Assembly (NCBI RefSeq): GCF_036511935.1
Contig: NZ_AP028878.1
Coordinates: forward strand, 682,001 to 746,000
Reading direction: 5' to 3'
Length of the DNA: 64,000 nucleotides
From: Marinobacter nanhaiticus D15-8W
GTDB taxonomy: Bacteria > Pseudomonadota > Gammaproteobacteria > Pseudomonadales > Oleiphilaceae
Positions 1-64,000 of the stretch are shown here, piece by piece (the first letter of the stretch is position 1; every line of letters starts with the position of its first letter). The notes under the pieces were generated by a model, which was not told the DNA's origin, searched no databases, and saw only the letters and a program-made list of their open reading frames with translations. The position numbers were made by a program, and so were the translations under genes.

Positions 1-260
1 GCCTTACCGTTTAGTCGTAAAGAGTAATCGGTAGTAAAAATACATAGTAGGCAAAGGCATATCGTAGTGAAGGACCGCATGGTAAAGATTAAAAAGGCGC
101 TGCATCCGGCGCCCGGGTCGACTATGCTTTCCTTGCGTCCTACGGAGAGGACGTTTCGTAAATTTGTCTGCTGAACCTGTTGTACCCGATGCGCGGAGGG
201 GTATTCGGCATGAGTGTGTGGTAATGGCCGCACGGGATACAAGGGAGTTGGCCGCTGCTA
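1..260. other. Intergenic region upstream of the GGDEF-EAL gene
   Basis: No convincing gene. The first 100 bases are AT-richer than the rest of the window. A 31-codon frame from 79 lacks a ribosome binding site. A GGCGC/GCGCC mini-hairpin lies near 97-113 without a T-run. The only clear signal is the AAGGGAG at 241-247 before the ATG at 261. Confidence 0.4.
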
Positions 261-1997
261 ATGAATGATACCGAGGACGCGTGGAACGCCACGAGCATCC
301 GTCTGCTCATACTGACGCCGGAGCTGCAGGATTACCTGTGGTACCGGCACATGCTCCACCAGAATCCGGAACTGAGGTTGGATATTACCTGGTGCCCGGA
401 CCTGGCTGACTGTGAAGACCTGGTTGCCAACACCCAGTTCGATGTTGTGCTTTGGGACAGCATTATGTTCGTCTCCTCCCAGGCGGTATTCCTGCAATAC
501 CTGTCCGTGGCCGGAGACGAGCGGCCTGTCGTCGCGCTGGGCGCCGAGCCGGAAAATATCGGCCTGCCCCTGGCGCGTGTCAATGGCGCGGTAGACTACC
601 TGACCAAAGGCAGACTCGATCCCTGGAACCTGGGGCGGGCGCTGCTCTGCGCGCTCTTCCGTCAGCGGGTCCACGAGACGACGCAGGGGCAGTTGGGCCG
701 AGATATGGCCGGCAGTTTCATCAACCGCGATTTGTTCTTCGATCGTCTGCAGCAGGCCATCCATCGGGCAGAACGTCACGATCAGCGCCTGGCGCTGCTG
801 CATATCAACCTGGATGAATTCCGCGCGGTCAACGACAGCCTCGGTTACCAGGCTGGGGACCAACTGATCCTCAAGTTGGCGGAGCGGTTACGCCAGAACC
901 TGCGGCGGGTGGACTCGCTGATGCGTATCGGCGGCGACGAGTTTGCCATTATCATCGAACGGGTCGAAAATTCCCTGGATGTAACCCAGATCATCCGCAA
1001 ACTGGTCAGCGCCATGAACAATCCGGTGGTGATCGACGGCAAGAGCGTGGTGCTCAGCGCCAGCGTCGGGATCTCCACCTACCCCGAAGCCGGCAACACG
1101 CCGGAACTCCTGCTTCGCCAGGCCAACCGGGCCATGTTCGAGGCCAAGCGCGATGCCGGCACCAGCTACCGTTTCTATAACCAGCAACTGCATCTGACCG
1201 TCGGGCGCCAGCTCACCCTCGAGGCGGACCTGCGTAACGCCTTGCGCGGCCGGCAACTGGAGCTCTATTACCAGCCGCGGATCGACCTGGTATCCGAGGA
1301 AGTACGTGGCGTGGAATGCCTGCTGCGTTGGAACCATCCCGAGCGCGGGCTGGTGGGGCCGGACGAGTTCATTCCGGCGGCCGAGCGTAGCGGCCTGATC
1401 GTGCCCATCGGCTACTGGGTGCTGGAGCAGGCCTGTGACCGGCTGCGGGAAGCCTCATCCCTGGGCTATCCGGGCATGGTGTTCGCAGTGAACCTGTCGT
1501 TCCGCCAGTTCCACGATCGCAAGATGACGGAAACCATTTTCCGCATCATCTACAACGCCAGTATCGACACCAGCCTGCTGGAGCTGGAGTTGACCGAAAG
1601 TGCGATGATGCACGACCCGGACTACGCCCAGCGTTGTCTGCGGGAGCTCAACCAGTTGGGCATCAGCTTTGCGCTGGACGATTTCGGTACCGGATTTTCC
1701 TCACTCAGCAACCTCCAGCACCTGCCGATCTCGCTGGTGAAAATCGACAAGTCCTTCGTTCAGCGCCTGGGCCAGAGCGGCGATGCGGAGCACATCATCC
1801 GCGCGATTATCAGCCTGGCCCACAGCCTGCAGATGAGCGTGGTCGCCGAGGGGGTAGAGACCGAGGGTCAGCTCGATTTCCTGCGCCAGCAACATTGCGA
1901 CGAAGTGCAGGGTTACTATTACGCCAAACCCATGCCCTGGAACGAACTCCTGGAGTTTCTCGAAGCCCGCAACAACCTCGCTTGCCTGGGCCAATAA
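261..1997 (+). CDS. Receiver-like GGDEF-EAL protein (diguanylate cyclase / phosphodiesterase)
   Basis: A 578-residue protein predicted to make and/or degrade cyclic di-GMP in the cytoplasm. Residues about 12-140 look like a receiver fold, with Asp66 in a DVVLWD context and a Lys in DYLTKG. The acidic pair expected after the first strand is absent, so phosphorylation is doubtful. The cyclase domain has an intact GGDEF at 224-228, and RRVD at 215-218 fits the RxxD product-inhibition site five residues before it. The phosphodiesterase domain reads ECL at 352-354 instead of EAL, keeping the catalytic Glu, and retains DDFGTG and EGVE further on. Both activities may therefore survive; which dominates cannot be read from sequence. 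The ATG sits 13 bases after an AAGGGAG, which is rather far. It is monocistronic, ahead of tex. Confidence 0.9.
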
Positions 1998-2123
1998 GGC
2001 CCTGTAGCTTTCGTCATCAGCAAAGCTTCGGCGTCATCAGCACGTCTCTGGCGCCATTCGTATTGCTCTGGATAAACTTGTCCCGGGGCAAATCGACGGT
2101 CGTGAAATTGGCCGTCACGGCGC

Positions 2124-2129
2124 TATAAT
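2124..2129 (+). promoter_or_regulatory. Candidate -10 element for tex
   Basis: A perfect TATAAT lies 64 bases before the tex start. No good -35 hexamer is found 16-18 bases upstream, and there is no TGn extension, so the call rests on the -10 alone. Confidence 0.35.
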
Positions 2130-2192
2130 GCGCGGTTTCGTCCGGTAGGTCGTCCATTCAAAACCATACCCATGCAACGCAAGTGAGGTGGC

Positions 2193-4538
2193 ATGAACAG
2201 CATTTTCCAGCGGATCGCCGATGAACTGGGCGTCCGGCAGCAGCAGGTCAGCGCAACCGTTGAACTTCTCGATGAAGGCGCCACCGTTCCCTTTATTGCC
2301 CGCTACCGCAAAGAAGTCACCGGTTCCCTGGATGACAGCCAACTGCGAACGCTGGAAGAACGCCTGCGTTACCTGCGTGAGTTGGAAGACCGGCGCAAGA
2401 CTATCCTCGACAGTATCGAAGAGCAGGGCAAACTGACCGACGAGTTGCGCGAGTCCATTGAGACCGCCGATACCAAGAACCGTCTGGAAGATCTTTACCT
2501 GCCGTACAAGCCCAAGCGCCGCACCAAGGCGCAGATTGCCCGCGAAGCCGGTCTCGAACCCTTGGCGGATGCGCTGTACGACGATCCGACGCAGGATCCC
2601 GACACTCTGGCCGCCGACTACATCAACAAGGATGCCGGCGTGGACGATGCCAAGGCGGCTCTCGATGGGGCCAAGTTCATCCTGATGGAGCGTTTTGCCG
2701 AGGATGCCGAGCTGCTCGGTCAGTTGCGTGATTTCCTCTGGGAGCAGGGCACCCTGAAAGTCACGGTGGTTGCCGGCAAGGAAAACGAAGGCGCCAAGTT
2801 CCGTGATTACTTCGAGCACAGTGAACCGCTGAAGAAAGTGCCTTCCCATCGGGCGCTGGCGATTTTGCGTGGCCGCAACGAGGGCGTGCTCAACTACAGC
2901 ATTGTCGTGGGTGATGACGAGGACGACCGCACCAAGGTCTCTCCTGCCGAGCAGAAGATTGCGGGCCACTGGAAGGTCCGCGACCAGGGCCGCGCCGCCG
3001 ACCGTTGGCTGGCTGAAGTCGTGCGTTGGACCTGGCGCGTCAAACTCTCCACCCACCTGGAAACCGAACTGGTCGCCCAGGTGCGGGAAGCGGCCGAAGC
3101 CGAAGCCATCCAGGTCTTCGCCGCCAACATCAAGGATCTCTTGCTGCTGGCCCCAGCCGGCCCGCGGCCGACACTGGCGCTGGACCCGGGTCTGCGCACA
3201 GGGGTGAAGGTCGCTGTGATCGAAGGTACTGGCCAGGTGGTCGACCACGGCGCTATTTTCCCTCACGCGCCGCAAAACAAATGGGAGCAGTCCATCGAAC
3301 AGCTGGCCAAGTGGTGCCGCCAGTACAAGCTCGAGCTGATAGCCATCGGCAACGGCACCGCTTCCCGCGAGACCGAGAAGCTGGCCGGAGATCTGATCAA
3401 ACGGTATCCGGAACTCAACCTGGCCCGTATCGTGGTCAACGAATCCGGCGCATCGATCTATTCCGCCTCCGAATTTGCCAGCCGTGAGCTGCCGGACCTG
3501 GACGTTACCATCCGTGGCGCCGTTTCCATTGGCCGTCGCCTTCAGGATCCGCTGGCGGAGCTTGTGAAGATCGAGCCCAAATCCATCGGCGTAGGGCAGT
3601 ACCAGCACGACGTATCCCAAGTACAGCTGGCACGCAGCCTGGATGCGGTGGTGGAAGACTGCGTAAACGCCGTCGGCGTGGACTTGAATACGGCGTCGGT
3701 GCCCTTGCTAGCCCGGGTCGCCGGCTTGAACCAGGTCACCGCCCAGAATATCGTCGACTTCCGCACCCAGAACGGTGCGTTCCGTAACCGCAAGCAGTTG
3801 TTGGACGTGCCGCGCCTGGGCGCCAAGACCTATGAACAGGCGGCGGGCTTCCTGCGCATTGCGGGCGGCGAGAACCCGCTGGACCGCTCCTCGGTACATC
3901 CCGAGGCCTATGGCATCGTCCAGGCTATCGCCAAGGATAGCGGCCGTTCCATCGACCAGATCGTTGGGGACAGCGCGTTCCTGCGCAGCCTCGATCCCAA
4001 GCGCTACGTCAGCGATAAATTTGGTCTGCCGACTGTACAGGACATTATCGCGGAGCTTGAAAAACCCGGCCGCGACCCCAGACCAGAGTTTCGCTTTGCC
4101 AGTTTCGAAGAGGGTGTGGAAACCCTCAACGACCTCAAACCGGGTATGGTGCTGGAAGGTAGCGTGACCAACGTCACCAATTTTGGGGCGTTCGTGGATA
4201 TTGGTGTACACCAGGATGGCCTGGTGCATATCTCGGCGCTGTCCCACCAGTTCGTGAAGGACCCGCGCGAGGTGGTCAAGGCGGGCGATATCGTCAAGGT
4301 GAAGGTCATGGAAGTGGATGTGCCGCGTAAACGAATCGGCCTGTCCATGCGTATGGACGATCAGCCTGGCGAGAGCAACAACGCCGGTCGGGGCGAGCGG
4401 AATCGCGGAGGCGGAGATCGTCCCCGCGGCGGTCAGGGCAATGCCGGTAAGGGGCGCGATCAGCAGAAGGCCTCGCAGGGCGCCATGGCGGGAGCACTGG
4501 CTCAGGCACTTGCTTCGGCTCGCAAGAACGGCCGTTGA
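2193..4538 (+). CDS. tex: Tex-family RNA-binding transcription accessory protein
   Basis: A 781-residue Tex protein, the usual length for the family. Tex proteins bind nucleic acid and affect transcription and RNA metabolism in the cytoplasm. In order I see the helical Tex N-terminal region, a YqgF/RNase H-like fold from about 327 (ALDPGLRTG), a helix-hairpin-helix section around 500-560, and an S1 RNA-binding domain from about 651 (a [25 protein letters not shown] start). The last 50 residues are a Gly/Arg-rich tail with RGG-like runs, which probably adds RNA affinity. GAGGTGG just before the ATG supports the start. It is transcribed alone or with gshA 65 bases downstream. Confidence 0.97.
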
Positions 4539-4603
4539 ACTACAGACAATCCGCCGCCGGTCCCTGCTGAAGGGCTCGGCGGCTTCGTACCAGGAGCATG
4601 ACC

Positions 4604-6163
4604 ATGGGCGAGTCCCGCAGGGCGTTATTCCAGCAGTTCGCTGCCAAGGACTGGACCGGCTTCCGCAAGGGGTTGGAAAAGGAGGGCCTGAGGGTCGACC
4701 GGAATGGCTTTATCGCCCAGACCCCTCACCCGGCGGAGTTGGGTTCAACCCTGACCCATCCGCAAATCACCACGGATTATTCCGAGGCGCTAATGGAGCT
4801 GATCACGCCCGTCTGCGACTCGACGGATAGTCTGCTCAAGTCCCTCGGCGATACCCACCGCTTCGTCCAGTCCCGCCTCGGTGACGAAGTACTCTGGTCG
4901 CCCAGCATGCCCTGCCGGCTGGACGGCGATCCCAGTATTCGCATCGCTGAATACGGTTCGTCCAACAGCGGCCGGCTGCGCCATGTCTATCGGCGTGGGC
5001 TGGCGGTCCGCTATGGCCGGATGATGCAGAGTATCGCTGGCGTGCACTACAACTTCTCCCTGCCGGACCACTTCTGGGAGTGCTGGCAGCAACTGCTGGG
5101 GGATTCCCGCTCGCTGCAGGATTTCAAGTCCGACCAGTATTTCTGGCTGATCCGCAATTTCCGCCGCCGTAGCTGGCTGTTGATGCTGCTGTTCGGCGCC
5201 TCGCCGGCGCTGGATGCCAGCTTCGTGAATGGCGTCTCCCATCACCTGAGCAAATTCTCCGAAGACACCTGGTTCGGCGACACCGCGACGTCCCTGCGTA
5301 TGGGCGACCTGGGCTACCACAACAATGCCCAGGCCTCGCTGGATATCTGCTTTAACGAATTGCGCACCTATACCGATACGCTGTACCGGGCGATCCACAC
5401 GCCCTGGCCGCCCTACGAGAACCTCGGCCTCAAAGACGAGCAGGGCGAGTACAAGCAGATCAATACCAGCGTGCTGCAGATCGAGAATGAGTACTATAGT
5501 GCCATTCGCCCCAAGCGTTCCACGGAGCGCGGTGAGAAGCCGATCCAGGCGCTCAAGAGCCGTGGCGTGGAGTATGTGGAAGTACGCTGCCTGGACCTCG
5601 ACCCGTTCGAGCCGCTGGGGATTGGCGCGCAACAGATCGACTTTCTCGATGTGTTCCTGCTCGATTGTCTGCTCAGCGATAGCGACGTTATCGGTGACGC
5701 TGAGTGCGAACGGCTCGATGGCAGCTATAAGGACGTCGTCGGTCAGGGGCGCCAGGACGACCTGAAGATCTGTTTCGGTGGGGAGCTGAAGCCGGTTCGC
5801 GACGCTGCCATGCAGACCCTGGATCGCCTGTCAGAGCTAGCGTCGCTGCTGGATGGTCTTAACGGGGGAGAGCGGACTTATAGCAAAGCGCTGGAGGCGC
5901 AGCGTGAAGCAGTAGCCAACCCTGGCTTGATCCGCTCTGCGCGTGTGTTGGCGTCTATGCAGGCGTCCGGCGAAGGTCATCTGGCCTGGGGCATGGCGCA
6001 ATCCCGACGTCACCAGGCGAGCCTGCGAGAGGATGCATTGGACGCCGAAACGGACGCAGTTTTTGCCAGGATGGCGACGGACTCCATCGCCGAACAGAAA
6101 GAGCTGGAAGACAGTGATCGTGTGACATTTGATGAGTATCTCGAGGCCTATTTGCGCGACTGA
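4604..6163 (+). CDS. gshA: Glutamate-cysteine ligase (first step of glutathione synthesis)
   Basis: About 519 residues, matching the proteobacterial type 1 GshA, which joins L-glutamate and L-cysteine using ATP to make gamma-glutamylcysteine. Typical features are the LWSPSMPCRL segment, the YGSSNSGRLRHVYRRGLA loop that binds substrate, the GVHYNFSLP strand, and LGYHNNAQ further on. Two starts are possible. ATG 4598 has the AGGAG at 4592-4596 only one base away, whereas ATG 4604 lies seven bases after it, so I choose 4604. It follows tex on the same strand; a shared transcript is possible but not shown. gshB is not in the window. Confidence 0.95.
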   Translation: MGESRRALFQQFAAKDWTGFRKGLEKEGLRVDRNGFIAQTPHPAELGSTLTHPQITTDYSEALMELITPVCDSTDSLLKSLGDTHRFVQSRLGDEVLWSPSMPCRLDGDPSIRIAEYGSSNSGRLRHVYRRGLAVRYGRMMQSIAGVHYNFSLPDHFWECWQQLLGDSRSLQDFKSDQYFWLIRNFRRRSWLLMLLFGASPALDASFVNGVSHHLSKFSEDTWFGDTATSLRMGDLGYHNNAQASLDICFNELRTYTDTLYRAIHTPWPPYENLGLKDEQGEYKQINTSVLQIENEYYSAIRPKRSTERGEKPIQALKSRGVEYVEVRCLDLDPFEPLGIGAQQIDFLDVFLLDCLLSDSDVIGDAECERLDGSYKDVVGQGRQDDLKICFGGELKPVRDAAMQTLDRLSELASLLDGLNGGERTYSKALEAQREAVANPGLIRSARVLASMQASGEGHLAWGMAQSRRHQASLREDALDAETDAVFARMATDSIAEQKELEDSDRVTFDEYLEAYLRD

Positions 6164-6309
6164 TCACATCCCTGCTGGGCGATTTCGGACCTGTCGCACA
6201 AATCCCGAACAGCCACTTGTCCGGGTCGATAACGCCTGTTAATTTTTGTTACAGGTTCGGGCCGGCCGGTCCGGTTCGCGGTGGTTTGGATGGCGAGAGG
6301 AGACCCGCC

Positions 6310-6516
6310 ATGGCCAGGGACATCAAGCTCGGCTGGGATGTGGAGTCACTCAACAAGGCCTATCGCCAAGGGTATATGGCGGCGGTGATGGGTATGGCCC
6401 GCGAACGCTGTCCCTATCGTGGGGAGGTGGTCGTCGCCGCCTGGGAAGCCGGTTGGGAGGATGGTGAGCAGGCGCTACGCCAGGATGCGCCGGGCCTCAG
6501 TGATCGTATTGCCTGA
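6310..6516 (+). CDS. rmf: Ribosome modulation factor
   Basis: A 68-residue protein of the Rmf family, which drives 70S ribosomes into inactive 100S dimers in stationary phase. The family core is clear: a Tyr-Gln/Arg-Gly-Tyr stretch (AYRQGYMAA), then a Cys-Pro-Tyr (RCPYRG) and a Trp/Gly-rich end (AAWEAGWEDG). It is somewhat longer than the 55-residue E. coli protein, with short extensions at both ends. The ATG at 6310 is favoured because AGGAG at 6298-6302 lies seven bases before it; the longer frame from 6217 has no such signal and adds unrelated residues. It is convergent with the FliL-like gene. Confidence 0.9.
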   Translation: MARDIKLGWDVESLNKAYRQGYMAAVMGMARERCPYRGEVVVAAWEAGWEDGEQALRQDAPGLSDRIA

Positions 6517-6571
6517 GTCGGCAGGGCTGACGTAAGGCTCTCCTGTAGCTGGCGCCGGCTGCCGAGATCTC

Positions 6572-7015
6572 TTACCGCTGGACAACGAAGGACGTGAACA
6601 GCACGTCCTTGATTTCCGCTCCCGTCTGTTCGTCTTCGAGAACCTGATTGAACTGTTCAAGCGCCTTCGCGCGCAGCGCTTCCTGCCCCCGCGGTGTGGA
6701 GAGTTCCTCGCGGTTCTGGTTGCCCAGCATCATTACCATTTCATGCCGCAGCCGGGGTTTGTGGTTGTTGACCGCTGTCTCGGCTTCCGCCGAAGCCACG
6801 CGCAGCGTGACTTCTGCCTTCACGTAACTCAGACGACCGCTGGACTGGCCGATGTTGGTCACGAAGGGTGGCTGCATCTCCACATAGATCGACTGCGCCG
6901 GTTCAGCCTGCTCCTCGGCGGCCTCGTCAGTTTCCTCTTCCTCCGCCTGAAGCGGTAATGGCCCGGTGCAGAGTAGGGCCAGGCTGGCGGCGAGGGCGAG
7001 GCGTCGTAGCGTCAT
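6572..7015 (-). CDS. FliL-family protein with signal peptide
   Basis: About 147 residues. A cleavable-looking signal peptide (TLRRLALAASLALLC, then an Ala-rich site ending QAEEE) is followed by an acidic linker and a FliL-like domain (YVEMQPPFVTNI, then YVKAEVTLRV and a C-terminal LFTSFVVQR). FliL proteins sit beside the flagellar stator and are normally anchored by a membrane helix. This one appears exported and lies outside any flagellar operon, as do paralogues in related genomes, so a flagellar role is unproven. An ATG at 7036 is also possible. AAGGAG at 7028-7033 precedes ATG 7015 by 12 bases, while ATG 7036 has almost no spacing from its AGGA; I prefer 7015 with moderate confidence. Confidence 0.75.
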   Translation of the reverse strand: MTLRRLALAASLALLCTGPLPLQAEEEETDEAAEEQAEPAQSIYVEMQPPFVTNIGQSSGRLSYVKAEVTLRVASAEAETAVNNHKPRLRHEMVMMLGNQNREELSTPRGQEALRAKALEQFNQVLEDEQTGAEIKDVLFTSFVVQR

Positions 7016-7313
7016 GGGCTTGCAGTTCTCCTTCATATCCTGTTTTATCGCCGAAGGCGGCGCATCCCGATAAAAACGGGTGCTTAATCAGAGGCTTCTT
7101 GCCAGAATAGCAGTCCTTTACTTACGGATGCTATCGGACACGCCACAAATGCGCGACGTGTCCGGAGGTTGGCTCTGCGGGACTCTCGCCTCCGGAACTT
7201 CTACCTCCGGAAACTGAATCGACGCAGTCTGGTCTATCAACGTCTCGATACAGCCTGCGGCGATGTTCGCTTGCGCTGCCACCAAATAAGGATTCAACCT
7301 GTTGAGGATGCCC

Positions 7314-7817
7314 ATGCCCGGTCGACGTCTTGTATTTTTGCTGATTTTCCTTGTCTGTGCGGCGTTGATGGCCGTTGCCTTCTACATGGAATACGTCATG
7401 GGTCTGGAGCCCTGTCCGTTGTGCTGGCTGCAGCGGATTGCGATTTCGGTCGTGGGTATCCTGGCGCTGATCGCAGCGCTGCATAATCCCAAAGAGTGGG
7501 GTGGGCGCATCTACGGGCTGTTCCTCGCCGTATTTTCCGCTGTGGGGGTTGCCTTGGCCGGCCGTCAGCTGTGGCTGCAGAGCCTGCCCGAAGACCAGGT
7601 GCCAGCCTGTGGTCCGTCGGTGGATTACCTGCTGGACGTCATGCCGATACTGGACGTATTCCGTATTGCCCTACAGGGTACCGGTGACTGCGCCCAGGTG
7701 GTCTGGCGGTTCCTTGGATTGAGTATTCCGGGGTGGACGGCGATCTTTTTTACCCTGCTGTTCGTACTCGGCATTGCGATTCTGTTCGGCGCATTTGGCC
7801 GTCAGCGACATCTTTGA
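7314..7817 (+). CDS. dsbB: Disulfide bond formation protein DsbB/DsbH type
   Basis: A 167-residue inner-membrane protein that reoxidises DsbA and passes electrons to quinone. Four membrane helices are evident. The first periplasmic loop carries the redox pair Cys34-Pro-Leu-Cys37 (EPCPLCWLQR), and the second carries Cys99 and Cys126. GAGG at 7304-7307 sits six bases before ATG 7314; the upstream TTG 7302 and ATG 7308 overlap or abut that site, so 7314 is the best start. In Pseudomonas the dsbH paralogue lies beside algQ (rsd) and hemY, and here rsd is the next gene, so this may be the DsbH version rather than the main DsbB. Confidence 0.92.
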   Translation: MPGRRLVFLLIFLVCAALMAVAFYMEYVMGLEPCPLCWLQRIAISVVGILALIAALHNPKEWGGRIYGLFLAVFSAVGVALAGRQLWLQSLPEDQVPACGPSVDYLLDVMPILDVFRIALQGTGDCAQVVWRFLGLSIPGWTAIFFTLLFVLGIAILFGAFGRQRHL

Positions 7818-7839
7818 GTCTTTGCTGCATGAAGACTCA
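7815..7839 (+). terminator. Hairpin at the end of dsbB
   Basis: TGAGTCTT and AAGACTCA form an 8-bp stem with a 9-base loop, starting at the dsbB stop codon. No T-run follows, so it may stabilise the 3' end rather than terminate. Confidence 0.35.
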
Positions 7840-7945
7840 ATGAAACGCTTGCCCGGGCTGGAGCCCCTGGGGTAACTTCCGTACGATAACGACAAGAAGG
7901 AGTTGCTGTTTAGCGGCTCCCGAGCTTTCGGACTTAGGAGGACAC

Positions 7946-8437
7946 ATGCTCGACAACGTGCAGAATGCCCGGGAAAGGTGGGGTGGTGTCAGCGAATTGA
8001 TTGATCGCTGGCTGCGCGATCGACAGGACCTGATCGTCAAGTTCTGCGATATCAGCGGAACCACGGATTTTAGTAATGTGGATAGCATCCATACGCGCTT
8101 TGTCCGTTTCTGCGAGGTACTGGTCGACTATGTGTCGGCAGGTCACTTCGAGATTTACGAACAACTGATCCAGGAGGCCAAGGAGTTCGATGATGGTGGT
8201 CTCGACCTGATGGCGCGGGTTTATCCAAAGATTGAAGCCACCACGGAAGTGGCGCTGTCGTTCAATGATCGACTCAGTGCCGACAGTCTCGATGAAGATC
8301 AACTCAAGGCGCTGATGGAGCCGTTATCCCAGTTGGGCGAGCAGTTGGAAACCCGCTTCTCCCTGGAAGATTTCCTCATCGAGCACCTGCACAATGTCCA
8401 TGCGGAAAAGGTCATGACGTCCTCGTCGTCCGCCTGA
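7946..8437 (+). CDS. rsd: Regulator of sigma D (Rsd/AlgQ family anti-sigma 70 factor)
   Basis: A 163-residue all-helical protein of the Rsd/AlgQ family, which binds region 4 of the housekeeping sigma factor and favours alternative sigma factors in slow growth. In Pseudomonas AlgQ also affects alginate. Family features seen are the N-terminal RWGGVSELIDRWLRDRQ stretch, the KFCDI motif and the FCEVLVDYVSAGHFEIYEQL helix. AGGAGG at 7936-7941 lies four bases before the ATG. It follows dsbB on the same strand after 128 bases. Its 3' end is closed by a bidirectional terminator at 8476-8504. Partner genes algR and algZ lie 19 kb away. Confidence 0.93.
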   Translation: MLDNVQNARERWGGVSELIDRWLRDRQDLIVKFCDISGTTDFSNVDSIHTRFVRFCEVLVDYVSAGHFEIYEQLIQEAKEFDDGGLDLMARVYPKIEATTEVALSFNDRLSADSLDEDQLKALMEPLSQLGEQLETRFSLEDFLIEHLHNVHAEKVMTSSSSA

Positions 8438-8475
8438 TTTACCGGTCGGGGCAACGCTTTAACAGACGCCAATAC

Positions 8476-8504
8476 AAAAAGAGCCGGCAGTTGCCGGCTC
8501 TTTT
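8476..8504. terminator. Bidirectional Rho-independent terminator between rsd and the FKBP gene
   Basis: AGAGCCGG and CCGGCTCT form an 8-bp GC-rich stem with a 6-base loop, flanked by five A on the left and four T on the right, so it can end transcription from both converging genes. Confidence 0.85.
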
Positions 8505-8522
8505 GCGTTCCGAGGGCGGGTC

Positions 8523-9263
8523 TTATTCGCCCTGTTCGCCGGAGTCGCCCCCGTCTTCGGACGGGTTAACCTCAAGCAGTTCCACGTCGAAGATCAGCGT
8601 TTCGTTGGGGCCGATCGAACGGTTGCCGCCCGGGCCATACGCCAGGTCAGACGGGATGTAGAGCTTGTAGCGGGCGCCTTCCTCCATTAGCTGCAAGCCT
8701 TCGGTCCAGCCCGGAATGACCTGGGACAGCTGGAAGGTGACAGGTTCGCCGCGCTCACGTGAGCTGTCGAACACGTCGCCGTTGATCAGCTCGCCTGTAT
8801 AGTGAACGGTCACGCTGTCGGAGGCTTCAGGTTTGGGGCCGTCCCCTTCTTCGATCACCTCGTACTGAAGACCGGAGTCGGTGGTCTTGACCTCGTCGCG
8901 CTGGGCGTTCTTCTCGAGGAAGGCCTCACCCTTCTTCTTGTTCTCGTCAGCCATCTCCTGGATCTTGGCCATTTGCTCTTCCTGCATGTCCTTCTGGTAC
9001 TGCTGCAGGGCGGCCTGAATCTCCTCGCGCGTCATCTTGGCGGCATCGCCACCCGCGTGCCCATCCCGGATCCCCTGGACAAACTGTTCCATCTGCAGGT
9101 CGGGCAGGTCATTCTTCATGCGCTCGCCCAGTACCAGCCCCATGCCGTAGCTGACCTTCTGGTCCTGGTTGTCCAGTGCGGGTTCGGCTGAAGCAGTGAC
9201 GACGCCGAAGGCAGTGGCGGCAACGGCGCCTGCCAGTGCGATCGAAATCAGGGATTTTTTCAT
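8523..9263 (-). CDS. FKBP-type peptidyl-prolyl isomerase, FkpA/Mip-like, exported
   Basis: A 246-residue periplasmic or outer-membrane-associated isomerase that helps fold envelope proteins. The signal peptide (KKSLISIALAGAVAATAF, then a TASAE-type site) is followed by a helical dimerisation segment (about 35-130, Gln/Glu/Lys-rich) and an FKBP domain (about 140-240) with VTVHYTGELINGDVFDSS, the VIPGWTEGLQLM loop and IPSDLAYG. A short acidic tail rich in Glu, Gly and Asp ends the protein. The start is MKKSL at 9263, six bases after AAAGGA. The gene is convergent with rsd. A family A palindromic repeat lies upstream at 9359-9431. It could equally be called FklB. Confidence 0.93.
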   Translation of the reverse strand: MKKSLISIALAGAVAATAFGVVTASAEPALDNQDQKVSYGMGLVLGERMKNDLPDLQMEQFVQGIRDGHAGGDAAKMTREEIQAALQQYQKDMQEEQMAKIQEMADENKKKGEAFLEKNAQRDEVKTTDSGLQYEVIEEGDGPKPEASDSVTVHYTGELINGDVFDSSRERGEPVTFQLSQVIPGWTEGLQLMEEGARYKLYIPSDLAYGPGGNRSIGPNETLIFDVELLEVNPSEDGGDSGEQGE

Positions 9264-9358
9264 GGAGTATCCTTTGCTTTTAGGAGATTCCGAAGCGGGC
9301 CGCTTATACACCAAGCGGTTCGAGGCCTTATTTCGGCTGACTCCGGATGCATTTATTG

Positions 9359-9431
9359 GGAACCTCTGAGCGAGGCTATTGCGTTCGCTTGAGGGTTACG
9401 AGAATCGACAATGGACTCGCTCAGATGTTCC
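9359..9431. repeat. Family A palindromic repeat, copy 1
   Basis: A 73-bp imperfect palindrome. The left arm 9359-9381 (GGAACCTCTGAGCGAGGCTATTG) pairs with the right arm 9409-9431, whose reverse complement begins GGAACATCTGAGCGAG. The inner AGAATCG(A/C)CAAT motif recurs in the copies at 14058-14132 and 48012-48103. It lies upstream of the FKBP gene and downstream of the DUF4124 gene. Function is unknown. Confidence 0.75.
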
Positions 9432-9532
9432 TTGGAAGGGCAAAGGTAACGCTTTTGGCGACAGGGTGCCAATGACTGATCCTTAAGGAATATTTGCCCT
9501 GACGACCGGATTGCCCAGAAGTGTGAACCGGT

Positions 9533-9928
9533 TCAGGGTGTCGCCGCGTTCGGCATCCGGTCGATGTTGCCCGAACTCAGGGAATAGGGGGCGGCGTAGG
9601 GTGAGTTCCAGTCCGGCTCGGTCATCACTTCGGGCTCAGCATTGAGGCGCGCACCGGAGGGGTCGATGGCCAGCGCGTTCCACGCACCATCGGAGGGTGG
9701 TTTGTCCGCGTAGTGCCAGCTGCCGTCGGTATCCTGCCACTTGAACACGATATCCGGGCCATCGTCGGGCACGGGATTGGGGACCACGGCTTCAAAGGAG
9801 GGTGGCGGTTCGGATTTGCCGGTGCTCGTGGATTCCGGCACAGGGTCCTTTATCCCCACGAACATCAGGACGATAAGCAAACCCAGGGCAGGGAATGCGA
9901 GCCTGAAAGCCCAGCGGCGCAGCATCAT
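9533..9928 (-). CDS. DUF4124-type membrane-anchored protein
   Basis: A 131-residue protein with one N-terminal membrane helix (about 9-26, LAFPALGLLIVLMFVGI), a Pro/Ser-rich linker, and a short DUF4124-like module around 60-80 (FKWQDTDGSWHYADKPP). That module is common in envelope proteins and has no known catalytic role. The rest is unstructured in appearance. Its start ATG 9928 overlaps the stop of the TIGR02444 gene by four bases (ATGA), so the two are translationally coupled. The functional link between them is unknown. Confidence 0.75.
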   Translation of the reverse strand: MMLRRWAFRLAFPALGLLIVLMFVGIKDPVPESTSTGKSEPPPSFEAVVPNPVPDDGPDIVFKWQDTDGSWHYADKPPSDGAWNALAIDPSGARLNAEPEVMTEPDWNSPYAAPYSLSSGNIDRMPNAATP

Positions 9929-10479
9929 TGGGAGTTGCTCCCTTGTTTGGCGTTCGTACGCGCGGCGGGATCGGCTTTTTGCACAGCGCTAAACTGATGC
10001 AGAGCACTAATGAGTTGATTCATGCCGGCTTCGAGTACAGATCTATTTTCCCCGTCTGGGGCCGCAGCGCGCAGGTTACGGATTAACAGGGTTTCATTAT
10101 AGCCCGAAAATCCGGACACATTATGACCGCGTTGATGAAATCCCTTATAAATCCAGGCCAGTTCGACGCGCTCTGCCTGCAGTTCGGCCTGCTTGATCTG
10201 TTCCCGCAGGCGATCGGCCGGCGTCCCTTTCGCCAATTGTTGGCGCAGGCCGCGCAGTGTTTCGGTGCAGTGGCTGCGCCATTCCGTCACTTCCGCCGCT
10301 TCATCCCCCTGCCATTCGATGGAAAGTCGGGTCAGCCACAGGGCCGTCAGGATGCGCGAGACTGACCAGCCGAGTCCTTGAAGCGCCAGGCAGGCCTCGG
10401 CCACTGCCGGCGCTGACCAGAGGCCCAGGGCAAACTGCCAGAGAGGATTGTCGAGCTCGAGGTCGTCAGGTGGTCGCAT
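9925..10479 (-). CDS. TIGR02444 (DUF2390) family protein
   Basis: About 184 residues, cytoplasmic and mostly helical. The TIGR02444 signature is at the N-terminus: NPLWQFALGLWSAPAVAEACLALQ followed by a WSVSRILTALWL helix. The family is conserved in Pseudomonas, Marinobacter and relatives but has no known function. I choose ATG 10479 (MRPPDD), which puts the start a few residues before the signature. ATG 10515 would add 12 residues and crowd the divergent yheS promoter. It ends in an ATGA overlap with the DUF4124 gene. Its place opposite yheS is a shared promoter region. Confidence 0.78.
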   Translation of the reverse strand: MRPPDDLELDNPLWQFALGLWSAPAVAEACLALQGLGWSVSRILTALWLTRLSIEWQGDEAAEVTEWRSHCTETLRGLRQQLAKGTPADRLREQIKQAELQAERVELAWIYKGFHQRGHNVSGFSGYNETLLIRNLRAAAPDGENRSVLEAGMNQLISALHQFSAVQKADPAARTNAKQGSNSQ

Positions 10480-10536
10480 AACCGTCCGAAACAGGGGAAT
10501 GGCACATTGCAGCAATGACAGGTCATCCAGATTCCC

Positions 10537-10552
10537 TGATAGAATGCGCGCA
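10537..10552 (+). promoter_or_regulatory. Extended -10 promoter of yheS; predicted start site at the ATG
   Basis: TGA followed by TAGAAT at 10540-10545 forms an extended -10 element. ATGACA at 10515-10520 could be a -35 with a long 19-base spacer. The expected transcription start (6-8 bases after the -10) falls on or next to the yheS ATG at 10552, so the mRNA may be leaderless. Confidence 0.55.
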
Positions 10553-12480
10553 TGCTGACATTAACGAATCTTAGTCTACAACGCGGCGGCCAATGGTTGC
10601 TAGCAAACGCCTCGGCGACCATCCAGCCGGGGCAGCGCGTGGGTATTGTCGGTGCCAATGGTGCGGGCAAGTCCAGCCTGTTCAGTCTGATCTTGGGGCG
10701 GTTGGCTCCTGAAGCCGGCGGTATCGACCTGCCCGGAGGCACGCGTCTGGCGCACATGGCGCAGGAAGTTGACGCCACGGACCGCAGCGCGCGGGATTTT
10801 GTGTTGGATGGCGATGTCGAACTGCGCCGCCTCGAACGCGAACTGGCGGAAGCCGAACAGCGTGGAGACGATACTGCCCAGGCGCGTATTCATGGTGAAC
10901 TGGACCTGCACGAGGCTTGGTCCGCTTCGCGGCGGGCGGAGGCGCTGCTGCGCGGGCTTGGCTTCGTCGATGCGGATGCCGACAAGCCGGTAGCGTCTTT
11001 CTCCGGCGGCTGGCGTATCCGCCTCAATCTTGCCCAGGCGCTGATGCGGCCGTCCGATTTATTGTTGCTGGATGAGCCCACAAACCATCTGGATCTGGAT
11101 GCCTGTCTCTGGCTGGAAAACTGGTTGCGCCGCTATCCGGGCACGTTGCTGTTTATCTCTCACGATCGGGATTTCATGGACCGGGTGGCCACGCATATAA
11201 TGCATTTCGACCAGCAGACGCTGGTCATGTACACCGGCAACTTTTCCGCCTTTGAGAGCCAGCGTGCCGAGCGCCTCGCCCAGCAGCAGGCCGGTTACGA
11301 GCGCCAGCAGGCGCGCATTGCCGAGATCGAGCAGTTCATTACCCGCTTCAAGGCCAAGGCCACCAAGGCGCGCCAGGCCCAGAGCCGGATCAAGGCGCTG
11401 GAGCGCATGGAGCGGATTGCGCCGGCCCACGTGGATTCGCCGTTCAAGTTTCGCTTTCCCGAACCCGAGAAGTTCAGCAGCCCGTTATTGTCCATCCGCA
11501 ATGGCTCCGCCGGTCACGGTAATAAGGTTATCCTGCAGAACATTAACCTGACGCTGTTGCCGGGGACCCGCGTCGGGCTGCTGGGCCCCAATGGGGCGGG
11601 CAAGTCGACGTTGATCAACGCATTGCTGGGCGGCAATAGCTTGCTGACAGGTGAACGCACGACCGGCGAACATCTGGCGGTCGGCTATTTTGCCCAGCAT
11701 CAGCTGGAATCCCTGGATCTGGACGCCAGTCCGTTCCTGCACCTGCAGCGTGAGGCGCCCAAGGCCTCGGAGCAGTCGATCCGTAATTTCCTGGGCGGCT
11801 TCGACTTTCATGGTGACGATGCGCTGGAGAGCATCCGCAATTTCTCCGGCGGCGAGAAGGCTCGGGTTGCGTTGGCGCTGATCGCCTGGGCACGGCCCAA
11901 TCTCCTGCTATTGGACGAGCCCACCAACCACCTGGATCTCGAGATGCGCCAGGCCCTAACTATTGCCCTGCAGGAATTCGAAGGCGCCGTCGTGGTGGTC
12001 TCCCACGATCGGCATCTGCTGCGCAATACCGTGGACGAGTTCCTGATGGTCAACGAGGGGCAGGTGCGGACCTACGACGGGGACCTGGAGGATTACGAGC
12101 GCTGGCTGGCGGATCGGCGTACAGACGAGGCCAAAGCGCCCCGGCGTGAGGCTGAAGAAACGAAAGCCAAGGCCGTCGACACTGAGAACGCCGATGATCG
12201 CAAGGCGCGCAAGCGGGCCGAAGCGGAGATCCGGCAGAAGATGAGCCCCTACCGCAAACGCCAGCAGAGCATCGAGAAACGAATGGGTGAGCTCCAGGCC
12301 CAGCTCAAGCAACTGGAAGAGACGCTGGGTGATGCCGGGCTCTACGAGGCCGCCCGCAAGGACGAGCTCAAGCGAGCCCTGGGTGAGCAGGCCCAGGCCC
12401 GGAGTGAGCTCGATGAGATCGAGATCGAGTGGCTGGAGATCTCCGAGGCTCTTGAGGAGATGGAAAGCGCGTTGTCCTGA
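10552..12480 (+). CDS. yheS: ABC-F family ATPase, YheS type
   Basis: A 642-residue soluble ABC-F protein, the YheS length, with two ATPase domains and no membrane helices. ABC-F proteins bind the ribosomal E site and affect translation elongation. Walker A motifs are at 34-41 (GANGAGKS) and 345-352 (GPNGAGKS), each followed by an SGG signature (FSGGW, FSGGEKARVAL) and LLLDEPTNHLDL. A charged linker follows the first domain, and a Lys/Glu-rich coiled coil of about 80 residues ends the protein. The ATG starts the protein where the family does, yet no Shine-Dalgarno sequence precedes it and an extended -10 lies only seven bases upstream. Confidence 0.94.
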   Translation: MLTLTNLSLQRGGQWLLANASATIQPGQRVGIVGANGAGKSSLFSLILGRLAPEAGGIDLPGGTRLAHMAQEVDATDRSARDFVLDGDVELRRLERELAEAEQRGDDTAQARIHGELDLHEAWSASRRAEALLRGLGFVDADADKPVASFSGGWRIRLNLAQALMRPSDLLLLDEPTNHLDLDACLWLENWLRRYPGTLLFISHDRDFMDRVATHIMHFDQQTLVMYTGNFSAFESQRAERLAQQQAGYERQQARIAEIEQFITRFKAKATKARQAQSRIKALERMERIAPAHVDSPFKFRFPEPEKFSSPLLSIRNGSAGHGNKVILQNINLTLLPGTRVGLLGPNGAGKSTLINALLGGNSLLTGERTTGEHLAVGYFAQHQLESLDLDASPFLHLQREAPKASEQSIRNFLGGFDFHGDDALESIRNFSGGEKARVALALIAWARPNLLLLDEPTNHLDLEMRQALTIALQEFEGAVVVVSHDRHLLRNTVDEFLMVNEGQVRTYDGDLEDYERWLADRRTDEAKAPRREAEETKAKAVDTENADDRKARKRAEAEIRQKMSPYRKRQQSIEKRMGELQAQLKQLEETLGDAGLYEAARKDELKRALGEQAQARSELDEIEIEWLEISEALEEMESALS

Positions 12481-12518
12481 CGGCCCGCTGTCTTCAAGGT
12501 CGCTAGGAACCTTCGACG

Positions 12519-14030
12519 CTAGCCGACGTTCAGCACGAACTTCTGGCGAGCGAGGTATTCGCGCTCATTCTCCAGGTCGGCTAGCGTGAGCGGGCGCTCT
12601 TCCAGCCAACCTTCGGCAAAGCTCACAGTCAGTTCCATGTCGCTGTTTGCGACCAGCTTGAAGCCGGCCGGCTGGTCCATGTTGCGCGGGTGCTGCAGGA
12701 GCACGGCCAGTCGCAGCAGGATGCACAGGTGTTGCAGGCGCGGTACGTCATCCGGGTCGCAGTCCTCGAATACCGCGCTGGAAAACTTGCGGCGATGTCC
12801 GCGGACCAGGGTTGCGAGATTCCGTTGGGCCTGTTGCGAAAAGCCGGAAAGATCGGAGTAGCGTAACAGGTAGGCGCCGTGCTTGTGGTACTGGCTGTGG
12901 GAGATGGTCAGGCCAATCTCGTGGAGTCGGCAAGCCCAGCGTAGCAGTTCCTCATCGAATTCAGTGTTGATGCCCCAGGCATCGGCGACCTGTCGGAAAG
13001 CCGTTATCGCCGTCTCTTCGACGGCTGCCGAATGTGCGTTGTCGACATCGTAGCGGCCTTTCAGGGCCTGGATCGTGCGCTCGCGTACGTCCTCGTGCTG
13101 GATGCGGCCGACAATATCGTAAAGCAGACCTTCGCGCAGGGCGCCGTCACTGTAGGTCATCGATTCGATCTCCAAAGACTCGAAGGCGGCCAGGAGGATG
13201 GCCAGTCCCGAAGGGAAGATACTTTGGCGGTCAGAGCGAACGCCAAGGTCGGCTAATCGATCCACCGAACCCATGTCCACCAGACGCTGTCGCAGTTCTC
13301 GCAATGCATCCAGTGTAATGGTGCCGTTGGTCAGCTTGAGGTTAGCGAGCACGGATGAGATCGCCTTGATCGATCCGGAGGAGCCCACGGCACTTTGCCA
13401 GCCCAAAGCGCGGAATCGATGGCGAATGTTGAGTAGTTCCTGGGCGGCATGGGTGAGCGCCTTGTCCATCTGCTTGCGCTGGATCTTGCCATCGGGGAAG
13501 TAGCGGTTGCGAAACGACACGCAACCCATGTGCAGGCTTTCCAGCTCCTGCGCCTCGAATCGCTCGCCAATGATGAATTCCGTACTGCCGCCGCCGATGT
13601 CCATCACCAGGCGTCGCCCGGTGTCGTCCGAGAGGGTGTGGGACACGCCCAGATAAATCAGGCGCGCTTCTTCACGGCCGGCGATGATTTCCACGGGAAA
13701 ACCCAGGACCTGTTCCGCCCGGTCCATAAAGGCGTGGGCATTGCGGGCGATACGCAGCGCGTTGGTGCCGACGATCTGCACCGCGCCGGTGGGCATGCCC
13801 TGCAGGCGTTGGGCAAATCGCCGCAGGCAATCCAGCGCTCGTTCCTGGGCCTCTTCGGTCAGGTTGTTGTTGGCGTCGAGGCCGGCACCGAGCTGGACCT
13901 TTTCTCCCATTTTTTCGAGGGTTCGGATTTCGCCGTGGATCAGGCGGGCGATCACCATGTGGAAACTGTTGGAACCCATGTCGATGGCTGCCAGCAGCTC
14001 GGGTTCGGTGGCGGGGTTGCGGGCCGTCAC
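12519..14030 (-). CDS. ppx: Exopolyphosphatase (Ppx/GppA family)
   Basis: A 503-residue phosphatase that removes phosphate from polyphosphate ends, and possibly acts on pppGpp. The ASKHA fold is seen in AIDMGSNSFHMVIAR near residue 15 and DIGGGSTEFIIG near 144, with the catalytic Glu region EEARLIYLGV between them. The C-terminal half is HD-like (RLHEIGLTISHSQYHKHGAYLL). Length and the C-terminal domain fit Ppx rather than a short GppA. In Pseudomonas ppx lies beside trxA and rho, as here, but ppk is absent from the window. It is convergent with yheS and divergent from trxA. Confidence 0.93.
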   Translation of the reverse strand: MTARNPATEPELLAAIDMGSNSFHMVIARLIHGEIRTLEKMGEKVQLGAGLDANNNLTEEAQERALDCLRRFAQRLQGMPTGAVQIVGTNALRIARNAHAFMDRAEQVLGFPVEIIAGREEARLIYLGVSHTLSDDTGRRLVMDIGGGSTEFIIGERFEAQELESLHMGCVSFRNRYFPDGKIQRKQMDKALTHAAQELLNIRHRFRALGWQSAVGSSGSIKAISSVLANLKLTNGTITLDALRELRQRLVDMGSVDRLADLGVRSDRQSIFPSGLAILLAAFESLEIESMTYSDGALREGLLYDIVGRIQHEDVRERTIQALKGRYDVDNAHSAAVEETAITAFRQVADAWGINTEFDEELLRWACRLHEIGLTISHSQYHKHGAYLLRYSDLSGFSQQAQRNLATLVRGHRRKFSSAVFEDCDPDDVPRLQHLCILLRLAVLLQHPRNMDQPAGFKLVANSDMELTVSFAEGWLEERPLTLADLENEREYLARQKFVLNVG

Positions 14031-14363
14031 GTGTCTTGAAATCCTCTTGCCGGGCTTGGAGCCTCTGTGTTGCGCCTTGATTCCGGCTGTCAGGGTGAGC
14101 CAGAATCGCCAATAGACTTAGTCAGAGGTTCCTTATATTGTGTGTGGCTCTTCACGGCGAGCCGACACTGCGGGTTACTATAAGTCAAACCCCGCCAACC
14201 TGTCAGTAATGGATCATGCCCCGGCTCCTCAAGGACTTTTCGGGCGACTGGCATTTCGCGTAAAGTGAGGCTGTGATTTTTGAAGTGGCCGGTCAAGGTG
14301 ACGGGTCAAAACGTCTAGGTGTGGCGTGCAAGGCGTGTACGCTGCCGCAATCAGGAAAATGTA
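14031..14363. other. Intergenic region between ppx and trxA
   Basis: A 333-bp divergent region. It holds the family A repeat copy at 14058-14132 and presumably the promoters of ppx and trxA. I do not see a consensus sigma-70 promoter with both hexamers. A 68-codon minus-strand frame overlapping the repeat is not supported. Confidence 0.4.
14058..14132. repeat. Family A palindromic repeat, copy 2 (left arm decayed)
   Basis: The right part AGAATCGCCAATAGACTTAG, continuing to GTTCC at 14132, matches the copy at 48012-48103 closely and the one at 9359-9431 in outline. The left end GGAGCCTCTG matches GGAACCTCTG, but the rest of the left arm has lost pairing. The span of 75 bp is close to copy 1. 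Confidence 0.6.
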
Positions 14364-14690
14364 ATGAGCGGAAATATCGTAAACGTTACCGATTCATCCT
14401 TTGAGCAGGACGTGCTGAAGGCCGATACCCCGGTTCTGGTTGACTACTGGGCCGAGTGGTGTGGGCCGTGCAAGATGATTGCTCCGGTATTGGAAGAAAT
14501 CGCCGAGGAGTACGAAGGCAAGCTGAAGGTCTGCAAGCTTAACATCGACGAGAACGAGCAGACGCCACCCAAGTTCAATATCCGTGGTATTCCCACGCTG
14601 ATGCTGTTCAAGAACGGCAACGTGGATGCGACCAAGGTGGGTGCACTGTCCAAGTCCCAGCTGGCGGCTTTCCTCGATAGCAATCTCTGA
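14364..14690 (+). CDS. trxA: Thioredoxin 1
   Basis: A 108-residue cytoplasmic thioredoxin that reduces disulfides in enzymes such as ribonucleotide reductase. The active site Trp-Cys33-Gly-Pro-Cys36 follows the VLVDYWAEW strand, and the cis-Pro loop ([13 protein letters not shown]) is intact. The ATG at 14364 is preceded by AGGAAA at 14353-14358. The trxA-rho neighbourhood, here separated by molybdenum-cofactor genes, is common in the Pseudomonas group. A strong terminator follows at 14722-14754, so it is a single-gene unit. Confidence 0.97.
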
Positions 14691-14721
14691 TTTGTTGCGT
14701 TAGCCGACTATAGGTTAGTGA

Positions 14722-14754
14722 AGGCCACCTCCTGTTTCGGGGGTGGCTTTTTTT
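14722..14754 (+). terminator. Rho-independent terminator of trxA
   Basis: GCCACCTCC pairs with GGGGGTGGC around a six-base loop, followed by seven T at 14748-14754. Confidence 0.9.
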
Positions 14755-14810
14755 ATGGTTCCGGTTCGTTCTAACTGGAGTTCTGGCCGCCGGGAATAGG
14801 GAGCGGACTA

Positions 14811-15416
14811 ATGGCTGATTCGACTTTTCGCGACACCTGTTGCGGTCTTATTCTTGCTGGTGGTCGAGCTCGGCGTTTAGGTGGCGTCGAAAAGGGGCTT
14901 GAGCCTTGGCAGGGGCACCCCCTGGTGGCCTTTGTCCGCGAAGCACTCGAGTCAAACTGCACGACAATTATCGTGAGCGCCAATCGTCGTCTGGATGACT
15001 ATCGCCAGTGGGCGGATGCGGTGGTGCGCGATGATGAGCGCTTCGAGGACGCTGGGCCGCTTGCCGGTCTTCTTGCGGGCATGCGGCAAGCCCGGACGCT
15101 TGGTTTGCAGGGTATGCTGGTTATGCCCTGCGACACGCCGGGTGTGACGGCGGCTGTGATGGAACAGGTTGCTACTGCTGCTGCAGTCGACGCGGATCGT
15201 ATCGTGCTGGCCCGGGTGGAACATCGGGCGCATCCGTTGCACGGCTACTACCCCGTGAAGCTCGCCGACGATCTGGAGAGCTATCTGGAGGGGGGCGAGC
15301 GTAAGGTGATGGGCTTCGCCGAACGCCATGAGCCGCTTTTTCTCGACCTGCCCGTTTCTGCCGATATCTTCCGCAATCTGAATAGCCCAGAAGACTGGTC
15401 GTCGACGGGCCTCTAG
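14811..15416 (+). CDS. mobA: Molybdenum cofactor guanylyltransferase
   Basis: A 201-residue MobA, which transfers GMP from GTP to molybdopterin to form the bis-MGD type cofactor. The nucleotide-binding start LILAGGRARRLGGVEKGLEPWQG is the family signature (LAGGxxxRxGxxK), followed by the PLAGLLAGM loop and the MPCDTP metal site. GGAG about seven bases upstream supports the ATG at 14811. It faces the moaB-moeA-moaD-moaE operon. Its TAG stop at 15414-15416 overlaps the moaE TAG on the other strand by two bases, through a shared CTAG. Confidence 0.94.
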   Translation: MADSTFRDTCCGLILAGGRARRLGGVEKGLEPWQGHPLVAFVREALESNCTTIIVSANRRLDDYRQWADAVVRDDERFEDAGPLAGLLAGMRQARTLGLQGMLVMPCDTPGVTAAVMEQVATAAAVDADRIVLARVEHRAHPLHGYYPVKLADDLESYLEGGERKVMGFAERHEPLFLDLPVSADIFRNLNSPEDWSSTGL

Positions 15417-15865
15417 CCGTTACCCCAACCTTTCGCCTTTTCCCGGTCGCTGTCCTTCTGCTCCACCCAGTGAGATTCGCCGTCAGCCGTGATTTCTTTC
15501 TTCCAGAAGGGGGCAGAGGTTTTCAAGGCATCCATGATGAACTCGCAGGCCGCGAAGGCATCTTGCCGGTGGGCACTGGATACGCCGACGAAGACGATAC
15601 GATCACCCAGGGGCAGATGGCCGACCCGGTGAATCACGCGGGCGTCGTCAATGGTCCAACGGCCGCGGGCCTGGTCGATCAGGTCGGCGATGACGTTTTC
15701 GGTCATGCCGGGGTAGTGTTCAAGGAAAAGGGCTGCTACGTCTTGCCGGTCGCCACGGTTGCGAACCAATCCGGTGAACGTGGCGATGGCGCCGGAGCGG
15801 CCGTTGTTCTCCAAAGCGGCTATTTCGGTACCGACGTCGAAATCTTCGGTCTGGATGCGAATCAT
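15413..15865 (-). CDS. moaE: Molybdopterin synthase catalytic subunit
   Basis: A 150-residue MoaE, the large subunit of molybdopterin synthase, which adds sulfur from MoaD thiocarboxylate to precursor Z. The family segments GAIATFTGLVRNR, LEHYPGMTE, HRVGHLPLGD and the active-site lysines in APFWKKE followed by a second Lys (VEQK) are all present. The start at 15865 (MIRIQTEDF) is chosen by family length; the frame continues upstream in junk sequence overlapping moaD. It begins eight bases after the moaD stop and ends in the CTAG shared with mobA. Confidence 0.95.
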   Translation of the reverse strand: MIRIQTEDFDVGTEIAALENNGRSGAIATFTGLVRNRGDRQDVAALFLEHYPGMTENVIADLIDQARGRWTIDDARVIHRVGHLPLGDRIVFVGVSSAHRQDAFAACEFIMDALKTSAPFWKKEITADGESHWVEQKDSDREKAKGWGNG

Positions 15866-15873
15866 GGTGAGTC

Positions 15874-16155
15874 TTAGCCTCCGGTGACCGGTGGAAACAG
15901 CGCTACTTCGTCGCCCGGCTTGAGCGGATGAGATGGCTTGACCATGGCCTGGTTTACCGCGACCAGTAACGGGCGATCGCCCTTGAGGCTGTCCCAGGGC
16001 GTCCCCTGTTCGGCGAGCGTGCCGATCAGGTCCGCGACAGTGGCTCCCGCGGATAGTGGGGCCGTGAGTTCGTCCGTACCCAGACGCTCGCGCAGGCTGG
16101 CGAAGAACTTGACGGTGATCGTCGGCTCGGCTTGTGGTGAAGCGCTCATCATCAT
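15874..16155 (-). CDS. moaD: Molybdopterin synthase sulfur carrier subunit
   Basis: A 93-residue ubiquitin-like MoaD that ends in the Gly-Gly required for adenylation and thiocarboxylation (FPPVTGG). The strands VKFFASLRERLG and DEVALFPPV are typical. The start ATG 16155 overlaps the moeA stop in an ATGA, which indicates translational coupling; three consecutive Met codons make the exact start uncertain by two residues. The MoeB adenylyltransferase that charges it is not in the window. Confidence 0.94.
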   Translation of the reverse strand: MMMSASPQAEPTITVKFFASLRERLGTDELTAPLSAGATVADLIGTLAEQGTPWDSLKGDRPLLVAVNQAMVKPSHPLKPGDEVALFPPVTGG

Positions 16156-17366
16156 CCCAGTAAGTCGTTGAAGGAATAGAAGTCCAATCGGTCACCCCGG
16201 GCGATCGTCCGATCCTCGGGAACCACGGCAAGACCTTCAGCCCAGCACGCCGAGCTTAGCATGCCTGAGCTCTGGTTGGGGTGGGGTTCGATCCAGCTCT
16301 GGTTATCGATTTCGACACGGCGTGCGCGCACGAATTCCCGTCTGGGCGAAGCACGCTCGACGGTGAAATTGGCCGGCAATACGTAGGGCGCGGCAGGCTT
16401 GTTGGTCCGTCCCTGCTGGCGGTGGATAAACGGTGCAGCTACGACCAGGAAGGTGACCAGTACCGCGGCCGGATTGCCGGGCAGCCCCAGCATCGGCGTT
16501 CCCTTGACCGACCCGAAAGCCAGTGGCTTGCCTGGTTTCAATGCCAGCCGCCAGAGGGATACGTCTCCCAGGGCTTCCATGGCCGCACGCACGTGGTCTT
16601 CTTCCCCTACCGAAACGCCGCCGCTGGAGAGGATCAGGTCGGCTTCGGCGCTGGCTCGCTCCAGTGCGGAAAGCGTGTCCTCGCGGGTGTCTGCGACATC
16701 GCCCAGGGCGATGACATCGCAGTGCAATTGTTGCAGCAGCGCGTCCAGGGTGAATCGGTTGGTATTGTAGATCTTTCCCGCTTGCAGCGGCTGACCCGGC
16801 GCGACCAGTTCGTCGCCGGTTGTGAGAATCGCGACCCGGACCTTTCGCTGCACGGTGACGTTGGCAACGCCAATCGAAGCCAACAAACCCAGTTCCTGGG
16901 GACGCAGCCGGGTGCCTGCTTCGAGTGCGGTGCTGCCAGCGCTCAGATCCTGCCCCCGGGGTCTGATGTTCTGCCCGGGCTCGGGGGTCCGTCCGGTAGT
17001 GATGCTCTTGTCGATCAGTTCGACATGCTCCTGCATCAACACAGCATCGGCGCCCGCAGGTATCGAGGCGCCGGTAAAGATGCGTGCAGCGGTGCCTGGT
17101 TCCAGCGGTACGGACGCTTCACCCGCGGGAATCCGTTGACTGATGGGCAATGGCTGGCCGGCAAGGTCTGCAATGCGGACCGCGTAGCCGTCGACAGCGC
17201 TGTTATCAGCCGGTGGCACGTCAGCCGGAACCTTGGCATCGCCGGCAAGGATACGGCCCAGGGCTTGGGTCAGGGGCAGTGTTTCCGTGCCTTCGATCGG
17301 TTTGGCGCGGGGCAGCAGATGATCCAGGGCATCTTCCAGTCGAGTCAGGCCTTCAGTCGGTCCCAT
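16152..17366 (-). CDS. moeA: Molybdopterin molybdenumtransferase
   Basis: A 404-residue MoeA, which inserts molybdate into adenylated molybdopterin. Motifs include PPADNSAVDGYAVR, RIFTGASIPAGADAV, ILTTGDELV, the SSGGVSVGEEDHV loop and GLPGNPAAVLVTF. AGGAG lies seven bases before ATG 17366, deciding the start against a longer frame that reads into moaB. The first 14 bases overlap the end of moaB, and its stop overlaps moaD, so moaB-moeA-moaD are coupled. Confidence 0.95.
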   Translation of the reverse strand: MGPTEGLTRLEDALDHLLPRAKPIEGTETLPLTQALGRILAGDAKVPADVPPADNSAVDGYAVRIADLAGQPLPISQRIPAGEASVPLEPGTAARIFTGASIPAGADAVLMQEHVELIDKSITTGRTPEPGQNIRPRGQDLSAGSTALEAGTRLRPQELGLLASIGVANVTVQRKVRVAILTTGDELVAPGQPLQAGKIYNTNRFTLDALLQQLHCDVIALGDVADTREDTLSALERASAEADLILSSGGVSVGEEDHVRAAMEALGDVSLWRLALKPGKPLAFGSVKGTPMLGLPGNPAAVLVTFLVVAAPFIHRQQGRTNKPAAPYVLPANFTVERASPRREFVRARRVEIDNQSWIEPHPNQSSGMLSSACWAEGLAVVPEDRTIARGDRLDFYSFNDLLG

Positions 17367-17928
17367 GGCGGGCTCCTGTATCCAGCGGTTCATCCAGGCG
17401 GTGCAGCGGGCTTTCCGGCTTTCGGTTAACCAGCGCGGAGAAATTGCAGGGCTTATGGCGGCTATCCAGCTGCTCGCGCAGTATCTTCTCCCAGCCGAGA
17501 GTGCAGGCACCGGTGGAGCCGGGCAGGCAGAAAATCACGGTGTGGTTGGATAAGCCGCCGAAAGCCCGGGACTGGATTGTGGACGAACCGATATCCGCTG
17601 CCGACAGCCGTCTGAATTCTTCGCCGAAGCCGTCGATGGTCTTGTCGAACAGCGGGCGGACCGCCTCTGGCGTGCTGTCCCGTTCGTGGAAGCCGGTGCC
17701 GCCGGTGATCAGCACCACCTGGATGCGGCTGTCGGCAATCCAGTGGGCGATCAGGGCGCGGATCAGGTAGACGTCGTCCGGCAACAGGCGACGGGCGATG
17801 ACGCGATGGCCGGCAGCATTGGCCTGGTCGGTCAGGTACTGGCCGGAGGTGTCCTCTTCCGGTCCGCGGCTATCGGATACGGTGAGGATGGCAATGTTCA
17901 ACGGTTTGAAGGTATCGAAGTTGGCCAT
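17353..17928 (-). CDS. moaB: Molybdenum cofactor biosynthesis protein B
   Basis: A 191-residue MoaB/MogA-type protein that adenylates molybdopterin. Seen are NIAILTVSDSRG, the ITGGTGFHERDSTPEA loop and the FCLPGSTGAC segment. It is the first gene of moaB-moeA-moaD-moaE. No strong Shine-Dalgarno precedes the ATG at 17928 (a GGAA is 12 bases away). moaA and moaC, needed for the first step, are elsewhere. The promoter should lie in the 544-bp gap shared with rho. Confidence 0.93.
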   Translation of the reverse strand: MANFDTFKPLNIAILTVSDSRGPEEDTSGQYLTDQANAAGHRVIARRLLPDDVYLIRALIAHWIADSRIQVVLITGGTGFHERDSTPEAVRPLFDKTIDGFGEEFRRLSAADIGSSTIQSRAFGGLSNHTVIFCLPGSTGACTLGWEKILREQLDSRHKPCNFSALVNRKPESPLHRLDEPLDTGARHGTD

Positions 17929-18472
17929 GGGTCAGCAGATTCCACTACAGGTTAGAGGTAAAGGCATTGGTTTTGAGCCAATAGCGTCAAGTTTGGGGTT
18001 ATTAGTACATAGGTGACTTGCCAGGGTCTTGAAAAAACGCTATACCGTAACCGTGCCCAGCGATGAATTGCGCGATTTATTTTTTTATTGAGCACACGAT
18101 AGCGCGTTTTCACCGCACCGATACTTTTCAGAGTACCGAGACAAGGGATAGTGATGGCATGTCGTTCCTGGCTTTCAGACAGTGATGCAGTCAGCCAGGT
18201 AGTGAAAGACCCGCTAGGTCGCTATCGGTTAAGCGTATCTTGTTACTTGTTAAAGAGTATCCTGTTGTCACCGCAATTTTGGAAGGGGTGGTAATGGCCA
18301 AAGTTGTTGCTATAATGGCCGGCACGTTTTCACGCTTCCATTTAGAAAAGCCGTCTTGGCGCCCGCCTCACGGTTTCTGTCCCAACTAAAAGCATCACTT
18401 TATACGTCCAGGGGACCTTCCCCTGTCTTCGCAAACCTGAATGATATTCCATTCCGATTCGTCAAACACAAT
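17929..18472. other. Divergent region between moaB and rho
   Basis: 544 bp carrying the moaB promoter (not identified) and the rho promoter and leader. It is AT-richer than its neighbours, with an A-run near 18032 and T-runs near 18080-18090. A 46-codon frame at 18154-18294 has a passable ribosome binding site but unusual codons and no known relative. Confidence 0.4.
18308..18316 (+). promoter_or_regulatory. Extended -10 promoter of rho
   Basis: TGC followed by TATAAT is a full extended -10 element. No -35 consensus is present, as is common for this class. It predicts a leader of about 150 nt before the rho ATG at 18473, long enough for the autoregulation known for E. coli rho. Confidence 0.6.
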
Positions 18473-19735
<1,263 letters not shown>

Positions 19736-19745
19736 TCGCGCCTAT

Positions 19746-19780
19746 GCCCATCCGTCTTGCACCGTCAACGACGGGTGGGC
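19746..19780 (+). terminator. Hairpin after rho
   Basis: GCCCATCCGTC pairs with GACGGGTGGGC (11 bp, one GU pair) around a 13-base loop. There is no T-run, so it may slow or protect rather than end transcription. Confidence 0.4.
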
Positions 19781-19832
19781 TATTCACCCTTCTCCCCCGT
19801 ACATCTGAGCGTCTTCCCCACAGGATCGCCTC

Positions 19833-21308
19833 ATGAAATACGACGACCTGCGTGACTTCATCGATCAGCTTGAAAAGCTGGGCGAACTCAAGCGCATCAA
19901 GACCGAGATTGACCCCCACCTTGAAATGACCGAGATCTGCGACCGGACCCTGCGTGCGGGCGGCCCGGCGTTGCTGTTCGAGAACCCCAAGGGTTACGAC
20001 ATGCCGGTGCTCGGCAACCTGTTCGGTACCCCGAAGCGTGTTTCTTTGGGCATGGGGCAGGACGATGTGGAAAGCCTGCGGGAAGTTGGCAAGTTGCTGG
20101 CTTTCCTGAAAGAGCCGGATCCGCCCAAGGGCTTCAAGGACGCCTGGGAAAAGCTGCCGATCTTCCGCCAGGTTATGCAGATGGGACCCAAGGTCCGGCG
20201 CTCGGCGCCGTGCCAGGATGTGGTCATCGGGAAAGACGATGTGGATCTCTACAAGCTGCCGATCCAGCATTGCTGGCCGGGCGATGCGGGTCCGTTGGTA
20301 ACCTGGCCCCTGGTGATCACCCGCGGGCCCCACAAGGAACGCCAGAACCTGGGCATCTACCGGCAGCAACTGATCGGCCGTAATCGGTTGATCATGCGCT
20401 GGCTCAGTCATCGCGGCGGGGCGTTGGATTTCCATGAATGGCAAAAGGTCCACCCCGGGGAACCCTATCCGGTAGCGGTGGCCTTGGGCGCGGACCCGGC
20501 GACCATCCTGGGCGCCGTGACGCCGGTGCCCGATTCATTGTCGGAGTACGCCTTCGCCGGGTTGCTGCGGGGCAGCCGGACCGAGCTGGTCCAGGCACAA
20601 CTGTCCGACTTGCAGGTGCCGGCCAGCGCCGAAATCGTGCTGGAAGGCTTTATCTATCCGGACGATACCGCGCCGGAAGGGCCCTTCGGCGACCATACCG
20701 GTTATTACAACGAGGTGGAGACCTTCCCGGTTTTCACTGTCGAGCGCATCACCCATCGCAAGAACCCGATCTACCACAGCACCTATACCGGGCGTCCCCC
20801 GGACGAGCCGGCTATTCTCGGCCTTGCGCTGAACGAGGTGTTCGTGCCGATCCTGCAGAAGCAGTTTCCCGAGATCGTGGATTTCTACCTTCCCCCCGAG
20901 GGGTGCTCCTATCGCATGGCAGTGGTGACCATGCGCAAGCAGTATGCCGGCCATGCCAAACGTGTGATGATGGGCGTATGGTCTTTCCTGCGGCAGTTCA
21001 TGTACACCAAGTTCGTGATCGTGACCGATGACGATGTGAATGCCCGGGACTGGAAGGACGTTGTCTGGGCCATTACCACAAGGATGGACCCGGCACGTGA
21101 CACCACGCTGGTGGAGAATACGCCCATCGATTACCTGGATTTTGCCTCACCGGTGGCCGGTCTGGGGTCGAAAATGGGCTTGGACGCCACCACTAAATGG
21201 CCAGGGGAGACTGATCGGGAATGGGGGACGCCCATTACCATGGATCCTGCCGTCAAACAGCGGGTCGACGAGATCTGGTCGAGTCTGGGTATCGATGAGC
21301 GCACCTAG
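19833..21308 (+). CDS. ubiD: 4-hydroxy-3-polyprenylbenzoate decarboxylase
   Basis: A 491-residue UbiD, which decarboxylates the ubiquinone precursor using prenylated FMN supplied by UbiX. Family features are the [21 protein letters not shown] start, the [19 protein letters not shown] segment, the [11 protein letters not shown] strand that helps bind the cofactor, and the catalytic [10 protein letters not shown] loop with its acidic neighbours. AGGA lies eight bases before the ATG. The next gene, three bases downstream, is a flavin/iron-sulfur reductase, as fre follows ubiD in enteric bacteria. Confidence 0.97.
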
Positions 21309-21311
21309 TCG

Positions 21312-22319
21312 ATGAGCACCGAGGACCCGGTACCGGTTCGGATTGAGCCGGCAGGTCTCGAATTCATCGCCCCGGTTTCGGACGACTTGCTGACCGCAGC
21401 CCGCCGCGCCGGAATCGCCCTTCGCTGGGCCTGCCGAAATGGCGTCTGCGAACTTTGCGAAGCCCGGCTGACACAGGGGCAGGTGTTCAACACCCGCACC
21501 CGTAACAACGAATTCCCGCCCGCCATCATTATGCTGTGCCGTAGCCAGCCATGCGGGCCGGTCGAACTGGAGATCGAGGAGGTTATGGCCCCAGGTTCTA
21601 ATCCGCCGCAGCAGGTGCAGGCGAAGGTTGCAGACATCACTCCGCTGAACCATGATGTCTACCGCGTTACCCTGGAACTGCCCCGGCGTCGGGAAATCAA
21701 CTTCCATGCCGGTCAGTACCTGTCCGTGCGTTTGCCCGGTGCCGCTCCGTCCTATTTCTCCATTGCCAGCAGTCCGACCGAGTCGACCATCGAACTGCAT
21801 GTGCAGGCCGCGACGGACTGGGCCTCCGCACAACGGGTTATGGATACCTTTCACGAAGAGGGTCAGGTGACCCTGGAGCTGCCGCACGGTAGAGCCTGCC
21901 TGGCTTCCGTTCCAGACAAGCCGCTCTTGCTTATCGCAGCAGGTACCGGCTTTGCCCAGATGAAGAGCATCGTCGATTACCTGCATGAAGCCGAAGTGTC
22001 GCAGCCGGTCCTGCTTTACTGGGGCGTTCGTCGGCACGAGGACATGTACTTACGCTCCCTGGCCCAGCAATGGCACGAGCAGTGGCCGGTGTTTTCCTTC
22101 CTGCCCGTGGTGGGTGATGACGACGATAACGACTGGAGTGGCCACCACGACCAGCTCATCAGGGCCGTTCTCGCGGGCGGCCACGATTGGTCCGGGGTCG
22201 AAGTCATGGCCAGCGGCTCGCCGCCGATGGTGTATACGTTGATGGATGCGCTGGTTGAGGCAGGGTTGCCGGAGTCGGCGTTTTATTCGGACGTGCTTGA
22301 GTACGCCCCGCGGGGCTAG
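21312..22319 (+). CDS. Ferredoxin-type NAD(P)H flavin oxidoreductase (AscD-like)
   Basis: A 335-residue fusion of a plant-type [2Fe-2S] ferredoxin domain (Cys41, Cys46, Cys49, Cys76) with an FAD-binding domain (about 100-200, PSYFSIASSP in place of the usual RxYS) and a NAD(P)H-binding domain (LLIAAGTGFAQMKSI). Such proteins are often labelled CDP-6-deoxy-delta-3,4-glucoseen reductase, but the sugar genes are absent here. Its position three bases after ubiD suggests a role like Fre, supplying reduced flavin, or another electron-transfer task. It lacks a clear ribosome binding site, which fits coupling to ubiD. Confidence 0.88.
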   Translation: MSTEDPVPVRIEPAGLEFIAPVSDDLLTAARRAGIALRWACRNGVCELCEARLTQGQVFNTRTRNNEFPPAIIMLCRSQPCGPVELEIEEVMAPGSNPPQQVQAKVADITPLNHDVYRVTLELPRRREINFHAGQYLSVRLPGAAPSYFSIASSPTESTIELHVQAATDWASAQRVMDTFHEEGQVTLELPHGRACLASVPDKPLLLIAAGTGFAQMKSIVDYLHEAEVSQPVLLYWGVRRHEDMYLRSLAQQWHEQWPVFSFLPVVGDDDDNDWSGHHDQLIRAVLAGGHDWSGVEVMASGSPPMVYTLMDALVEAGLPESAFYSDVLEYAPRG

Positions 22320-22331
22320 GACGACAGTTTC

Positions 22332-22438
22332 ACCCGTAGGATGTGGTGAGCAAAGCGAACCGCATCAGTGTTATCGAGGTGATGCGGATGCCGACGACAG
22401 ATTGATGCGGTTCGCTTTGCTCACCGCATCCTACCCGT
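22332..22438. repeat. Large inverted repeat between converging genes
   Basis: Arms 22332-22367 and 22403-22438 are 36 bp each with three mismatches, sharing the core GTGAGCAAAGCGAACCGCAT. The 35-base centre is not paired. Repeats of this GTAGGATGCGGTGAGC type are widely scattered in proteobacterial genomes. It sits exactly between the stops of the flavin reductase and hemY and could act as a two-way terminator or mRNA-end protector. Confidence 0.85.
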
Positions 22439-22472
22439 GGGCGTGAACCCAACCTACATTAGTGCATAGAGC

Positions 22473-23708
22473 TCACGCCTTCGGCATCGGCAAGTTCGGC
22501 AACCCGCTATCCTTGAGTACGCTCTGCAACAGCATCTGGTTACTCTGCTCCTGCTGCCCCATGTGCGCATTCAGGCGCGCCAGCTCGGCAACAGTCTCGC
22601 GGCTGCGCTTCAGTCGCAGACTGGTTTCGAAGTATTCCCGCGCCTTGCCCCATAGCTCATTACGCAGGCTCAGTCGGCCCAGGGCGAGGAGGAGTTCAGG
22701 GTTGTTGGGGCGGTCCTGCAGCCAGCGTTCCGCCACCAGCAGTTGCTCGTCCGGCTTCTCCCCACCTATCCGGCCGTAGAGATTAACCAGTTCGTCACTC
22801 CAGTGATTGCGGAGCACCTTGCGCAGCAGGGTTTCCGCCTGATGTTCGTCTCCCAGCAGGGACAGGTGGCGGGCATACTCACGGATGGTGAACTCGTCCC
22901 GGCGCATGGAGCCGGGCAGCTCGTCCCACAGCTTGATCAGGGGTGTCAGGTCGCGTCTTTCGCCATCCTGGCGCCGGATATCCTCTGCAGCCCGCTCCAG
23001 CAGGTTGTGCCAGGTTATACGTTCCAGTCGTTGCAATTCATCCTTGTCCACCAGTTCCCGCTTGCGGAGTTCCGGAATCAGCGCCGACAATTCGCGCCAG
23101 TCTTCCAGACGTTCGTAGACGGTGCGCAGCAGCTTGAGTACGAACGGATGATGGGGTGCCTGCTTGCGCAGACGTATCAGTGTCGCCAGCGCCTGTTCCA
23201 TCCGGTTGCCGGCGATCTGCAACTGGGCCTGGGTGATGCCCACTGCCAGATCCGAGCCGGGCGTACTTTCGAAGGCCTTGCGCAGCAGGTCGTCGACCGC
23301 ATCGTGGTCGCCGCATTCGAAAGCGCATTGGGCGGCTGCCAGGTAGTTGATCAATGGCGTGTCGGCTTTGTCCGCCGAGGCTTCCAGCAGTTTGCGGGCA
23401 CGCGGCCAGTTGCCTTCCGCGAGGGAGAGCAGGCCGCGGGTGGTGCGCCGGCGAGCCCTGCGCTCGGCGCTCTGGTTGAGCCAGCCACTGACGATGCCCG
23501 TCCCGCTGCGCAGGCGACGGGCCATGGCCAACACCACTTGCAGTGCCAGGGTGACCACCAGAATCAGCAATACCCCAATCCAGAAATTGGTCTCGATCAG
23601 GTAATTGCCCAGGCTGATGCGGATGTACCCGCTGTCGTACTGGAGGCCGAGGCTCAGGCCCGCGCCAATCAGCAGTGCGACAAGTAGGAGGAGGAAAAGG
23701 CGTCTCAT
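22473..23708 (-). CDS. hemY: HemY-like TPR membrane protein
   Basis: A 411-residue inner-membrane protein found at the end of proteobacterial hem operons. Two membrane helices at the N-terminus (about 3-22 and 41-62) carry the HemY_N signature, and the remainder is tetratricopeptide-like helices exposed to the cytoplasm or periplasm (for example LLALGRLSLRNELWGKAREYFETSL). It is not the protoporphyrinogen oxidase of the same name. The function in haem synthesis is unsettled. ATG 23708 overlaps the hemX stop (ATGA). Confidence 0.92.
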   Translation of the reverse strand: MRRLFLLLLVALLIGAGLSLGLQYDSGYIRISLGNYLIETNFWIGVLLILVVTLALQVVLAMARRLRSGTGIVSGWLNQSAERRARRRTTRGLLSLAEGNWPRARKLLEASADKADTPLINYLAAAQCAFECGDHDAVDDLLRKAFESTPGSDLAVGITQAQLQIAGNRMEQALATLIRLRKQAPHHPFVLKLLRTVYERLEDWRELSALIPELRKRELVDKDELQRLERITWHNLLERAAEDIRRQDGERRDLTPLIKLWDELPGSMRRDEFTIREYARHLSLLGDEHQAETLLRKVLRNHWSDELVNLYGRIGGEKPDEQLLVAERWLQDRPNNPELLLALGRLSLRNELWGKAREYFETSLRLKRSRETVAELARLNAHMGQQEQSNQMLLQSVLKDSGLPNLPMPKA

Positions 23709-24883
23709 GATGCGTCGCCCGCCTTATCTCCGGACGGAGCGGATTCCGACGACTGCGACGGGCTGCTATTGGGGGAGGCGCTGTTGTTCGAGTTCCCGGT
23801 TGGCGTGGTTTCGCCGCTGGTGGCGTTGAGCCGACCCTCCAGGCGAGCCTTGAGCAGGTTCAGGGATTGGCTGACGTCCGGCAACTGCGGATTGATGTCC
23901 ATCTGGCTCAGTTCGGCCAGTCTTTCGCGCAGGGCGCGTACCGGCGCATGACTGCCGTCGTACCAGGTGTCCAGCCAGTCGCGAGCCTTGGTCAGGGCGC
24001 GTTCGTAGAGGGTCTGATTGCCGCGTAGCAGGGCCAGTTGTGCCTCTTCCAGCATCAACCGCATGTTGAGGCGGGCATAGACGCTTTGCTGGGGAGAGAG
24101 CAGCGGTTTAACCGGTTCGTCCAGCCGGCGGATGGCAATGGCTTCGTTCAGGGTCGACTTGATCTGGCTCCAGCCGCGAGCCAGGGTATTGCCTTCTTCC
24201 CCTGGGTTCTCCCGGGTCGCGGATTCATCATTTTCAGTGCTGGTGTCCAGTGCTGCCAGGGCTTCGTCGGTAAGGTTGTTGATGGCGTCGATAGCGGCTT
24301 CAAGCTCCAGGTACAGGCCGGTCTGGTCTACATCCTCGATGCTCCTGAGCGCCATGATCTCCTTGGCGACCTGCTTGCGCACTGGATAGGTGCCCGGATC
24401 GTCAGTTTCGTTCAGCACTTCGTCTGCCGCCTGGAGAGCGGACAGGGCACCGTCGATATCCTGCTCTACCTGCAAACGCTGGTTGGCAATACGTAGCAGG
24501 TATTCCGCCTCGGCCAGCAACCAGTCCGTGCGGTCGCGGTTGCCCGCATCCAGCAACGCCTGGGCATTGTGGTCGATCTGGCGCCGCATGTCGGCGACCA
24601 ACTGTTGCTGTTCGTTGAGCTCGCCTTGCAGTGACTGGAGGCGGCTGTCGAGCTGACTGCCGGTCTGGCTGTAATTGCGGTCCAGACTATCTGTGGTCGA
24701 TTGCAGGTGGCTGATAGTCTGGCGTAGCGACTGCTGCTGTTGCCACTGATGCCAGCTCCACAGTCCCATCAGGACGAGAGCAGCAAGGGTGATGACGATA
24801 AGGAGCCAGAGGGGCCAGAGACGCCTCGGCTGCGATGAGGACGGGGGAACCGTGGCGGGTAGGTTATTCTTTGACTCAGTCAC
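23705..24883 (-). CDS. hemX: HemX-like membrane protein
   Basis: A 392-residue protein with one membrane helix at about 22-43 (LWPLWLLIVITLAALVLMG), a coiled-coil stretch (about 48-105, rich in Gln, Leu and Ser), and a C-terminal HemX domain with SLNLLKARLEG-type helices. The last 40 residues are Ser/Asn/Pro-rich and look disordered. Older annotations call HemX a uroporphyrinogen methyltransferase; the catalytic motifs of that enzyme are not visible, and I consider the label wrong. It is coupled to hemY by a four-base overlap. Confidence 0.92.
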   Translation of the reverse strand: MTESKNNLPATVPPSSSQPRRLWPLWLLIVITLAALVLMGLWSWHQWQQQQSLRQTISHLQSTTDSLDRNYSQTGSQLDSRLQSLQGELNEQQQLVADMRRQIDHNAQALLDAGNRDRTDWLLAEAEYLLRIANQRLQVEQDIDGALSALQAADEVLNETDDPGTYPVRKQVAKEIMALRSIEDVDQTGLYLELEAAIDAINNLTDEALAALDTSTENDESATRENPGEEGNTLARGWSQIKSTLNEAIAIRRLDEPVKPLLSPQQSVYARLNMRLMLEEAQLALLRGNQTLYERALTKARDWLDTWYDGSHAPVRALRERLAELSQMDINPQLPDVSQSLNLLKARLEGRLNATSGETTPTGNSNNSASPNSSPSQSSESAPSGDKAGDAS

Positions 24884-24951
24884 AGGCGTCCTTACTCATT
24901 AATGGGTATTCCAGCGCGCCGGTGTCTGGGGCCGGCAGCGTCCGGGCGACT

Positions 24952-25725
24952 TCAGTTAAACTGCCGGAGGCACTCGACCAGCCCATCCGGCGTTATCTGC
25001 TCCGGGATATGCACGTGCTCAAAACCTGCCACCCGCGCCGCTTCTGCCACTCGATCGACCGGCACCAGCAGGTTGCGATGTTCAAGATTATGATCAGTAT
25101 TCTTACCTAGCGCGACGAGATTGTTCAACGTTTCTCCAGACAGCACGATAATGGCATTTGGATCGAAACCATTCAGTGCGCTGTCCAGCGTTTCCGGGTC
25201 ATGCTTCGGGCAGGACCGCTCGTAGAGCTCCAGGTTGTCCACCCGGGCCCCGCGCAGCTGCAGTGTCTGGCCCAGTAATTCGCGTCCGCCTACGCCCTTG
25301 GCGATCAATACCCGCTCGTCAGCCGGCGTGGCTAGTTTGGGCAGGGCGAGCAGGTGTTCGCTGGTGTACCCGTCCAAGGGCGCAGTAACTGTCAGACCGG
25401 CTTCGCGCAATACGTCGGCTGTGCCGCTTCCCACACCATACCAGTTTAGACCGACAGGCCACTGTGGCCACCAATTCTCGGCATAGTCGATGAATTCCCG
25501 GGCGGCGCTCGGGCTCACGGCAATCACGTGTTGGTACAGGTCCAGGCCCATGATCAGCGTGCGCTTCTCTGGCGTGTCCGGCAGGGTGCGGCGCTGGAGC
25601 AGCGGGAGCACACGGGTTTTTGCCCCTTCTTCCTGGAGCCGGAGAGCCAGCTTGTCAGCTTCGGGCTGGGGGCGGCAGATCAGGACGCGGAGCCCGTCCA
25701 GCGGCTTACTCGATCTCGTAGCCAT
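24952..25725 (-). CDS. hemD: Uroporphyrinogen-III synthase
   Basis: A 257-residue HemD, which closes and flips ring D of hydroxymethylbilane to give uroporphyrinogen III. Sequence similarity in this family is low, so the call rests on the fold-typical strands ([54 protein letters not shown]) and on position directly after hemC. The start ATG 25725 (MATRSSKPL) overlaps the end of hemC by 20 bases; a longer frame reading into hemC is spurious. It is the second gene of hemC-hemD-hemX-hemY. Confidence 0.93.
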
Positions 25726-26647
25726 AGATATCGGCAAGGATGCGATCAGCCCCCATGGCCAGCAGGTCCTCGGCCAGTTCCCGCCCGAGCCGCTCGCCTT
25801 CGGCGCGGGGTGCCCGGCCTTCCACCCGCAGGATTTCGGTGCCGTCGACTTTGCCGACCAGGCCCCGCAGCCAGAGGGTATCGTTGTCTTCGAGCAGGGC
25901 GTAGGACGCAATAGGCACCTGGCATCCACCCTCCAGCCGTTTATTCAGGGCCCGTTCGGCGTGCACGCGATCGGCTGAGTCCTGGTGGTTGAGCGGCTTG
26001 AGCAGCTCGACGAGTTCGGCGTCATCCATACGGCATTCGATGCCCAGAGCCCCCTGACCGACGGCCGGCAGGGATACGGTATCAGGCATGTTGTAGCGGA
26101 TGCGTTCATGGAAACCCAGACGCTTGAGGCCGGAACTGGCCAGTACGATAGCGTCGTATTCGCCGGCATCCAGCTTGGCCAGACGGGTATTTACATTGCC
26201 ACGTAGGGTGTGGACCTTGAGGTCCGGTCGATAGGCCCGAAGCTGGGCCTCTCGGCGCATGCTGGCGGTGCCGACCACGGCGCCTTCGGGCAGGGCATCG
26301 ACGTTTTCGAACTGGTTGCTGACGAACGCATCCGTGGGATCCTCTCGTTCGCAGATGGCCACCAGGCCCAGACTTTCGGGGAACGTCATGGGGACGTCTT
26401 TCATGGAATGCACCGCGAGGTCCGCGCGCCCGTCGAGCATGGCTTCTTCCAGCTCTTTCACGAACAGGGCCTTGCCACCGATTTTAGCCAGCGGGACGTC
26501 GAGGATCTTGTCGCCACGGGTCTTGATGCCCAGCAGTTCGACCGTGACCTGCGGGTGCATCCGCTCCAGTTCGGCCTTGATGAATTCAGCCTGCCAGAGG
26601 GCAAGCGCACTATTTCGGGTAGCAATGCGAAGGGTGCGTTCTGTCAT
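25706..26647 (-). CDS. hemC: Porphobilinogen deaminase (hydroxymethylbilane synthase)
   Basis: A 313-residue HemC that polymerises four porphobilinogen units on a dipyrromethane cofactor. The N-terminal [16 protein letters not shown], the [11 protein letters not shown] catalytic segment and the cofactor-binding Cys242 ([11 protein letters not shown]) are intact. The ATG at 26647 fits the family start but has no good Shine-Dalgarno. The 99 bases before it separate it from algR on the same strand, so hemCDXY may have its own promoter or read through from algZ-algR, as in Pseudomonas. Confidence 0.97.
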
Positions 26648-26746
26648 GGGCGATGCAGTTGGCGTATCCGGAAAATGGAACCCATAGCCTAACGTTTATG
26701 GGTCGAAAAGTCGCGGCTGGCGGCTTATTCAGGGTGATGCAGGCGT

Positions 26747-27487
26747 CTATCGTCCTTGGCTCTGGAGCCACTCGCGAACTGAGCTCGCGTGGCGGCGACT
26801 GACCTGCAGGCGCGTATCGCGGTCCTTGAGACGGATCACGTACTGTCCTTCGGGCGTTCGGGTCATGGCTTCGATAAAGCGGCAACCCACCAGCGTATTG
26901 CGGTGTATGCGTAACAGGCTCTCTGGGTAGCTTTGCTCCAGCTCCTTGAGGGTGTAGTCACTCACCGTTTCGCCGCGGTCGTGGAAGATGCTCACATACT
27001 TCTGGTCGGCCTCGCAGAAGCGAATGCTACCGATATCGATCAGCTCGGTGCCGCGATGGGTGCGCACCGCCAACTGGCCAGGATCGGACTCGCCTGCGGC
27101 CTGCAGGGCCTGGAGCTGGACCCGGTTGACCCGGCCGGCGCGCGCCAGGGCGTCGCCGAGGTTCTCCTGGCGCACCGGCTTGAGTAGATAGGCTACGGCC
27201 TGCACTTCGAAGGCATTGATGGCGTACTGGTCGTACGCGGTGCAGAAGATAATGGCGGGTGGGTTGTTCAGTGCGTTGATCTGCTCGGCGGTGGCGAGGC
27301 CATCGAGTCCAGGCATGCGGATGTCGAGCAGGATGATATCCGGCTGGGTTTCGGCGATCTTCCGCAACACCTCATGGCCGTCGCCGGCTTCCCCACAGAT
27401 CTCATAATTGTCGAGTCCTTTAACCAGCCTCTGCAGGCGCTCGCGGGCGAGGGGTTCATCATCGGCGATCAGTACTCGTTGGCCCAT
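26747..27487 (-). CDS. algR: LytTR-family response regulator AlgR
   Basis: A 246-residue response regulator. The receiver domain has Asp9-Asp10 near the start and the phosphoacceptor Asp55 (LLDIRMPG), with Lys in LLKPV. Residues about 140-246 form a LytTR DNA-binding domain (LRIHRNTLVGCRFIEAM, ending RHASSVREW). In Pseudomonas AlgR controls alginate, type IV pilus minor pilins and virulence. AAGGA lies eight bases before ATG 27487, rejecting a longer frame that overlaps algZ. It is 20 bases after its kinase gene algZ. Confidence 0.95.
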   Translation of the reverse strand: MGQRVLIADDEPLARERLQRLVKGLDNYEICGEAGDGHEVLRKIAETQPDIILLDIRMPGLDGLATAEQINALNNPPAIIFCTAYDQYAINAFEVQAVAYLLKPVRQENLGDALARAGRVNRVQLQALQAAGESDPGQLAVRTHRGTELIDIGSIRFCEADQKYVSIFHDRGETVSDYTLKELEQSYPESLLRIHRNTLVGCRFIEAMTRTPEGQYVIRLKDRDTRLQVSRRHASSVREWLQSQGR

Positions 27488-27506
27488 CGTTAACGTCCTT
27501 ACTGCC

Positions 27507-28691
27507 TCAACTGCTCTGACCCGAACCGCTCCGGCCGGAAATGCTTTTACCCGAACTGCTCTTGTCGTACCCGTTCTTGCTGGAACCATTTTTGTCGGAA
27601 CCACTGTTGCCAGAACCACTGTTGTTAGAAATAGTACGCCAAGGTAGCCGCAGCGTCACCGTGTAACGGCCCTCATGGACACTGTGCTTGAGCAGCGCCT
27701 GCTCGTCGAAAACCGTGTCCAGTCGCGCGCGGATGTTGGCCAGGGCGATCCGGTTACCACGGTGGCCCGCCTGATCGGCGGTGGACGTGCGCTCGGGATT
27801 CTGTACCTCAATATAGACCGAATGGCGTTTGCGGTAGGTGTGCACCCGCACTTCGCCCCCTTCGGGCCGGGGCTGGATGCCGTGGTAGATCGCATTCTCC
27901 ACCAGTGGCTGCAATGTCAGTGGCGGGATTGCCTGACTGGCCAGCGCAGGGTCCAGGTCCCAGGTCAGGGTCAGGCGATCACCCAGGCGCAGTGCTTCGA
28001 TATGCAGGTAGCGTTGGCATAGCGTCAGTTCCTCGCCCAGGGTAATCAACCGGTCCTGGGTGCGCAGACTGGCGCGGAACAGCTCCGAAAGGTCGAGCAC
28101 CGCATCTTCCGCCTGCTCCGGCCGGGAGGCGATCAGGCTGGCAATCGTATTCATGCTGTTGAACAGGAAATGTGGATGGATACGTGCCTGGAGGGCGGTC
28201 ATCCGCGACTGCATTTCTGCCTGCTTCTGCTGGCGCCACTGGTGCTGCAGGAAAAAGTAGCGCAGGACCATCAGCGTGATGATCAGCGCGGCCAGCAGGT
28301 TGCGACCGATCAGGTGGGGCGGTATGGGGACGTCGCCGGCGATCAGGACGCCGTTGGCTGCGACGGTAAACACCAGTACGTCCAGCAGGACGACGGCGGT
28401 GATGATCATCACCACGCCGGTATTGGAAAACCGCCGCAGCCAGCGCCGCATGCTGCAGATCAGGGCGGCGCTGGTCAGCACTGTCCACTGCACGAACAGG
28501 GATACCAGGCCGAAGTAGTGCCAGTCGATCCAGCCGATGTCCGCGTGCACGATCGACAGCAACAGGACAATCAGTTCGCTGGTCATCAGCAGCAGGAACA
28601 CCGCCCGCACGCGGCAGAGGTCGGGCACGAAAAAATCGGCGCTGGGGAGTTCTTCGTTGCCGTCGGTACGTCGTTGGTTGGCTGGCGGCAT
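27507..28691 (-). CDS. algZ: Membrane sensor kinase AlgZ (FimS) of LytS type
   Basis: A 394-residue sensor with four predicted membrane helices (about 31-50, 60-80, 92-112, 130-148) and a His_kinase domain. The phosphoacceptor His174 lies in the PHFLFNSMNTI motif, and the ATP-binding N-box is PLVENAIYHG. Pseudomonas AlgZ controls AlgR through this domain. Unusually, the last 38 residues are a Ser/Gly/Asn pentapeptide repeat (see the repeat entry), absent from the AlgZ proteins I know. It is the first gene of algZ-algR. Confidence 0.93.
   Translation of the reverse strand: MPPANQRRTDGNEELPSADFFVPDLCRVRAVFLLLMTSELIVLLLSIVHADIGWIDWHYFGLVSLFVQWTVLTSAALICSMRRWLRRFSNTGVVMIITAVVLLDVLVFTVAANGVLIAGDVPIPPHLIGRNLLAALIITLMVLRYFFLQHQWRQQKQAEMQSRMTALQARIHPHFLFNSMNTIASLIASRPEQAEDAVLDLSELFRASLRTQDRLITLGEELTLCQRYLHIEALRLGDRLTLTWDLDPALASQAIPPLTLQPLVENAIYHGIQPRPEGGEVRVHTYRKRHSVYIEVQNPERTSTADQAGHRGNRIALANIRARLDTVFDEQALLKHSVHEGRYTVTLRLPWRTISNNSGSGNSGSDKNGSSKNGYDKSSSGKSISGRSGSGQSS
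27510..27623 (-). repeat. 15-bp tandem repeat encoding the AlgZ C-terminal tail
   Basis: About seven and a half units of 15 bp encode a pentapeptide of the form (N/K/R)-(S/N)-G-S-(G/D/S), such as NSGSG, NSGSD, KNGSS. The repeats are diverged in the third codon positions. Unit number may vary between strains. Confidence 0.8.
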
Positions 28692-28795
28692 TCGGTGTCC
28701 TGTTGTTCGTGGGTGCTATGGGCAGAACGACAGGCCGTGCCGGCCTCCGCCCATGACTTCTAAAGATGCTATTGATACAGAGCCGCTCTCGAGAG

Positions 28796-28804
28796 TGTTA
28801 CAAT
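28796..28804 (+). promoter_or_regulatory. Candidate extended -10 promoter of argH
   Basis: TGT followed by TACAAT lies 76 bases before the argH ATG. TTGATA at 28772-28777 is too far upstream (21 bases) to be a normal -35, so the extended -10 would have to suffice. Confidence 0.4.
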
Positions 28805-28879
28805 CCCGAGCGCGCCGGCGTTCTGGCTTTCGTTCAGGGGCTGTTCAACACTCTTCCAGCTAGCAGGTAAAGATAGACC

Positions 28880-30277
28880 ATGACTGATCAGAATACGTCC
28901 TCCGAAAAACCCTGGGGCGGCCGTTTCAGCGAGCCGACCGATGCGTTTGTCGAGCGTTTTACCGCCTCCGTCGGGTTTGATCAGCGCTTATATCATCATG
29001 ATATTACTGGCTCGATCGCCCACGCTACCATGCTGGCGAAAGTCGGCGTACTGACCGGGGATGAGCGCGATCAGATCGTCGAGGGACTTAAGGTCGTCAA
29101 GGCTGAAATCGAGGCCGGTGAATTCCAGTGGTCGGTGAGCCTGGAAGACGTTCACATGAACGTGGAGAAAAGCCTGACTGACCGTATCGGTATCACGGGC
29201 AAGAAACTCCACACCGGTCGCAGCCGCAATGATCAGGTGGCCACCGATATCCGCCTGTACCTGCGGGACGAAATCGACGTCATTCACGAAGAGTTGGTGC
29301 GCCTGCGCAAGGGGCTGCTGGACCTGGCCGAGCGTGAGGCCGAAACCATCATGCCCGGCTTTACCCACCTGCAGACCGCTCAGCCGGTCACCTTCGGCCA
29401 TCACCTGATGGCCTGGTACGAAATGCTGGCCCGGGATACCGAGCGGCTGCTGGATTGCCGCAAGCGCGTGAACATCATGCCGTTGGGCGCGGCAGCGCTC
29501 GCGGGCACCACCTATCCCATCGACCGCGCCTACACCGCCGAACTCCTGGGCTTCGATCGCCCGACTGAAAATTCCCTGGATTCCGTCAGTGACCGCGACT
29601 TTGCTATCGAATTTGGCTCCTTCGCCGCGTTGCTGATGACGCACCTGTCCCGTTTCAGTGAAGAATTGGTGCTCTGGACGTCGGCCCAGTTCGACTTCAT
29701 CGATCTGCCGGACCGCTTCTGCACGGGGTCCTCAATCATGCCGCAGAAGAAGAACCCCGACGTGCCGGAACTGGTGCGGGGCAAGACCGGCCGGGTCAAT
29801 GGCCACCTGATCAGCCTTCTTACCTTGATGAAAGGTCAGCCATTGGCCTACAACAAGGACAACCAGGAAGACAAGGAGCCGCTCTTCGACATGGTCGATA
29901 CGGTCAAGGGCTGCCTGAAGGCCTACGCCGATATGGTGCCGGCCATCGAGTCGAAGGCCGAGAACATGCGCGTTGCTGCCAAGCGCGGCTTCTCCACCGC
30001 CACCGACCTGGCGGACTATTTGGTCAAGAAAGGCGTGGCGTTCCGTGATGCTCACGAAATCGTCGGCAAGGCCGTGGCCTTTGGTGTGGCTGAAGAGCGC
30101 GACCTGTCGGATATGACCCTGGACGAATTGAGCCGCTTCTCTGACGTGATCAAGAACGATGTGTTCGATGTGCTGACTCTGGAAGGTTCCGTGCAGGCGC
30201 GGGATCATATAGGCGGGACGGCGCCGCGGCAGGTGCGTGAAGCGGTGGCTAGGGCCAGGGCGGCGATGGAGGGTTAG
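28880..30277 (+). CDS. argH: Argininosuccinate lyase
   Basis: A 465-residue ArgH, which splits argininosuccinate into arginine and fumarate. The superfamily signature [12 protein letters not shown] is intact, as are [13 protein letters not shown] and the [10 protein letters not shown] catalytic His segment. It is divergent from algZ, an arrangement shared with Pseudomonas. The start at 28880 fits the family; the ribosome binding site is weak (AGGTAA about 10 bases upstream). A family B repeat lies downstream at 30330-30425. Confidence 0.98.
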
Positions 30278-30329
30278 TTTCGGTCTCATCGAACCCTGAC
30301 CCTTGTCATTGTCTGATATTGTCAGGCAC

Positions 30330-30425
30330 CCCGCCGGGCTGCTCCGAAGCTGAAGCATCGGCTACATTTGAGGTTAACTCGAGCATGTAGCAGAAGCTTC
30401 AGCTTCTGAGGCACCGAAGGTGCCC
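30330..30425. repeat. Family B palindromic repeat, copy 1 (inverted orientation)
   Basis: A 96-bp element with an inner inverted repeat: GAAGCTGAAGC(A/T)TC(G/T)GCTACAT faces its complement around CTCGAGTTA. Its reverse complement aligns to 62939-63035 with about 12 differences. It lies between the converging genes argH and the degenerate GGDEF-EAL protein. Confidence 0.8.
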
Positions 30426-30497
30426 CGTTTCAGTCGGGCACTCCCTCGATCTCTCCGAAGCTCAAACAGCAACCTCACGGCATGTGTTCGCCGTTTA

Positions 30498-32942
30498 TCA
30501 CGTCCCAATCCGACCGATGCTCAAGTCCACCGCTGCGGGCGCCAAATCCTCCAATGGCCGAGGTGGCGACAGTCGGAAACCCTGCCCGAAATGCACCCCC
30601 AATCGCCGCACCTGTCGTAAGGTTTCGTCACTTTCGATAAACGTCGCCACCGTGGTCTTCCCGGCGGTTTCGGCGATCCGATGCAAGGCCTCGACCATCA
30701 CTTGCTGGACCGGGTCTTCGTGCAGGTCACGCATCAGGCTGCGGTCCAGCTTGATCACATCCACCGGCAGCCTGGCGGCCAGGGCATAGCTCTGAACCGA
30801 CGCGCCTGCGCCGTCCAAAGCGACCTTGCAGCCCACCTCATGCACGACATCGCAGAACACGCTGACTTCATCCGGATATTGTGTCGCGTCACTCTCGCGG
30901 ATCTCGAAACAGAAGCGGTCCGGTGCGAAGGCGATCCGGGCGAGCTCCCGCGACATGAAGTTGGCGAAGTCCTCGTCCAGCACGCTGGCCAGGGAAATGT
31001 TGAAACTGCAGAGTTTCAGCCGTGGCTCGAGCAGAGGATGTTGGCGCAGCCAGTCCAGCGTCTTGCGGATTACGCGGCGGTCGATGTCTCGGGCGAGGTC
31101 GAAGCGTTCTGCTACCGGCAGGAAATCGTTGGGTAGCCAGAATCCTTCGGCAGCGTCGTGTTCGAGTCGTGCCAGGATCTCGATGTGCTCGCCCCAGGTG
31201 GCGCTCGTGACCGGTCGTAACGCCTGGTGCATCAATACGATTCGGTCCTCGCGCACGCATTCCTGTAGTTGGCCCAGCAATTTTTGGGCTTCGCTCTCAA
31301 GCATGTTGGAGCCGGGATCCCGGTGGACATGAATGCGGTTACGTCCGGCGTTCTTGGCGGTCTGGCAAAGGTCCGCTGCCAGGGTGAGCAGCTCTTCGGC
31401 AGAGGAGGGGCCAGCGTTCGGGCCGAAGGGAACCAGACCACCACTGGCGGTCGTCTGCAGCGGGTAGCCCTGCCACTCGAACATGAACTGGCCGATCTGG
31501 TCGGTCAGGGCCTGGGCTACGCGGCGGGCTTCCGGTTCGGCACAGGTGTCGAGCACCAGGACGAACTTGTCAGCGGAGACCCGGGCCAGGGCGTCCCGCT
31601 GACGTACCCGGCTACTGAGCATGGTCGCCAGTTCGCGCAGGTAGCGATCACAAGCGCCGGCACCGGCGGTCTCGTTGAAGCGGGTAACGTGATCCAGGTC
31701 GATATAGAGCAGGGCGTGGCCAGGCGATTCGTGACTGGTCTTGTCGATCGCCCGCTGGAGCCGATGGAGCAGTTCCCGGCGGTTGAGCAGGCCGGTCATG
31801 GGATCATGGCTGCTCAGGTAGTTGAGATTGTCCCGGGTGCGCAAGCGGTGGCTGATGTCACGGGCTATATGGACGGCGCCGATGGTGTGGCCCTGTCGGT
31901 CTTTCAGGCGCTGGAAGCGTACCTCGTAGACCGGCAGGTCTCGCTCCTGCTGGGCCAGGGGCATCTCCACGGTGAATTGGTCCCGTCTCATGGCCTTATC
32001 CCATAGGCGCTGGGCCAGACGTCGTTCGTTGGGGAATTCGGCGAGCAGGCGAGTCAGGTCCTCGCCGACTCGGGGCCGCACGTCGAAGGTGGCTTCGAAC
32101 TGGGCGGCCATGGCGTGGTTGATCGCCAGTATCTGATGATTCGGATCCAGCGCCAGGACCAGGTCGTCGGTGGCCGCCATGATGCCCTGCAGCACCTGTT
32201 CGATTTCGGTGCGGGCCCGGCGCTGATGCAGTCGCTCGGACAGGTCGACCAGGGTGCCGGCGACCGCGATGATCTTCTCCCCGGCCTTGAGCGCCTGCCC
32301 GGTGATGCGCACCGGGCGCAGTCGCTGCTTTGCCGTCAGGATATGCAGATCCCGGGTAAAGGGTGCTCCAGAGCGGATGCAGCGGCGAAAAAGGGCGCGT
32401 ACCCGATGCTGGTATTCCTGGAAGTAGAACAGGGCATGCTCCGGCGTAATGTCGCTTCCGGGACGCAGGTCGAACAGGTGGTAGAGCCCATCGGACCAGG
32501 TCATCTGGTTGTTGTAGGTATCCAACTGCCAGATCCCGAACTGACCGGAGGTTTCAGCCATCTGCAGCAGGCGAGGATCCAGCGGATCCCGGCCGCGGGG
32601 CTGGATGGCGGCCGTGGCGGCCTGGTCGGCGTCGGCGATGGCGACGCGGACGGAAAAGCGGGCGGTAAAGAAGAAGCCCTCATGATGGCGTAGGGTCAAC
32701 AGTGCCGGTTCACCACGCTCGAAGGCTTCCCGCGGTGTGGGGCCGAGCGGATCGTCCTGCCGGGTAGCGGCCAGGCTGGCCAGCGATCTGCCGATTAGGT
32801 CTTGTGGGTCATAGCCCAGGACCGAGTCGGCGTAGGCATCGGCGTAGGTAATGATGCCGCTGTCGTCGATGCGGACCAGCGTGCGTCGTTCGTCGGTCGC
32901 CGTGGCATCGCGGCGATGCCGGCTAATCAGGAATTCCTTCAC
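30498..32942 (-). CDS. PAS-rich protein with degenerate GGDEF and EAL domains
   Basis: An 814-residue protein with two or three PAS-like segments (about 15-95, 125-240, 260-380), then GGDEF-like and EAL-like domains. The cyclase motif reads SADKF at 456-460, lacking the Gly-Gly-Asp/Glu needed for catalysis. The phosphodiesterase motif reads EIL at 588-590, and the metal-binding Asp-Asp pair is Asp710-Gly711. Both enzymes are therefore probably inactive, a pattern known in c-di-GMP receptors such as FimX and LapD. No membrane helix is seen. The start at 32942 follows GGGAAG. It is divergent from cyaA. Confidence 0.9.
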   Translation of the reverse strand: MKEFLISRHRRDATATDERRTLVRIDDSGIITYADAYADSVLGYDPQDLIGRSLASLAATRQDDPLGPTPREAFERGEPALLTLRHHEGFFFTARFSVRVAIADADQAATAAIQPRGRDPLDPRLLQMAETSGQFGIWQLDTYNNQMTWSDGLYHLFDLRPGSDITPEHALFYFQEYQHRVRALFRRCIRSGAPFTRDLHILTAKQRLRPVRITGQALKAGEKIIAVAGTLVDLSERLHQRRARTEIEQVLQGIMAATDDLVLALDPNHQILAINHAMAAQFEATFDVRPRVGEDLTRLLAEFPNERRLAQRLWDKAMRRDQFTVEMPLAQQERDLPVYEVRFQRLKDRQGHTIGAVHIARDISHRLRTRDNLNYLSSHDPMTGLLNRRELLHRLQRAIDKTSHESPGHALLYIDLDHVTRFNETAGAGACDRYLRELATMLSSRVRQRDALARVSADKFVLVLDTCAEPEARRVAQALTDQIGQFMFEWQGYPLQTTASGGLVPFGPNAGPSSAEELLTLAADLCQTAKNAGRNRIHVHRDPGSNMLESEAQKLLGQLQECVREDRIVLMHQALRPVTSATWGEHIEILARLEHDAAEGFWLPNDFLPVAERFDLARDIDRRVIRKTLDWLRQHPLLEPRLKLCSFNISLASVLDEDFANFMSRELARIAFAPDRFCFEIRESDATQYPDEVSVFCDVVHEVGCKVALDGAGASVQSYALAARLPVDVIKLDRSLMRDLHEDPVQQVMVEALHRIAETAGKTTVATFIESDETLRQVRRLGVHFGQGFRLSPPRPLEDLAPAAVDLSIGRIGT

Positions 32943-33016
32943 GGTGACTTCCCGTTGGTGCGAAGACCGATGCCGTTGGCCCGGGCCTCTTTATTGTGTT
33001 GTTTTGTCATTGTGGT

Positions 33017-33046
33017 TTGAAAGCAGGCTAACATCATAACGATAAT
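33017..33046 (+). promoter_or_regulatory. Candidate cyaA promoter
   Basis: TTGAAA at 33017-33022 and GATAAT at 33041-33046 are spaced by 18 bases, a good sigma-70 pair. The predicted start is near 33053, about 45 bases before the GTG start. Confidence 0.5.
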
Positions 33047-33097
33047 GTCGAAGCTATACATACAACCTGATTGCCGCCGTTGGGAAGAACCCACCCT

Positions 33098-35974
33098 GTG
33101 ACTGCTGTAACCGCTATTAACCTGGACTTTGCCGACGGCATCGATCGCAAGACGCTGAAGCGTTTGACCGACCGTTTCCTCAAGGTCAATGCAGTCCGGG
33201 TGGAGCGTGCGCGGGCGGCTTTGGCGACGCGGCAACAGGTAGTGCTCGACCTGTTGCCGCTGATCTTCCATCTCAATCACCCTTCGCTTCCCGGCTATCT
33301 CCATCACGACTGCCCCTACGGTATCGCCCACTACCAGCCTGACGGTGAAACCCTGGCCGCAGCCCAGCGCCAGGCCCGCTCGTTCCGCATGAGGTCGGCA
33401 GGGCGCCGGCCGCCGGACATCCAGTCGCTGTTCGTCATGGGCAGCCCCGGTACGCTCGGGCATTCCGTGGCCAGTGACCTGGATGTGTGGCTTTGCCACC
33501 AACCTGACCTGGAGTCCCGGGGCATCGAGCGTCTGGAACGAAAGGCGGAAGCTGTTTCCCGTTGGGCTGAAACCCTGGGCCTCGAACTCCATGTGTTCGT
33601 ATTCTCAGCGTCGGAATTCCGGGAGGGGCGCCAGCGGGTCGAGGTCAATGGCGAGAACTGTGGGAGCGCCCAGCATTACCTGCTGCTCGACGAGTTCTAC
33701 CGTACGGGCATTTACCTTGCCGGATGTTATCCCTTGTGGTGGTTGGTGCCGTCGGACCAGGAGGCGGATTACGACCTGCTTGCCGACCAGTTGCGGGATT
33801 TTCGCTTTATTCGCGCCGACCAGTACATCGATCTGGGGTCCGTACCGGCGATCCCGCCTGCTGAATTCCTCGGCGCGGGTGTCTGGCAACTCTATAAGGG
33901 CATTGATGCGCCCTGGAAGTCGCTACTCAAGCTCCTGCTGATCGAGTGCTACGCGCGTACCCGGGAAGAAGGGCCTCTATCGCTGGAGTTCAAGGCGCGG
34001 GTCTATCGGGGCATGACGGCTCCGGATCGGCTCGATCCCTACGTCATGCTCTACCAGCGCCTGGAAAAATGGCTGCAGTCGCTGGATGCAACGGAGCGGC
34101 TGGACCTGGTGCGCCAGAGTCTGTACCTCAAGACGGGCATCCCCTTGACCCGGCTGGAGCGGGTGAGCCGGAGCTGGCAGTCGGCCCTGCTGACGGAGCT
34201 GGTGGAAGGTTGGGGTTGGGATCGCAGGCGTATCGGCGTGTTGGACGACCGGCAACGCTGGCGTGCTGGAGACGTGCAGGCGTTGCGCCGCATTATCGTC
34301 TCCGAGCTGACCCATAGCTATCGCTTCCTGTCGCGATTGGCGCGCACCCATGCGGTGAAGGCCGCTATCCGCCCCGAGGATATGAGTCTGCTCGGGCGCA
34401 AGCTGTACGCGGCATTCCAGCGCAAGGCGGGCAAGGTTGAGCTGATCAACCCGAACATTGCCCCTACGCTGGCGGAAGAGAACCTATCGTTCCACCACCA
34501 GAGCAGTCATCCTTCCGGCAATGTGCCGGGGCAGGGTTGGCTGCTTTACCGGGACCTGGAAACGCCCTCCGATGCATTCTGGCAGCCGGTTATCCGTCGT
34601 TCGAGTAGCCTGGTGGAGATGCTGGTTTGGTGTCACTGCAACGGCCTGCTAACCCGGGCGACGCGCCTTAACCTGCGTGCCGGGGATAGTGCTCTGAGCC
34701 TGGGCGGTCTACGCGGCATGATCGAAGACCTGCAGTCGCATCTGCCGGTGCCCGAGGCCCCGGCCACCCGGGAAATACTGCTCGAGGAAAGCCGCCCCCT
34801 ACGGGTGTTGTTGTTCGTCAATGTGGCGGTGGATCCCCAAGCGCCGTTGACGGAAAAAGGCCTGCACAAACTGAGTGGGCGCCACGATTCCCTGGGCTTC
34901 AGTGGGGGGCGCGAGAACCTGGTGTTGACCCTGGATCAGGTCATCCTCAACAGCTGGCATGAGGTCAGTGTCCATCGCTACGAAGTCGGTGACACGCTGA
35001 TCCAGTGCCTGAAGAACCTGTTGGCAGCGAGAGTCGCCGCGCCGGATCGGCCACCGGTGCTCACGGTGCACTGCCATGATGCCGGTCACGCCGGCTCCAT
35101 CGAGCGTCGGCTGCAGATCCTGTTCCAGGACGTCCAGCGTGTCTTCTTTGTGGGCGACCGGGGCCCGCATCCGTTACGCTACATTATCCAGATGGAGCGC
35201 CGGTATTTCGTGCTCCAGTTCCATGATGGCCAGCCCGGTTTCGTCGCCCTGGAATCCTGGTCCGCACTGCTCGATCATTTGCAGAAGCCCCAGCCCGGTT
35301 ATGTACCGATTGTCCTCGACCGTCATGCCCTGGGAGAGGACCCGGCGCTCAATGCGGTCTGCCAGGCGAGCCAGCCGGACAATATCCAGGTGTTCTTCCA
35401 TATCCGCGACGACCGGGCGCGGGTCTGGGTCGTCGACGAGCATGGCTCGCTGAGTCACTGGGAGCAGCCTTTCTTCTCCCGCCGCCATCTGCTGGCGCCG
35501 GTGTTGCGCTTCCTGGCGAACGTCTCCGAGCGTCGACAGTTACGGCGCACCCTGGCCGAGGCGGGTGGCGAGCTGGAGATTACCTGTGCCGAGGTCGTGC
35601 GTCGGGGCGCCGACTGGGTCGCTGAACGTCGGCTGGTCACCAACGACGAACTGCCGATCGACGGTTTCGAGCTGCAGGCCGTCGGTGTCCAGGAGGGCGA
35701 TCAGCCCGTCCGGTTTGACATCTTCTGCGAGGAGCAGGAGTTCACGGCGCTGGAATACGGCGACCAGCTGATTCCGGCGGTGGTGCACTACGTCAACTCC
35801 CGCCGGCGCGAGGGTGGCGGCTATCCGCTCTACCTGACCGACCTGCACCTGCCCCATGACCTCGACCCGCAGGTCTATCAGCACGATCTGCAGACCAGCC
35901 AGTACCTGCATTACCGCATCCGTCTGGAAGCGGAACTGAATCAGGCGCTGGGGGTTAGCGCGCCGTTCGGTTAA
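33098..35974 (+). CDS. cyaA: Class I adenylate cyclase
   Basis: A protein of about 958 residues of the enterobacterial class I family, which makes cAMP from ATP. The nucleotidyltransferase core is Gly115-Ser116 followed by Asp127 and Asp129 (a GSPGTLGHSVASDLD segment), within the N-terminal catalytic half; the C-terminal half is the regulatory region. I choose GTG 33098, 13 residues before the GIDRKTL segment, as in Pseudomonas CyaA. A TTG at 33071 would also be in frame. The nearest ribosome site, GGGAAG, is about 10 bases before the GTG. Confidence 0.95.
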   Translation: MTAVTAINLDFADGIDRKTLKRLTDRFLKVNAVRVERARAALATRQQVVLDLLPLIFHLNHPSLPGYLHHDCPYGIAHYQPDGETLAAAQRQARSFRMRSAGRRPPDIQSLFVMGSPGTLGHSVASDLDVWLCHQPDLESRGIERLERKAEAVSRWAETLGLELHVFVFSASEFREGRQRVEVNGENCGSAQHYLLLDEFYRTGIYLAGCYPLWWLVPSDQEADYDLLADQLRDFRFIRADQYIDLGSVPAIPPAEFLGAGVWQLYKGIDAPWKSLLKLLLIECYARTREEGPLSLEFKARVYRGMTAPDRLDPYVMLYQRLEKWLQSLDATERLDLVRQSLYLKTGIPLTRLERVSRSWQSALLTELVEGWGWDRRRIGVLDDRQRWRAGDVQALRRIIVSELTHSYRFLSRLARTHAVKAAIRPEDMSLLGRKLYAAFQRKAGKVELINPNIAPTLAEENLSFHHQSSHPSGNVPGQGWLLYRDLETPSDAFWQPVIRRSSSLVEMLVWCHCNGLLTRATRLNLRAGDSALSLGGLRGMIEDLQSHLPVPEAPATREILLEESRPLRVLLFVNVAVDPQAPLTEKGLHKLSGRHDSLGFSGGRENLVLTLDQVILNSWHEVSVHRYEVGDTLIQCLKNLLAARVAAPDRPPVLTVHCHDAGHAGSIERRLQILFQDVQRVFFVGDRGPHPLRYIIQMERRYFVLQFHDGQPGFVALESWSALLDHLQKPQPGYVPIVLDRHALGEDPALNAVCQASQPDNIQVFFHIRDDRARVWVVDEHGSLSHWEQPFFSRRHLLAPVLRFLANVSERRQLRRTLAEAGGELEITCAEVVRRGADWVAERRLVTNDELPIDGFELQAVGVQEGDQPVRFDIFCEEQEFTALEYGDQLIPAVVHYVNSRRREGGGYPLYLTDLHLPHDLDPQVYQHDLQTSQYLHYRIRLEAELNQALGVSAPFG

Positions 35975-36036
35975 TTCGCTGACCGACCGGGCCCCGAGAA
36001 ACCCGTTTCCGTCTCGCACGGGTCCGGCATGGCCGG

Positions 36037-36042
36037 TATACT
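36037..36042 (+). promoter_or_regulatory. Candidate -10 for the lptM-lysA-dapF operon
   Basis: TATACT lies 33 bases before the lptM ATG. No convincing -35 hexamer is seen. Confidence 0.35.
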
Positions 36043-36074
36043 GGCGCGATCAATTTCACCGGAGCGAGTCCGAT

Positions 36075-36242
36075 ATGACAGGTCGTTTGATCGCCACCGT
36101 CAGCCTGATCCTCATGCTGGCCGGCTGTGGCCAGAAGGGACCGCTATACCATCCGGCCCCTGAGCCCCCAGCGACAGTTGAGAGTAGTACCGCGCAGGGC
36201 AACGACCAGAGCGAGGAGGGCGGTGACGAACAGTCCCGCTGA
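36075..36242 (+). CDS. lptM: LPS translocon maturation lipoprotein LptM (YifL family)
   Basis: A 55-residue lipoprotein. The signal peptide ends in a lipobox LMLAGC with the lipidated Cys18, followed by the family hallmark CGQKGPLYHP and a short acidic tail. LptM helps the LptD-LptE outer-membrane translocon form its correct disulfides. Its place just before lysA and dapF matches yifL/lppL in other Gammaproteobacteria. GGAG about 10 bases before the ATG is the ribosome binding site. DsbB in the same window supplies the disulfide pathway it serves. Confidence 0.9.
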   Translation: MTGRLIATVSLILMLAGCGQKGPLYHPAPEPPATVESSTAQGNDQSEEGGDEQSR

Positions 36243-36286
36243 TCGGATTCGCCGCGCTGTAAGGGCGCACTGATACAGGATTGCCG

Positions 36287-37537
36287 ATGGATTATTTCAA
36301 TTACCGAGACGGCACGCTGTTTGCGGAGGATTTGCCTGTCACCCGGATCGCCGAGCAGTTTGGCACGCCGGCCTACGTCTATTCCCGTGCGACGCTGGAA
36401 CGCCATTTCCGCGCCTACGACGACGCCCTGGCCGGCCGTCCACACCTGGTGCGCTATGCGGTGAAGGCCAACAGTAACCTGGCGGTGCTCAATGTGCTGG
36501 CGCGCCTGGGCGCCGGGTTCGATATCGTTTCAGTCGGCGAACTGGAGCGTGTCCTTCGTGCCGGCGGCGAAGCGTCCAAGGTCGTATTCTCCGGCGTGGG
36601 CAAGCAGCCTGCAGAAATGCGCCGGGCGCTTGAAGCCGGTGTGCGTTGTTTCAATGTCGAGTCCGAGACCGAGCTGGACCGCCTCAACCAGGTGGCCGGT
36701 GAGCTCGGCAAGAAGGCGCCAATCTCCCTGCGGGTCAATCCGGACGTGGACGCCGGCACGCATCCCTATATTTCCACGGGCCTGAAAGAGAACAAGTTCG
36801 GCGTGGATATCGCCGAGGCGCGTCGCATCTACGCGAGTGCGGCCCGTTTGCCGAATCTCGACATTATAGGTGTGGATTGCCATATCGGCTCCCAGCTCAC
36901 CAACGTGTCGCCCTTCCTCGATGCTCTCGACCGGGTGCTGGCACTCATCGACGAGCTCGCCGGCGATGGGATCCATATCCATCACCTGGACTTGGGTGGT
37001 GGCCTGGGCGTGACCTATAACCAGGAGAAGCCCCCCTCGCCCAGCGAATACATGGCGCAGGTGCAAGAGCGCCTGGGCGACCGCAAGCTGGAAATCATCC
37101 TGGAGCCGGGTCGTTCCATTGCCGCCAATGCCGGCATCCTGCTGACCCGGGTCGAATTCCTCAAGTGCACCGACCATCGCAACTTCGCGATCATCGACGC
37201 CGCCATGAACGACCTGATCCGTCCGGCGCTCTACAGCGCCTGGCAGGCCATCGTTCCGGCAACGCCGCGTACGGATGTCGAGACCAAGGCCTGGGATCTG
37301 GTCGGCCCGGTCTGCGAAACCGGCGATTTTCTCGGTAAGGAGCGCGAACTGGCGCTGGCGCCGGGTGACTTGCTGGCCGTGCGGTCCGCCGGTGCCTATG
37401 GTTTCGTCATGAGCTCCAACTACAACTCCCGCAACCGTCCGCCCGAGCTGATGGTGGATGGCGACCAGGTCCATGTGGTGCGCCAGCGGGAAACCCTTGA
37501 CGACCAGATGCGGCTCGAAGCCTGTCTGCCGGAGTAA
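36287..37537 (+). CDS. lysA: Diaminopimelate decarboxylase
   Basis: A 416-residue pyridoxal-phosphate enzyme that makes lysine from meso-diaminopimelate. The cofactor Lys60 lies in RYAVKANSN, the Gly-rich phosphate site is LDLGGGLGV, and the C-terminal [11 protein letters not shown] carries a substrate-binding Cys. ATG 36287 lies six bases after AGGA at 36277-36280, deciding against the TTG at 36281. It is followed six bases later by dapF, the preceding enzyme in the pathway. Confidence 0.98.
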
Positions 37538-37542
37538 CCGCG

Positions 37543-38466
37543 ATGACCGATGCCAGACGCCGGGGCGGCGGCATGCTCCAGTTCACCAAGATGCACGGTC
37601 TGGGCAACGACTTCATGGTGGTCGATGCCATTAGCCAGCCCTTCCGCCTGCGCCCGGATTTCATCAGCAGGCTGGCGGACCGCCATTTCGGTATCGGTTT
37701 CGACCAGTTGCTCGTGGTGGAGCCGCCTGGCCTCCCGGACGTGGACTTCCGCTACCGCATCTTCAATGCCGACGGCTCCGAAGTGGAGCAGTGCGGCAAC
37801 GGCGCCCGCTGTTTTGCCCGGTTCGTACGCGACCAGCGACTGACCAACAAGAAGGTTATCCGGGTCCAGACTGCTGGCGGCGTGATCGAATTGCGCGCCG
37901 GCAAGGAGGGGTGGGTGACGGTGAACATGGGTGTGCCAGAGCTGGAACCGTCGAAGATTCCCTTCCAGGCTGATGAGCGTGCCGATACCTACACCCTTGA
38001 GGTCGCCGAACATACCGTCGTATTTTCCGCCGTTTCCATGGGCAATCCCCATGCAGTGCTCGTGGTTGATAACGTGGACACCGCACCCGTGGAACAGCTG
38101 GGGCCCTTGCTGGAGGTGCATCCAGCGTTTCCGAAAAAAGCCAACATCGGTTTCCTGCAAATCGTCGATCGGCAGAATGCGCGCTTGCGGGTTTTCGAAC
38201 GAGGCTCCGGTGAAACCCTGGCCTGCGGCAGCGGTGCCTGCGCGGCAATGGTGGCCGGAAGGCTGCGGGGACTGCTGGACGAGAAGGCGCGAATAGAGCT
38301 GCGGGGTGGGCCTCTCAGCCTTGAATGGCAGGGGGAAGGGGCCCCTGTTATGATGGAAGGACCGACCGCCCGAGTGTTCGAAGGTCAGGTTCGTGTGCCG
38401 GGAGAAGCGCCCCGCCGTGCCCGTTCCGGACGTGGGTCGGGTCGTCAGAGACAGAAAAAGAGCTAG
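37543..38466 (+). CDS. dapF: Diaminopimelate epimerase
   Basis: A 307-residue DapF converting LL- to meso-diaminopimelate. The two catalytic cysteines are Cys84 (EQCGNGARC) and Cys228 ([10 protein letters not shown]). GGAG nine bases upstream favours ATG 37543, though the family usually begins at the Met of [14 protein letters not shown] (37573), so a start ten residues later is possible. The C-terminus extends about 25 residues beyond normal DapF and is strongly basic, rich in Arg, Gly and Lys. It may bind nucleic acid or be inert. Confidence 0.96.
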
Positions 38467-38550
38467 CGTGTGCGTACTCCCGAAGCGGAGGCGCCGATAA
38501 AAAGAGCCGCCTCCACTAGGTAAGGCGGTCGCAACAGGAGGTATCCTCGG

Positions 38551-39306
38551 ATGACTGACCAGGCGTCGACGAATCCGGCCGTAACCGTGACCGAGCAGGA
38601 CGTCGTGGCGTACCTGAAGGACAATCCCGACTTCTTCGTGCGTCAGGACGAGTTGTTGCGCAGCCTGAAATTGCCCCATGACAGTGGCCGGGCGATTTCC
38701 CTGGTGGAGCGCCAGGTACACCTGTTCCGTGAGCAGCGGGACATGCTGCGTCATGAGCTGGGCGAGCTGATTGAGATTGCCCGCCACAACGACCGGTTGT
38801 TCGAAAAGAGTAAGCGCCTGCTTACCCATGTAATCGAAGCCCGTTCCCTCAATGAGATGGCATCGGTCATCGACGACAGTATCCGCGGCGATTTTGGCCT
38901 GGATGCGGCTTCCCTGATCGTGTTCGACGATGTCGATACTGCTGCCGAACCGGAAGGTGCCCTGGTCCGGGTGGCCCGCGATGCTGCACAGTCCCAGCTT
39001 GGCGCCCTGCTGGATGGTCAGCGTGCCGTATGCGGCCAGTTCCGCATGGATCAGCGTGCATTCCTGTTCCCACGTCGGGAAAATCCCATTGCTTCGGTCG
39101 CACTGGTGCCGTTGCGGCATGGTGACTTGCTGGGACTGTTCGCCATCGGTAGTGAGCAGGCGGGCTATTTCGACGAGAGTATGGGCTCGCTGTTCCTGAC
39201 CTATATCAGCGACACCTTGAGCCGTTTGCTGCCGCCCCTGATGGCGCGCCACAGTGCCCACGCCACAGTGGCTGAAGCCGAGGAAAAGGTTGCCGAATCA
39301 CGCTGA
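38551..39306 (+). CDS. DUF484 family protein
   Basis: A 251-residue cytoplasmic protein of the DUF484 family, a GAF-like domain with an N-terminal helical part (VVAYLKDNPDFFVRQDELL, then SLVERQVHLFREQRDML). The family nearly always lies between dapF and xerC, as here, yet its role is not known. AGGAGG about nine bases before the ATG supports the start. xerC begins 25 bases downstream, so both are likely on one transcript with lysA and dapF. Confidence 0.94.
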   Translation: MTDQASTNPAVTVTEQDVVAYLKDNPDFFVRQDELLRSLKLPHDSGRAISLVERQVHLFREQRDMLRHELGELIEIARHNDRLFEKSKRLLTHVIEARSLNEMASVIDDSIRGDFGLDAASLIVFDDVDTAAEPEGALVRVARDAAQSQLGALLDGQRAVCGQFRMDQRAFLFPRRENPIASVALVPLRHGDLLGLFAIGSEQAGYFDESMGSLFLTYISDTLSRLLPPLMARHSAHATVAEAEEKVAESR

Positions 39307-39331
39307 CCCCTTGCGCTAGCGGACCACACCC

Positions 39332-40264
39332 ATGAGCGAGTTGCCCGACACCTTGACCGAGCCGCTGGCCCGGTTCGTCGAACACCTGCGTTCCGAGCGA
39401 CGTCACTCGGCCCATACCTGCTCCAACTACCGGCGTGATATCGAGCGCCTTGCCATCGCGCTGGCCGAGGACGACCGCAAGCACTGGTCCGACCTCGATG
39501 TGCATGGCTTGCGGCGCCACGTGGCCAACCTTAGCCGCGCGGGCCTTGGGGGAAGGAGTGTCGCCCGCCACCTGTCGTCCATCCGGCGTTTTTACGAGTT
39601 CCTCTTGCGCGAGCGTGAGGTGAAGGACAACCCGGCCCTGGATGTCCGGGCGCCGAAGTCCGGCAAGAAGCTTCCGCGCGTCGCCGACGTAGACCAGCTC
39701 AACCACCTGCTGAATGCGTCGCCGGACGATCCGCTGGAAGTGCGCGATCGCGCCATGTTCGAGCTGATCTATTCGTCGGGTCTGCGTCTGGCGGAACTGG
39801 TCGGGCTGGACCTGGATAACCTCGACCCCGTGGACCGGGAAATCCGGGTGTTGGGTAAAGGCAGCAAGACGCGGGTCCTGCCGGTTGGGCGTCAGGCTTG
39901 GCAGGCCCTGGAGGAATGGCAGCGGGTTCGCCGCGAATTGGCGCTAGACGGTCAACGGGCCCTGTTCCTGAGCCGCAACGGCGACCGGCTGAGTCCGCGT
40001 AGCGTACAGGCCCGTATGCATCGCTGGGGGCTGCACAAGGGTGCGGACCAGCGGTTGCATCCACACCTGTTCCGGCATTCCTTCGCCAGCCATCTCCTTG
40101 AATCCAGCGGTGACCTGCGAGCAGTCCAGGAACTCCTGGGCCATGCGGATATCTCAACAACCCAGGTGTACACCCACCTGGATTACCAGCACTTGGCGCG
40201 GGTATACGACAGGGCCCATCCCAGGGCAAAGCGGCGCAAACCCGAGGGCCCGGCGGAATCGTAA
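39332..40264 (+). CDS. xerC: Tyrosine recombinase XerC
   Basis: A 310-residue XerC, which with XerD resolves chromosome dimers at dif during division. The N-terminal SAM-like domain is followed by the catalytic domain with Arg152 (SSGLRLAEL), a Lys in GKGSKTR, the His-x-x-Arg box (HLFRHSFAS), a second His in LGHADIS and the nucleophile Tyr280 (TTQVYTHLD). It ends the dapF-DUF484-xerC unit. No integron or phage context is present, so this is the housekeeping recombinase. Confidence 0.97.
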   Translation: MSELPDTLTEPLARFVEHLRSERRHSAHTCSNYRRDIERLAIALAEDDRKHWSDLDVHGLRRHVANLSRAGLGGRSVARHLSSIRRFYEFLLREREVKDNPALDVRAPKSGKKLPRVADVDQLNHLLNASPDDPLEVRDRAMFELIYSSGLRLAELVGLDLDNLDPVDREIRVLGKGSKTRVLPVGRQAWQALEEWQRVRRELALDGQRALFLSRNGDRLSPRSVQARMHRWGLHKGADQRLHPHLFRHSFASHLLESSGDLRAVQELLGHADISTTQVYTHLDYQHLARVYDRAHPRAKRRKPEGPAES

Positions 40265-40374
40265 ACGTTAGCTGCGCCGGGTATGCCTCTGGTCGCAACG
40301 ACGAATCCTTCTATACTGTTAATCTGACAACATGGCGCCCGTGAAAACCCAACGGAGATCATAAGGCTGTAAAT

Positions 40375-41979
40375 ATGGATCTCAATGACGCTGCTCCCCA
40401 CGACTGGCAGGAAGAACGATATACGCTGCAGCGTTTGCTGGTGCGCACCAGCCTGTTCGCGGCGGGTCAGGACGGGACCATCGACACCCTGCTCGACAAC
40501 CTGCGTAACGCCCTGCGCCACGAATCCTGTGAGCTCGATAGCCTGCGCCGGCTCCAGCATGACCTGGACGAGGCACTGGAGCGCCTTGATGGTAAGCGTG
40601 CCCACACCGAGCGCCAGCTGAAACTATCGCTGACCAGCCTCCTTGCGGTATTCGAAGAGACTGGCGAGACCTCCCGCAAGCAGTACCGGGCGCTGGAAAA
40701 GCAGATCGACAAACTGGAACTGGATGGCGAAGCCATCACCACCTGGCTCGTGGATCTGGCGGCGTTGGCAGGCCATCCCGACGCGCCCACGTCAGAGGAA
40801 GCCGGGACTTCCAGGCAAGAGGCTCGCGGTTGGCGGCGCCTTTTCTCTCGCCATGAAGACGAGCCCGAGTCGGCTGCGCCACAGCCCACTGCGCAGCTCC
40901 AGCCCACGGCGTCGGAGGACTCCGAGTCGGAGCAGCGTCTGCGAATCGCCCGCCGAATCGGGGAATTGCTCGGCCATGTGCTCGAGCAGGTCAGCCTTGA
41001 ACCCAATGCTCATGCCCGAGCCGTGCACCTCAAGCAGTTACTCGATCAGAGTTACGAATGGAGCGAACTGCGGGATGCCCTCAACGAGATCGTCGACCTG
41101 GTCATCGCGGCGGTGAGCCGTGGTCGGAGCGAGTTCGAGGACTTCCTCAAGCGTCTCGATGAGCGGCTTGCAGCCCTAAAGGCAAACTGTGAGGCGCAGG
41201 CGGAGGCGGGCGCCGATCGCCGTAGCGCGACAGAGGCCCTGGATCAGGTGCTGAGCACCCAGCTTGAGGATATGGGTACCGCGGTCTCGCGGTCGACGAG
41301 CCTGGACCAGTTGAAGGCGTCGGTTACCCGCAATATCCAATCGATTTCCGATTCCTTCCGCGACTACCGCGATGAAGACTGTCGGCGTGAAAAAGTGCTG
41401 GAGGAAAAGCTGGTCGCCATGCAGGAAAAGCTGGCGGGTATGGAAGCCTACTCCGAGCAGGTCCAGGAACAGCTGCGCACCGAACGCTCGCGGGCACTGA
41501 CTGACACGCTCTCCCAGCTACCCAATCGCGAAGCCTGGCAGCAAAGACTGCAACTGGAGTTCGACCGCTGGCGGCGCTATCGCCATCCGATCACCCTGGC
41601 GGTGCTGGATATCGATCACTTCAAGAAGGTCAACGACTCCTTTGGGCATAAGGCCGGCGACCGGGTGATCCAGTTGGTGGCCAAAGCCCTCTGTGATCGT
41701 CTGCGTACCACCGATTTCGTGGCCCGCTACGGTGGTGAGGAATTCGTCATGCTGTTGCCCGAGACGGACATTGACGTGGCTTACAGGGTTCTGGACGACT
41801 TGCGCATGCACATCGCCGGTTTGCCGTTCCATTTCCAGAACCAGCCAGTGACGATTACCGTCTCTGTGGGCATTGTGCCTTTTGGCAGCAGCGATAGCCC
41901 GGAAGAGCTGTTTGACCTGGGTGACAAGGCGCTCTACCGGGCCAAGCACGAAGGACGGAACCGGGTTGTTCGGGCCTGA
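40375..41979 (+). CDS. Diguanylate cyclase with long helical N-terminus
   Basis: A 534-residue cyclase. The first 370 residues are almost wholly helical, with coiled-coil stretches and an acidic linker around 170-190; no sensor domain or membrane helix is evident. The GGEEF motif is at 453-457, and RTTD at 444-447 is the RxxD product-inhibition site, so the enzyme should be active and self-limiting. The N-terminal region (QRLLVRTSLFAAGQDGTIDTLL) reminds me of the conserved domain of Pseudomonas DgcP, which is directed to cell poles; that is from memory. TATACT at 40312-40317 may be its -10, and AAGG lies eight bases before the ATG. Confidence 0.93.
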   Translation: MDLNDAAPHDWQEERYTLQRLLVRTSLFAAGQDGTIDTLLDNLRNALRHESCELDSLRRLQHDLDEALERLDGKRAHTERQLKLSLTSLLAVFEETGETSRKQYRALEKQIDKLELDGEAITTWLVDLAALAGHPDAPTSEEAGTSRQEARGWRRLFSRHEDEPESAAPQPTAQLQPTASEDSESEQRLRIARRIGELLGHVLEQVSLEPNAHARAVHLKQLLDQSYEWSELRDALNEIVDLVIAAVSRGRSEFEDFLKRLDERLAALKANCEAQAEAGADRRSATEALDQVLSTQLEDMGTAVSRSTSLDQLKASVTRNIQSISDSFRDYRDEDCRREKVLEEKLVAMQEKLAGMEAYSEQVQEQLRTERSRALTDTLSQLPNREAWQQRLQLEFDRWRRYRHPITLAVLDIDHFKKVNDSFGHKAGDRVIQLVAKALCDRLRTTDFVARYGGEEFVMLLPETDIDVAYRVLDDLRMHIAGLPFHFQNQPVTITVSVGIVPFGSSDSPEELFDLGDKALYRAKHEGRNRVVRA

Positions 41980-42010
41980 AGATCGACCTGGTTCCGTAGC
42001 AGGATGGGCC

Positions 42011-42244
42011 TTAATGCCGTAGTAACGCGTCCAGCTCGTCGATCACTTCGGCCCAGTCGGAATCGTCTTCGATACCCTGATGCAGGAAGCTGGATTGGGC
42101 GGCCGTCCAGAAGGTGGCGTCGGGCAGGGCCACTTCCTGGGGGAGTGGGGCGTACTTGGCGATGAACGTCTCAATGCTTTCCTGGTCTGCCGGTAAGCCG
42201 AGCTGTTCGAAAAGCGTGTGCAAATTGTGCTGACTCGTGTCCAT
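42011..42244 (-). CDS. DUF2789 family protein
   Basis: A 77-residue acidic protein of the DUF2789 family, with the N-terminal HNLHTLFEQLGLPAD and a C-terminal WAEVIDELDALLR helix. The family is short, conserved in Pseudomonas and relatives, and of unknown function. GAGAGGA lies about 12 bases before the ATG. It is convergent with the diguanylate cyclase and divergent from the hybrid kinase. Confidence 0.85.
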   Translation of the reverse strand: MDTSQHNLHTLFEQLGLPADQESIETFIAKYAPLPQEVALPDATFWTAAQSSFLHQGIEDDSDWAEVIDELDALLRH

Positions 42245-42475
42245 GGTGCTAAAGTCCTCTCTGCCTAGATCACCTGAAAGTCAATCGAAAGAAAGTCATA
42301 TAAAAAAGTCATACGAAAAACGGCTGGAAGCCTGCACAGTTCTCGGGCAGCCTTCCCTAGGTGAAGTCTAATGGCCCGTTCCATGAAAAATCCAGGCTCA
42401 GGGCGGTCAGAATCATGAACAGATCGTTAGTCCTGAACCGTTAATCCTGAACGAACAGTCGATCCCGAGCGTTGT

Positions 42476-45400
42476 GTGAACACCCGAACTTTCCAAGGAT
42501 TTGCCTCGATCCGCCGTTTTGCGCTTTTCGTCCTTGCGCTGCTTGCCTGCGTCCTGAACGAGCCTTCGATCGCTGAGCCCAGGCTGGAGTCTCCGCAGCC
42601 TGTCCTGGGAGCTGCGGATCTCGACTGGTTGGCGCAGCAGGACAGTCTGAAGATCGGCATCGCCGGCCAGCGCAAGCCACTGGCATTCCTGGCGCCGGAC
42701 GGAGAAATGGCCGGTACCCACCCTGCTTTCGCGCGCCTGGTCGGTGGAAAGCTTGGCGTCAATGTCACCCTCGTGCCGGGAGCACCGGTATCCCTGGAGG
42801 CCCGGCTCAAGGAAGGTGAGCTGGATGCAATCATCACCACCCGTCAGCCACCGGTAAGCGCTCCGGACCTGTTGTTTACCGATCCGGTGATGAGCCTCAA
42901 CTATGGATTGTTCGCCAATGTGGAGGATGCGTCCGTCCAGCGTCTGTCGGACCTCGAGCATAAGCGCGTTGCGCTGATAGCCGGCGACGCCCACCAGTAT
43001 ATGCTGCTCGATGCGGTGGATTCCTTCCGCCCGACACCCGTCCGGTCAGTGAGCGAGGCGGTAAACGCTATCCTTTCCGGAAGGGCAGACGCCTTCTTCG
43101 CGCCCATGCCGGTAATATCCGACTACCTGCGCGCCGGGCTGATCGACCAGCTGTCGCTGGTAACCGTGCTCAATAATCAACCGGCCCAAGTTGCCTTTGC
43201 CGTGGCGGCGGGCGACGAACGGCTGCAGCGTATCCTCAATGCGGGAGTAGAGGCGATCAGTGGCAGCGAGAGCCGTAACATCCAGCAGCAGTGGATCTCC
43301 TTCGAGCTACCGGGCGTCGATACGGAAAACGATGTGGCGATTTCGTCGCAAGAGCGCAGCTGGCTCAGGCGCCATCCGGATTTGCGCATCGCGTACCGTA
43401 CCGACTGGCCGCCCTTCGAATTCATTGAAGACGATCGCCCCAGCGGCTTGGTGCCCGACCTGGCCAACAATCTGGCCGAACGCCTGGATGTGCGTTTTGA
43501 CAGCCGCACCATCGAGGACTGGTCGCGGGCGGAAACCATGCTGCAGGAGGGCGAGATCGACGTTATCCCGGCATTGCCGCGTACGCCGCGTCGCGAGAAC
43601 CTGTTCCTGTTCACCCGCGCCTACCTGAGCCTGCCCATCGCCCTGGTCATCCGTGAAGACGGTCGCTTCGTCGGTGATTTGCGGGAGCTACGGGATGAGC
43701 GTGTCGGCGTGGTGCGCCAGCACGCCAGCCATGAATACCTGCTTATCAACCATCCGGAACTGAATATGTTTCCGGTGGATAACCTGGAGCAGGGGTTGCT
43801 GGATCTTTCCAACGGCGACCTGGACGTTATGGTGACCCATATTCCCGGAGTCAGTTACACCGTTGCGCGGCTGGGACTCTCTAACCTGCGTATCACCAGT
43901 ATCACCCCCTATCAGTACGAGTTGCGGTTGGCCGTCCGCCGGGACGAGCCCGAGTTGCTGCGTATCCTTAACAAGGGACTGGGGGCTATCAGCAAACAGG
44001 AATACGACAGCATCTACAATCGCTGGATCCACCTGGATATCGAACAGGACATCGATTACACCGTCGTGCGCCGCGTGGTGCTGATCGCGGTCGTGGTGGT
44101 GCTGATCTTCCTCTATTGGAACCGCAAGCTGTCCCGGGAAGTGGACGAACGGATCCGCTCCGAGGATGCGCTGCGGCGCAGTGAGGACGAACTGAGGGCG
44201 GCCAAGCTGGAGGCGGAAAAACTGGCTCGTGAGGCGGAATCAGCCAACCGGGCCAAAAGTGAGTTCCTGGCCAATATGTCCCACGAGATTCGCACGCCGA
44301 TGAATGCGGTGATGGGCTATAGCGAGTTGCTCGAGGGTAGCGTCACCGACCCGCGCCAGCGTGGGTACATCGAATCCATCAAGGCGGGTAGCCGCAGCCT
44401 GCTGACGCTAATCAACGACATTCTCGATCTCTCACGCATCGAGGCCGGCAAGATGCGTCTCGAGTTTGGTCCCCTGGATCTGCAGCGCTTGCTGGAAGAT
44501 GTGCGCCGGATATTCGAGATGCGAGCCAAGGCGCGCGGTCTGACGCTTGAGGTCACCCTATCCGACGATATGCCCGCGGCCATGGTGTTGGATGAGACGC
44601 GGCTGCGCCAAGTGCTGTTCAACCTCGTGGGCAACGCCATCAAGTTCACCCATGAAGGGGGCATTCGCTTGAGTGCCCACACCGAGCGCTGCCATACGGA
44701 TGACTCCGGAGACGATTGCCAACTGGTGATCGAGGTCCAGGATACCGGCATCGGCATTCCCGACGATCAGCAGGCCCGTATCTTTGACGCCTTTGAACAG
44801 CAGGAAGGTCAGAGTAACCGGCAGTACGGTGGCACCGGCCTGGGTCTGGCCATCAGTCGCAAGCTGGTGCGCATGATGGGGGGCGAGCTGAGCGTGACCA
44901 GTACATCGGGCGAGGGCTCCTGCTTCCGCGTGGTATTGCATGATGTAGAGACCTCTTCTGCCGGGCCTGACACCCAAGGCGAAGGCGGTCCGGGCTTCAC
45001 CTTTGCCGGCGGGCAGGTGCTGGTGGTGGACGATAACCAGATCAACCGCCAGTTGGTTCGCGACATGTTGGAACCAGCCGGCCTCCGCGTGATCGACGCC
45101 GGTGATGGCGCCCAGGCACTCACCGTCGCGCGGGAGCGCCAGCCGGATGCCGTGTTGATGGACATCCGCATGCCGATTATGGACGGTTTCGCCTGCCGCA
45201 AGGCAATGCACGACGATGAGGCGCTGGCGCATATTCCGGTTGTCGCGCTGACGGCCTCGGTGATGCCAGGGGATGCTTCGCGCATCAAGGATGCCGGTTT
45301 CGACGGCTTCCTGCAGAAGCCGGTGAGTCGGCATGTGTTAATGCAGGAACTGGCGCGCTTCCTCGACCACGAGCTGAACCTTGAGGAAGAGGAACTGGAC

Positions 45401-45700
45401 GAAGACGACGAGCCGGTACTCTACACTATTACCAATCGCTACCAGCGCCGGCGGCTGGCGCAGGACCTCCAGGCCACCTTTGCCGATGACTGGGAATCGA
45501 TGCGCGGTAGTGGCGACCCGGAGCAACTGTCGGACTTTGCCGGGCGCCTGGTGGAGTGGGGCAAGCGGTATCGAGTATTGGAAGTGGTGGAATACGGTCG
45601 GGAGCTGCTCAGCGATGTGGAGTCCTTCGATCTGGACAGTGTGCACGACCGGCTCGAAGCCTTCCCGGAATTGCTGGGAGATCAGCCAGCGACGACCTGA
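42476..45700 (+). CDS. BvgS-type hybrid histidine kinase with two periplasmic binding domains
   Basis: A 1074-residue membrane sensor. A signal peptide (about 12-33) leads to two bacterial solute-binding folds (about 57-275 and 300-515), then one membrane helix (about 530-549), a kinase domain with His603 ([11 protein letters not shown]), ATP-binding boxes ([25 protein letters not shown]), and a receiver with Asp896 (LMDIRMP). The last 130 residues are helical, like a histidine phosphotransfer domain but without a His in the expected place. There is no PAS domain, unlike BvgS itself. The start is GTG 42476 with a weak ribosome site. No response-regulator gene is adjacent. Confidence 0.92.
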
Positions 45701-45729
45701 GTGAGAGGCCGGGCCTTACATCCGAGGGA

Positions 45730-46122
45730 TCAAAGACAGTCGTACTGGGAGCGGCGGTCGAATGCGACGGACACCATGTCGTAACCCTGCTGGGTCAAAC
45801 GCCGCATCAGATCGCGATCGTGGACCATCGCCATGCAGATGGTGTGGATACTCTTCTGCAGGTGCGGTTCCGGCGGCTGGTTGCCGAAGCGGAAGTCGAC
45901 GATAAGGTATTTGCGCTCATAGTTCGCCGTTGCGGGGATATCTTCGCGGCTGATGCTGGTCGCGCCGATATAGGTGGGGCCTTCGCCGGTGAACAGATCG
46001 CTCATGAGCAGGTCGATGTTTTCCGCACGGGCGGACTGGACGCAGGCAGCGATGGGCAGCAGCGCAAGTACACAGAATAAACGTAGAAGGCCGATCCGCT
46101 GGCGCCGTACCTGTCCTTCCAT
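45730..46122 (-). CDS. Small exported protein of unknown function
   Basis: About 130 residues. A basic start and hydrophobic stretch (LLRLFCVLALLPIAA) end in a plausible cleavage site (ARAEN); the Cys in IAAC is also lipobox-like, so a lipoprotein is possible. The mature part contains two Cys (HTICMAMVH and QYDCL) that could form a disulfide. I do not recognise the family. GGGAG seven bases upstream favours ATG 46122 over the adjacent GTG 46125. It faces the hybrid kinase gene. Confidence 0.65.
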   Translation of the reverse strand: MEGQVRRQRIGLLRLFCVLALLPIAACVQSARAENIDLLMSDLFTGEGPTYIGATSISREDIPATANYERKYLIVDFRFGNQPPEPHLQKSIHTICMAMVHDRDLMRRLTQQGYDMVSVAFDRRSQYDCL

Positions 46123-46182
46123 CACGAATCTCCCAAGAGAAATGTAACAGAACGTTATGGGTTGTTACGGCGCATTATCGCA

Positions 46183-46223
46183 GAGTGACAGTCGTTTGCT
46201 TAGGCCTCGTTCACTCTTTTTTT
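46183..46223 (+). terminator. Terminator-like hairpin without an obvious gene
   Basis: GAGTGA and TCACTC form a 6-bp stem with a long 22-base loop, followed by seven T. The nearest plus-strand gene upstream ends 480 bases earlier, so it may be chance or end a short transcript. Confidence 0.3.
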
Positions 46224-46258
46224 CAATTTTTTGCAATAAAATGCGGGACACTCGCCAT

Positions 46259-47032
46259 TCAGGCAAGGGCATTCCTACGCTGCCAGGCCAGCCAGCCGAA
46301 CGACCAGAGCGTGGCCAGCGCCAGCGCGCCCAGAGTCCCCCAGTACACCCCTATCAGCGGATACAGCCAGAATACGGCAACGGTGTGGGTAATCAGCGAC
46401 CCCAGGCCCGCAGGGTAATGTTTGACCAGGGTCTGTGCGGGTGCCGGGCCATGTTGCCAGAAGATGATCGCCAGCAAGGGAAAGAAGGTCACCGGGAACG
46501 CGGCGAGCACGCCGCTCAAGGCAGCAGTACCCCAATAACCGGCTGAAGTGATGCCAACCACGATCAGGCCCGAAATGACACCGCGCGCAATATGCACACC
46601 CCAACCGGGACGCCGTTTAAGGGTGATCGCAGTATCCGCCAGGTGCCGCATTAGGCGATGGGCTACCAGCGTGAAGGCAATGCTGGCTAGCAGCGCCGCC
46701 CAGAGGGGGAGGTCGAGCAACGACAGGGGCAGGGCTACGACGACAAACGCAAGCAGTGAGAGCACCAGTGTCTTGATGCGGTTTTGGCCGGCGCTTGCGG
46801 CAAACGCCAGGGCCAATGCCTGGGCTCCGATAAAGCCGAGCAGTGTCCCCCGGGCTGCATCGGCGGCAAAGGCCGGACCCTGCTCGTAACCCAGGAAGAA
46901 CAACGCGACGCCTGTGCCCAGTGGGAACCCGGCCAGCACACCGGCGACCCGGGTGCTCAGCCGTTCTGCAAGCCAGGCCAGCGCCAGTACGGTAGCCAGG
47001 GTAACGGCGATCTTGATGATCAGCAGCGCCAT
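46259..47032 (-). CDS. Multi-pass membrane protein with internal duplication
   Basis: A 257-residue inner-membrane protein with about eight hydrophobic helices. Two halves share a motif: AGVLAGFPLGTGVALFFLG near residue 30 and SGVLAAFPVTFFPLLAIIF near 168, each followed by a Gln/His-Gly-Pro-Ala stretch. This suggests duplication and fusion of a smaller membrane protein, perhaps of the GlpM or a related small-transporter type; I cannot name the family. AAGGA lies eight bases before ATG 47032, which rules out a longer frame upstream. No neighbour indicates a substrate. Confidence 0.8.
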   Translation of the reverse strand: MALLIIKIAVTLATVLALAWLAERLSTRVAGVLAGFPLGTGVALFFLGYEQGPAFAADAARGTLLGFIGAQALALAFAASAGQNRIKTLVLSLLAFVVVALPLSLLDLPLWAALLASIAFTLVAHRLMRHLADTAITLKRRPGWGVHIARGVISGLIVVGITSAGYWGTAALSGVLAAFPVTFFPLLAIIFWQHGPAPAQTLVKHYPAGLGSLITHTVAVFWLYPLIGVYWGTLGALALATLWSFGWLAWQRRNALA

Positions 47033-47267
47033 ACGTCCATTCCTTGTTGATGTTCTTATCGTTGTCTTTGTTGGGCAATGCGCACGAAGTGCTAGCACTA
47101 TCTGCACCAAATTGACGCATCCTACGCGAATTGCTGCTGTTGTGGAATCCATATCCATCGTCTTCCGGGCCTATGGCGGATGGTATGGATGCGCTAGGAT
47201 TGGGAACATGAGAACACCGGCGGTAGTCTATTTTCGGGCCGGTTAGGTGATTGTCGGAGACGAAGTC

Positions 47268-47891
47268 ATGTATCAGTTGGTATTCAAGGGGGAGTGCGTC
47301 CCCGGCACGGACGAGCAAACGGCGCGGCGCAATGCCATGGCGCTGTTCAAGGCTACGCTGGACCAGGTGGACCGGATGTTCAGTGGCAACCGCGTTGTCA
47401 TCCGCAACAAACTCGACGAAGCCCAGGCGGCCAAGTACGAGGCCGTGCTGCGCAAGCACGGTATGGTCGTCCACGTCGAACCCATGGGCGGCGCGCCGAC
47501 GTCAACAGCGCCTTCACCTGCTCCCGCAGCTCAGCCGGCCAGGCCGGAACCGGCTCCGCGATCCGAACCGCTATCCCGGGCCCAGCCTGAAACCGCCGAG
47601 AGCGAGCCAGCCGCGAGCGGCGGTGGCGTTCCCGTAGAACCCGGCGATCGGTTGCAGGTCGCTGGGGAAAAGGTCGATAGCATCCTCGCGGGTTCCTCTC
47701 TCAAACTGGATGGTGCCCACGATCGCTTAAGCGAGACCCGGGAGGTGGAACCGCCCTTATTCGACCATTTGGATGACTGGACCCTTGCGCCGCCGGGCTC
47801 CACGCTGGTGGAGACGCGAGACGAGGTGCCGCCGGTGGTACCGGATATTTCCCATTTGTCACTGGTCGACAACGACGAGGATCGAAAATAA
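47268..47891 (+). CDS. Conserved hypothetical with N-terminal FKGE/GNR domain
   Basis: A 207-residue cytoplasmic protein. Residues 1-75 (YQLVFKGECVPGTD, then FSGNRVVIRNKLDEAQAAKYEAVLRKHG) resemble a small alpha-beta module found at the N-terminus of assorted proteobacterial proteins, including some with DUF805; from memory only. A Pro/Ala/Ser/Glu-rich linker (about 80-130) leads to an acidic C-terminal part without recognisable motifs. ATG 47268 lies eight bases after GGAG; the GTG at 47247 is less likely. A strong hairpin follows at 47900-47922. Confidence 0.7.
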   Translation: MYQLVFKGECVPGTDEQTARRNAMALFKATLDQVDRMFSGNRVVIRNKLDEAQAAKYEAVLRKHGMVVHVEPMGGAPTSTAPSPAPAAQPARPEPAPRSEPLSRAQPETAESEPAASGGGVPVEPGDRLQVAGEKVDSILAGSSLKLDGAHDRLSETREVEPPLFDHLDDWTLAPPGSTLVETRDEVPPVVPDISHLSLVDNDEDRK

Positions 47892-47899
47892 TACCTGCC

Positions 47900-47922
47900 G
47901 CGCCGTGAGCCTCTCACGGCGC
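47900..47922 (+). terminator. Perfect hairpin after the 47268-47891 gene
   Basis: GCGCCGTGAG and CTCACGGCGC form a 10-bp stem with a 3-base loop. The following TGTCATTTC is only moderately T-rich, so termination may be partial. Confidence 0.6.
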
Positions 47923-48011
47923 TGTCATTTCTGGCCGCTAACCTTTGTGTTTCGACGACGTCCCGGATGGTCTACGTAGACCTTTGCCGACCCGTTAGCG
48001 TGCCGAGCAAA

Positions 48012-48103
48012 GGAACATTCGGTTAAGTCTATTGGCGATTCTTGCCTTTCTGGGAAGACCCTTGAGGCTCGCGGAACTGTTAATAGACTTAACCAGAGGT
48101 TCC
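48012..48103. repeat. Family A palindromic repeat, copy 3
   Basis: A 92-bp palindrome. GGAACATTCGGTTAAGTCTA at the left pairs with the right arm ending AACCAGAGGTTCC. The left part in reverse complement (AGAATCGCCAATAGACTTA) matches copy 2 almost exactly. It ends 31 bases before the TTG start of the plpD-like gene, in its 5' region. Confidence 0.75.
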
Positions 48104-48134
48104 CATGGAAACGGATAATGGAAAGGAGTGCCGT

Positions 48135-50396
48135 TTGACTCGAATCCTCGCAGCTATCCTGATGTCCTGTCTGGCGCTGGAGGCATTGGCTCAGTCGTCC
48201 TCCGAGCCCCCGGCCGCTGCTGAATCCCGATCGGTTGCCGAACCCGGGGCGCGGCCAGTCATCGCGCTTGTACTCAGTGGCGGCGGGGCCAAGGGGATGG
48301 CCCACGTCGGCGTACTGCGGGTGCTTGAGGAAATGCGCATTCCGATCGACATCGTCGTCGGCACCAGCGCGGGTTCGGCAGTAGCCGCCATGTACGCGCT
48401 TGGCATGAGTGTCAACGATATCGAGGATCGCTTCGTCGAAATGGACTGGTTGTCGAGCTTCCAGGACAGTCCCGGCCGCGCCTACAAACCGGTCAGGCGC
48501 AAGATCGATGACTGGCGCTATCCTGTCGATCCGGGTATCGGTTTGGGGCCGAACGGCATTTCCGTTGGCCGCGGTCTGGTCGCGGGCCAGAACCTCGGCT
48601 TCATCCTCAACGAGCTGACCCGCCGCGCAGCCCTGGTGCGTGATTTCGACGAGTTGCCCATCCGCTTCCGTGCAGTAGCGACGGACCTGGAGACCGGGGA
48701 CGAAGTGGTGATCCGTGACGGCGCCCTGGCCGAGGCCATTCGTGCCAGCATGAGCATCCCCGGTGTTTACGCGCCCATGGAAATCGACAACCGGCTACTC
48801 GTAGACGGTGGCATCGCCAACAACCTGCCGATCAGCGTCGCCCAGGAAATGGGAGCGGATGTGGTGATCGCCGTCGATATCAGCGATGCGCTTCTGGCGG
48901 GAGAAAAACTCACCGGTGCCTTTTCAGTGGTGGGGCAGCTGACGACCCTGATGACCCGTCGCAACGTGGATGATCAGCTCGATCGCCTGGACGACCAGGA
49001 CGTATTGATCCGTCCCAAGTTGGAAGGGCTGACCTCCGCGGACTTCTTTGACGCCACCGAAATTATCGAGGCAGGCGCCACAGCAGCCCGTAACAAGGCG
49101 GTCAGCCTCAACGACCTGCGGGTCGACCCTGTGGCTTGGGCGGACTACCAGCGCGAGCGCTACCATGCCCGCTTCACCCCGGACCTGATCAGCGATATCC
49201 GGATCGACCACGACTCCCGACTGTCCCGGGAATTCCTGCGCTCGCGTATCCGCCAGGACGCGGGGCAACCGTTGGACGTGGAGCAGTTGGAAGATGATCT
49301 ACGGCGCATCTACGGACTGGGATATTACGAGACGGTGACCTATTCGCTGGCCCCAAGTGAAAACAATGAGGAAGGCTCGGTCCTCGTCATTGACGTGCAG
49401 GAAAAAACCTGGGGGCCGAACTACCTGCGTTTCGGTCTCAGCTACGAGGACAATTTCGAGAGCGATACCCGGTTCAATGTCGCCGGCTCCTACCAGTTGA
49501 CCGAGCTCAATCCGTTGGGCGGGGAGTGGACCACCGGGCTGCAGTTAGGTACAGAGCCCTACCTTCGCACGGAGTGGTTCCAGCCACTGGATTACGGTTA
49601 TCGGCGCTTCCTGCTGACCGGTGCCGACTACCAGCGGGACAGTTTTTCCGTATTCAACGAGCAGGGTGACCGGGTGGGGGAGGTCGAAGTCGACGAGTAC
49701 GCCGTGGATATGAGTATTGGTCTGGAGCTTGGCGCAGCGGGAGAGGTGCGTGCCGGGGTCCGACGGGGGGTGGCATCGGTCGATGATGTCCTTGGCGATT
49801 CTTCGCTCTCTGAGAGTGAGATCGATCAGGGTGCCTGGACGTTGCAATTGACCTTCGACACCCTGAATGATCCATTCCTGCCCACCGATGGTGCTTTTTT
49901 CGGTCTTAGCGGACGCTATGAGCGGCCCGGTCTGGGATCGGACCGCCACTTCGATCGTTCCACATTGCTGGCCGCCAAGGCAATGGAATTCGGAGCTCGC
50001 AACGTACTGGTGGGGCAGGCGTATGCCAGTGCGGTCACCAATGGCGAGGCCGGGGTCGAAAACTACATTTCCATGGGCGGTTTCCGGCGCCTGTCTTCCT
50101 ACGCGCGGGGCGAGATTACGGGGCCGGATGCGGGACTGTTGACCTTTTATGCCTACCGTCGCTTCGGCGGCCCCTTCGTTCCTTATTTTGCGGGTGTCGG
50201 CTATGAGGCTGGCAACGCTTGGCAGGATGTCAGTGATGCCAGCTGGGGAGACCTGATCCATTCCTGGAGCCTTTTTGCCGGCGTGGATACCTTCCTCGGC
50301 CCAGTCCAACTCTCCACAGCCTATGCGGATGATGAGCACGTGACCGTCTTCCTGACGGTAGGCTATTCCCTGGAGAGTCTGTTTATCTCGCCGTGA
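48135..50396 (+). CDS. plpD: Patatin-like phospholipase with beta-barrel (type Vd autotransporter, PlpD-like)
   Basis: A 753-residue secreted lipase fusion. A signal peptide (LTRILAAILMSCLALEALAQ region) precedes a patatin domain with oxyanion loop SGGGAKGMAHVG, catalytic Ser78 (GTSAG) and Asp224 (VDGGIANN). A POTRA-like segment (about 355-430, RIDHDSRLS to VIDVQEKTWG) and a 16-strand-type Omp85 barrel follow, ending with aromatic GYSLESLFISP. This order matches Pseudomonas PlpD, which exports its lipase through its own barrel. I choose TTG 48135, with AAAGGAG six bases upstream; the ATG at 48105 would place charged residues before the signal peptide and abuts a repeat. Confidence 0.93.
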   Translation: MTRILAAILMSCLALEALAQSSSEPPAAAESRSVAEPGARPVIALVLSGGGAKGMAHVGVLRVLEEMRIPIDIVVGTSAGSAVAAMYALGMSVNDIEDRFVEMDWLSSFQDSPGRAYKPVRRKIDDWRYPVDPGIGLGPNGISVGRGLVAGQNLGFILNELTRRAALVRDFDELPIRFRAVATDLETGDEVVIRDGALAEAIRASMSIPGVYAPMEIDNRLLVDGGIANNLPISVAQEMGADVVIAVDISDALLAGEKLTGAFSVVGQLTTLMTRRNVDDQLDRLDDQDVLIRPKLEGLTSADFFDATEIIEAGATAARNKAVSLNDLRVDPVAWADYQRERYHARFTPDLISDIRIDHDSRLSREFLRSRIRQDAGQPLDVEQLEDDLRRIYGLGYYETVTYSLAPSENNEEGSVLVIDVQEKTWGPNYLRFGLSYEDNFESDTRFNVAGSYQLTELNPLGGEWTTGLQLGTEPYLRTEWFQPLDYGYRRFLLTGADYQRDSFSVFNEQGDRVGEVEVDEYAVDMSIGLELGAAGEVRAGVRRGVASVDDVLGDSSLSESEIDQGAWTLQLTFDTLNDPFLPTDGAFFGLSGRYERPGLGSDRHFDRSTLLAAKAMEFGARNVLVGQAYASAVTNGEAGVENYISMGGFRRLSSYARGEITGPDAGLLTFYAYRRFGGPFVPYFAGVGYEAGNAWQDVSDASWGDLIHSWSLFAGVDTFLGPVQLSTAYADDEHVTVFLTVGYSLESLFISP

Positions 50397-50401
50397 CAGG
50401 T

Positions 50402-50842
50402 CTAGATCGGCGCGACCAGGATCAGCCGTTCTTTCTCGCAGGGCCCATTCAGCGGCCGTTCCAGTATGGCCCGGTACTCCGCCCCTTTTTTAGCGTCACT
50501 GGGTACCGGATGGAAAAGGATGTCGTCACCTGGGAAGAACTGCCAGGTGCCTACATCCTTTTCCCGTGCCAGCAGCGAGGCAACGCCGCGGATCTTCGAC
50601 CAGGCGCAAAGGGCCGGTGTCTCGTCGCTGGTCTCACGCGCATTTTCATCGCGGGGCTTGGGTTCGGGTTCCGGCTCGGCTTCGGTGGCGTCGGTCTCCT
50701 CAACGGGCGGCGTTACCGTGGGGATGGGGTCGAAGTCCGGTTCGGGTCGAGGCGCCTCGGGCGGTGAGGATGCACAGCCAGCGAGGGTCAGCAACAGCGC
50801 GACAGCCAGCGGGCGACCCCAGAGGCGCTCAATTGGCGACAT
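50402..50842 (-). CDS. Predicted lipoprotein, Pro/Glu-rich
   Basis: A 146-residue lipoprotein with signal peptide and lipobox LAGC (Cys23), a Pro/Glu/Asp-rich linker (about 28-75) and a compact C-terminal part (ALCAWSKIRGVASLLAREKDVGTWQFFPGDDI). It starts at ATG 50842, inside the last codons of the GntR gene (14-base overlap), so it is probably translated with it. I know no family for it. It is convergent with the plpD-like gene, with only five bases between them. Confidence 0.75.
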   Translation of the reverse strand: MSPIERLWGRPLAVALLLTLAGCASSPPEAPRPEPDFDPIPTVTPPVEETDATEAEPEPEPKPRDENARETSDETPALCAWSKIRGVASLLAREKDVGTWQFFPGDDILFHPVPSDAKKGAEYRAILERPLNGPCEKERLILVAPI

Positions 50843-51515
50843 CGCTGCGCGGCTGATCATCCCCGATATAGGAAAGTACCTGTTCGCACTGTTGGTTGGC
50901 GTAGCGTCGCATGATTTCCACCAGCAGCCCTTCATCCCGCGCCTTGATGGCTTCGATGGATTCGCGCATGTGGGCGAGATTGTCCTCCAGCACGCGCTGG
51001 TTGGCGTGCTGGAAGGCGAGGAAGGCGCAGCGACGGGCCGAAGGCCAGAGATCCTTGATGGCTTCGAGGATAAAGTAGTTATCGGCGTAGGCGAGGGAGG
51101 CCTGGGTGTATTCGATACCAAGATCGAGGAACGCCAGCAGGTCGCCCCGTTTGTAGCATTCGTCCATGCGGGCATAGAGGGACTCGAGTTTTTCCATGTC
51201 CTCCGGCTGCCATAGGCGCGCCAAACGCCGGCCTGTATGGCAGAGGTAGAGTTCCAGTACTTCGTAAAGGCTGCGGACGAAGAAACTATCGAGCGCTGTC
51301 ACGAACGCGCCCTTGCGCGGCACGTTGCGTACCAGGTGACGTTTCTCCAGCAGCAATAGCCCTTCGCGCACCGAACCGTGACTAACATCCAGCTGCTTCG
51401 CCATGGCGCTTTCATAAATGCGCTCGCCGGAGCGGAGCTGGCCGAAGGCGATCAGGTTCTCGATATGCTGGGCGACCTGCTCAGTCAGGGTCTCGCGGGG
51501 CTTGAAAGGCTTCAT
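50829..51515 (-). CDS. GntR-family transcriptional regulator (FCD type)
   Basis: A 228-residue regulator. The N-terminal winged helix (LTEQVAQHIENLIAFGQLRSGERIYESAMAKQLDVSHGSVREGLLLLEKRHLV) is standard GntR, and the C-terminal helical part has the FCD shape, though the metal-binding His pattern is only partly present (DLGIEYTQASL, then HMRESIEAI). The effector is unknown. ATG 51515 follows GGAAA by eight bases; a GTG at 51551 has its AGGAA directly abutting. It is followed by the lipoprotein in an overlapping frame and preceded by cardiolipin synthase on the same strand. Confidence 0.9.
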   Translation of the reverse strand: MKPFKPRETLTEQVAQHIENLIAFGQLRSGERIYESAMAKQLDVSHGSVREGLLLLEKRHLVRNVPRKGAFVTALDSFFVRSLYEVLELYLCHTGRRLARLWQPEDMEKLESLYARMDECYKRGDLLAFLDLGIEYTQASLAYADNYFILEAIKDLWPSARRCAFLAFQHANQRVLEDNLAHMRESIEAIKARDEGLLVEIMRRYANQQCEQVLSYIGDDQPRSDVAN

Positions 51516-51641
51516 CAAGGGTTTCCGGATAATTCCTGATAACCGGTTCACTTCCTGACGGATCCGCGCGAAACGGTCATCCGGCAGCCAAAGTAGCTTG
51601 GCGTTATGCTCTCACATTTCGCAATAACTGCAAGGGCGGCT

Positions 51642-53072
51642 TTACAGAAGCGGGGCCAGTAGTCTGACCGCCCGGCAGGCCAGGCGGAAGGCGACGGAGC
51701 GTTCGCTGTAGTCGGCCTCGGTCATGGGGCGGCAGTGACGCAGATCCTCCTCCAGCATCTGACGGACCTCGGCAATGAAGGTCTCGTCCGTGAACAGGGC
51801 TGCAATCTCGAAATTCAGTCGCATTGAGCGATTGTCCAGGTTCGCGGTGCCAACGGCGGCGTAGCGGTCGTCCACCAAAACCACTTTCTCGTGCAGGAAT
51901 CCGGGCTGGTAGCGGTAGATGCTGATCCCCGCCTTACGGGCCTGGACAAGGTAGGAGTACGCGGCCAGGCGGACCAGTTGATGATCCGGGTTTTCCGGGA
52001 TCAGGATGCGTACGTCCACGCCCCGCAGCGCGGCCAGTTGCAGGGCGTTGACGATTTGCAGGTCGGGCACGAAATAGGGGGAAGTGATCCAGATACGCTC
52101 CCGGGCACTGTTGATGCAGTTGAGAAAGAAAAGGGTGCCGGTATCGAACCGGTCTGCCGGTCCTGTGGGCACGATCAGCACCTCTTGGTCGCCGTGAGGT
52201 GAAGGCTTGGGCGCCCAATTCAGGGCGGGCAGGTCGCTGGCGGCCCAGTACCAGTCCTCGACGAAGGCCAACTGCAAGCCCATCACTGCCGGCCCTTCGA
52301 TACGGCAGTGGGTATCGCGCCAGGCGAGCGCGTTGGACTGGGTGCCCAGGTATTCGTCACCGAGGTTGATGCCCCCGACGAACCCGAGCGTGCCGTCGCA
52401 GATCACCAGCTTGCGGTGGTTGCGGAAGTTGATCTGGAATCGTCGCCGTCGCACGTTGCCATCGCCGAAGGCTGCTACCCGGGCCCCAGCATTGGTCAGT
52501 TCCTTCAGGTAATTGCGCGACAGCCACACGCTGCCGATGTCGTCATAGATGAAGTAGACCTTGACCCCTTCAGCCAGTTTTCGCTTGAGGATCGACTTGA
52601 TGCGCTGCCCCACACGGTCCGAACGAACGATGTAGAACTCCAGCAGGATATACTGCCGGGCGCTTTCCATGGCATCGAACAGGGCGTCGAAGGTTTCCCT
52701 GCCGTCCTTTAGGAGGGTGCAGTGGTTGCCGCTGGTGAAGGGTTGGCGCACCAGGCTCGTGAGTACCCGCAGCTCCGGGCTGGGGTCGTCGGTCTTTGGG
52801 ATGCGGGTCAGTTCGTTCTCGTTCTCGAAAACGGTCAACAGCTGGTTGAGTGCCTCGTCGCCGGAGCGTCGGGCGCGAATATAGCCTGCGAAACGGTTGC
52901 GACCGAACAGCACAAACACCGGCAAAGCGACGTAGGGAAACGCGAGCAGGGCGATGATCCACGCAATGGCGCCCTGGGTCGTCCGGTAGTTCAGCAGGAT
53001 GCGAAACACCCCGAACAATGCGAGACCGTAGACGGTCCCGAGTAGCAGGGTGAGTAAGACCGGATCCCACAT
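51642..53072 (-). CDS. clsA: Cardiolipin synthase
   Basis: A 476-residue membrane enzyme that joins two phosphatidylglycerols into cardiolipin. Two N-terminal membrane helices (about 5-27, 36-56) precede two phospholipase D domains, each with an HKD motif: NHRKLVICD with GGINLGDEY, and LHEKVVLVD with GTANLDNRS. Length and layout fit ClsA. It starts at 53072 after a 176-base gap from the AraC gene on the same strand. Confidence 0.95.
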   Translation of the reverse strand: MWDPVLLTLLLGTVYGLALFGVFRILLNYRTTQGAIAWIIALLAFPYVALPVFVLFGRNRFAGYIRARRSGDEALNQLLTVFENENELTRIPKTDDPSPELRVLTSLVRQPFTSGNHCTLLKDGRETFDALFDAMESARQYILLEFYIVRSDRVGQRIKSILKRKLAEGVKVYFIYDDIGSVWLSRNYLKELTNAGARVAAFGDGNVRRRRFQINFRNHRKLVICDGTLGFVGGINLGDEYLGTQSNALAWRDTHCRIEGPAVMGLQLAFVEDWYWAASDLPALNWAPKPSPHGDQEVLIVPTGPADRFDTGTLFFLNCINSARERIWITSPYFVPDLQIVNALQLAALRGVDVRILIPENPDHQLVRLAAYSYLVQARKAGISIYRYQPGFLHEKVVLVDDRYAAVGTANLDNRSMRLNFEIAALFTDETFIAEVRQMLEEDLRHCRPMTEADYSERSVAFRLACRAVRLLAPLL

Positions 53073-53248
53073 GTTAGTGCCTCATCTGATTCATTCGCGG
53101 CCCTGCCAAGCCTCCGAGGGCCTCGTCGGCTGCATTGCGGTGGCTCGCTCTCAAATCGTACCGCCTACGGCATTGCGTCTTGGCCGGCGCTGTCAGCGAA
53201 ACGACGTGGATCAGCGAACTAACCAAATGGGACACTGGATGCTCCGGA

Positions 53249-54304
53249 TCAGTGGTGACGGGCGCGGAACTGGGCCGGCGACTCACCGGTCCAGCGCTTG
53301 AAGGCCCGGCTGAAGGCGCTCAGTTCGGAAAACCCGAGAAGGAAGGCAATTTCCCCCAGCGCGTAACGGTCAGACGCAACATACCGCAAAGCCTTGTCCT
53401 TACGCACGTGTTCCACCAGTTCCTGGAAGCTCATGCCTTCCTTCTTCAGGCGACGGTAGAGAGTCTGGCGGCTCATATGGAGCTGTTGGGCCAAACTATC
53501 GGCATCGATCCGCTCCGAGGCCATCTGCTGGGAAATCAGCCGACGTACCTTGCGGCTGAAGCGCCGGCGGGTCTGCACCTTGGCCAGCAGCGCGTTGACC
53601 TGGCGTAGCATGGCGGAATGCAGGTAGGGGTTGCGATGGGGAATCGGTCGGCTCAGGTAGTGCGCACTGAAGGCCAGGGCCGTGTCCGGCTCATTGAAGG
53701 AGATTGGACAGTCGAGAATGCGCCGATACTCGTCGGCATAGTCCGGCTCCGGGTGGCTGACGCGAACCCACGCAATATCCAGTCGTGGGTGGATGAAATG
53801 CCGGGCCCGGTTGATCGCAGCGGATAGCGTGCGGTCCATGTCCTGGCGGCAGTAGTGGTCCGGCTGGTCTACCTGCCAGGTGAGTATGGCCAGTTCATTA
53901 TCCGTCTCGAACTGCAGGTTGACGCTCTCATTGATCAGTCGGTGCAGGCGCACGTATTGCGTGGCCGCTTCGCCCAGGGTGTCGCAGTTGAAGAAAACAT
54001 GGCCCAACAGGCCCATCCGGTCCGGGTCCACCACCTCGCCCACATGGAGGCCGACGGCCGCGTCGCCGGTGACTTCCTCGGCGTGCTGCCAGAGCCGGTA
54101 GTGGCTGCAGGCGGGAATGCGCAGGTCCGGATCGCTGAGTGTGTCCAGGGGGCGGCCCAACAGGTGTTCAGCTTGGGATTTGTCGAGTTTGCCGCGGGTG
54201 TCCAGATAGTGAATCAGCCCCAGCGCCGTGGAGGCGGCTACCAACGGCTCATCCGGAGCGGGTTCGGTGTGTTGCGAAGGCGTTCGTGTGGGTGTATTCG
54301 GCAT
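53249..54304 (-). CDS. AraC-family regulator with Arabinose_bd-type sensor
   Basis: A 351-residue regulator of the OruR/ArgR-like AraC subgroup. The N-terminal two thirds are an effector domain (LGRPLDTLSDPDLRIPACSHYRLWQHAEE), and the C-terminal 100 residues hold two helix-turn-helix motifs (DSLAQQLHMSRQTLYRRLKKEG and YALGEIAFLLGFSELSAFSRAFKRWTG). The effector is unknown. It is divergent from the 30-residue micro-gene at 54468, with 163 bases between starts, so it may control that gene. Confidence 0.92.
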   Translation of the reverse strand: MPNTPTRTPSQHTEPAPDEPLVAASTALGLIHYLDTRGKLDKSQAEHLLGRPLDTLSDPDLRIPACSHYRLWQHAEEVTGDAAVGLHVGEVVDPDRMGLLGHVFFNCDTLGEAATQYVRLHRLINESVNLQFETDNELAILTWQVDQPDHYCRQDMDRTLSAAINRARHFIHPRLDIAWVRVSHPEPDYADEYRRILDCPISFNEPDTALAFSAHYLSRPIPHRNPYLHSAMLRQVNALLAKVQTRRRFSRKVRRLISQQMASERIDADSLAQQLHMSRQTLYRRLKKEGMSFQELVEHVRKDKALRYVASDRYALGEIAFLLGFSELSAFSRAFKRWTGESPAQFRARHH

Positions 54305-54406
54305 CGATATTTTTATTGGAACCTCCGAAGCGGCAGTCCCTTAAGATTCACGGGGGTGTTACGAAATGTCAAACAGTTGGGACGGAGCGTCAACGCACTG
54401 GATGGC

Positions 54407-54435
54407 TTGAACGTTTAACCTGAACGTCCTTTCAT
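54407..54435 (+). promoter_or_regulatory. Candidate promoter of the 30-residue micro-gene
   Basis: TTGAAC at 54407-54412 and TTTCAT at 54430-54435 are 17 bases apart. The -10 is weak (4 of 6 matches), consistent with an activator-dependent promoter. Confidence 0.35.
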
Positions 54436-54467
54436 GGGTTGTCTGACGTTGTCAGGAGGTGTGCAGA

Positions 54468-54560
54468 ATGGAACTTGAAATCTTTGTGCCCCGCACGGAA
54501 CTTGAACGCCGCAACTGCGAGGCTCTCAAGGACTATCTCAACAGCATCTTCTATTGCTGA
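54468..54560 (+). CDS. 30-residue micro-protein, unknown function
   Basis: A complete small gene: AGGAGGT at 54454-54460 lies seven bases before the ATG, the frame has 30 codons (MELEIFVPRTELERRN to the C-terminal LNSIFYC), and a strong terminator follows 16 bases after the stop. The product is acidic at first, has Cys17 and a terminal Cys30 in an aromatic FYC end, and has no signal peptide or membrane helix. I recognise no family. It is divergent from an AraC regulator. It could be a signalling or modified peptide or a leader peptide, though no gene follows to be attenuated. The tight signal trio makes chance unlikely. Confidence 0.7.
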   Translation: MELEIFVPRTELERRNCEALKDYLNSIFYC

Positions 54561-54575
54561 ATCCCTTCGCACGTC

Positions 54576-54599
54576 GGCCGCCGTTAGGCGGCCTTTTTT
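54576..54599 (+). terminator. Rho-independent terminator of the micro-gene
   Basis: GGCCGCC and GGCGGCC form a perfect 7-bp stem with a GTTA loop, followed by six T. Confidence 0.9.
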
Positions 54600-54620
54600 A
54601 GTCCCTTTCCCAGTGCCGCT

Positions 54621-55076
54621 TTATACCTGCTCCGCAAGACCGTGGATGTTCTCCAAAGGCTGCAGGCGTAGACGCAGTTTTTCGCTCCGCTCGAGAATGC
54701 CTTCAATACGGCCTAATTGAGCGCGGGTTTGCTGCGAACGCATCAGGCGGCTGCCGGTGAAGTCGAAGGCAAGACCGAAGCGGGTGAGGCTGCTGTCTCC
54801 CTCCAACGGACGTTCGTTCACGACCTCGGCAATCAGGCGTTCCAGGCTGATGCTGCTGGCCGTCATTGTCAGTTGCAGCCTCAATTCAACCCGATCGCCG
54901 ATCTGGAAGGTATCCGCCTTCTCGGTAATGGAGAGTCCCTCACGGGTAAAGTCGTGACTTTGCGTCGGCGTATAGCCGCCGAACAGGGCCTTTCGGGGGC
55001 GCCAGGCCGCGTGCAGCTCTGCCGCGGGTAGCCGGCGAAAGCGGCGGCGCTCCTGATTCTTGCTGGGTGTCTCCAT
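54621..55076 (-). CDS. PilZ-domain protein
   Basis: A 151-residue protein that probably binds c-di-GMP. The N-terminal RxxxR is present (Arg10-Arg15 in ERRRFRR), and the second motif reads Asp42-Phe-Thr-Arg-Glu-Gly47, with Thr in place of the usual Ser of (D/N)xSxxG. Beta strands and a final helix (RIEGILERSEKLRLRLQPLE) follow. It is transcribed towards the micro-gene terminator. With the cyclases and phosphodiesterases in the window, it forms an output component for c-di-GMP, though its target is unknown. Confidence 0.85.
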   Translation of the reverse strand: METPSKNQERRRFRRLPAAELHAAWRPRKALFGGYTPTQSHDFTREGLSITEKADTFQIGDRVELRLQLTMTASSISLERLIAEVVNERPLEGDSSLTRFGLAFDFTGSRLMRSQQTRAQLGRIEGILERSEKLRLRLQPLENIHGLAEQV

Positions 55077-55348
55077 GGATAGGTCATCCTTTTTTCTTCG
55101 CGTTCTTCTTATCGGTGCGCCTCTTATCGATGCGTCCGGGACAGGGCCTTTCGTTATCCTGACATTCCGCCCAACAATAGCAAACTACCTCGGGCATGAG
55201 CGGGCCGTCCTGCCGGATGGTCGGCAGGTGTCAGTCAAGGGATCACGGCATCTCCCTGTTATCGACTGGAAAAGTATGCTCATATTGCCGGGCTGTGTCC
55301 GTGAAGCTCTGTTTGGGGCGGACTTGATGAATTGCCGGAGGACGTGAC
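55077..55348. other. Intergenic region between the PilZ and DUF1722-like genes
   Basis: 272 bp with no convincing gene, repeat or terminator. It should hold the divergent promoters of both neighbours. GGAGG at 55337-55341 belongs to the plus-strand gene. Confidence 0.4.
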
Positions 55349-56032
55349 TTGATTCAGAAAAACAGGATATTCGATCTCGATGCCGGCTTCCTCGATGACG
55401 AGCTGCTGGCTGGCCAGATGCGGTTGCTGGTCGGGTTGGTCAGTACTGATCGGGCCCGTAGCGCCGGTGATCGTCTGCCGCTGGAATGGCAGGGGCACGA
55501 AGATGCCCTGACCCTGCGTCTCAACCAATTGATGGGCGAGATGACGCTTCGGGGCATGGCCGTTCCCGGCGAGGTCAAGGTGACTACCGAAGCGATCATC
55601 TGGCCGCCGCTGGCGCATCAGGCGCTGAAAGACGAGATTCGTTACATTGCCGACCGGGTAGCCGAGGGCAAGAAAGGGCGCATTCGTCTACCAAAGAACG
55701 ACCACGAACTCTGGGCCACCTACAAATACAGTTTACTGGCGCGCAACCGCCAGGCGTACGAGAGTTTCGGCCGGCGCGTCGCCTCGCGATCGGTGCCGCT
55801 GGAGCTGCTCTGGCTGGCGATGGTCAATGCCTCCCGCGTGGCACCGCCGGAGGGAGGAGTTCGCAATTCGCTGCAGCATATGTGGGGCTATGTGTCGGAA
55901 CATGCCACGCTGAGTCCGCAGATTGAGGATCTCGATGCCCTCGCGGCCGAAGTGCAACAGCTGGCCCGGACACATGAAGTTCCCTACCTGATCAATTCAA
56001 CGGCGCTGGGTGAACTCCGCGCCTGGCTTTAA
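55349..56032 (+). CDS. Hypothetical protein, DUF1722-like C-terminal part
   Basis: A 227-residue cytoplasmic protein starting at TTG 55349, supported by GGAGG seven bases upstream. Its C-terminal half (ELWATYKYSLLARNRQAYESFGRRV, then NSLQHMWGYVSEHATLS and a VPYLINSTALGEL end) resembles the YbgA/DUF1722 family, which is linked to DNA-repair genes in some genomes; the N-terminal part (IFDLDAGFLDDELLAGQMRLLVG) loosely recalls pyrimidine-dimer glycosylases. Both are from memory and tentative. It ends 11 bases before ybfF, probably on the same transcript. Confidence 0.65.
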   Translation: MIQKNRIFDLDAGFLDDELLAGQMRLLVGLVSTDRARSAGDRLPLEWQGHEDALTLRLNQLMGEMTLRGMAVPGEVKVTTEAIIWPPLAHQALKDEIRYIADRVAEGKKGRIRLPKNDHELWATYKYSLLARNRQAYESFGRRVASRSVPLELLWLAMVNASRVAPPEGGVRNSLQHMWGYVSEHATLSPQIEDLDALAAEVQQLARTHEVPYLINSTALGELRAWL

Positions 56033-56042
56033 GGAGACGATC

Positions 56043-56822
56043 ATGAGTCTCGATCTCCATCATCGAGTGGTTGGGGAGGGTGACCCCCTGATCCTGCTGC
56101 ACGGTCTGTTCGGTTCCCTGGAGAACCTGGGTGGTGTTACCCAACGCTTGTCGGACACCTGGCAGGTTCACGCGCTGGATCTTCGCAACCACGGCCGCTC
56201 GCCCCACGTAGAGGATATGGGCTATCCGGCAATGGCGGATGACGTCTTGCGCTACCTGGATAGTCAGGGCATTGACCAGGCGGCGGTGCTCGGGCATTCC
56301 ATGGGTGGAAAAACGGCGATGGAGCTGGCGCTGGCGCACCCGGATCGGGTTGGACGACTGATCGTGGCGGACATCTCGCCGGTGCCCTACCCACCGCATC
56401 ACGATGCGATTATCGACGGGCTGACCGGATTGAACCTTGCGTCCGTCAAATCCCGCGGGGACGCAGACAAGTGGCTGGCAAAGTATGTGGAGACTCCAGC
56501 GGTGCGTCAGTTTCTGCTAAAGAACCTGGTGCGCACTGACGAAGGGGGCTTTGGCTGGCGGATCAACCTGGAGGCCATCGAGCGGGACTACCCGCAGATC
56601 GCCGAAGGCCCGACGGCCCAAGGGCCCTACGAGGGACCGACACTCTTCCTGAAGGGCGGCGAATCCAACTACATCCAGGACAGCCACCGTGACACGGTGG
56701 CGCGTCTCTTCCCCCACGCAGTGTTGCGGATCATCCCGGGCACCGGCCACTGGCTGCATGCGGAAAAGGCCGACCTGTTTGCCAAGCTGTGCCGCCGCTT
56801 CCTGGACGGCGAGTTCGATTAG
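56043..56822 (+). CDS. ybfF: Alpha/beta hydrolase of YbfF esterase type
   Basis: A 259-residue cytoplasmic esterase with the lid-less fold of YbfF, acting on short acyl esters and thioesters. The oxyanion motif LLHGLFGSLENL, the DLRNHGRS strand, nucleophile Ser86 in GHSMGG, and the C-terminal GTGHWLHAEKAD with the catalytic His are present. AAGGAG lies six bases before ATG 56043. Its last four bases overlap the stop of a minus-strand small gene. Confidence 0.92.
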   Translation: MSLDLHHRVVGEGDPLILLHGLFGSLENLGGVTQRLSDTWQVHALDLRNHGRSPHVEDMGYPAMADDVLRYLDSQGIDQAAVLGHSMGGKTAMELALAHPDRVGRLIVADISPVPYPPHHDAIIDGLTGLNLASVKSRGDADKWLAKYVETPAVRQFLLKNLVRTDEGGFGWRINLEAIERDYPQIAEGPTAQGPYEGPTLFLKGGESNYIQDSHRDTVARLFPHAVLRIIPGTGHWLHAEKADLFAKLCRRFLDGEFD

Positions 56823-56968
56823 GCGCCCGTCGCCGGGGTCTTGCCGTCGTCTTTCTGGTCCAGCTCGGCCATGCGGTTGTCGAAGAAGCACTTGGCACTG
56901 TAGACAACGCCGAACAGCACTGACAGACCCGCAACTGTGAACAGGGGCGAGGCAACCTCGTAGAGCAT
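56819..56968 (-). CDS. Small single-helix membrane protein
   Basis: A 49-residue protein with one membrane helix (LFTVAGLSVLFGVVYSAKC) and a charged tail (FFDNRMAELDQKDDGKTP). GGAG about eight bases before ATG 56968 favours this start; a longer frame from 57088 (89 residues, with a second hydrophobic stretch) lacks a ribosome site but cannot be excluded. The family is unknown to me. It is convergent with ybfF. Confidence 0.55.
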   Translation of the reverse strand: MLYEVASPLFTVAGLSVLFGVVYSAKCFFDNRMAELDQKDDGKTPATGA

Positions 56969-57193
56969 GAGACCCACTCCGGAATAGGGGGGTCGAGATT
57001 CGCCACCAAGAGGCGAACCGACCAGAAAATGAGCGCCGACGATACTTGACGTCAACAGGCTGAGCAATAAGTGATCGCCCAAGGGCATTCGTCGGGCCGT
57101 TATGCTTTTGGTAGATTGGTTGGAATATGCCCTTCAGGCGGACAGGCGTCTGTTTCATCACGGGGATTTGCGAAGCTGACTTAAGGAGCACCC

Positions 57194-58324
57194 ATGCGCT
57201 GGGTCTATGCGGTCTGTGTTGTGATTTTTCTGGCGATCGGCGGATTTCTCTTTACGCCGTCGCCCGTTGATAGCCGAGCATGGAACCCGCCCGAACCGCC
57301 GCCCCTTGAGGGCGAGCTGGCGCGCAACGAGCTGCTGCAACAGGCGGAGCTGCTGGCTGTGGGCGATGTCTACGGACCGGAAGACGTGGACGTGGACCCC
57401 GCCGGTCGTGTCTATGGCGGCACCCAGGATGGCAAGATCGTCCGTGTCTGGCCCGACGGACGGGTCGAGACTTGGGCGGAAACCGGCGGCCGTCCGCTGG
57501 GTATGGCGTTTGACCGCAACGGCAACCTGATCGTCGCCGACGCCTATAAGGGACTGCTGTCCATCGACCCGCCGTCGGGCACGATCCGCACCCTGTCAAA
57601 AGAGGCCGAGGGCCTGCCCTTTCGTTTTACCGACGACGTGGATATCGGTCCCCGGGGTATGATCTATTTCACCGACGCCAGCTCACGGTTCAATCAGTCC
57701 GAATACATGCTCGACCTCCTGGAAATGCGCCCCCATGGTCGACTGCTGCAGTACAACCCGGCGACGCGCAAGACGGAAGTGCTGCTCAGGGATCTCCATT
57801 TTGCTAATGGTGTCGCGGTCTCTCGGGACGGTAAATTCGTGCTGGTGAACGAAACCTGGAAATACCGCACCCTGAGGTACTGGCTCGGTGGCCCCAAGGC
57901 GGGCTCGGTGGAGGTGTTCGTGGACAACCTGCCGGGCTTCCCCGACGGTATTGCTGCGGACAGCGAAGGTCGCTTCTGGTTGGCCCTGGCCACGACACGC
58001 AATGCGTTCATGGATCGCATCCATCCCTATCCCTGGGTCAAGGAGCAGATTGCCAAGCTGCCGGACAGCCTGAAGCCGCCGCCAGAGGAATACGGGCTGG
58101 TGCTGGCCCTGGACCGCGACGGGAAGATCATCGCCAGCCTGCATGACCCCGGTGGCGCGCACCTGCAGGAAATCACCTCCGTCGAGCCGCACGCAGGGAT
58201 GCTGTATTTCGGCTCACTGCACAATGACCGTATCGGGCGTCTGCCGATGAGCGCGGTGCCCGCCCTGGATGATTTATCCGGCCCGAATGCCGTACCGGAA
58301 CCAAAAAAGGAGCAAACACCGTGA
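57194..58324 (+). CDS. SMP-30/strictosidine synthase-like beta-propeller
   Basis: A 376-residue protein with an N-terminal membrane anchor or signal (VYAVCVVIFLAIGGFLF) and a six-bladed propeller of the strictosidine synthase/APMAP type (GPEDVDVDPAGRVYGGTQDGKIVRV, GRPLGMAFDRNGNLIVADAYKGLL, FTDDVDIGPRGMIYFTDASSRF, LHFANGVAVSRDGKFVLVNET). Family members hydrolyse lactones or esters using a central metal; the substrate here is unknown. AAGGAG supports the ATG. Its stop overlaps the next start by four bases (GTGA). Confidence 0.88.
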   Translation: MRWVYAVCVVIFLAIGGFLFTPSPVDSRAWNPPEPPPLEGELARNELLQQAELLAVGDVYGPEDVDVDPAGRVYGGTQDGKIVRVWPDGRVETWAETGGRPLGMAFDRNGNLIVADAYKGLLSIDPPSGTIRTLSKEAEGLPFRFTDDVDIGPRGMIYFTDASSRFNQSEYMLDLLEMRPHGRLLQYNPATRKTEVLLRDLHFANGVAVSRDGKFVLVNETWKYRTLRYWLGGPKAGSVEVFVDNLPGFPDGIAADSEGRFWLALATTRNAFMDRIHPYPWVKEQIAKLPDSLKPPPEEYGLVLALDRDGKIIASLHDPGGAHLQEITSVEPHAGMLYFGSLHNDRIGRLPMSAVPALDDLSGPNAVPEPKKEQTP

Positions 58325-58779
58325 CAGACGTGCCAGACCTGATCGACTGGGACCTGCCGGGTCCGTTCATCATGCCGATTGTGGTAAAGCCTGAGGACGT
58401 GGACCGGCTGGGGCACGCCAACAATGTGGTGTATGTGCGCTGGTTGGAAGAGGTCAGCTGGGCCCATATCGAGAGTTTGGGTATGACCTGGGATATCCAC
58501 GAGGCAACCGGCCGTGCCATGGCCATCACCCGCACCGAAATCGATTACCTGGCAGCCGCCAACGAAGGTGACCATCTCTTGCTGGGAACCTGGCTGGTGG
58601 ATTTCGATGGTCGCTTTCGCTCGGCACGCCGCTTCCAGTTGATTCGTCAGGACGACGGAAAGTGTCTCGCCCGGGCACTGTCGACGCATGCCTGCGTCGA
58701 TCTCAGGACCCAGCGTCCGGCGCGGGTTCCCAAAGAGTACGGTGAAATTCTCGGTAACGCAGTGATTACGAGTCCTTAA
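58321..58779 (+). CDS. Hotdog-fold acyl-CoA thioesterase
   Basis: A 152-residue thioesterase of the 4HBT/YbgC type. The active-site segment VDRLGHANNVVYVRWLEEVSW carries the usual Asp and Asn-Asn-Tyr features, followed by EIDYLAAANEGD and a YGEIL end. The start is GTG 58321, overlapping the end of the propeller gene (GTGA), so the two are coupled. The acyl substrate is unknown. The next gene is 200 bases downstream. Confidence 0.9.
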   Translation: MTDVPDLIDWDLPGPFIMPIVVKPEDVDRLGHANNVVYVRWLEEVSWAHIESLGMTWDIHEATGRAMAITRTEIDYLAAANEGDHLLLGTWLVDFDGRFRSARRFQLIRQDDGKCLARALSTHACVDLRTQRPARVPKEYGEILGNAVITSP

Positions 58780-58979
58780 GCAGGGACAAGTGCTAGTGTC
58801 CGATGCGCTTGCAGCCGTCGCAGCACCTGGGATGTGCAAGGCAATCCAGGTGTTATTCCGGGATCATGTATTTCTGCTAGTCTTCTTTCAAACCCGGTTC
58901 GGCACATACGCCGGCCTGGTTCATTTCCGACATCGTTCAACCGTCAGTCATGGATAGCCATCAGCTGTGGAGAGCCATC

Positions 58980-59933
58980 ATGCGTCACATCGTCTATGAA
59001 CAGTTCGGTGAGGCCGACGTGCTGAAACTGGTCGAGTCCGACCAGCCGACGCCCTCGGCGAACCAGGTGTGTGTCCGTGTGGCGGGCGCCGGTCTCAACC
59101 CCATTGACTGGAAAACCCGCAAAGGTCTCGGGTTTGCCGCCCAGCAGATCAAGGATCGGCTACCGTGGACGCCTGGCTACGATCTTGCCGGCACGGTGAT
59201 CGAAGTGGGCGATGACGTCACCACGCTATCCGCTGGCGATCGGGTGATGGGAATGATCGGTTTTCCCGGGGCGGGTGGCGGTTATGCCGATTATGCCTTG
59301 GCACGGGAGGATGAACTGATCATCGTGCCCGAGGAGATGGACCTGGTCTCGGCGGGTGGACTCCCCCTGGCGGCACTGACCGCCTGGCAGGGACTGTTCG
59401 AGATGGCCGGGCTAAAGCCCGAGGACAAGGTCTTGATCCATGCCGGCGCTGGCGGCGTGGGACACTTGGCTATCCAGTTCGCCAAGGCAAGGGGTGCCCA
59501 TGTCATTGCTACCGCCTCAGCCTCGAACGCGGATTTCCTGGCAACCCTGGGCGCCGACGAAGTGATCGACTACACCTGTGATGATTTTGTGGATGCGTGC
59601 TACGGACTGGATGTCGTGCTCGATCTGGTGGGCGGTGAAACCGGCCATCGCTCCCTGCATACCCTCGCCGAACATGGCGTGCTGGTGACTATCCCCACGG
59701 TCACTGCCGATCCGATCATTACCGCTGCGGAAAATATGGGGCTCCGGGCCCACGGCATGACCGTGCGACCGGACGTGTTCCACCTGGAGGAAATCGCCGA
59801 GCTGATCGAGGATGGCGACGTGCGGCTGCATGTTGATGAGACATTCCCCCTGGCCCATGCGGTTGCGGCACACCAGAAGCTGGAAGCCGGCCACGTCCGG
59901 GGCAAGCTCGTGCTGGACTGCCAGGCACGATAG
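58980..59933 (+). CDS. NADPH:quinone oxidoreductase (zinc-free MDR)
   Basis: A 317-residue medium-chain reductase. The catalytic domain (RHIVYEQFGEADVLKLVES, LNPIDWKTRKG) lacks zinc ligands, and the Rossmann motif is HAGAGGVGHLAIQFAKARGAHVIATAS. It resembles quinone or enoyl reductases of the QOR type. ATG 58980 is favoured by GGAG eight bases before it; ATG 58950 would add ten residues. A hairpin follows the stop at 59934-59960. Confidence 0.92.
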   Translation: MRHIVYEQFGEADVLKLVESDQPTPSANQVCVRVAGAGLNPIDWKTRKGLGFAAQQIKDRLPWTPGYDLAGTVIEVGDDVTTLSAGDRVMGMIGFPGAGGGYADYALAREDELIIVPEEMDLVSAGGLPLAALTAWQGLFEMAGLKPEDKVLIHAGAGGVGHLAIQFAKARGAHVIATASASNADFLATLGADEVIDYTCDDFVDACYGLDVVLDLVGGETGHRSLHTLAEHGVLVTIPTVTADPIITAAENMGLRAHGMTVRPDVFHLEEIAELIEDGDVRLHVDETFPLAHAVAAHQKLEAGHVRGKLVLDCQAR

Positions 59934-59960
59934 ACGAGGCTCCCCAGGCCTGGGGCTCGT
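59934..59960. terminator. Hairpin between converging genes
   Basis: ACGAG pairs with CTCGT, enclosing CCCCAGG/CCTGGGG with a three-base bulge. No T-run; placed directly between the reductase stop and the antiporter stop. Confidence 0.4.
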
Positions 59961-59962
59961 CT

Positions 59963-61822
59963 TCAGGCCTGGGCGGTCGTGGCGCCGGTCGGCTGTTCTG
60001 GCCCGGCTTCTTTCTCTTTACGTTCCTTCGGTTTCTGCGGCGGAACCAGGCTCACCAGTACCCAACCCTTCTCCGGCTTGAGATTGTTCTCCGCGGTCAC
60101 GGCGTAAATGCGTTCCCGTGGATCGATCACGAACAGCACGATGGCCTGATGCTCGTATTGGTTCTGGAAGTTCTCGTAGGTGAACGCTTCGCTGAGCTGC
60201 GTGGTCTTCACCGTGTAACCTTTGCTCACCATGCTGGCCAGCTTGGCGTAGCTCATGTCGCCGAACAAGCCGCGGGTCTGCTGGATCTTCTCCGCAGTCT
60301 GGTGGCGGGCCTTCTGGTCCTGATCGCCCTCGGACAGGCTGTAAACGCTGCCGTTGCCGAACCAGTCGAGGAAGTGATATGTCGCCAGTGAGTTGAGCTG
60401 CTTATAGGGCGAGATCACAAGCAGGTTGCCGATGCCGGTCAGATCCAGGTGGGTGGAGGCATGCTCCGATACCGGGTTGCCGAAGTACACCTGCAGGTTA
60501 TCCATGCGAGCCTGGCGTACGTTTTCCCAGTTGGTATCGGTCAAGACCACCGGTACTTCCACCTTCTGCAGTGCCTGGCCGATCTGGCGGGCGACACTGT
60601 TGGCCCCGAGGATCAGGAAGCCATAGTCCGCGGGCTCCGCCACCTTGAGCAGACGCGCCACCGGCCGTGCCGTAAGACTCTGCAGTGTGACGGTGGTGAT
60701 GATTACCATGAACACCAGCGGTACCAGCACGCCGGCGCTTTCGTAGCCGATGTTTTGCAGCTGGAAGGCAAACAACGCGGACACTGCAGCAGCAACGATA
60801 CCCCGCGGCGCGACCCAGCTCAGGAAAAGCTTCTCCCGCCAGTTCAGGGTCGTGCCGATCGCCGAGAGGAAGATACTCGCCGGTCGCGCCACCAACAGCA
60901 ACGCGATCAGCACGACCACCAGACCCCAGCCCAGTTCGGCAATGGCGGAGAATTCCACCCGTGCGGCAAGGATAATGAACAGGGCGGAAATCAAAAGGAC
61001 GCTCAGGGATTCCTTGAATTCCAGGATACTCTCGATCGGTACCTGCTTCATATTGGCCATCCAGATCCCCATCACCGTGACGGTCAGCAGACCGGATTCG
61101 TGGGCCATCTCGTTGGATAGGGCATAGACGCCAAGCATAAAGGTGAGTGTGCCGGCATTGTGCAGGTATTGCGGAACCAGGTGCTTGCGTAGGGCAATGC
61201 CGGTGAGCCAGCCGGCGGCGGCTCCCAGGATGGTGCCGATGGCGATCGTCTTGCCGAAGATGTAGAGGGAATGGCCGAAAACGTTGCCCTGGCCCCAGGA
61301 GACGATCCCCTCGAACACCAGGACCGCGAGCAAGGCGCCCACCGGGTCGATGATAATCCCTTCCCAGCGCAGGATGTTGGCCAGCTTGGCCGCAGGTTTG
61401 ACGGTGCGTAGCAGCGGTGCGATGACCGTGGGGCCGGTCACCACTGAAATGGCGCCGAACAGCAAGGCGACCTCCCACGATATATCGAGCGCCCAGCGTG
61501 CGGCCAGCGTACCCACAGCCCAGGTGACAAGCGATCCCACCGGCACAAGGTTGCGGACCATCTTGCCATGGCCCTTTATCTCGGCGTAGTCGAGGGTGAG
61601 GCTGCCTTCGAATAGAATGACGGCCACCGCCAGGGATACCAGCGGGAACAACAAGTCACCGAAAAGGAGTTGGGGCTCCAGCCAGTTAAGGAGTGGACCG
61701 GCGGCAATACCGCCCGCAAGCAGGAACAGGATGGCAGGCATACGCACTCGCCAGGCCAGCCATTGGCAAAACAGGGACAGTACGCCGATGCTCGCGAGTA
61801 GGAGGACGATGTTCTCTGACAT
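59963..61822 (-). CDS. CPA1-type Na+/H+ or K+/H+ antiporter with TrkA-N domain
   Basis: A 619-residue inner-membrane antiporter with about 12 helices. The ion-binding region is suggested by VAVILFEGSLTLDY and the Asp in the IIIDPVGALLAVLVFEG helix. A cytoplasmic TrkA-N-like domain (about 415-520, FLILGANSVARQIGQAL) can bind NAD(H) and gate transport. A charged, Pro-rich tail of 25 residues ends the protein. Which ion it moves cannot be told. The start at 61822 fits the first helix. It lies downstream of tcdA on the same strand, 126 bases apart. Confidence 0.93.
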   Translation of the reverse strand: MSENIVLLLASIGVLSLFCQWLAWRVRMPAILFLLAGGIAAGPLLNWLEPQLLFGDLLFPLVSLAVAVILFEGSLTLDYAEIKGHGKMVRNLVPVGSLVTWAVGTLAARWALDISWEVALLFGAISVVTGPTVIAPLLRTVKPAAKLANILRWEGIIIDPVGALLAVLVFEGIVSWGQGNVFGHSLYIFGKTIAIGTILGAAAGWLTGIALRKHLVPQYLHNAGTLTFMLGVYALSNEMAHESGLLTVTVMGIWMANMKQVPIESILEFKESLSVLLISALFIILAARVEFSAIAELGWGLVVVLIALLLVARPASIFLSAIGTTLNWREKLFLSWVAPRGIVAAAVSALFAFQLQNIGYESAGVLVPLVFMVIITTVTLQSLTARPVARLLKVAEPADYGFLILGANSVARQIGQALQKVEVPVVLTDTNWENVRQARMDNLQVYFGNPVSEHASTHLDLTGIGNLLVISPYKQLNSLATYHFLDWFGNGSVYSLSEGDQDQKARHQTAEKIQQTRGLFGDMSYAKLASMVSKGYTVKTTQLSEAFTYENFQNQYEHQAIVLFVIDPRERIYAVTAENNLKPEKGWVLVSLVPPQKPKERKEKEAGPEQPTGATTAQA

Positions 61823-61948
61823 AGAGGGGGCGGTCCATTTCCGATGGATCGATCAAGTCGTTTTTACGTTGGGTCAAGTCTGGCTGCCGTAGCGTCAGCC
61901 ACGCCTTGTGGGTATCCATACCGCAACAGCGACATACGCTACAGGGCG

Positions 61949-62755
61949 TTACTCGGATGCCGTATCCCGGGCCTTCCTGGCGAGACGGTTGAGCAGGCGC
62001 GAGGCGGCCACGAAGCCGAATGTGGCTGTAACCGGACTGGCTGCACCAAAGCCGGTGGCGCAATCCAGGCGCACCGGGCCGTCGGTATCCGGCTTCTGCA
62101 GGCAGACTTCACCGTCTTCCGCAGGATACGTGAGCTGCTCTAGCGAGTATACGGCCTCGATGCCGAAACGGCGCTTGGGATTGCGGGAGAAATTATATTC
62201 CCGACGCAAGAGGTTGCGGACTTTCGCCAACAAAGGATCCTGGGTTGTGCGGCTCAGGTCGGCCACCTGAATCTGGGTGGGATCCATCTGTCCACCGGCG
62301 CCGCCGGCACAGACCATGGGGATCTTGCGCCGTTTACAGTGGGCAATCAGGGCGGCTTTGGCCTTGACGCTATCGATGGCGTCCACCACGCCCGCCAGAT
62401 CCTCGCTCAATAGATCCGCCGCGTTCTTGGGGGTCAGGAAGCCGAAATGGATATCCACCTGCATCGCTGGATTGATGTTCTTCAGGCGCTGGGCCATGAC
62501 ATCGGTCTTGGTCCGGCCGTATTCGCCGGTCAGCGCATGCAGTTGGCGATTAGTGTTCGACACGCACACATCGTCCATGTCGATCAGGGTGATCCGGCCA
62601 ACGCCACTGCGCGCCAGGGCTTCAGCCGCCCAGGAACCGACGCCGCCCAGGCCAACCACTGCCATATGAGCCTGGCGAAAAGCTTTCAGCGCACGTCGAC
62701 CGTAGAGCCGTTCGATGCCGCCAAAGCGGAAGCTGTAATCGTCGGTGTCCATCAT
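61949..62755 (-). CDS. tcdA: tRNA threonylcarbamoyladenosine dehydratase
   Basis: A 268-residue ThiF/E1-like enzyme of the TcdA (CsdL) family, which cyclises t6A at position 37 of tRNAs that read ANN codons. The nucleotide-binding VVGLGGVGSWAAEALARSG, the DMDDVCVSNTNRQ segment and the second-half GGAGGQMDPT motif identify it. Two Met codons at the start leave one residue of uncertainty. Its partner csdE is not in the window. The 616 bases upstream hold a family B repeat and a candidate RNA gene. Confidence 0.95.
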   Translation of the reverse strand: MMDTDDYSFRFGGIERLYGRRALKAFRQAHMAVVGLGGVGSWAAEALARSGVGRITLIDMDDVCVSNTNRQLHALTGEYGRTKTDVMAQRLKNINPAMQVDIHFGFLTPKNAADLLSEDLAGVVDAIDSVKAKAALIAHCKRRKIPMVCAGGAGGQMDPTQIQVADLSRTTQDPLLAKVRNLLRREYNFSRNPKRRFGIEAVYSLEQLTYPAEDGEVCLQKPDTDGPVRLDCATGFGAASPVTATFGFVAASRLLNRLARKARDTASE

Positions 62756-62938
62756 TGGTTCCCCAGGCGACCTGGCGCCACGCAGTCTTCAGATGGAGCG
62801 GATTGTACCTGACACGCCGGCTGAAACCATGGCTGGCGGGTACGTGCAAACCGGGACGATGTGTACGAGACAGGAAGGGCAAATAAAAAAGGTTCATTGC
62901 GGATTAGGGGGACAGGAGGCCAGGAGTCGTAAGAGCAT

Positions 62939-63035
62939 GGGCACCTCCGGTGCCTCAGAAGCTAAAGCATCTGCTACACGCTCGAGTTATCTGGGAAATG
63001 TAGCCGACGCTTCAGCTTCGGTGCAGCCCGCCGGG
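62939..63035. repeat. Family B palindromic repeat, copy 2
   Basis: About 97 bp, starting GGGCACCTCCGGTGCCTCAG and ending GCAGCCCGCCGGG. It aligns to the reverse complement of 30330-30425 with about 12 differences, mostly in the unpaired centre. The arms around CTCGAGTTA form a long stem. Confidence 0.8.
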
Positions 63036-63095
63036 CTGTCCTTTCCCGGAATGGCTTCCCGTTACACGGATTTCCGCTAAAGTGAGGTGAGCCAT

Positions 63096-63122
63096 AAAAA
63101 AGCCACGCCAAAAGGCGTGGCT
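63096..63122 (-). terminator. Rho-independent terminator, minus strand
   Basis: AGCCACGCC and GGCGTGGCT form a perfect 9-bp stem with a 4-base loop. On the minus strand it is followed by six T, while on the plus strand there is no T-run, so it ends a minus-strand transcript. Confidence 0.88.
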
Positions 63123-63190
63123 GGACAAGCAAGAAGGCCTTTGCCCCCTGAGGGCGCAAGCCTGACTAGTTCAGAGACACTAATCAACAC
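63096..63190 (-). ncRNA. Candidate structured small RNA
   Basis: Reading the minus strand, three hairpins lie in tandem. The first (63185-63164) pairs GATTAGT with ACTAGTC through an 8-base loop. The second (63163-63135) pairs AGGC, TTGC and CCC with GGG, GCAA and GCCT with small bulges. The third is the terminator at 63122-63096. No protein gene lies upstream on that strand within 250 bases, so an sRNA of about 100 nt is the simplest reading. The 5' end is not defined: TTGACC boxes at 63260-63255 and 63229-63224 could be -35 elements, but no clear -10 follows. It does not match 6S, SRP or tmRNA as I know them. Confidence 0.55.
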
Positions 63191-63371
63191 CACTTATTCT
63201 CCAGATTCCCGCGTTGGACAGAAGGTCAAAATCAGACAGATATCGGTCATTTTCGGTCAACGGTCCGCTAACCATCCTTCGCCTCTCTTTTCAGGCGGGA
63301 GTCCACCCCGAACCGGCGCGCGTATGCATTGAAACCTGCTATCAACGTCCAAGGGGTAATGCATGCAATAG

Positions 63372-64000
63372 ATGGTTATTGCCGGTGTCAGCGGCGGAAT
63401 CGGTCGAGCCCTGGCCGAAAATGCGTTGGAGGGTGGTCGTTGGCAAGTGCTGGGTCTGTGCCGGAATCCGGAAAAACAGAGCGGTTGGGCCGAAGCCTGG
63501 GGCGACCGCCTCGAACTCCTGCCTTGGGACGCCCTGGAGGATCGTGCCCGCCTCGACCAAACCTTTGCAGGGCAAATACAGGAGGGGTTTTCGGTCGATG
63601 GTCTGATCTACGCTGCTGGCGTGCTTCATGGTGAGGGCCTTGCGCCCGAGAAGCGACTGGAAGACCTTGATGGGGCCAGCCTGGCGCGTGCCTTCCAGAT
63701 CAATGCCTCTGCCTTCCCCTTATTGGTCCGGTCGCTGATGCCCTGGATGCGCCACCGCGACCTGAAACGGATAATGGCGATATCGGCCAAGGTCGGCTCC
63801 ATCAGCGACAATGGTTTCGGCGGCTGGTATGCCTACCGGGCATCCAAGGCGGCATTGAATATGCTGGTCCGCAACCTTTCGATCGAACTGCCGCGCCGGA
63901 TCCGGCCGGTCACCTGCGCTGCGGTCCATCCGGGCACGACGCTGACGGCGCTGAGCGAGCCATTCCAGCAATCCCTCGCCCAATTGGAAGTCCATAAGCC
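63372..64000 (+). CDS. Short-chain dehydrogenase/reductase (3' end cut by the window)
   Basis: The first 209 residues of an SDR of the CsgA-like group. The cofactor site is GVSGGIG near residue 5, followed by an AAG loop (LIYAAGVLH), the catalytic Ser in AISAKVGS, and Tyr155-x-x-x-Lys159 (YRASK). The frame is open to the edge, so a short C-terminal part is missing. ATG 63372 directly follows a TAG stop; the best ribosome site, AAGGGG at 63351-63356, is 15 bases away and better placed for a two-codon frame (Met-Gln-stop) at 63363. The N-terminus is unusually short, with only three residues before the Gly-rich loop. Confidence 0.85.
   Translation, partial: MVIAGVSGGIGRALAENALEGGRWQVLGLCRNPEKQSGWAEAWGDRLELLPWDALEDRARLDQTFAGQIQEGFSVDGLIYAAGVLHGEGLAPEKRLEDLDGASLARAFQINASAFPLLVRSLMPWMRHRDLKRIMAISAKVGSISDNGFGGWYAYRASKAALNMLVRNLSIELPRRIRPVTCAAVHPGTTLTALSEPFQQSLAQLEVHK

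Follow-up and report, generated by a model that had tools for sequence, protein, structure and literature searches.

The window, a 64,000-nucleotide stretch of the Marinobacter nanhaiticus D15-8W genome, carries a very small gene on its plus strand (54468..54560) that consists of 30 codons and a TGA stop (54558-54560) and that we recognized from its open reading frame (ORF), its relatives, signs of selection, and profile matches. The ATG at 54468 lies 7 nt after the Shine-Dalgarno sequence AGGAGGT (54454-54460, plus strand), which is apparent both in the sequence and in the comparison of loci, and the frame encodes the 30-residue microprotein MELEIFVPRTELERRNCEALKDYLNSIFYC. Downstream on the same strand is an intrinsic terminator (54576-54599) in which a hairpin of 7 GC pairs, GGCCGCC-GTTA-GGCGGCC, is followed by six T residues (TTTTTT). 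All of these elements are exactly as given in the initial annotation, and its view that they form an autonomous micro-gene rather than a fragment of a larger gene is borne out, with no Pfam or NCBIfam family fitting the product. The unit extends further upstream than was proposed there, to a conserved promoter at 54364-54421. This region contains a candidate operator, a 21-bp direct repeat (54364..54394, plus strand) with GTCAA at 54368-54372 and 54389-54393, and a candidate -10 box, TAACCT (54416..54421, plus strand), that starts 22 nt past the second half-site. A simple scan of 53000-56000 for the sigma-70 consensus detected no promoter; the promoter is visible by comparison only.

Divergent from the microgene, on the minus strand (53249..54304), lies an ORF for a 351-aa AraC-family regulator with Pfam matches to Arabinose_bd (5.4e-40), HTH_18 (1.5e-21), and HTH_AraC (9.9e-15); the gene has the C-terminal double helix-turn-helix domain by which AraC/XylS regulators are defined. 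Its nearest NCBIfam model is QhpR, with which it shares the Arabinose_bd (PF12625) domain layout. Since it scored 233.8 bits against a cutoff of 250, however, it was not assigned to QhpR. The surrounding genes encode a cardiolipin synthase (51642-53072, NCBIfam match above the cutoff), a small PilZ-like protein (54621-55076, Pfam E value of 3.7e-5), a protein with weak Pfam matches only (DUF1722 and Pyr_excise; 55349-56032), and an esterase-like protein (56043-56822, below the NCBIfam cutoff). The next gene 3' of the microgene is on the minus strand. The neighbor at 55349-56032 is kept in several genera.

A profile search found the microgene in 130 of 151 genomes of the family and in all 16 of the genera sampled; every one of these matches was free of inner stops, although a broken copy might escape the profile. 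A single-sequence search was less sensitive: it gave matches in 27 of 58 relatives' genomes and missed 10 of 37 family genomes, 7 of which carry the microgene beside AraC. When the whole order was sampled, 19 of 390 genomes had the microgene, and outside the family it was restricted to two family-f7 genomes with 4 and 3 copies (G042 and G084, respectively) and one f3 genome with a single copy (G038). The copies in the two f7 genomes (L049, L050, and L052 to L056) are divergent, and one per genome has the AraC-type repeat. A sample of 369 genomes from the class gave a match in the window's own genome only (1/369). A phage or plasmid origin was rejected, as each search returned one chance-level match (E values of 0.6 and 4) and viral contigs returned none. 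Judging from AraC identities, the large genus designated g13 probably corresponds to Marinobacter sensu stricto.

Sequence comparison indicates that the microgene is a real protein gene under purifying selection. The pN/pS ratio was 0.28 in frame versus 1.49 and 1.29 in the shifted frames, the minor-base frequency rose from 0.13 and 0.14 at the first and second codon positions to 0.37 at the third, and the median dN/dS was 0.14 over 188 unsaturated pairs, with values of 0 to 0.59 among the 15 closest pairs listed (these selection figures come from 25 distinct sequences, with 13 of 38 loci left out). The dN/dS across orthologues, which the initial annotation had named as a check, thus points to purifying selection, and the pattern that it had named as evidence against the gene, namely, a retained terminator with a lost frame, was not encountered in the loci compared. 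A terminator-like hairpin was found no more than 130 nt from the stop in 41 of 50 loci, relative to 3.6% of base-shuffled controls. At the level of sequence, there is thus good support for a microgene that encodes a protein, is conserved, and has a promoter layout and a terminator of its own. A chance ORF was rejected given the matches in relatives (27/58 and 130/151) and the purifying selection.

The microgene is accompanied by the AraC gene in most genomes. Of the 27 loci from the single-sequence search, 23 have an AraC homologue, at identities down to 35%, no more than 1.5 kb from the microgene. The remaining 4 loci all belong to genus g8, where AraC is ~6 kb away and is separated from the microgene by two genes (587 and 1221 to 1223 aa) that, from inspection by eye, we take to be tamA/tamB-like (L109 and L110). 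When AraC presence was scored at a cutoff of E 1e-60 in the 151 genomes, 127 had both genes, 3 had the microgene only (G027, G793, and G817), 1 had AraC only (G836), and 20 had neither (P = 9e-21, Fisher test, which ignores the relatedness of the genomes). Adjacency makes joint loss easy, and losses among related genomes may not be independent. The cardiolipin synthase and esterase genes directly adjoin in seven of eight genomes without the pair, which implies that the two genes tend to disappear together as a module; at the eighth locus (L112), a C-terminal remnant of AraC and another gene lie between. Two genomes show the microgene persisting without an intact regulator: G817 retains the microgene and the repeat next to an AraC remnant (~50 residues matched), and G793 has lost both AraC and the repeat while keeping the microgene with its ribosome site. 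The microprotein can therefore outlive AraC, which speaks against inhibition of AraC being its sole role. The third such genome, G027 (85% complete), has only a divergent copy, with neither AraC nor the repeat.

The candidate operator was also conserved. GTCAA-N16-GTCAA, followed 21 or 22 nt on by TANNNT, was present upstream of the microgene in 49 of 49 loci, a set that includes near-identical loci and from which L047 was removed as a duplicate. Among three further loci, L104 has the repeat and L105 and L106 lack it, and 6 of 8 distant copies are without such a repeat. The g8 genomes separate the two genes, and there the repeat stays with the microgene, with none in the stretch examined around the AraC gene, which argues that the microgene, rather than AraC itself, is the target. 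In g13, a site with 0 or 1 mismatch was found in 52 of 61 genomes, 48 of which carry only that site (a reversed control pattern with up to 2 mismatches gave 18 matches in 17 of the 61). Six of the nine site-less g13 genomes lack both the microgene and AraC, G793 has the microgene without AraC, and the other two, G802 and G810 (84% and 62% complete), were outside the presence sample. The window's own genome yielded one site with the strict repeat pattern plus one match with 3 mismatches. Given the co-occurrence, the 49/49 repeat, and the g8 arrangement, control of the microgene by the adjacent AraC, which had been suggested from the divergent gene order, is very likely. We infer that AraC binds the repeat and activates the microgene.

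Alignment of 37 microprotein sequences showed that E13, L20, and Y23 are invariant (37/37), that N16 is present in 36, and that 34 have S, T, or N at position 10; the last of these, together with the invariant E13, we take to be a helix capping box. AlphaFold2 predicted an extended IFVPH arm and one helix, with residues 1 to 10 lacking secondary structure and residues 11 to 27 helical (mean pLDDT of 90), although a helix model of 30 residues says little about function. Since the periodicity of conservation along residues 10 to 30 has its maximum at 100 degrees per residue (P = 0.014, permutation), one helix face appears to be constrained; the hydrophobic moment is weaker (P = 0.09). Scans of the 37 members against Pfam and NCBIfam returned stray matches only (best E values of 0.017 and 0.09, respectively), consistent with the earlier impression that the protein fits no known family in these collections. 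A metal site built on its two cysteines was not supported, as neither is conserved: C17 occurs in 9 of 37 sequences and C30 in 25 of 37, and the other sequences have residues such as W, A, G, and I instead. A cysteine or metal role was accordingly rejected.

We scanned 28 genomes with the promoter pattern, and 24 matched with no more than 1 mismatch; the reversed control pattern gave 17 matches in 14 of the 28. There were 46 matches, 25 of them exact, and the exact matches lay before microgenes (19), before fabA (5), or at a contig end (1). Given the control background, the remaining 21 one-mismatch matches were mostly left aside. Exact matches head a fabA-fabB-fabV cluster in G012, G024, G029, and G084, and a fabA-type gene is also found behind one in G011. 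The cluster includes a fused acetyl-CoA carboxylase of ~1500 aa, with which fabA, fabB, and fabV make up a compact fatty acid synthesis module (family scans covered one g8 cluster and parts of that in G084). The same cluster is near an AraC paralogue in G034, G032, and G042, and the same promoter layout recurs at the AraC-paralogue-linked cluster in g8, G042, and G084. A span of 13.5 kb in G084 takes in AraC, the fab cluster, and the microgene promoter. The six cluster-linked AraC genes form one clade (96/96), which also contains G015b and G836a and lies among the microgene-linked genes, in a tree in which some branches are long and deeper forks were left open.

L119, L120, L121, L122, L125, L145, and L147 carry fabA-fabB-fabV and the ~1500-aa carboxylase, mostly with an AraC paralogue nearby. 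Domain scans of L119 and L125 showed that the carboxylase unites biotin carboxylase, biotin, and carboxyltransferase domains in a single protein. At L148 (G015), fabA and the fused carboxylase are together with no fabB or fabV between them, and a one-mismatch promoter is upstream. In G836 (L108:162, the same as L149:1662), a promoter with 13 of 13 core positions precedes a 562-aa ORF beside an AraC paralogue, and no microgene was detected in that genome.

We also analyzed 19 regions upstream of fabA, obtained from matches in 18 of 25 genomes. Seven had 13 of 13 core positions and 3 had 12, whereas 12 or more occurred in 0 of 950 shuffles. The promoter scan had picked up five of these ten regions before (those of G011, G012, G084, G014, and G015a), which leaves only five as independent evidence. 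When the window's genus was excluded from the training of a weight matrix, 8 of the 19 regions scored above the top of 1900 shuffles (10.7 bits). The fabA region of the window's own genome has 13 of 13 core positions but scored 4.9 bits, whereas shuffles of the same region reach 6.4, and the fabA regions of the four g13 genomes examined (G036, G031, G017, and G793) scored below zero. The fatty acid link is thus firm in some genera, but in the genome that the window comes from it is no more than suggestive. The claim that the microgene is the single target of AraC was given up, owing to the complete core upstream of the own-genome fabA, marginal as it is by weight matrix. Within the window, a 12-bit matrix match at ~61407 on the minus strand lies inside an ORF (59963-61822) and is probably due to chance.

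Taken together, these comparisons make it plausible that the microgene is part of a fatty acid regulon. Regulators of bacterial fatty acid synthesis such as FabR, DesT, and FadR are of the TetR or GntR type, whereas the regulator here is of the AraC type and apparently has the microgene among its targets. What links it to fatty acid synthesis is that, in some genera, fabA-fabB genes are accompanied by related AraC paralogues and the same promoter layout.

The best explanation as a whole, to which we give an even chance, is that of an AraC-activated microprotein that responds to a fatty acid-related signal and docks on a partner by its helix. The locus would be a transcription unit of a single gene, whose 30-residue product is specific to the lineage. 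AraC, encoded divergently, would bind the 21-bp direct repeat, which abuts the -35 position, and would activate the microgene on a signal that is probably fatty acid related. The capped helix (residues 11 to 27) would then dock on a protein partner through its conserved face (E13, N16, L20, Y23, and I27), and the microprotein would most likely tune fatty acid synthesis or membrane lipid balance. We infer the signal, the partner, and the effect, and hence the role of a fatty acid-linked effector that docks by its helix; that the helix docks on a lipid synthesis enzyme or on a regulator is a guess. A bolder and rather unlikely version would have a fatty acid-sensing AraC command a 30-residue protein that directly regulates FabA, FabB, or acetyl-CoA carboxylase via its single helix. 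It would then act on membrane lipid composition as a minimal switch at the protein level in marine bacteria of the Marinobacter family.

Proteins of ~30 residues are easily overlooked by annotation, and no literature on the microgene was found among the matches listed, judged by titles and the starts of abstracts (the best 15 of 674 in one case), with most subscription papers outside the scope. Since the microgene comes with a promoter layout, a candidate operator, a regulator, and a terminator of its own and occurs in 16/16 sampled genera, it offers a clean case of a regulator seemingly devoted largely to a microprotein. The fatty acid link suggests a function that can be tested, and it may hint that membrane lipid synthesis in Marinobacter and its kin is subject to a new layer of control.

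The main rival is a feedback loop like that of the ANR family, in which AraC would activate the microgene and the microprotein would bind AraC and damp it. Tight co-occurrence with AraC speaks for such a loop, as does the case of Aar: AggR is reported to activate Aar, which down-regulates AggR (PMC4038620, PMC5570504), and Aar is reported to interact directly with AggR and HNS (PMC10148876). Like ANR proteins, the microprotein is very small and apparently made under an AraC-type activator, and its last residue is Cys in 25 of 37 rows, reminiscent of the conserved ANR Cys reported at position 60 of Aar (PMC4038620). In contrast, the same source describes ANR members as proteins of 39 to 80 aa with three predicted helices (PMC4038620), whereas the window's microprotein has 30 aa and, in the model, one helix at residues 11 to 27. 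Its relatives span ~28 to 43 aa (the start codons being our choice), so that the longest overlap the ANR range; the window's microprotein differs in size and helix count, and the NCBIfam and Pfam scans, whose libraries may or may not include an ANR model, gave it no family. Its persistence next to the AraC remnant in G817, and without AraC and the repeat in G793, speaks against an exclusive ANR-type role, and six distant copies lack the repeat. We regard ANR-like feedback as unlikely, though it ranks first among the alternatives.

It is quite improbable that RNA is the main product, as a dual-function or base-pairing small RNA (sRNA) with the peptide being minor. The predicted transcript is short with a strong terminator, its folding z-score is -2.0, and a match to isrD, an Hfq-binding family, surrounds the terminator, albeit at a subthreshold 24.3 bits versus 37; this was the best match in an Rfam scan that found no sRNA at the gathering score. 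The concentration of variation at third codon positions and the pN/pS of 0.28, however, denote selection at the protein level. A precursor of a modified, metal-binding, or signaling peptide is very improbable: the C terminus is aromatic in most rows and C30 is the last residue in 25 of 37, but other rows end differently (with W, A, G, I, N, F, or R), C17 is present in 9 of 37, and no modifying enzyme was recognized among the neighbors scanned. Nor did the flanking genes scanned give positive evidence for a signaling or modified peptide. Hardly credible is an attenuator leader peptide (or a chance ORF): a short ORF does precede a terminator, and in g13 an esterase-like gene lies past it in the same orientation (e.g., L008 and L029), but the gene that comes next in the window is on the opposite strand, and different genera have different downstream genes while the peptide stays under purifying selection.

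Relative to these alternatives, we favor the AraC-activated, helix-docking effector. As a minor observation, G034 carries a near-identical second copy of this promoter behind a 1184-aa gene where a contig ends (L123:3852), which may reflect a duplication of the microgene promoter.
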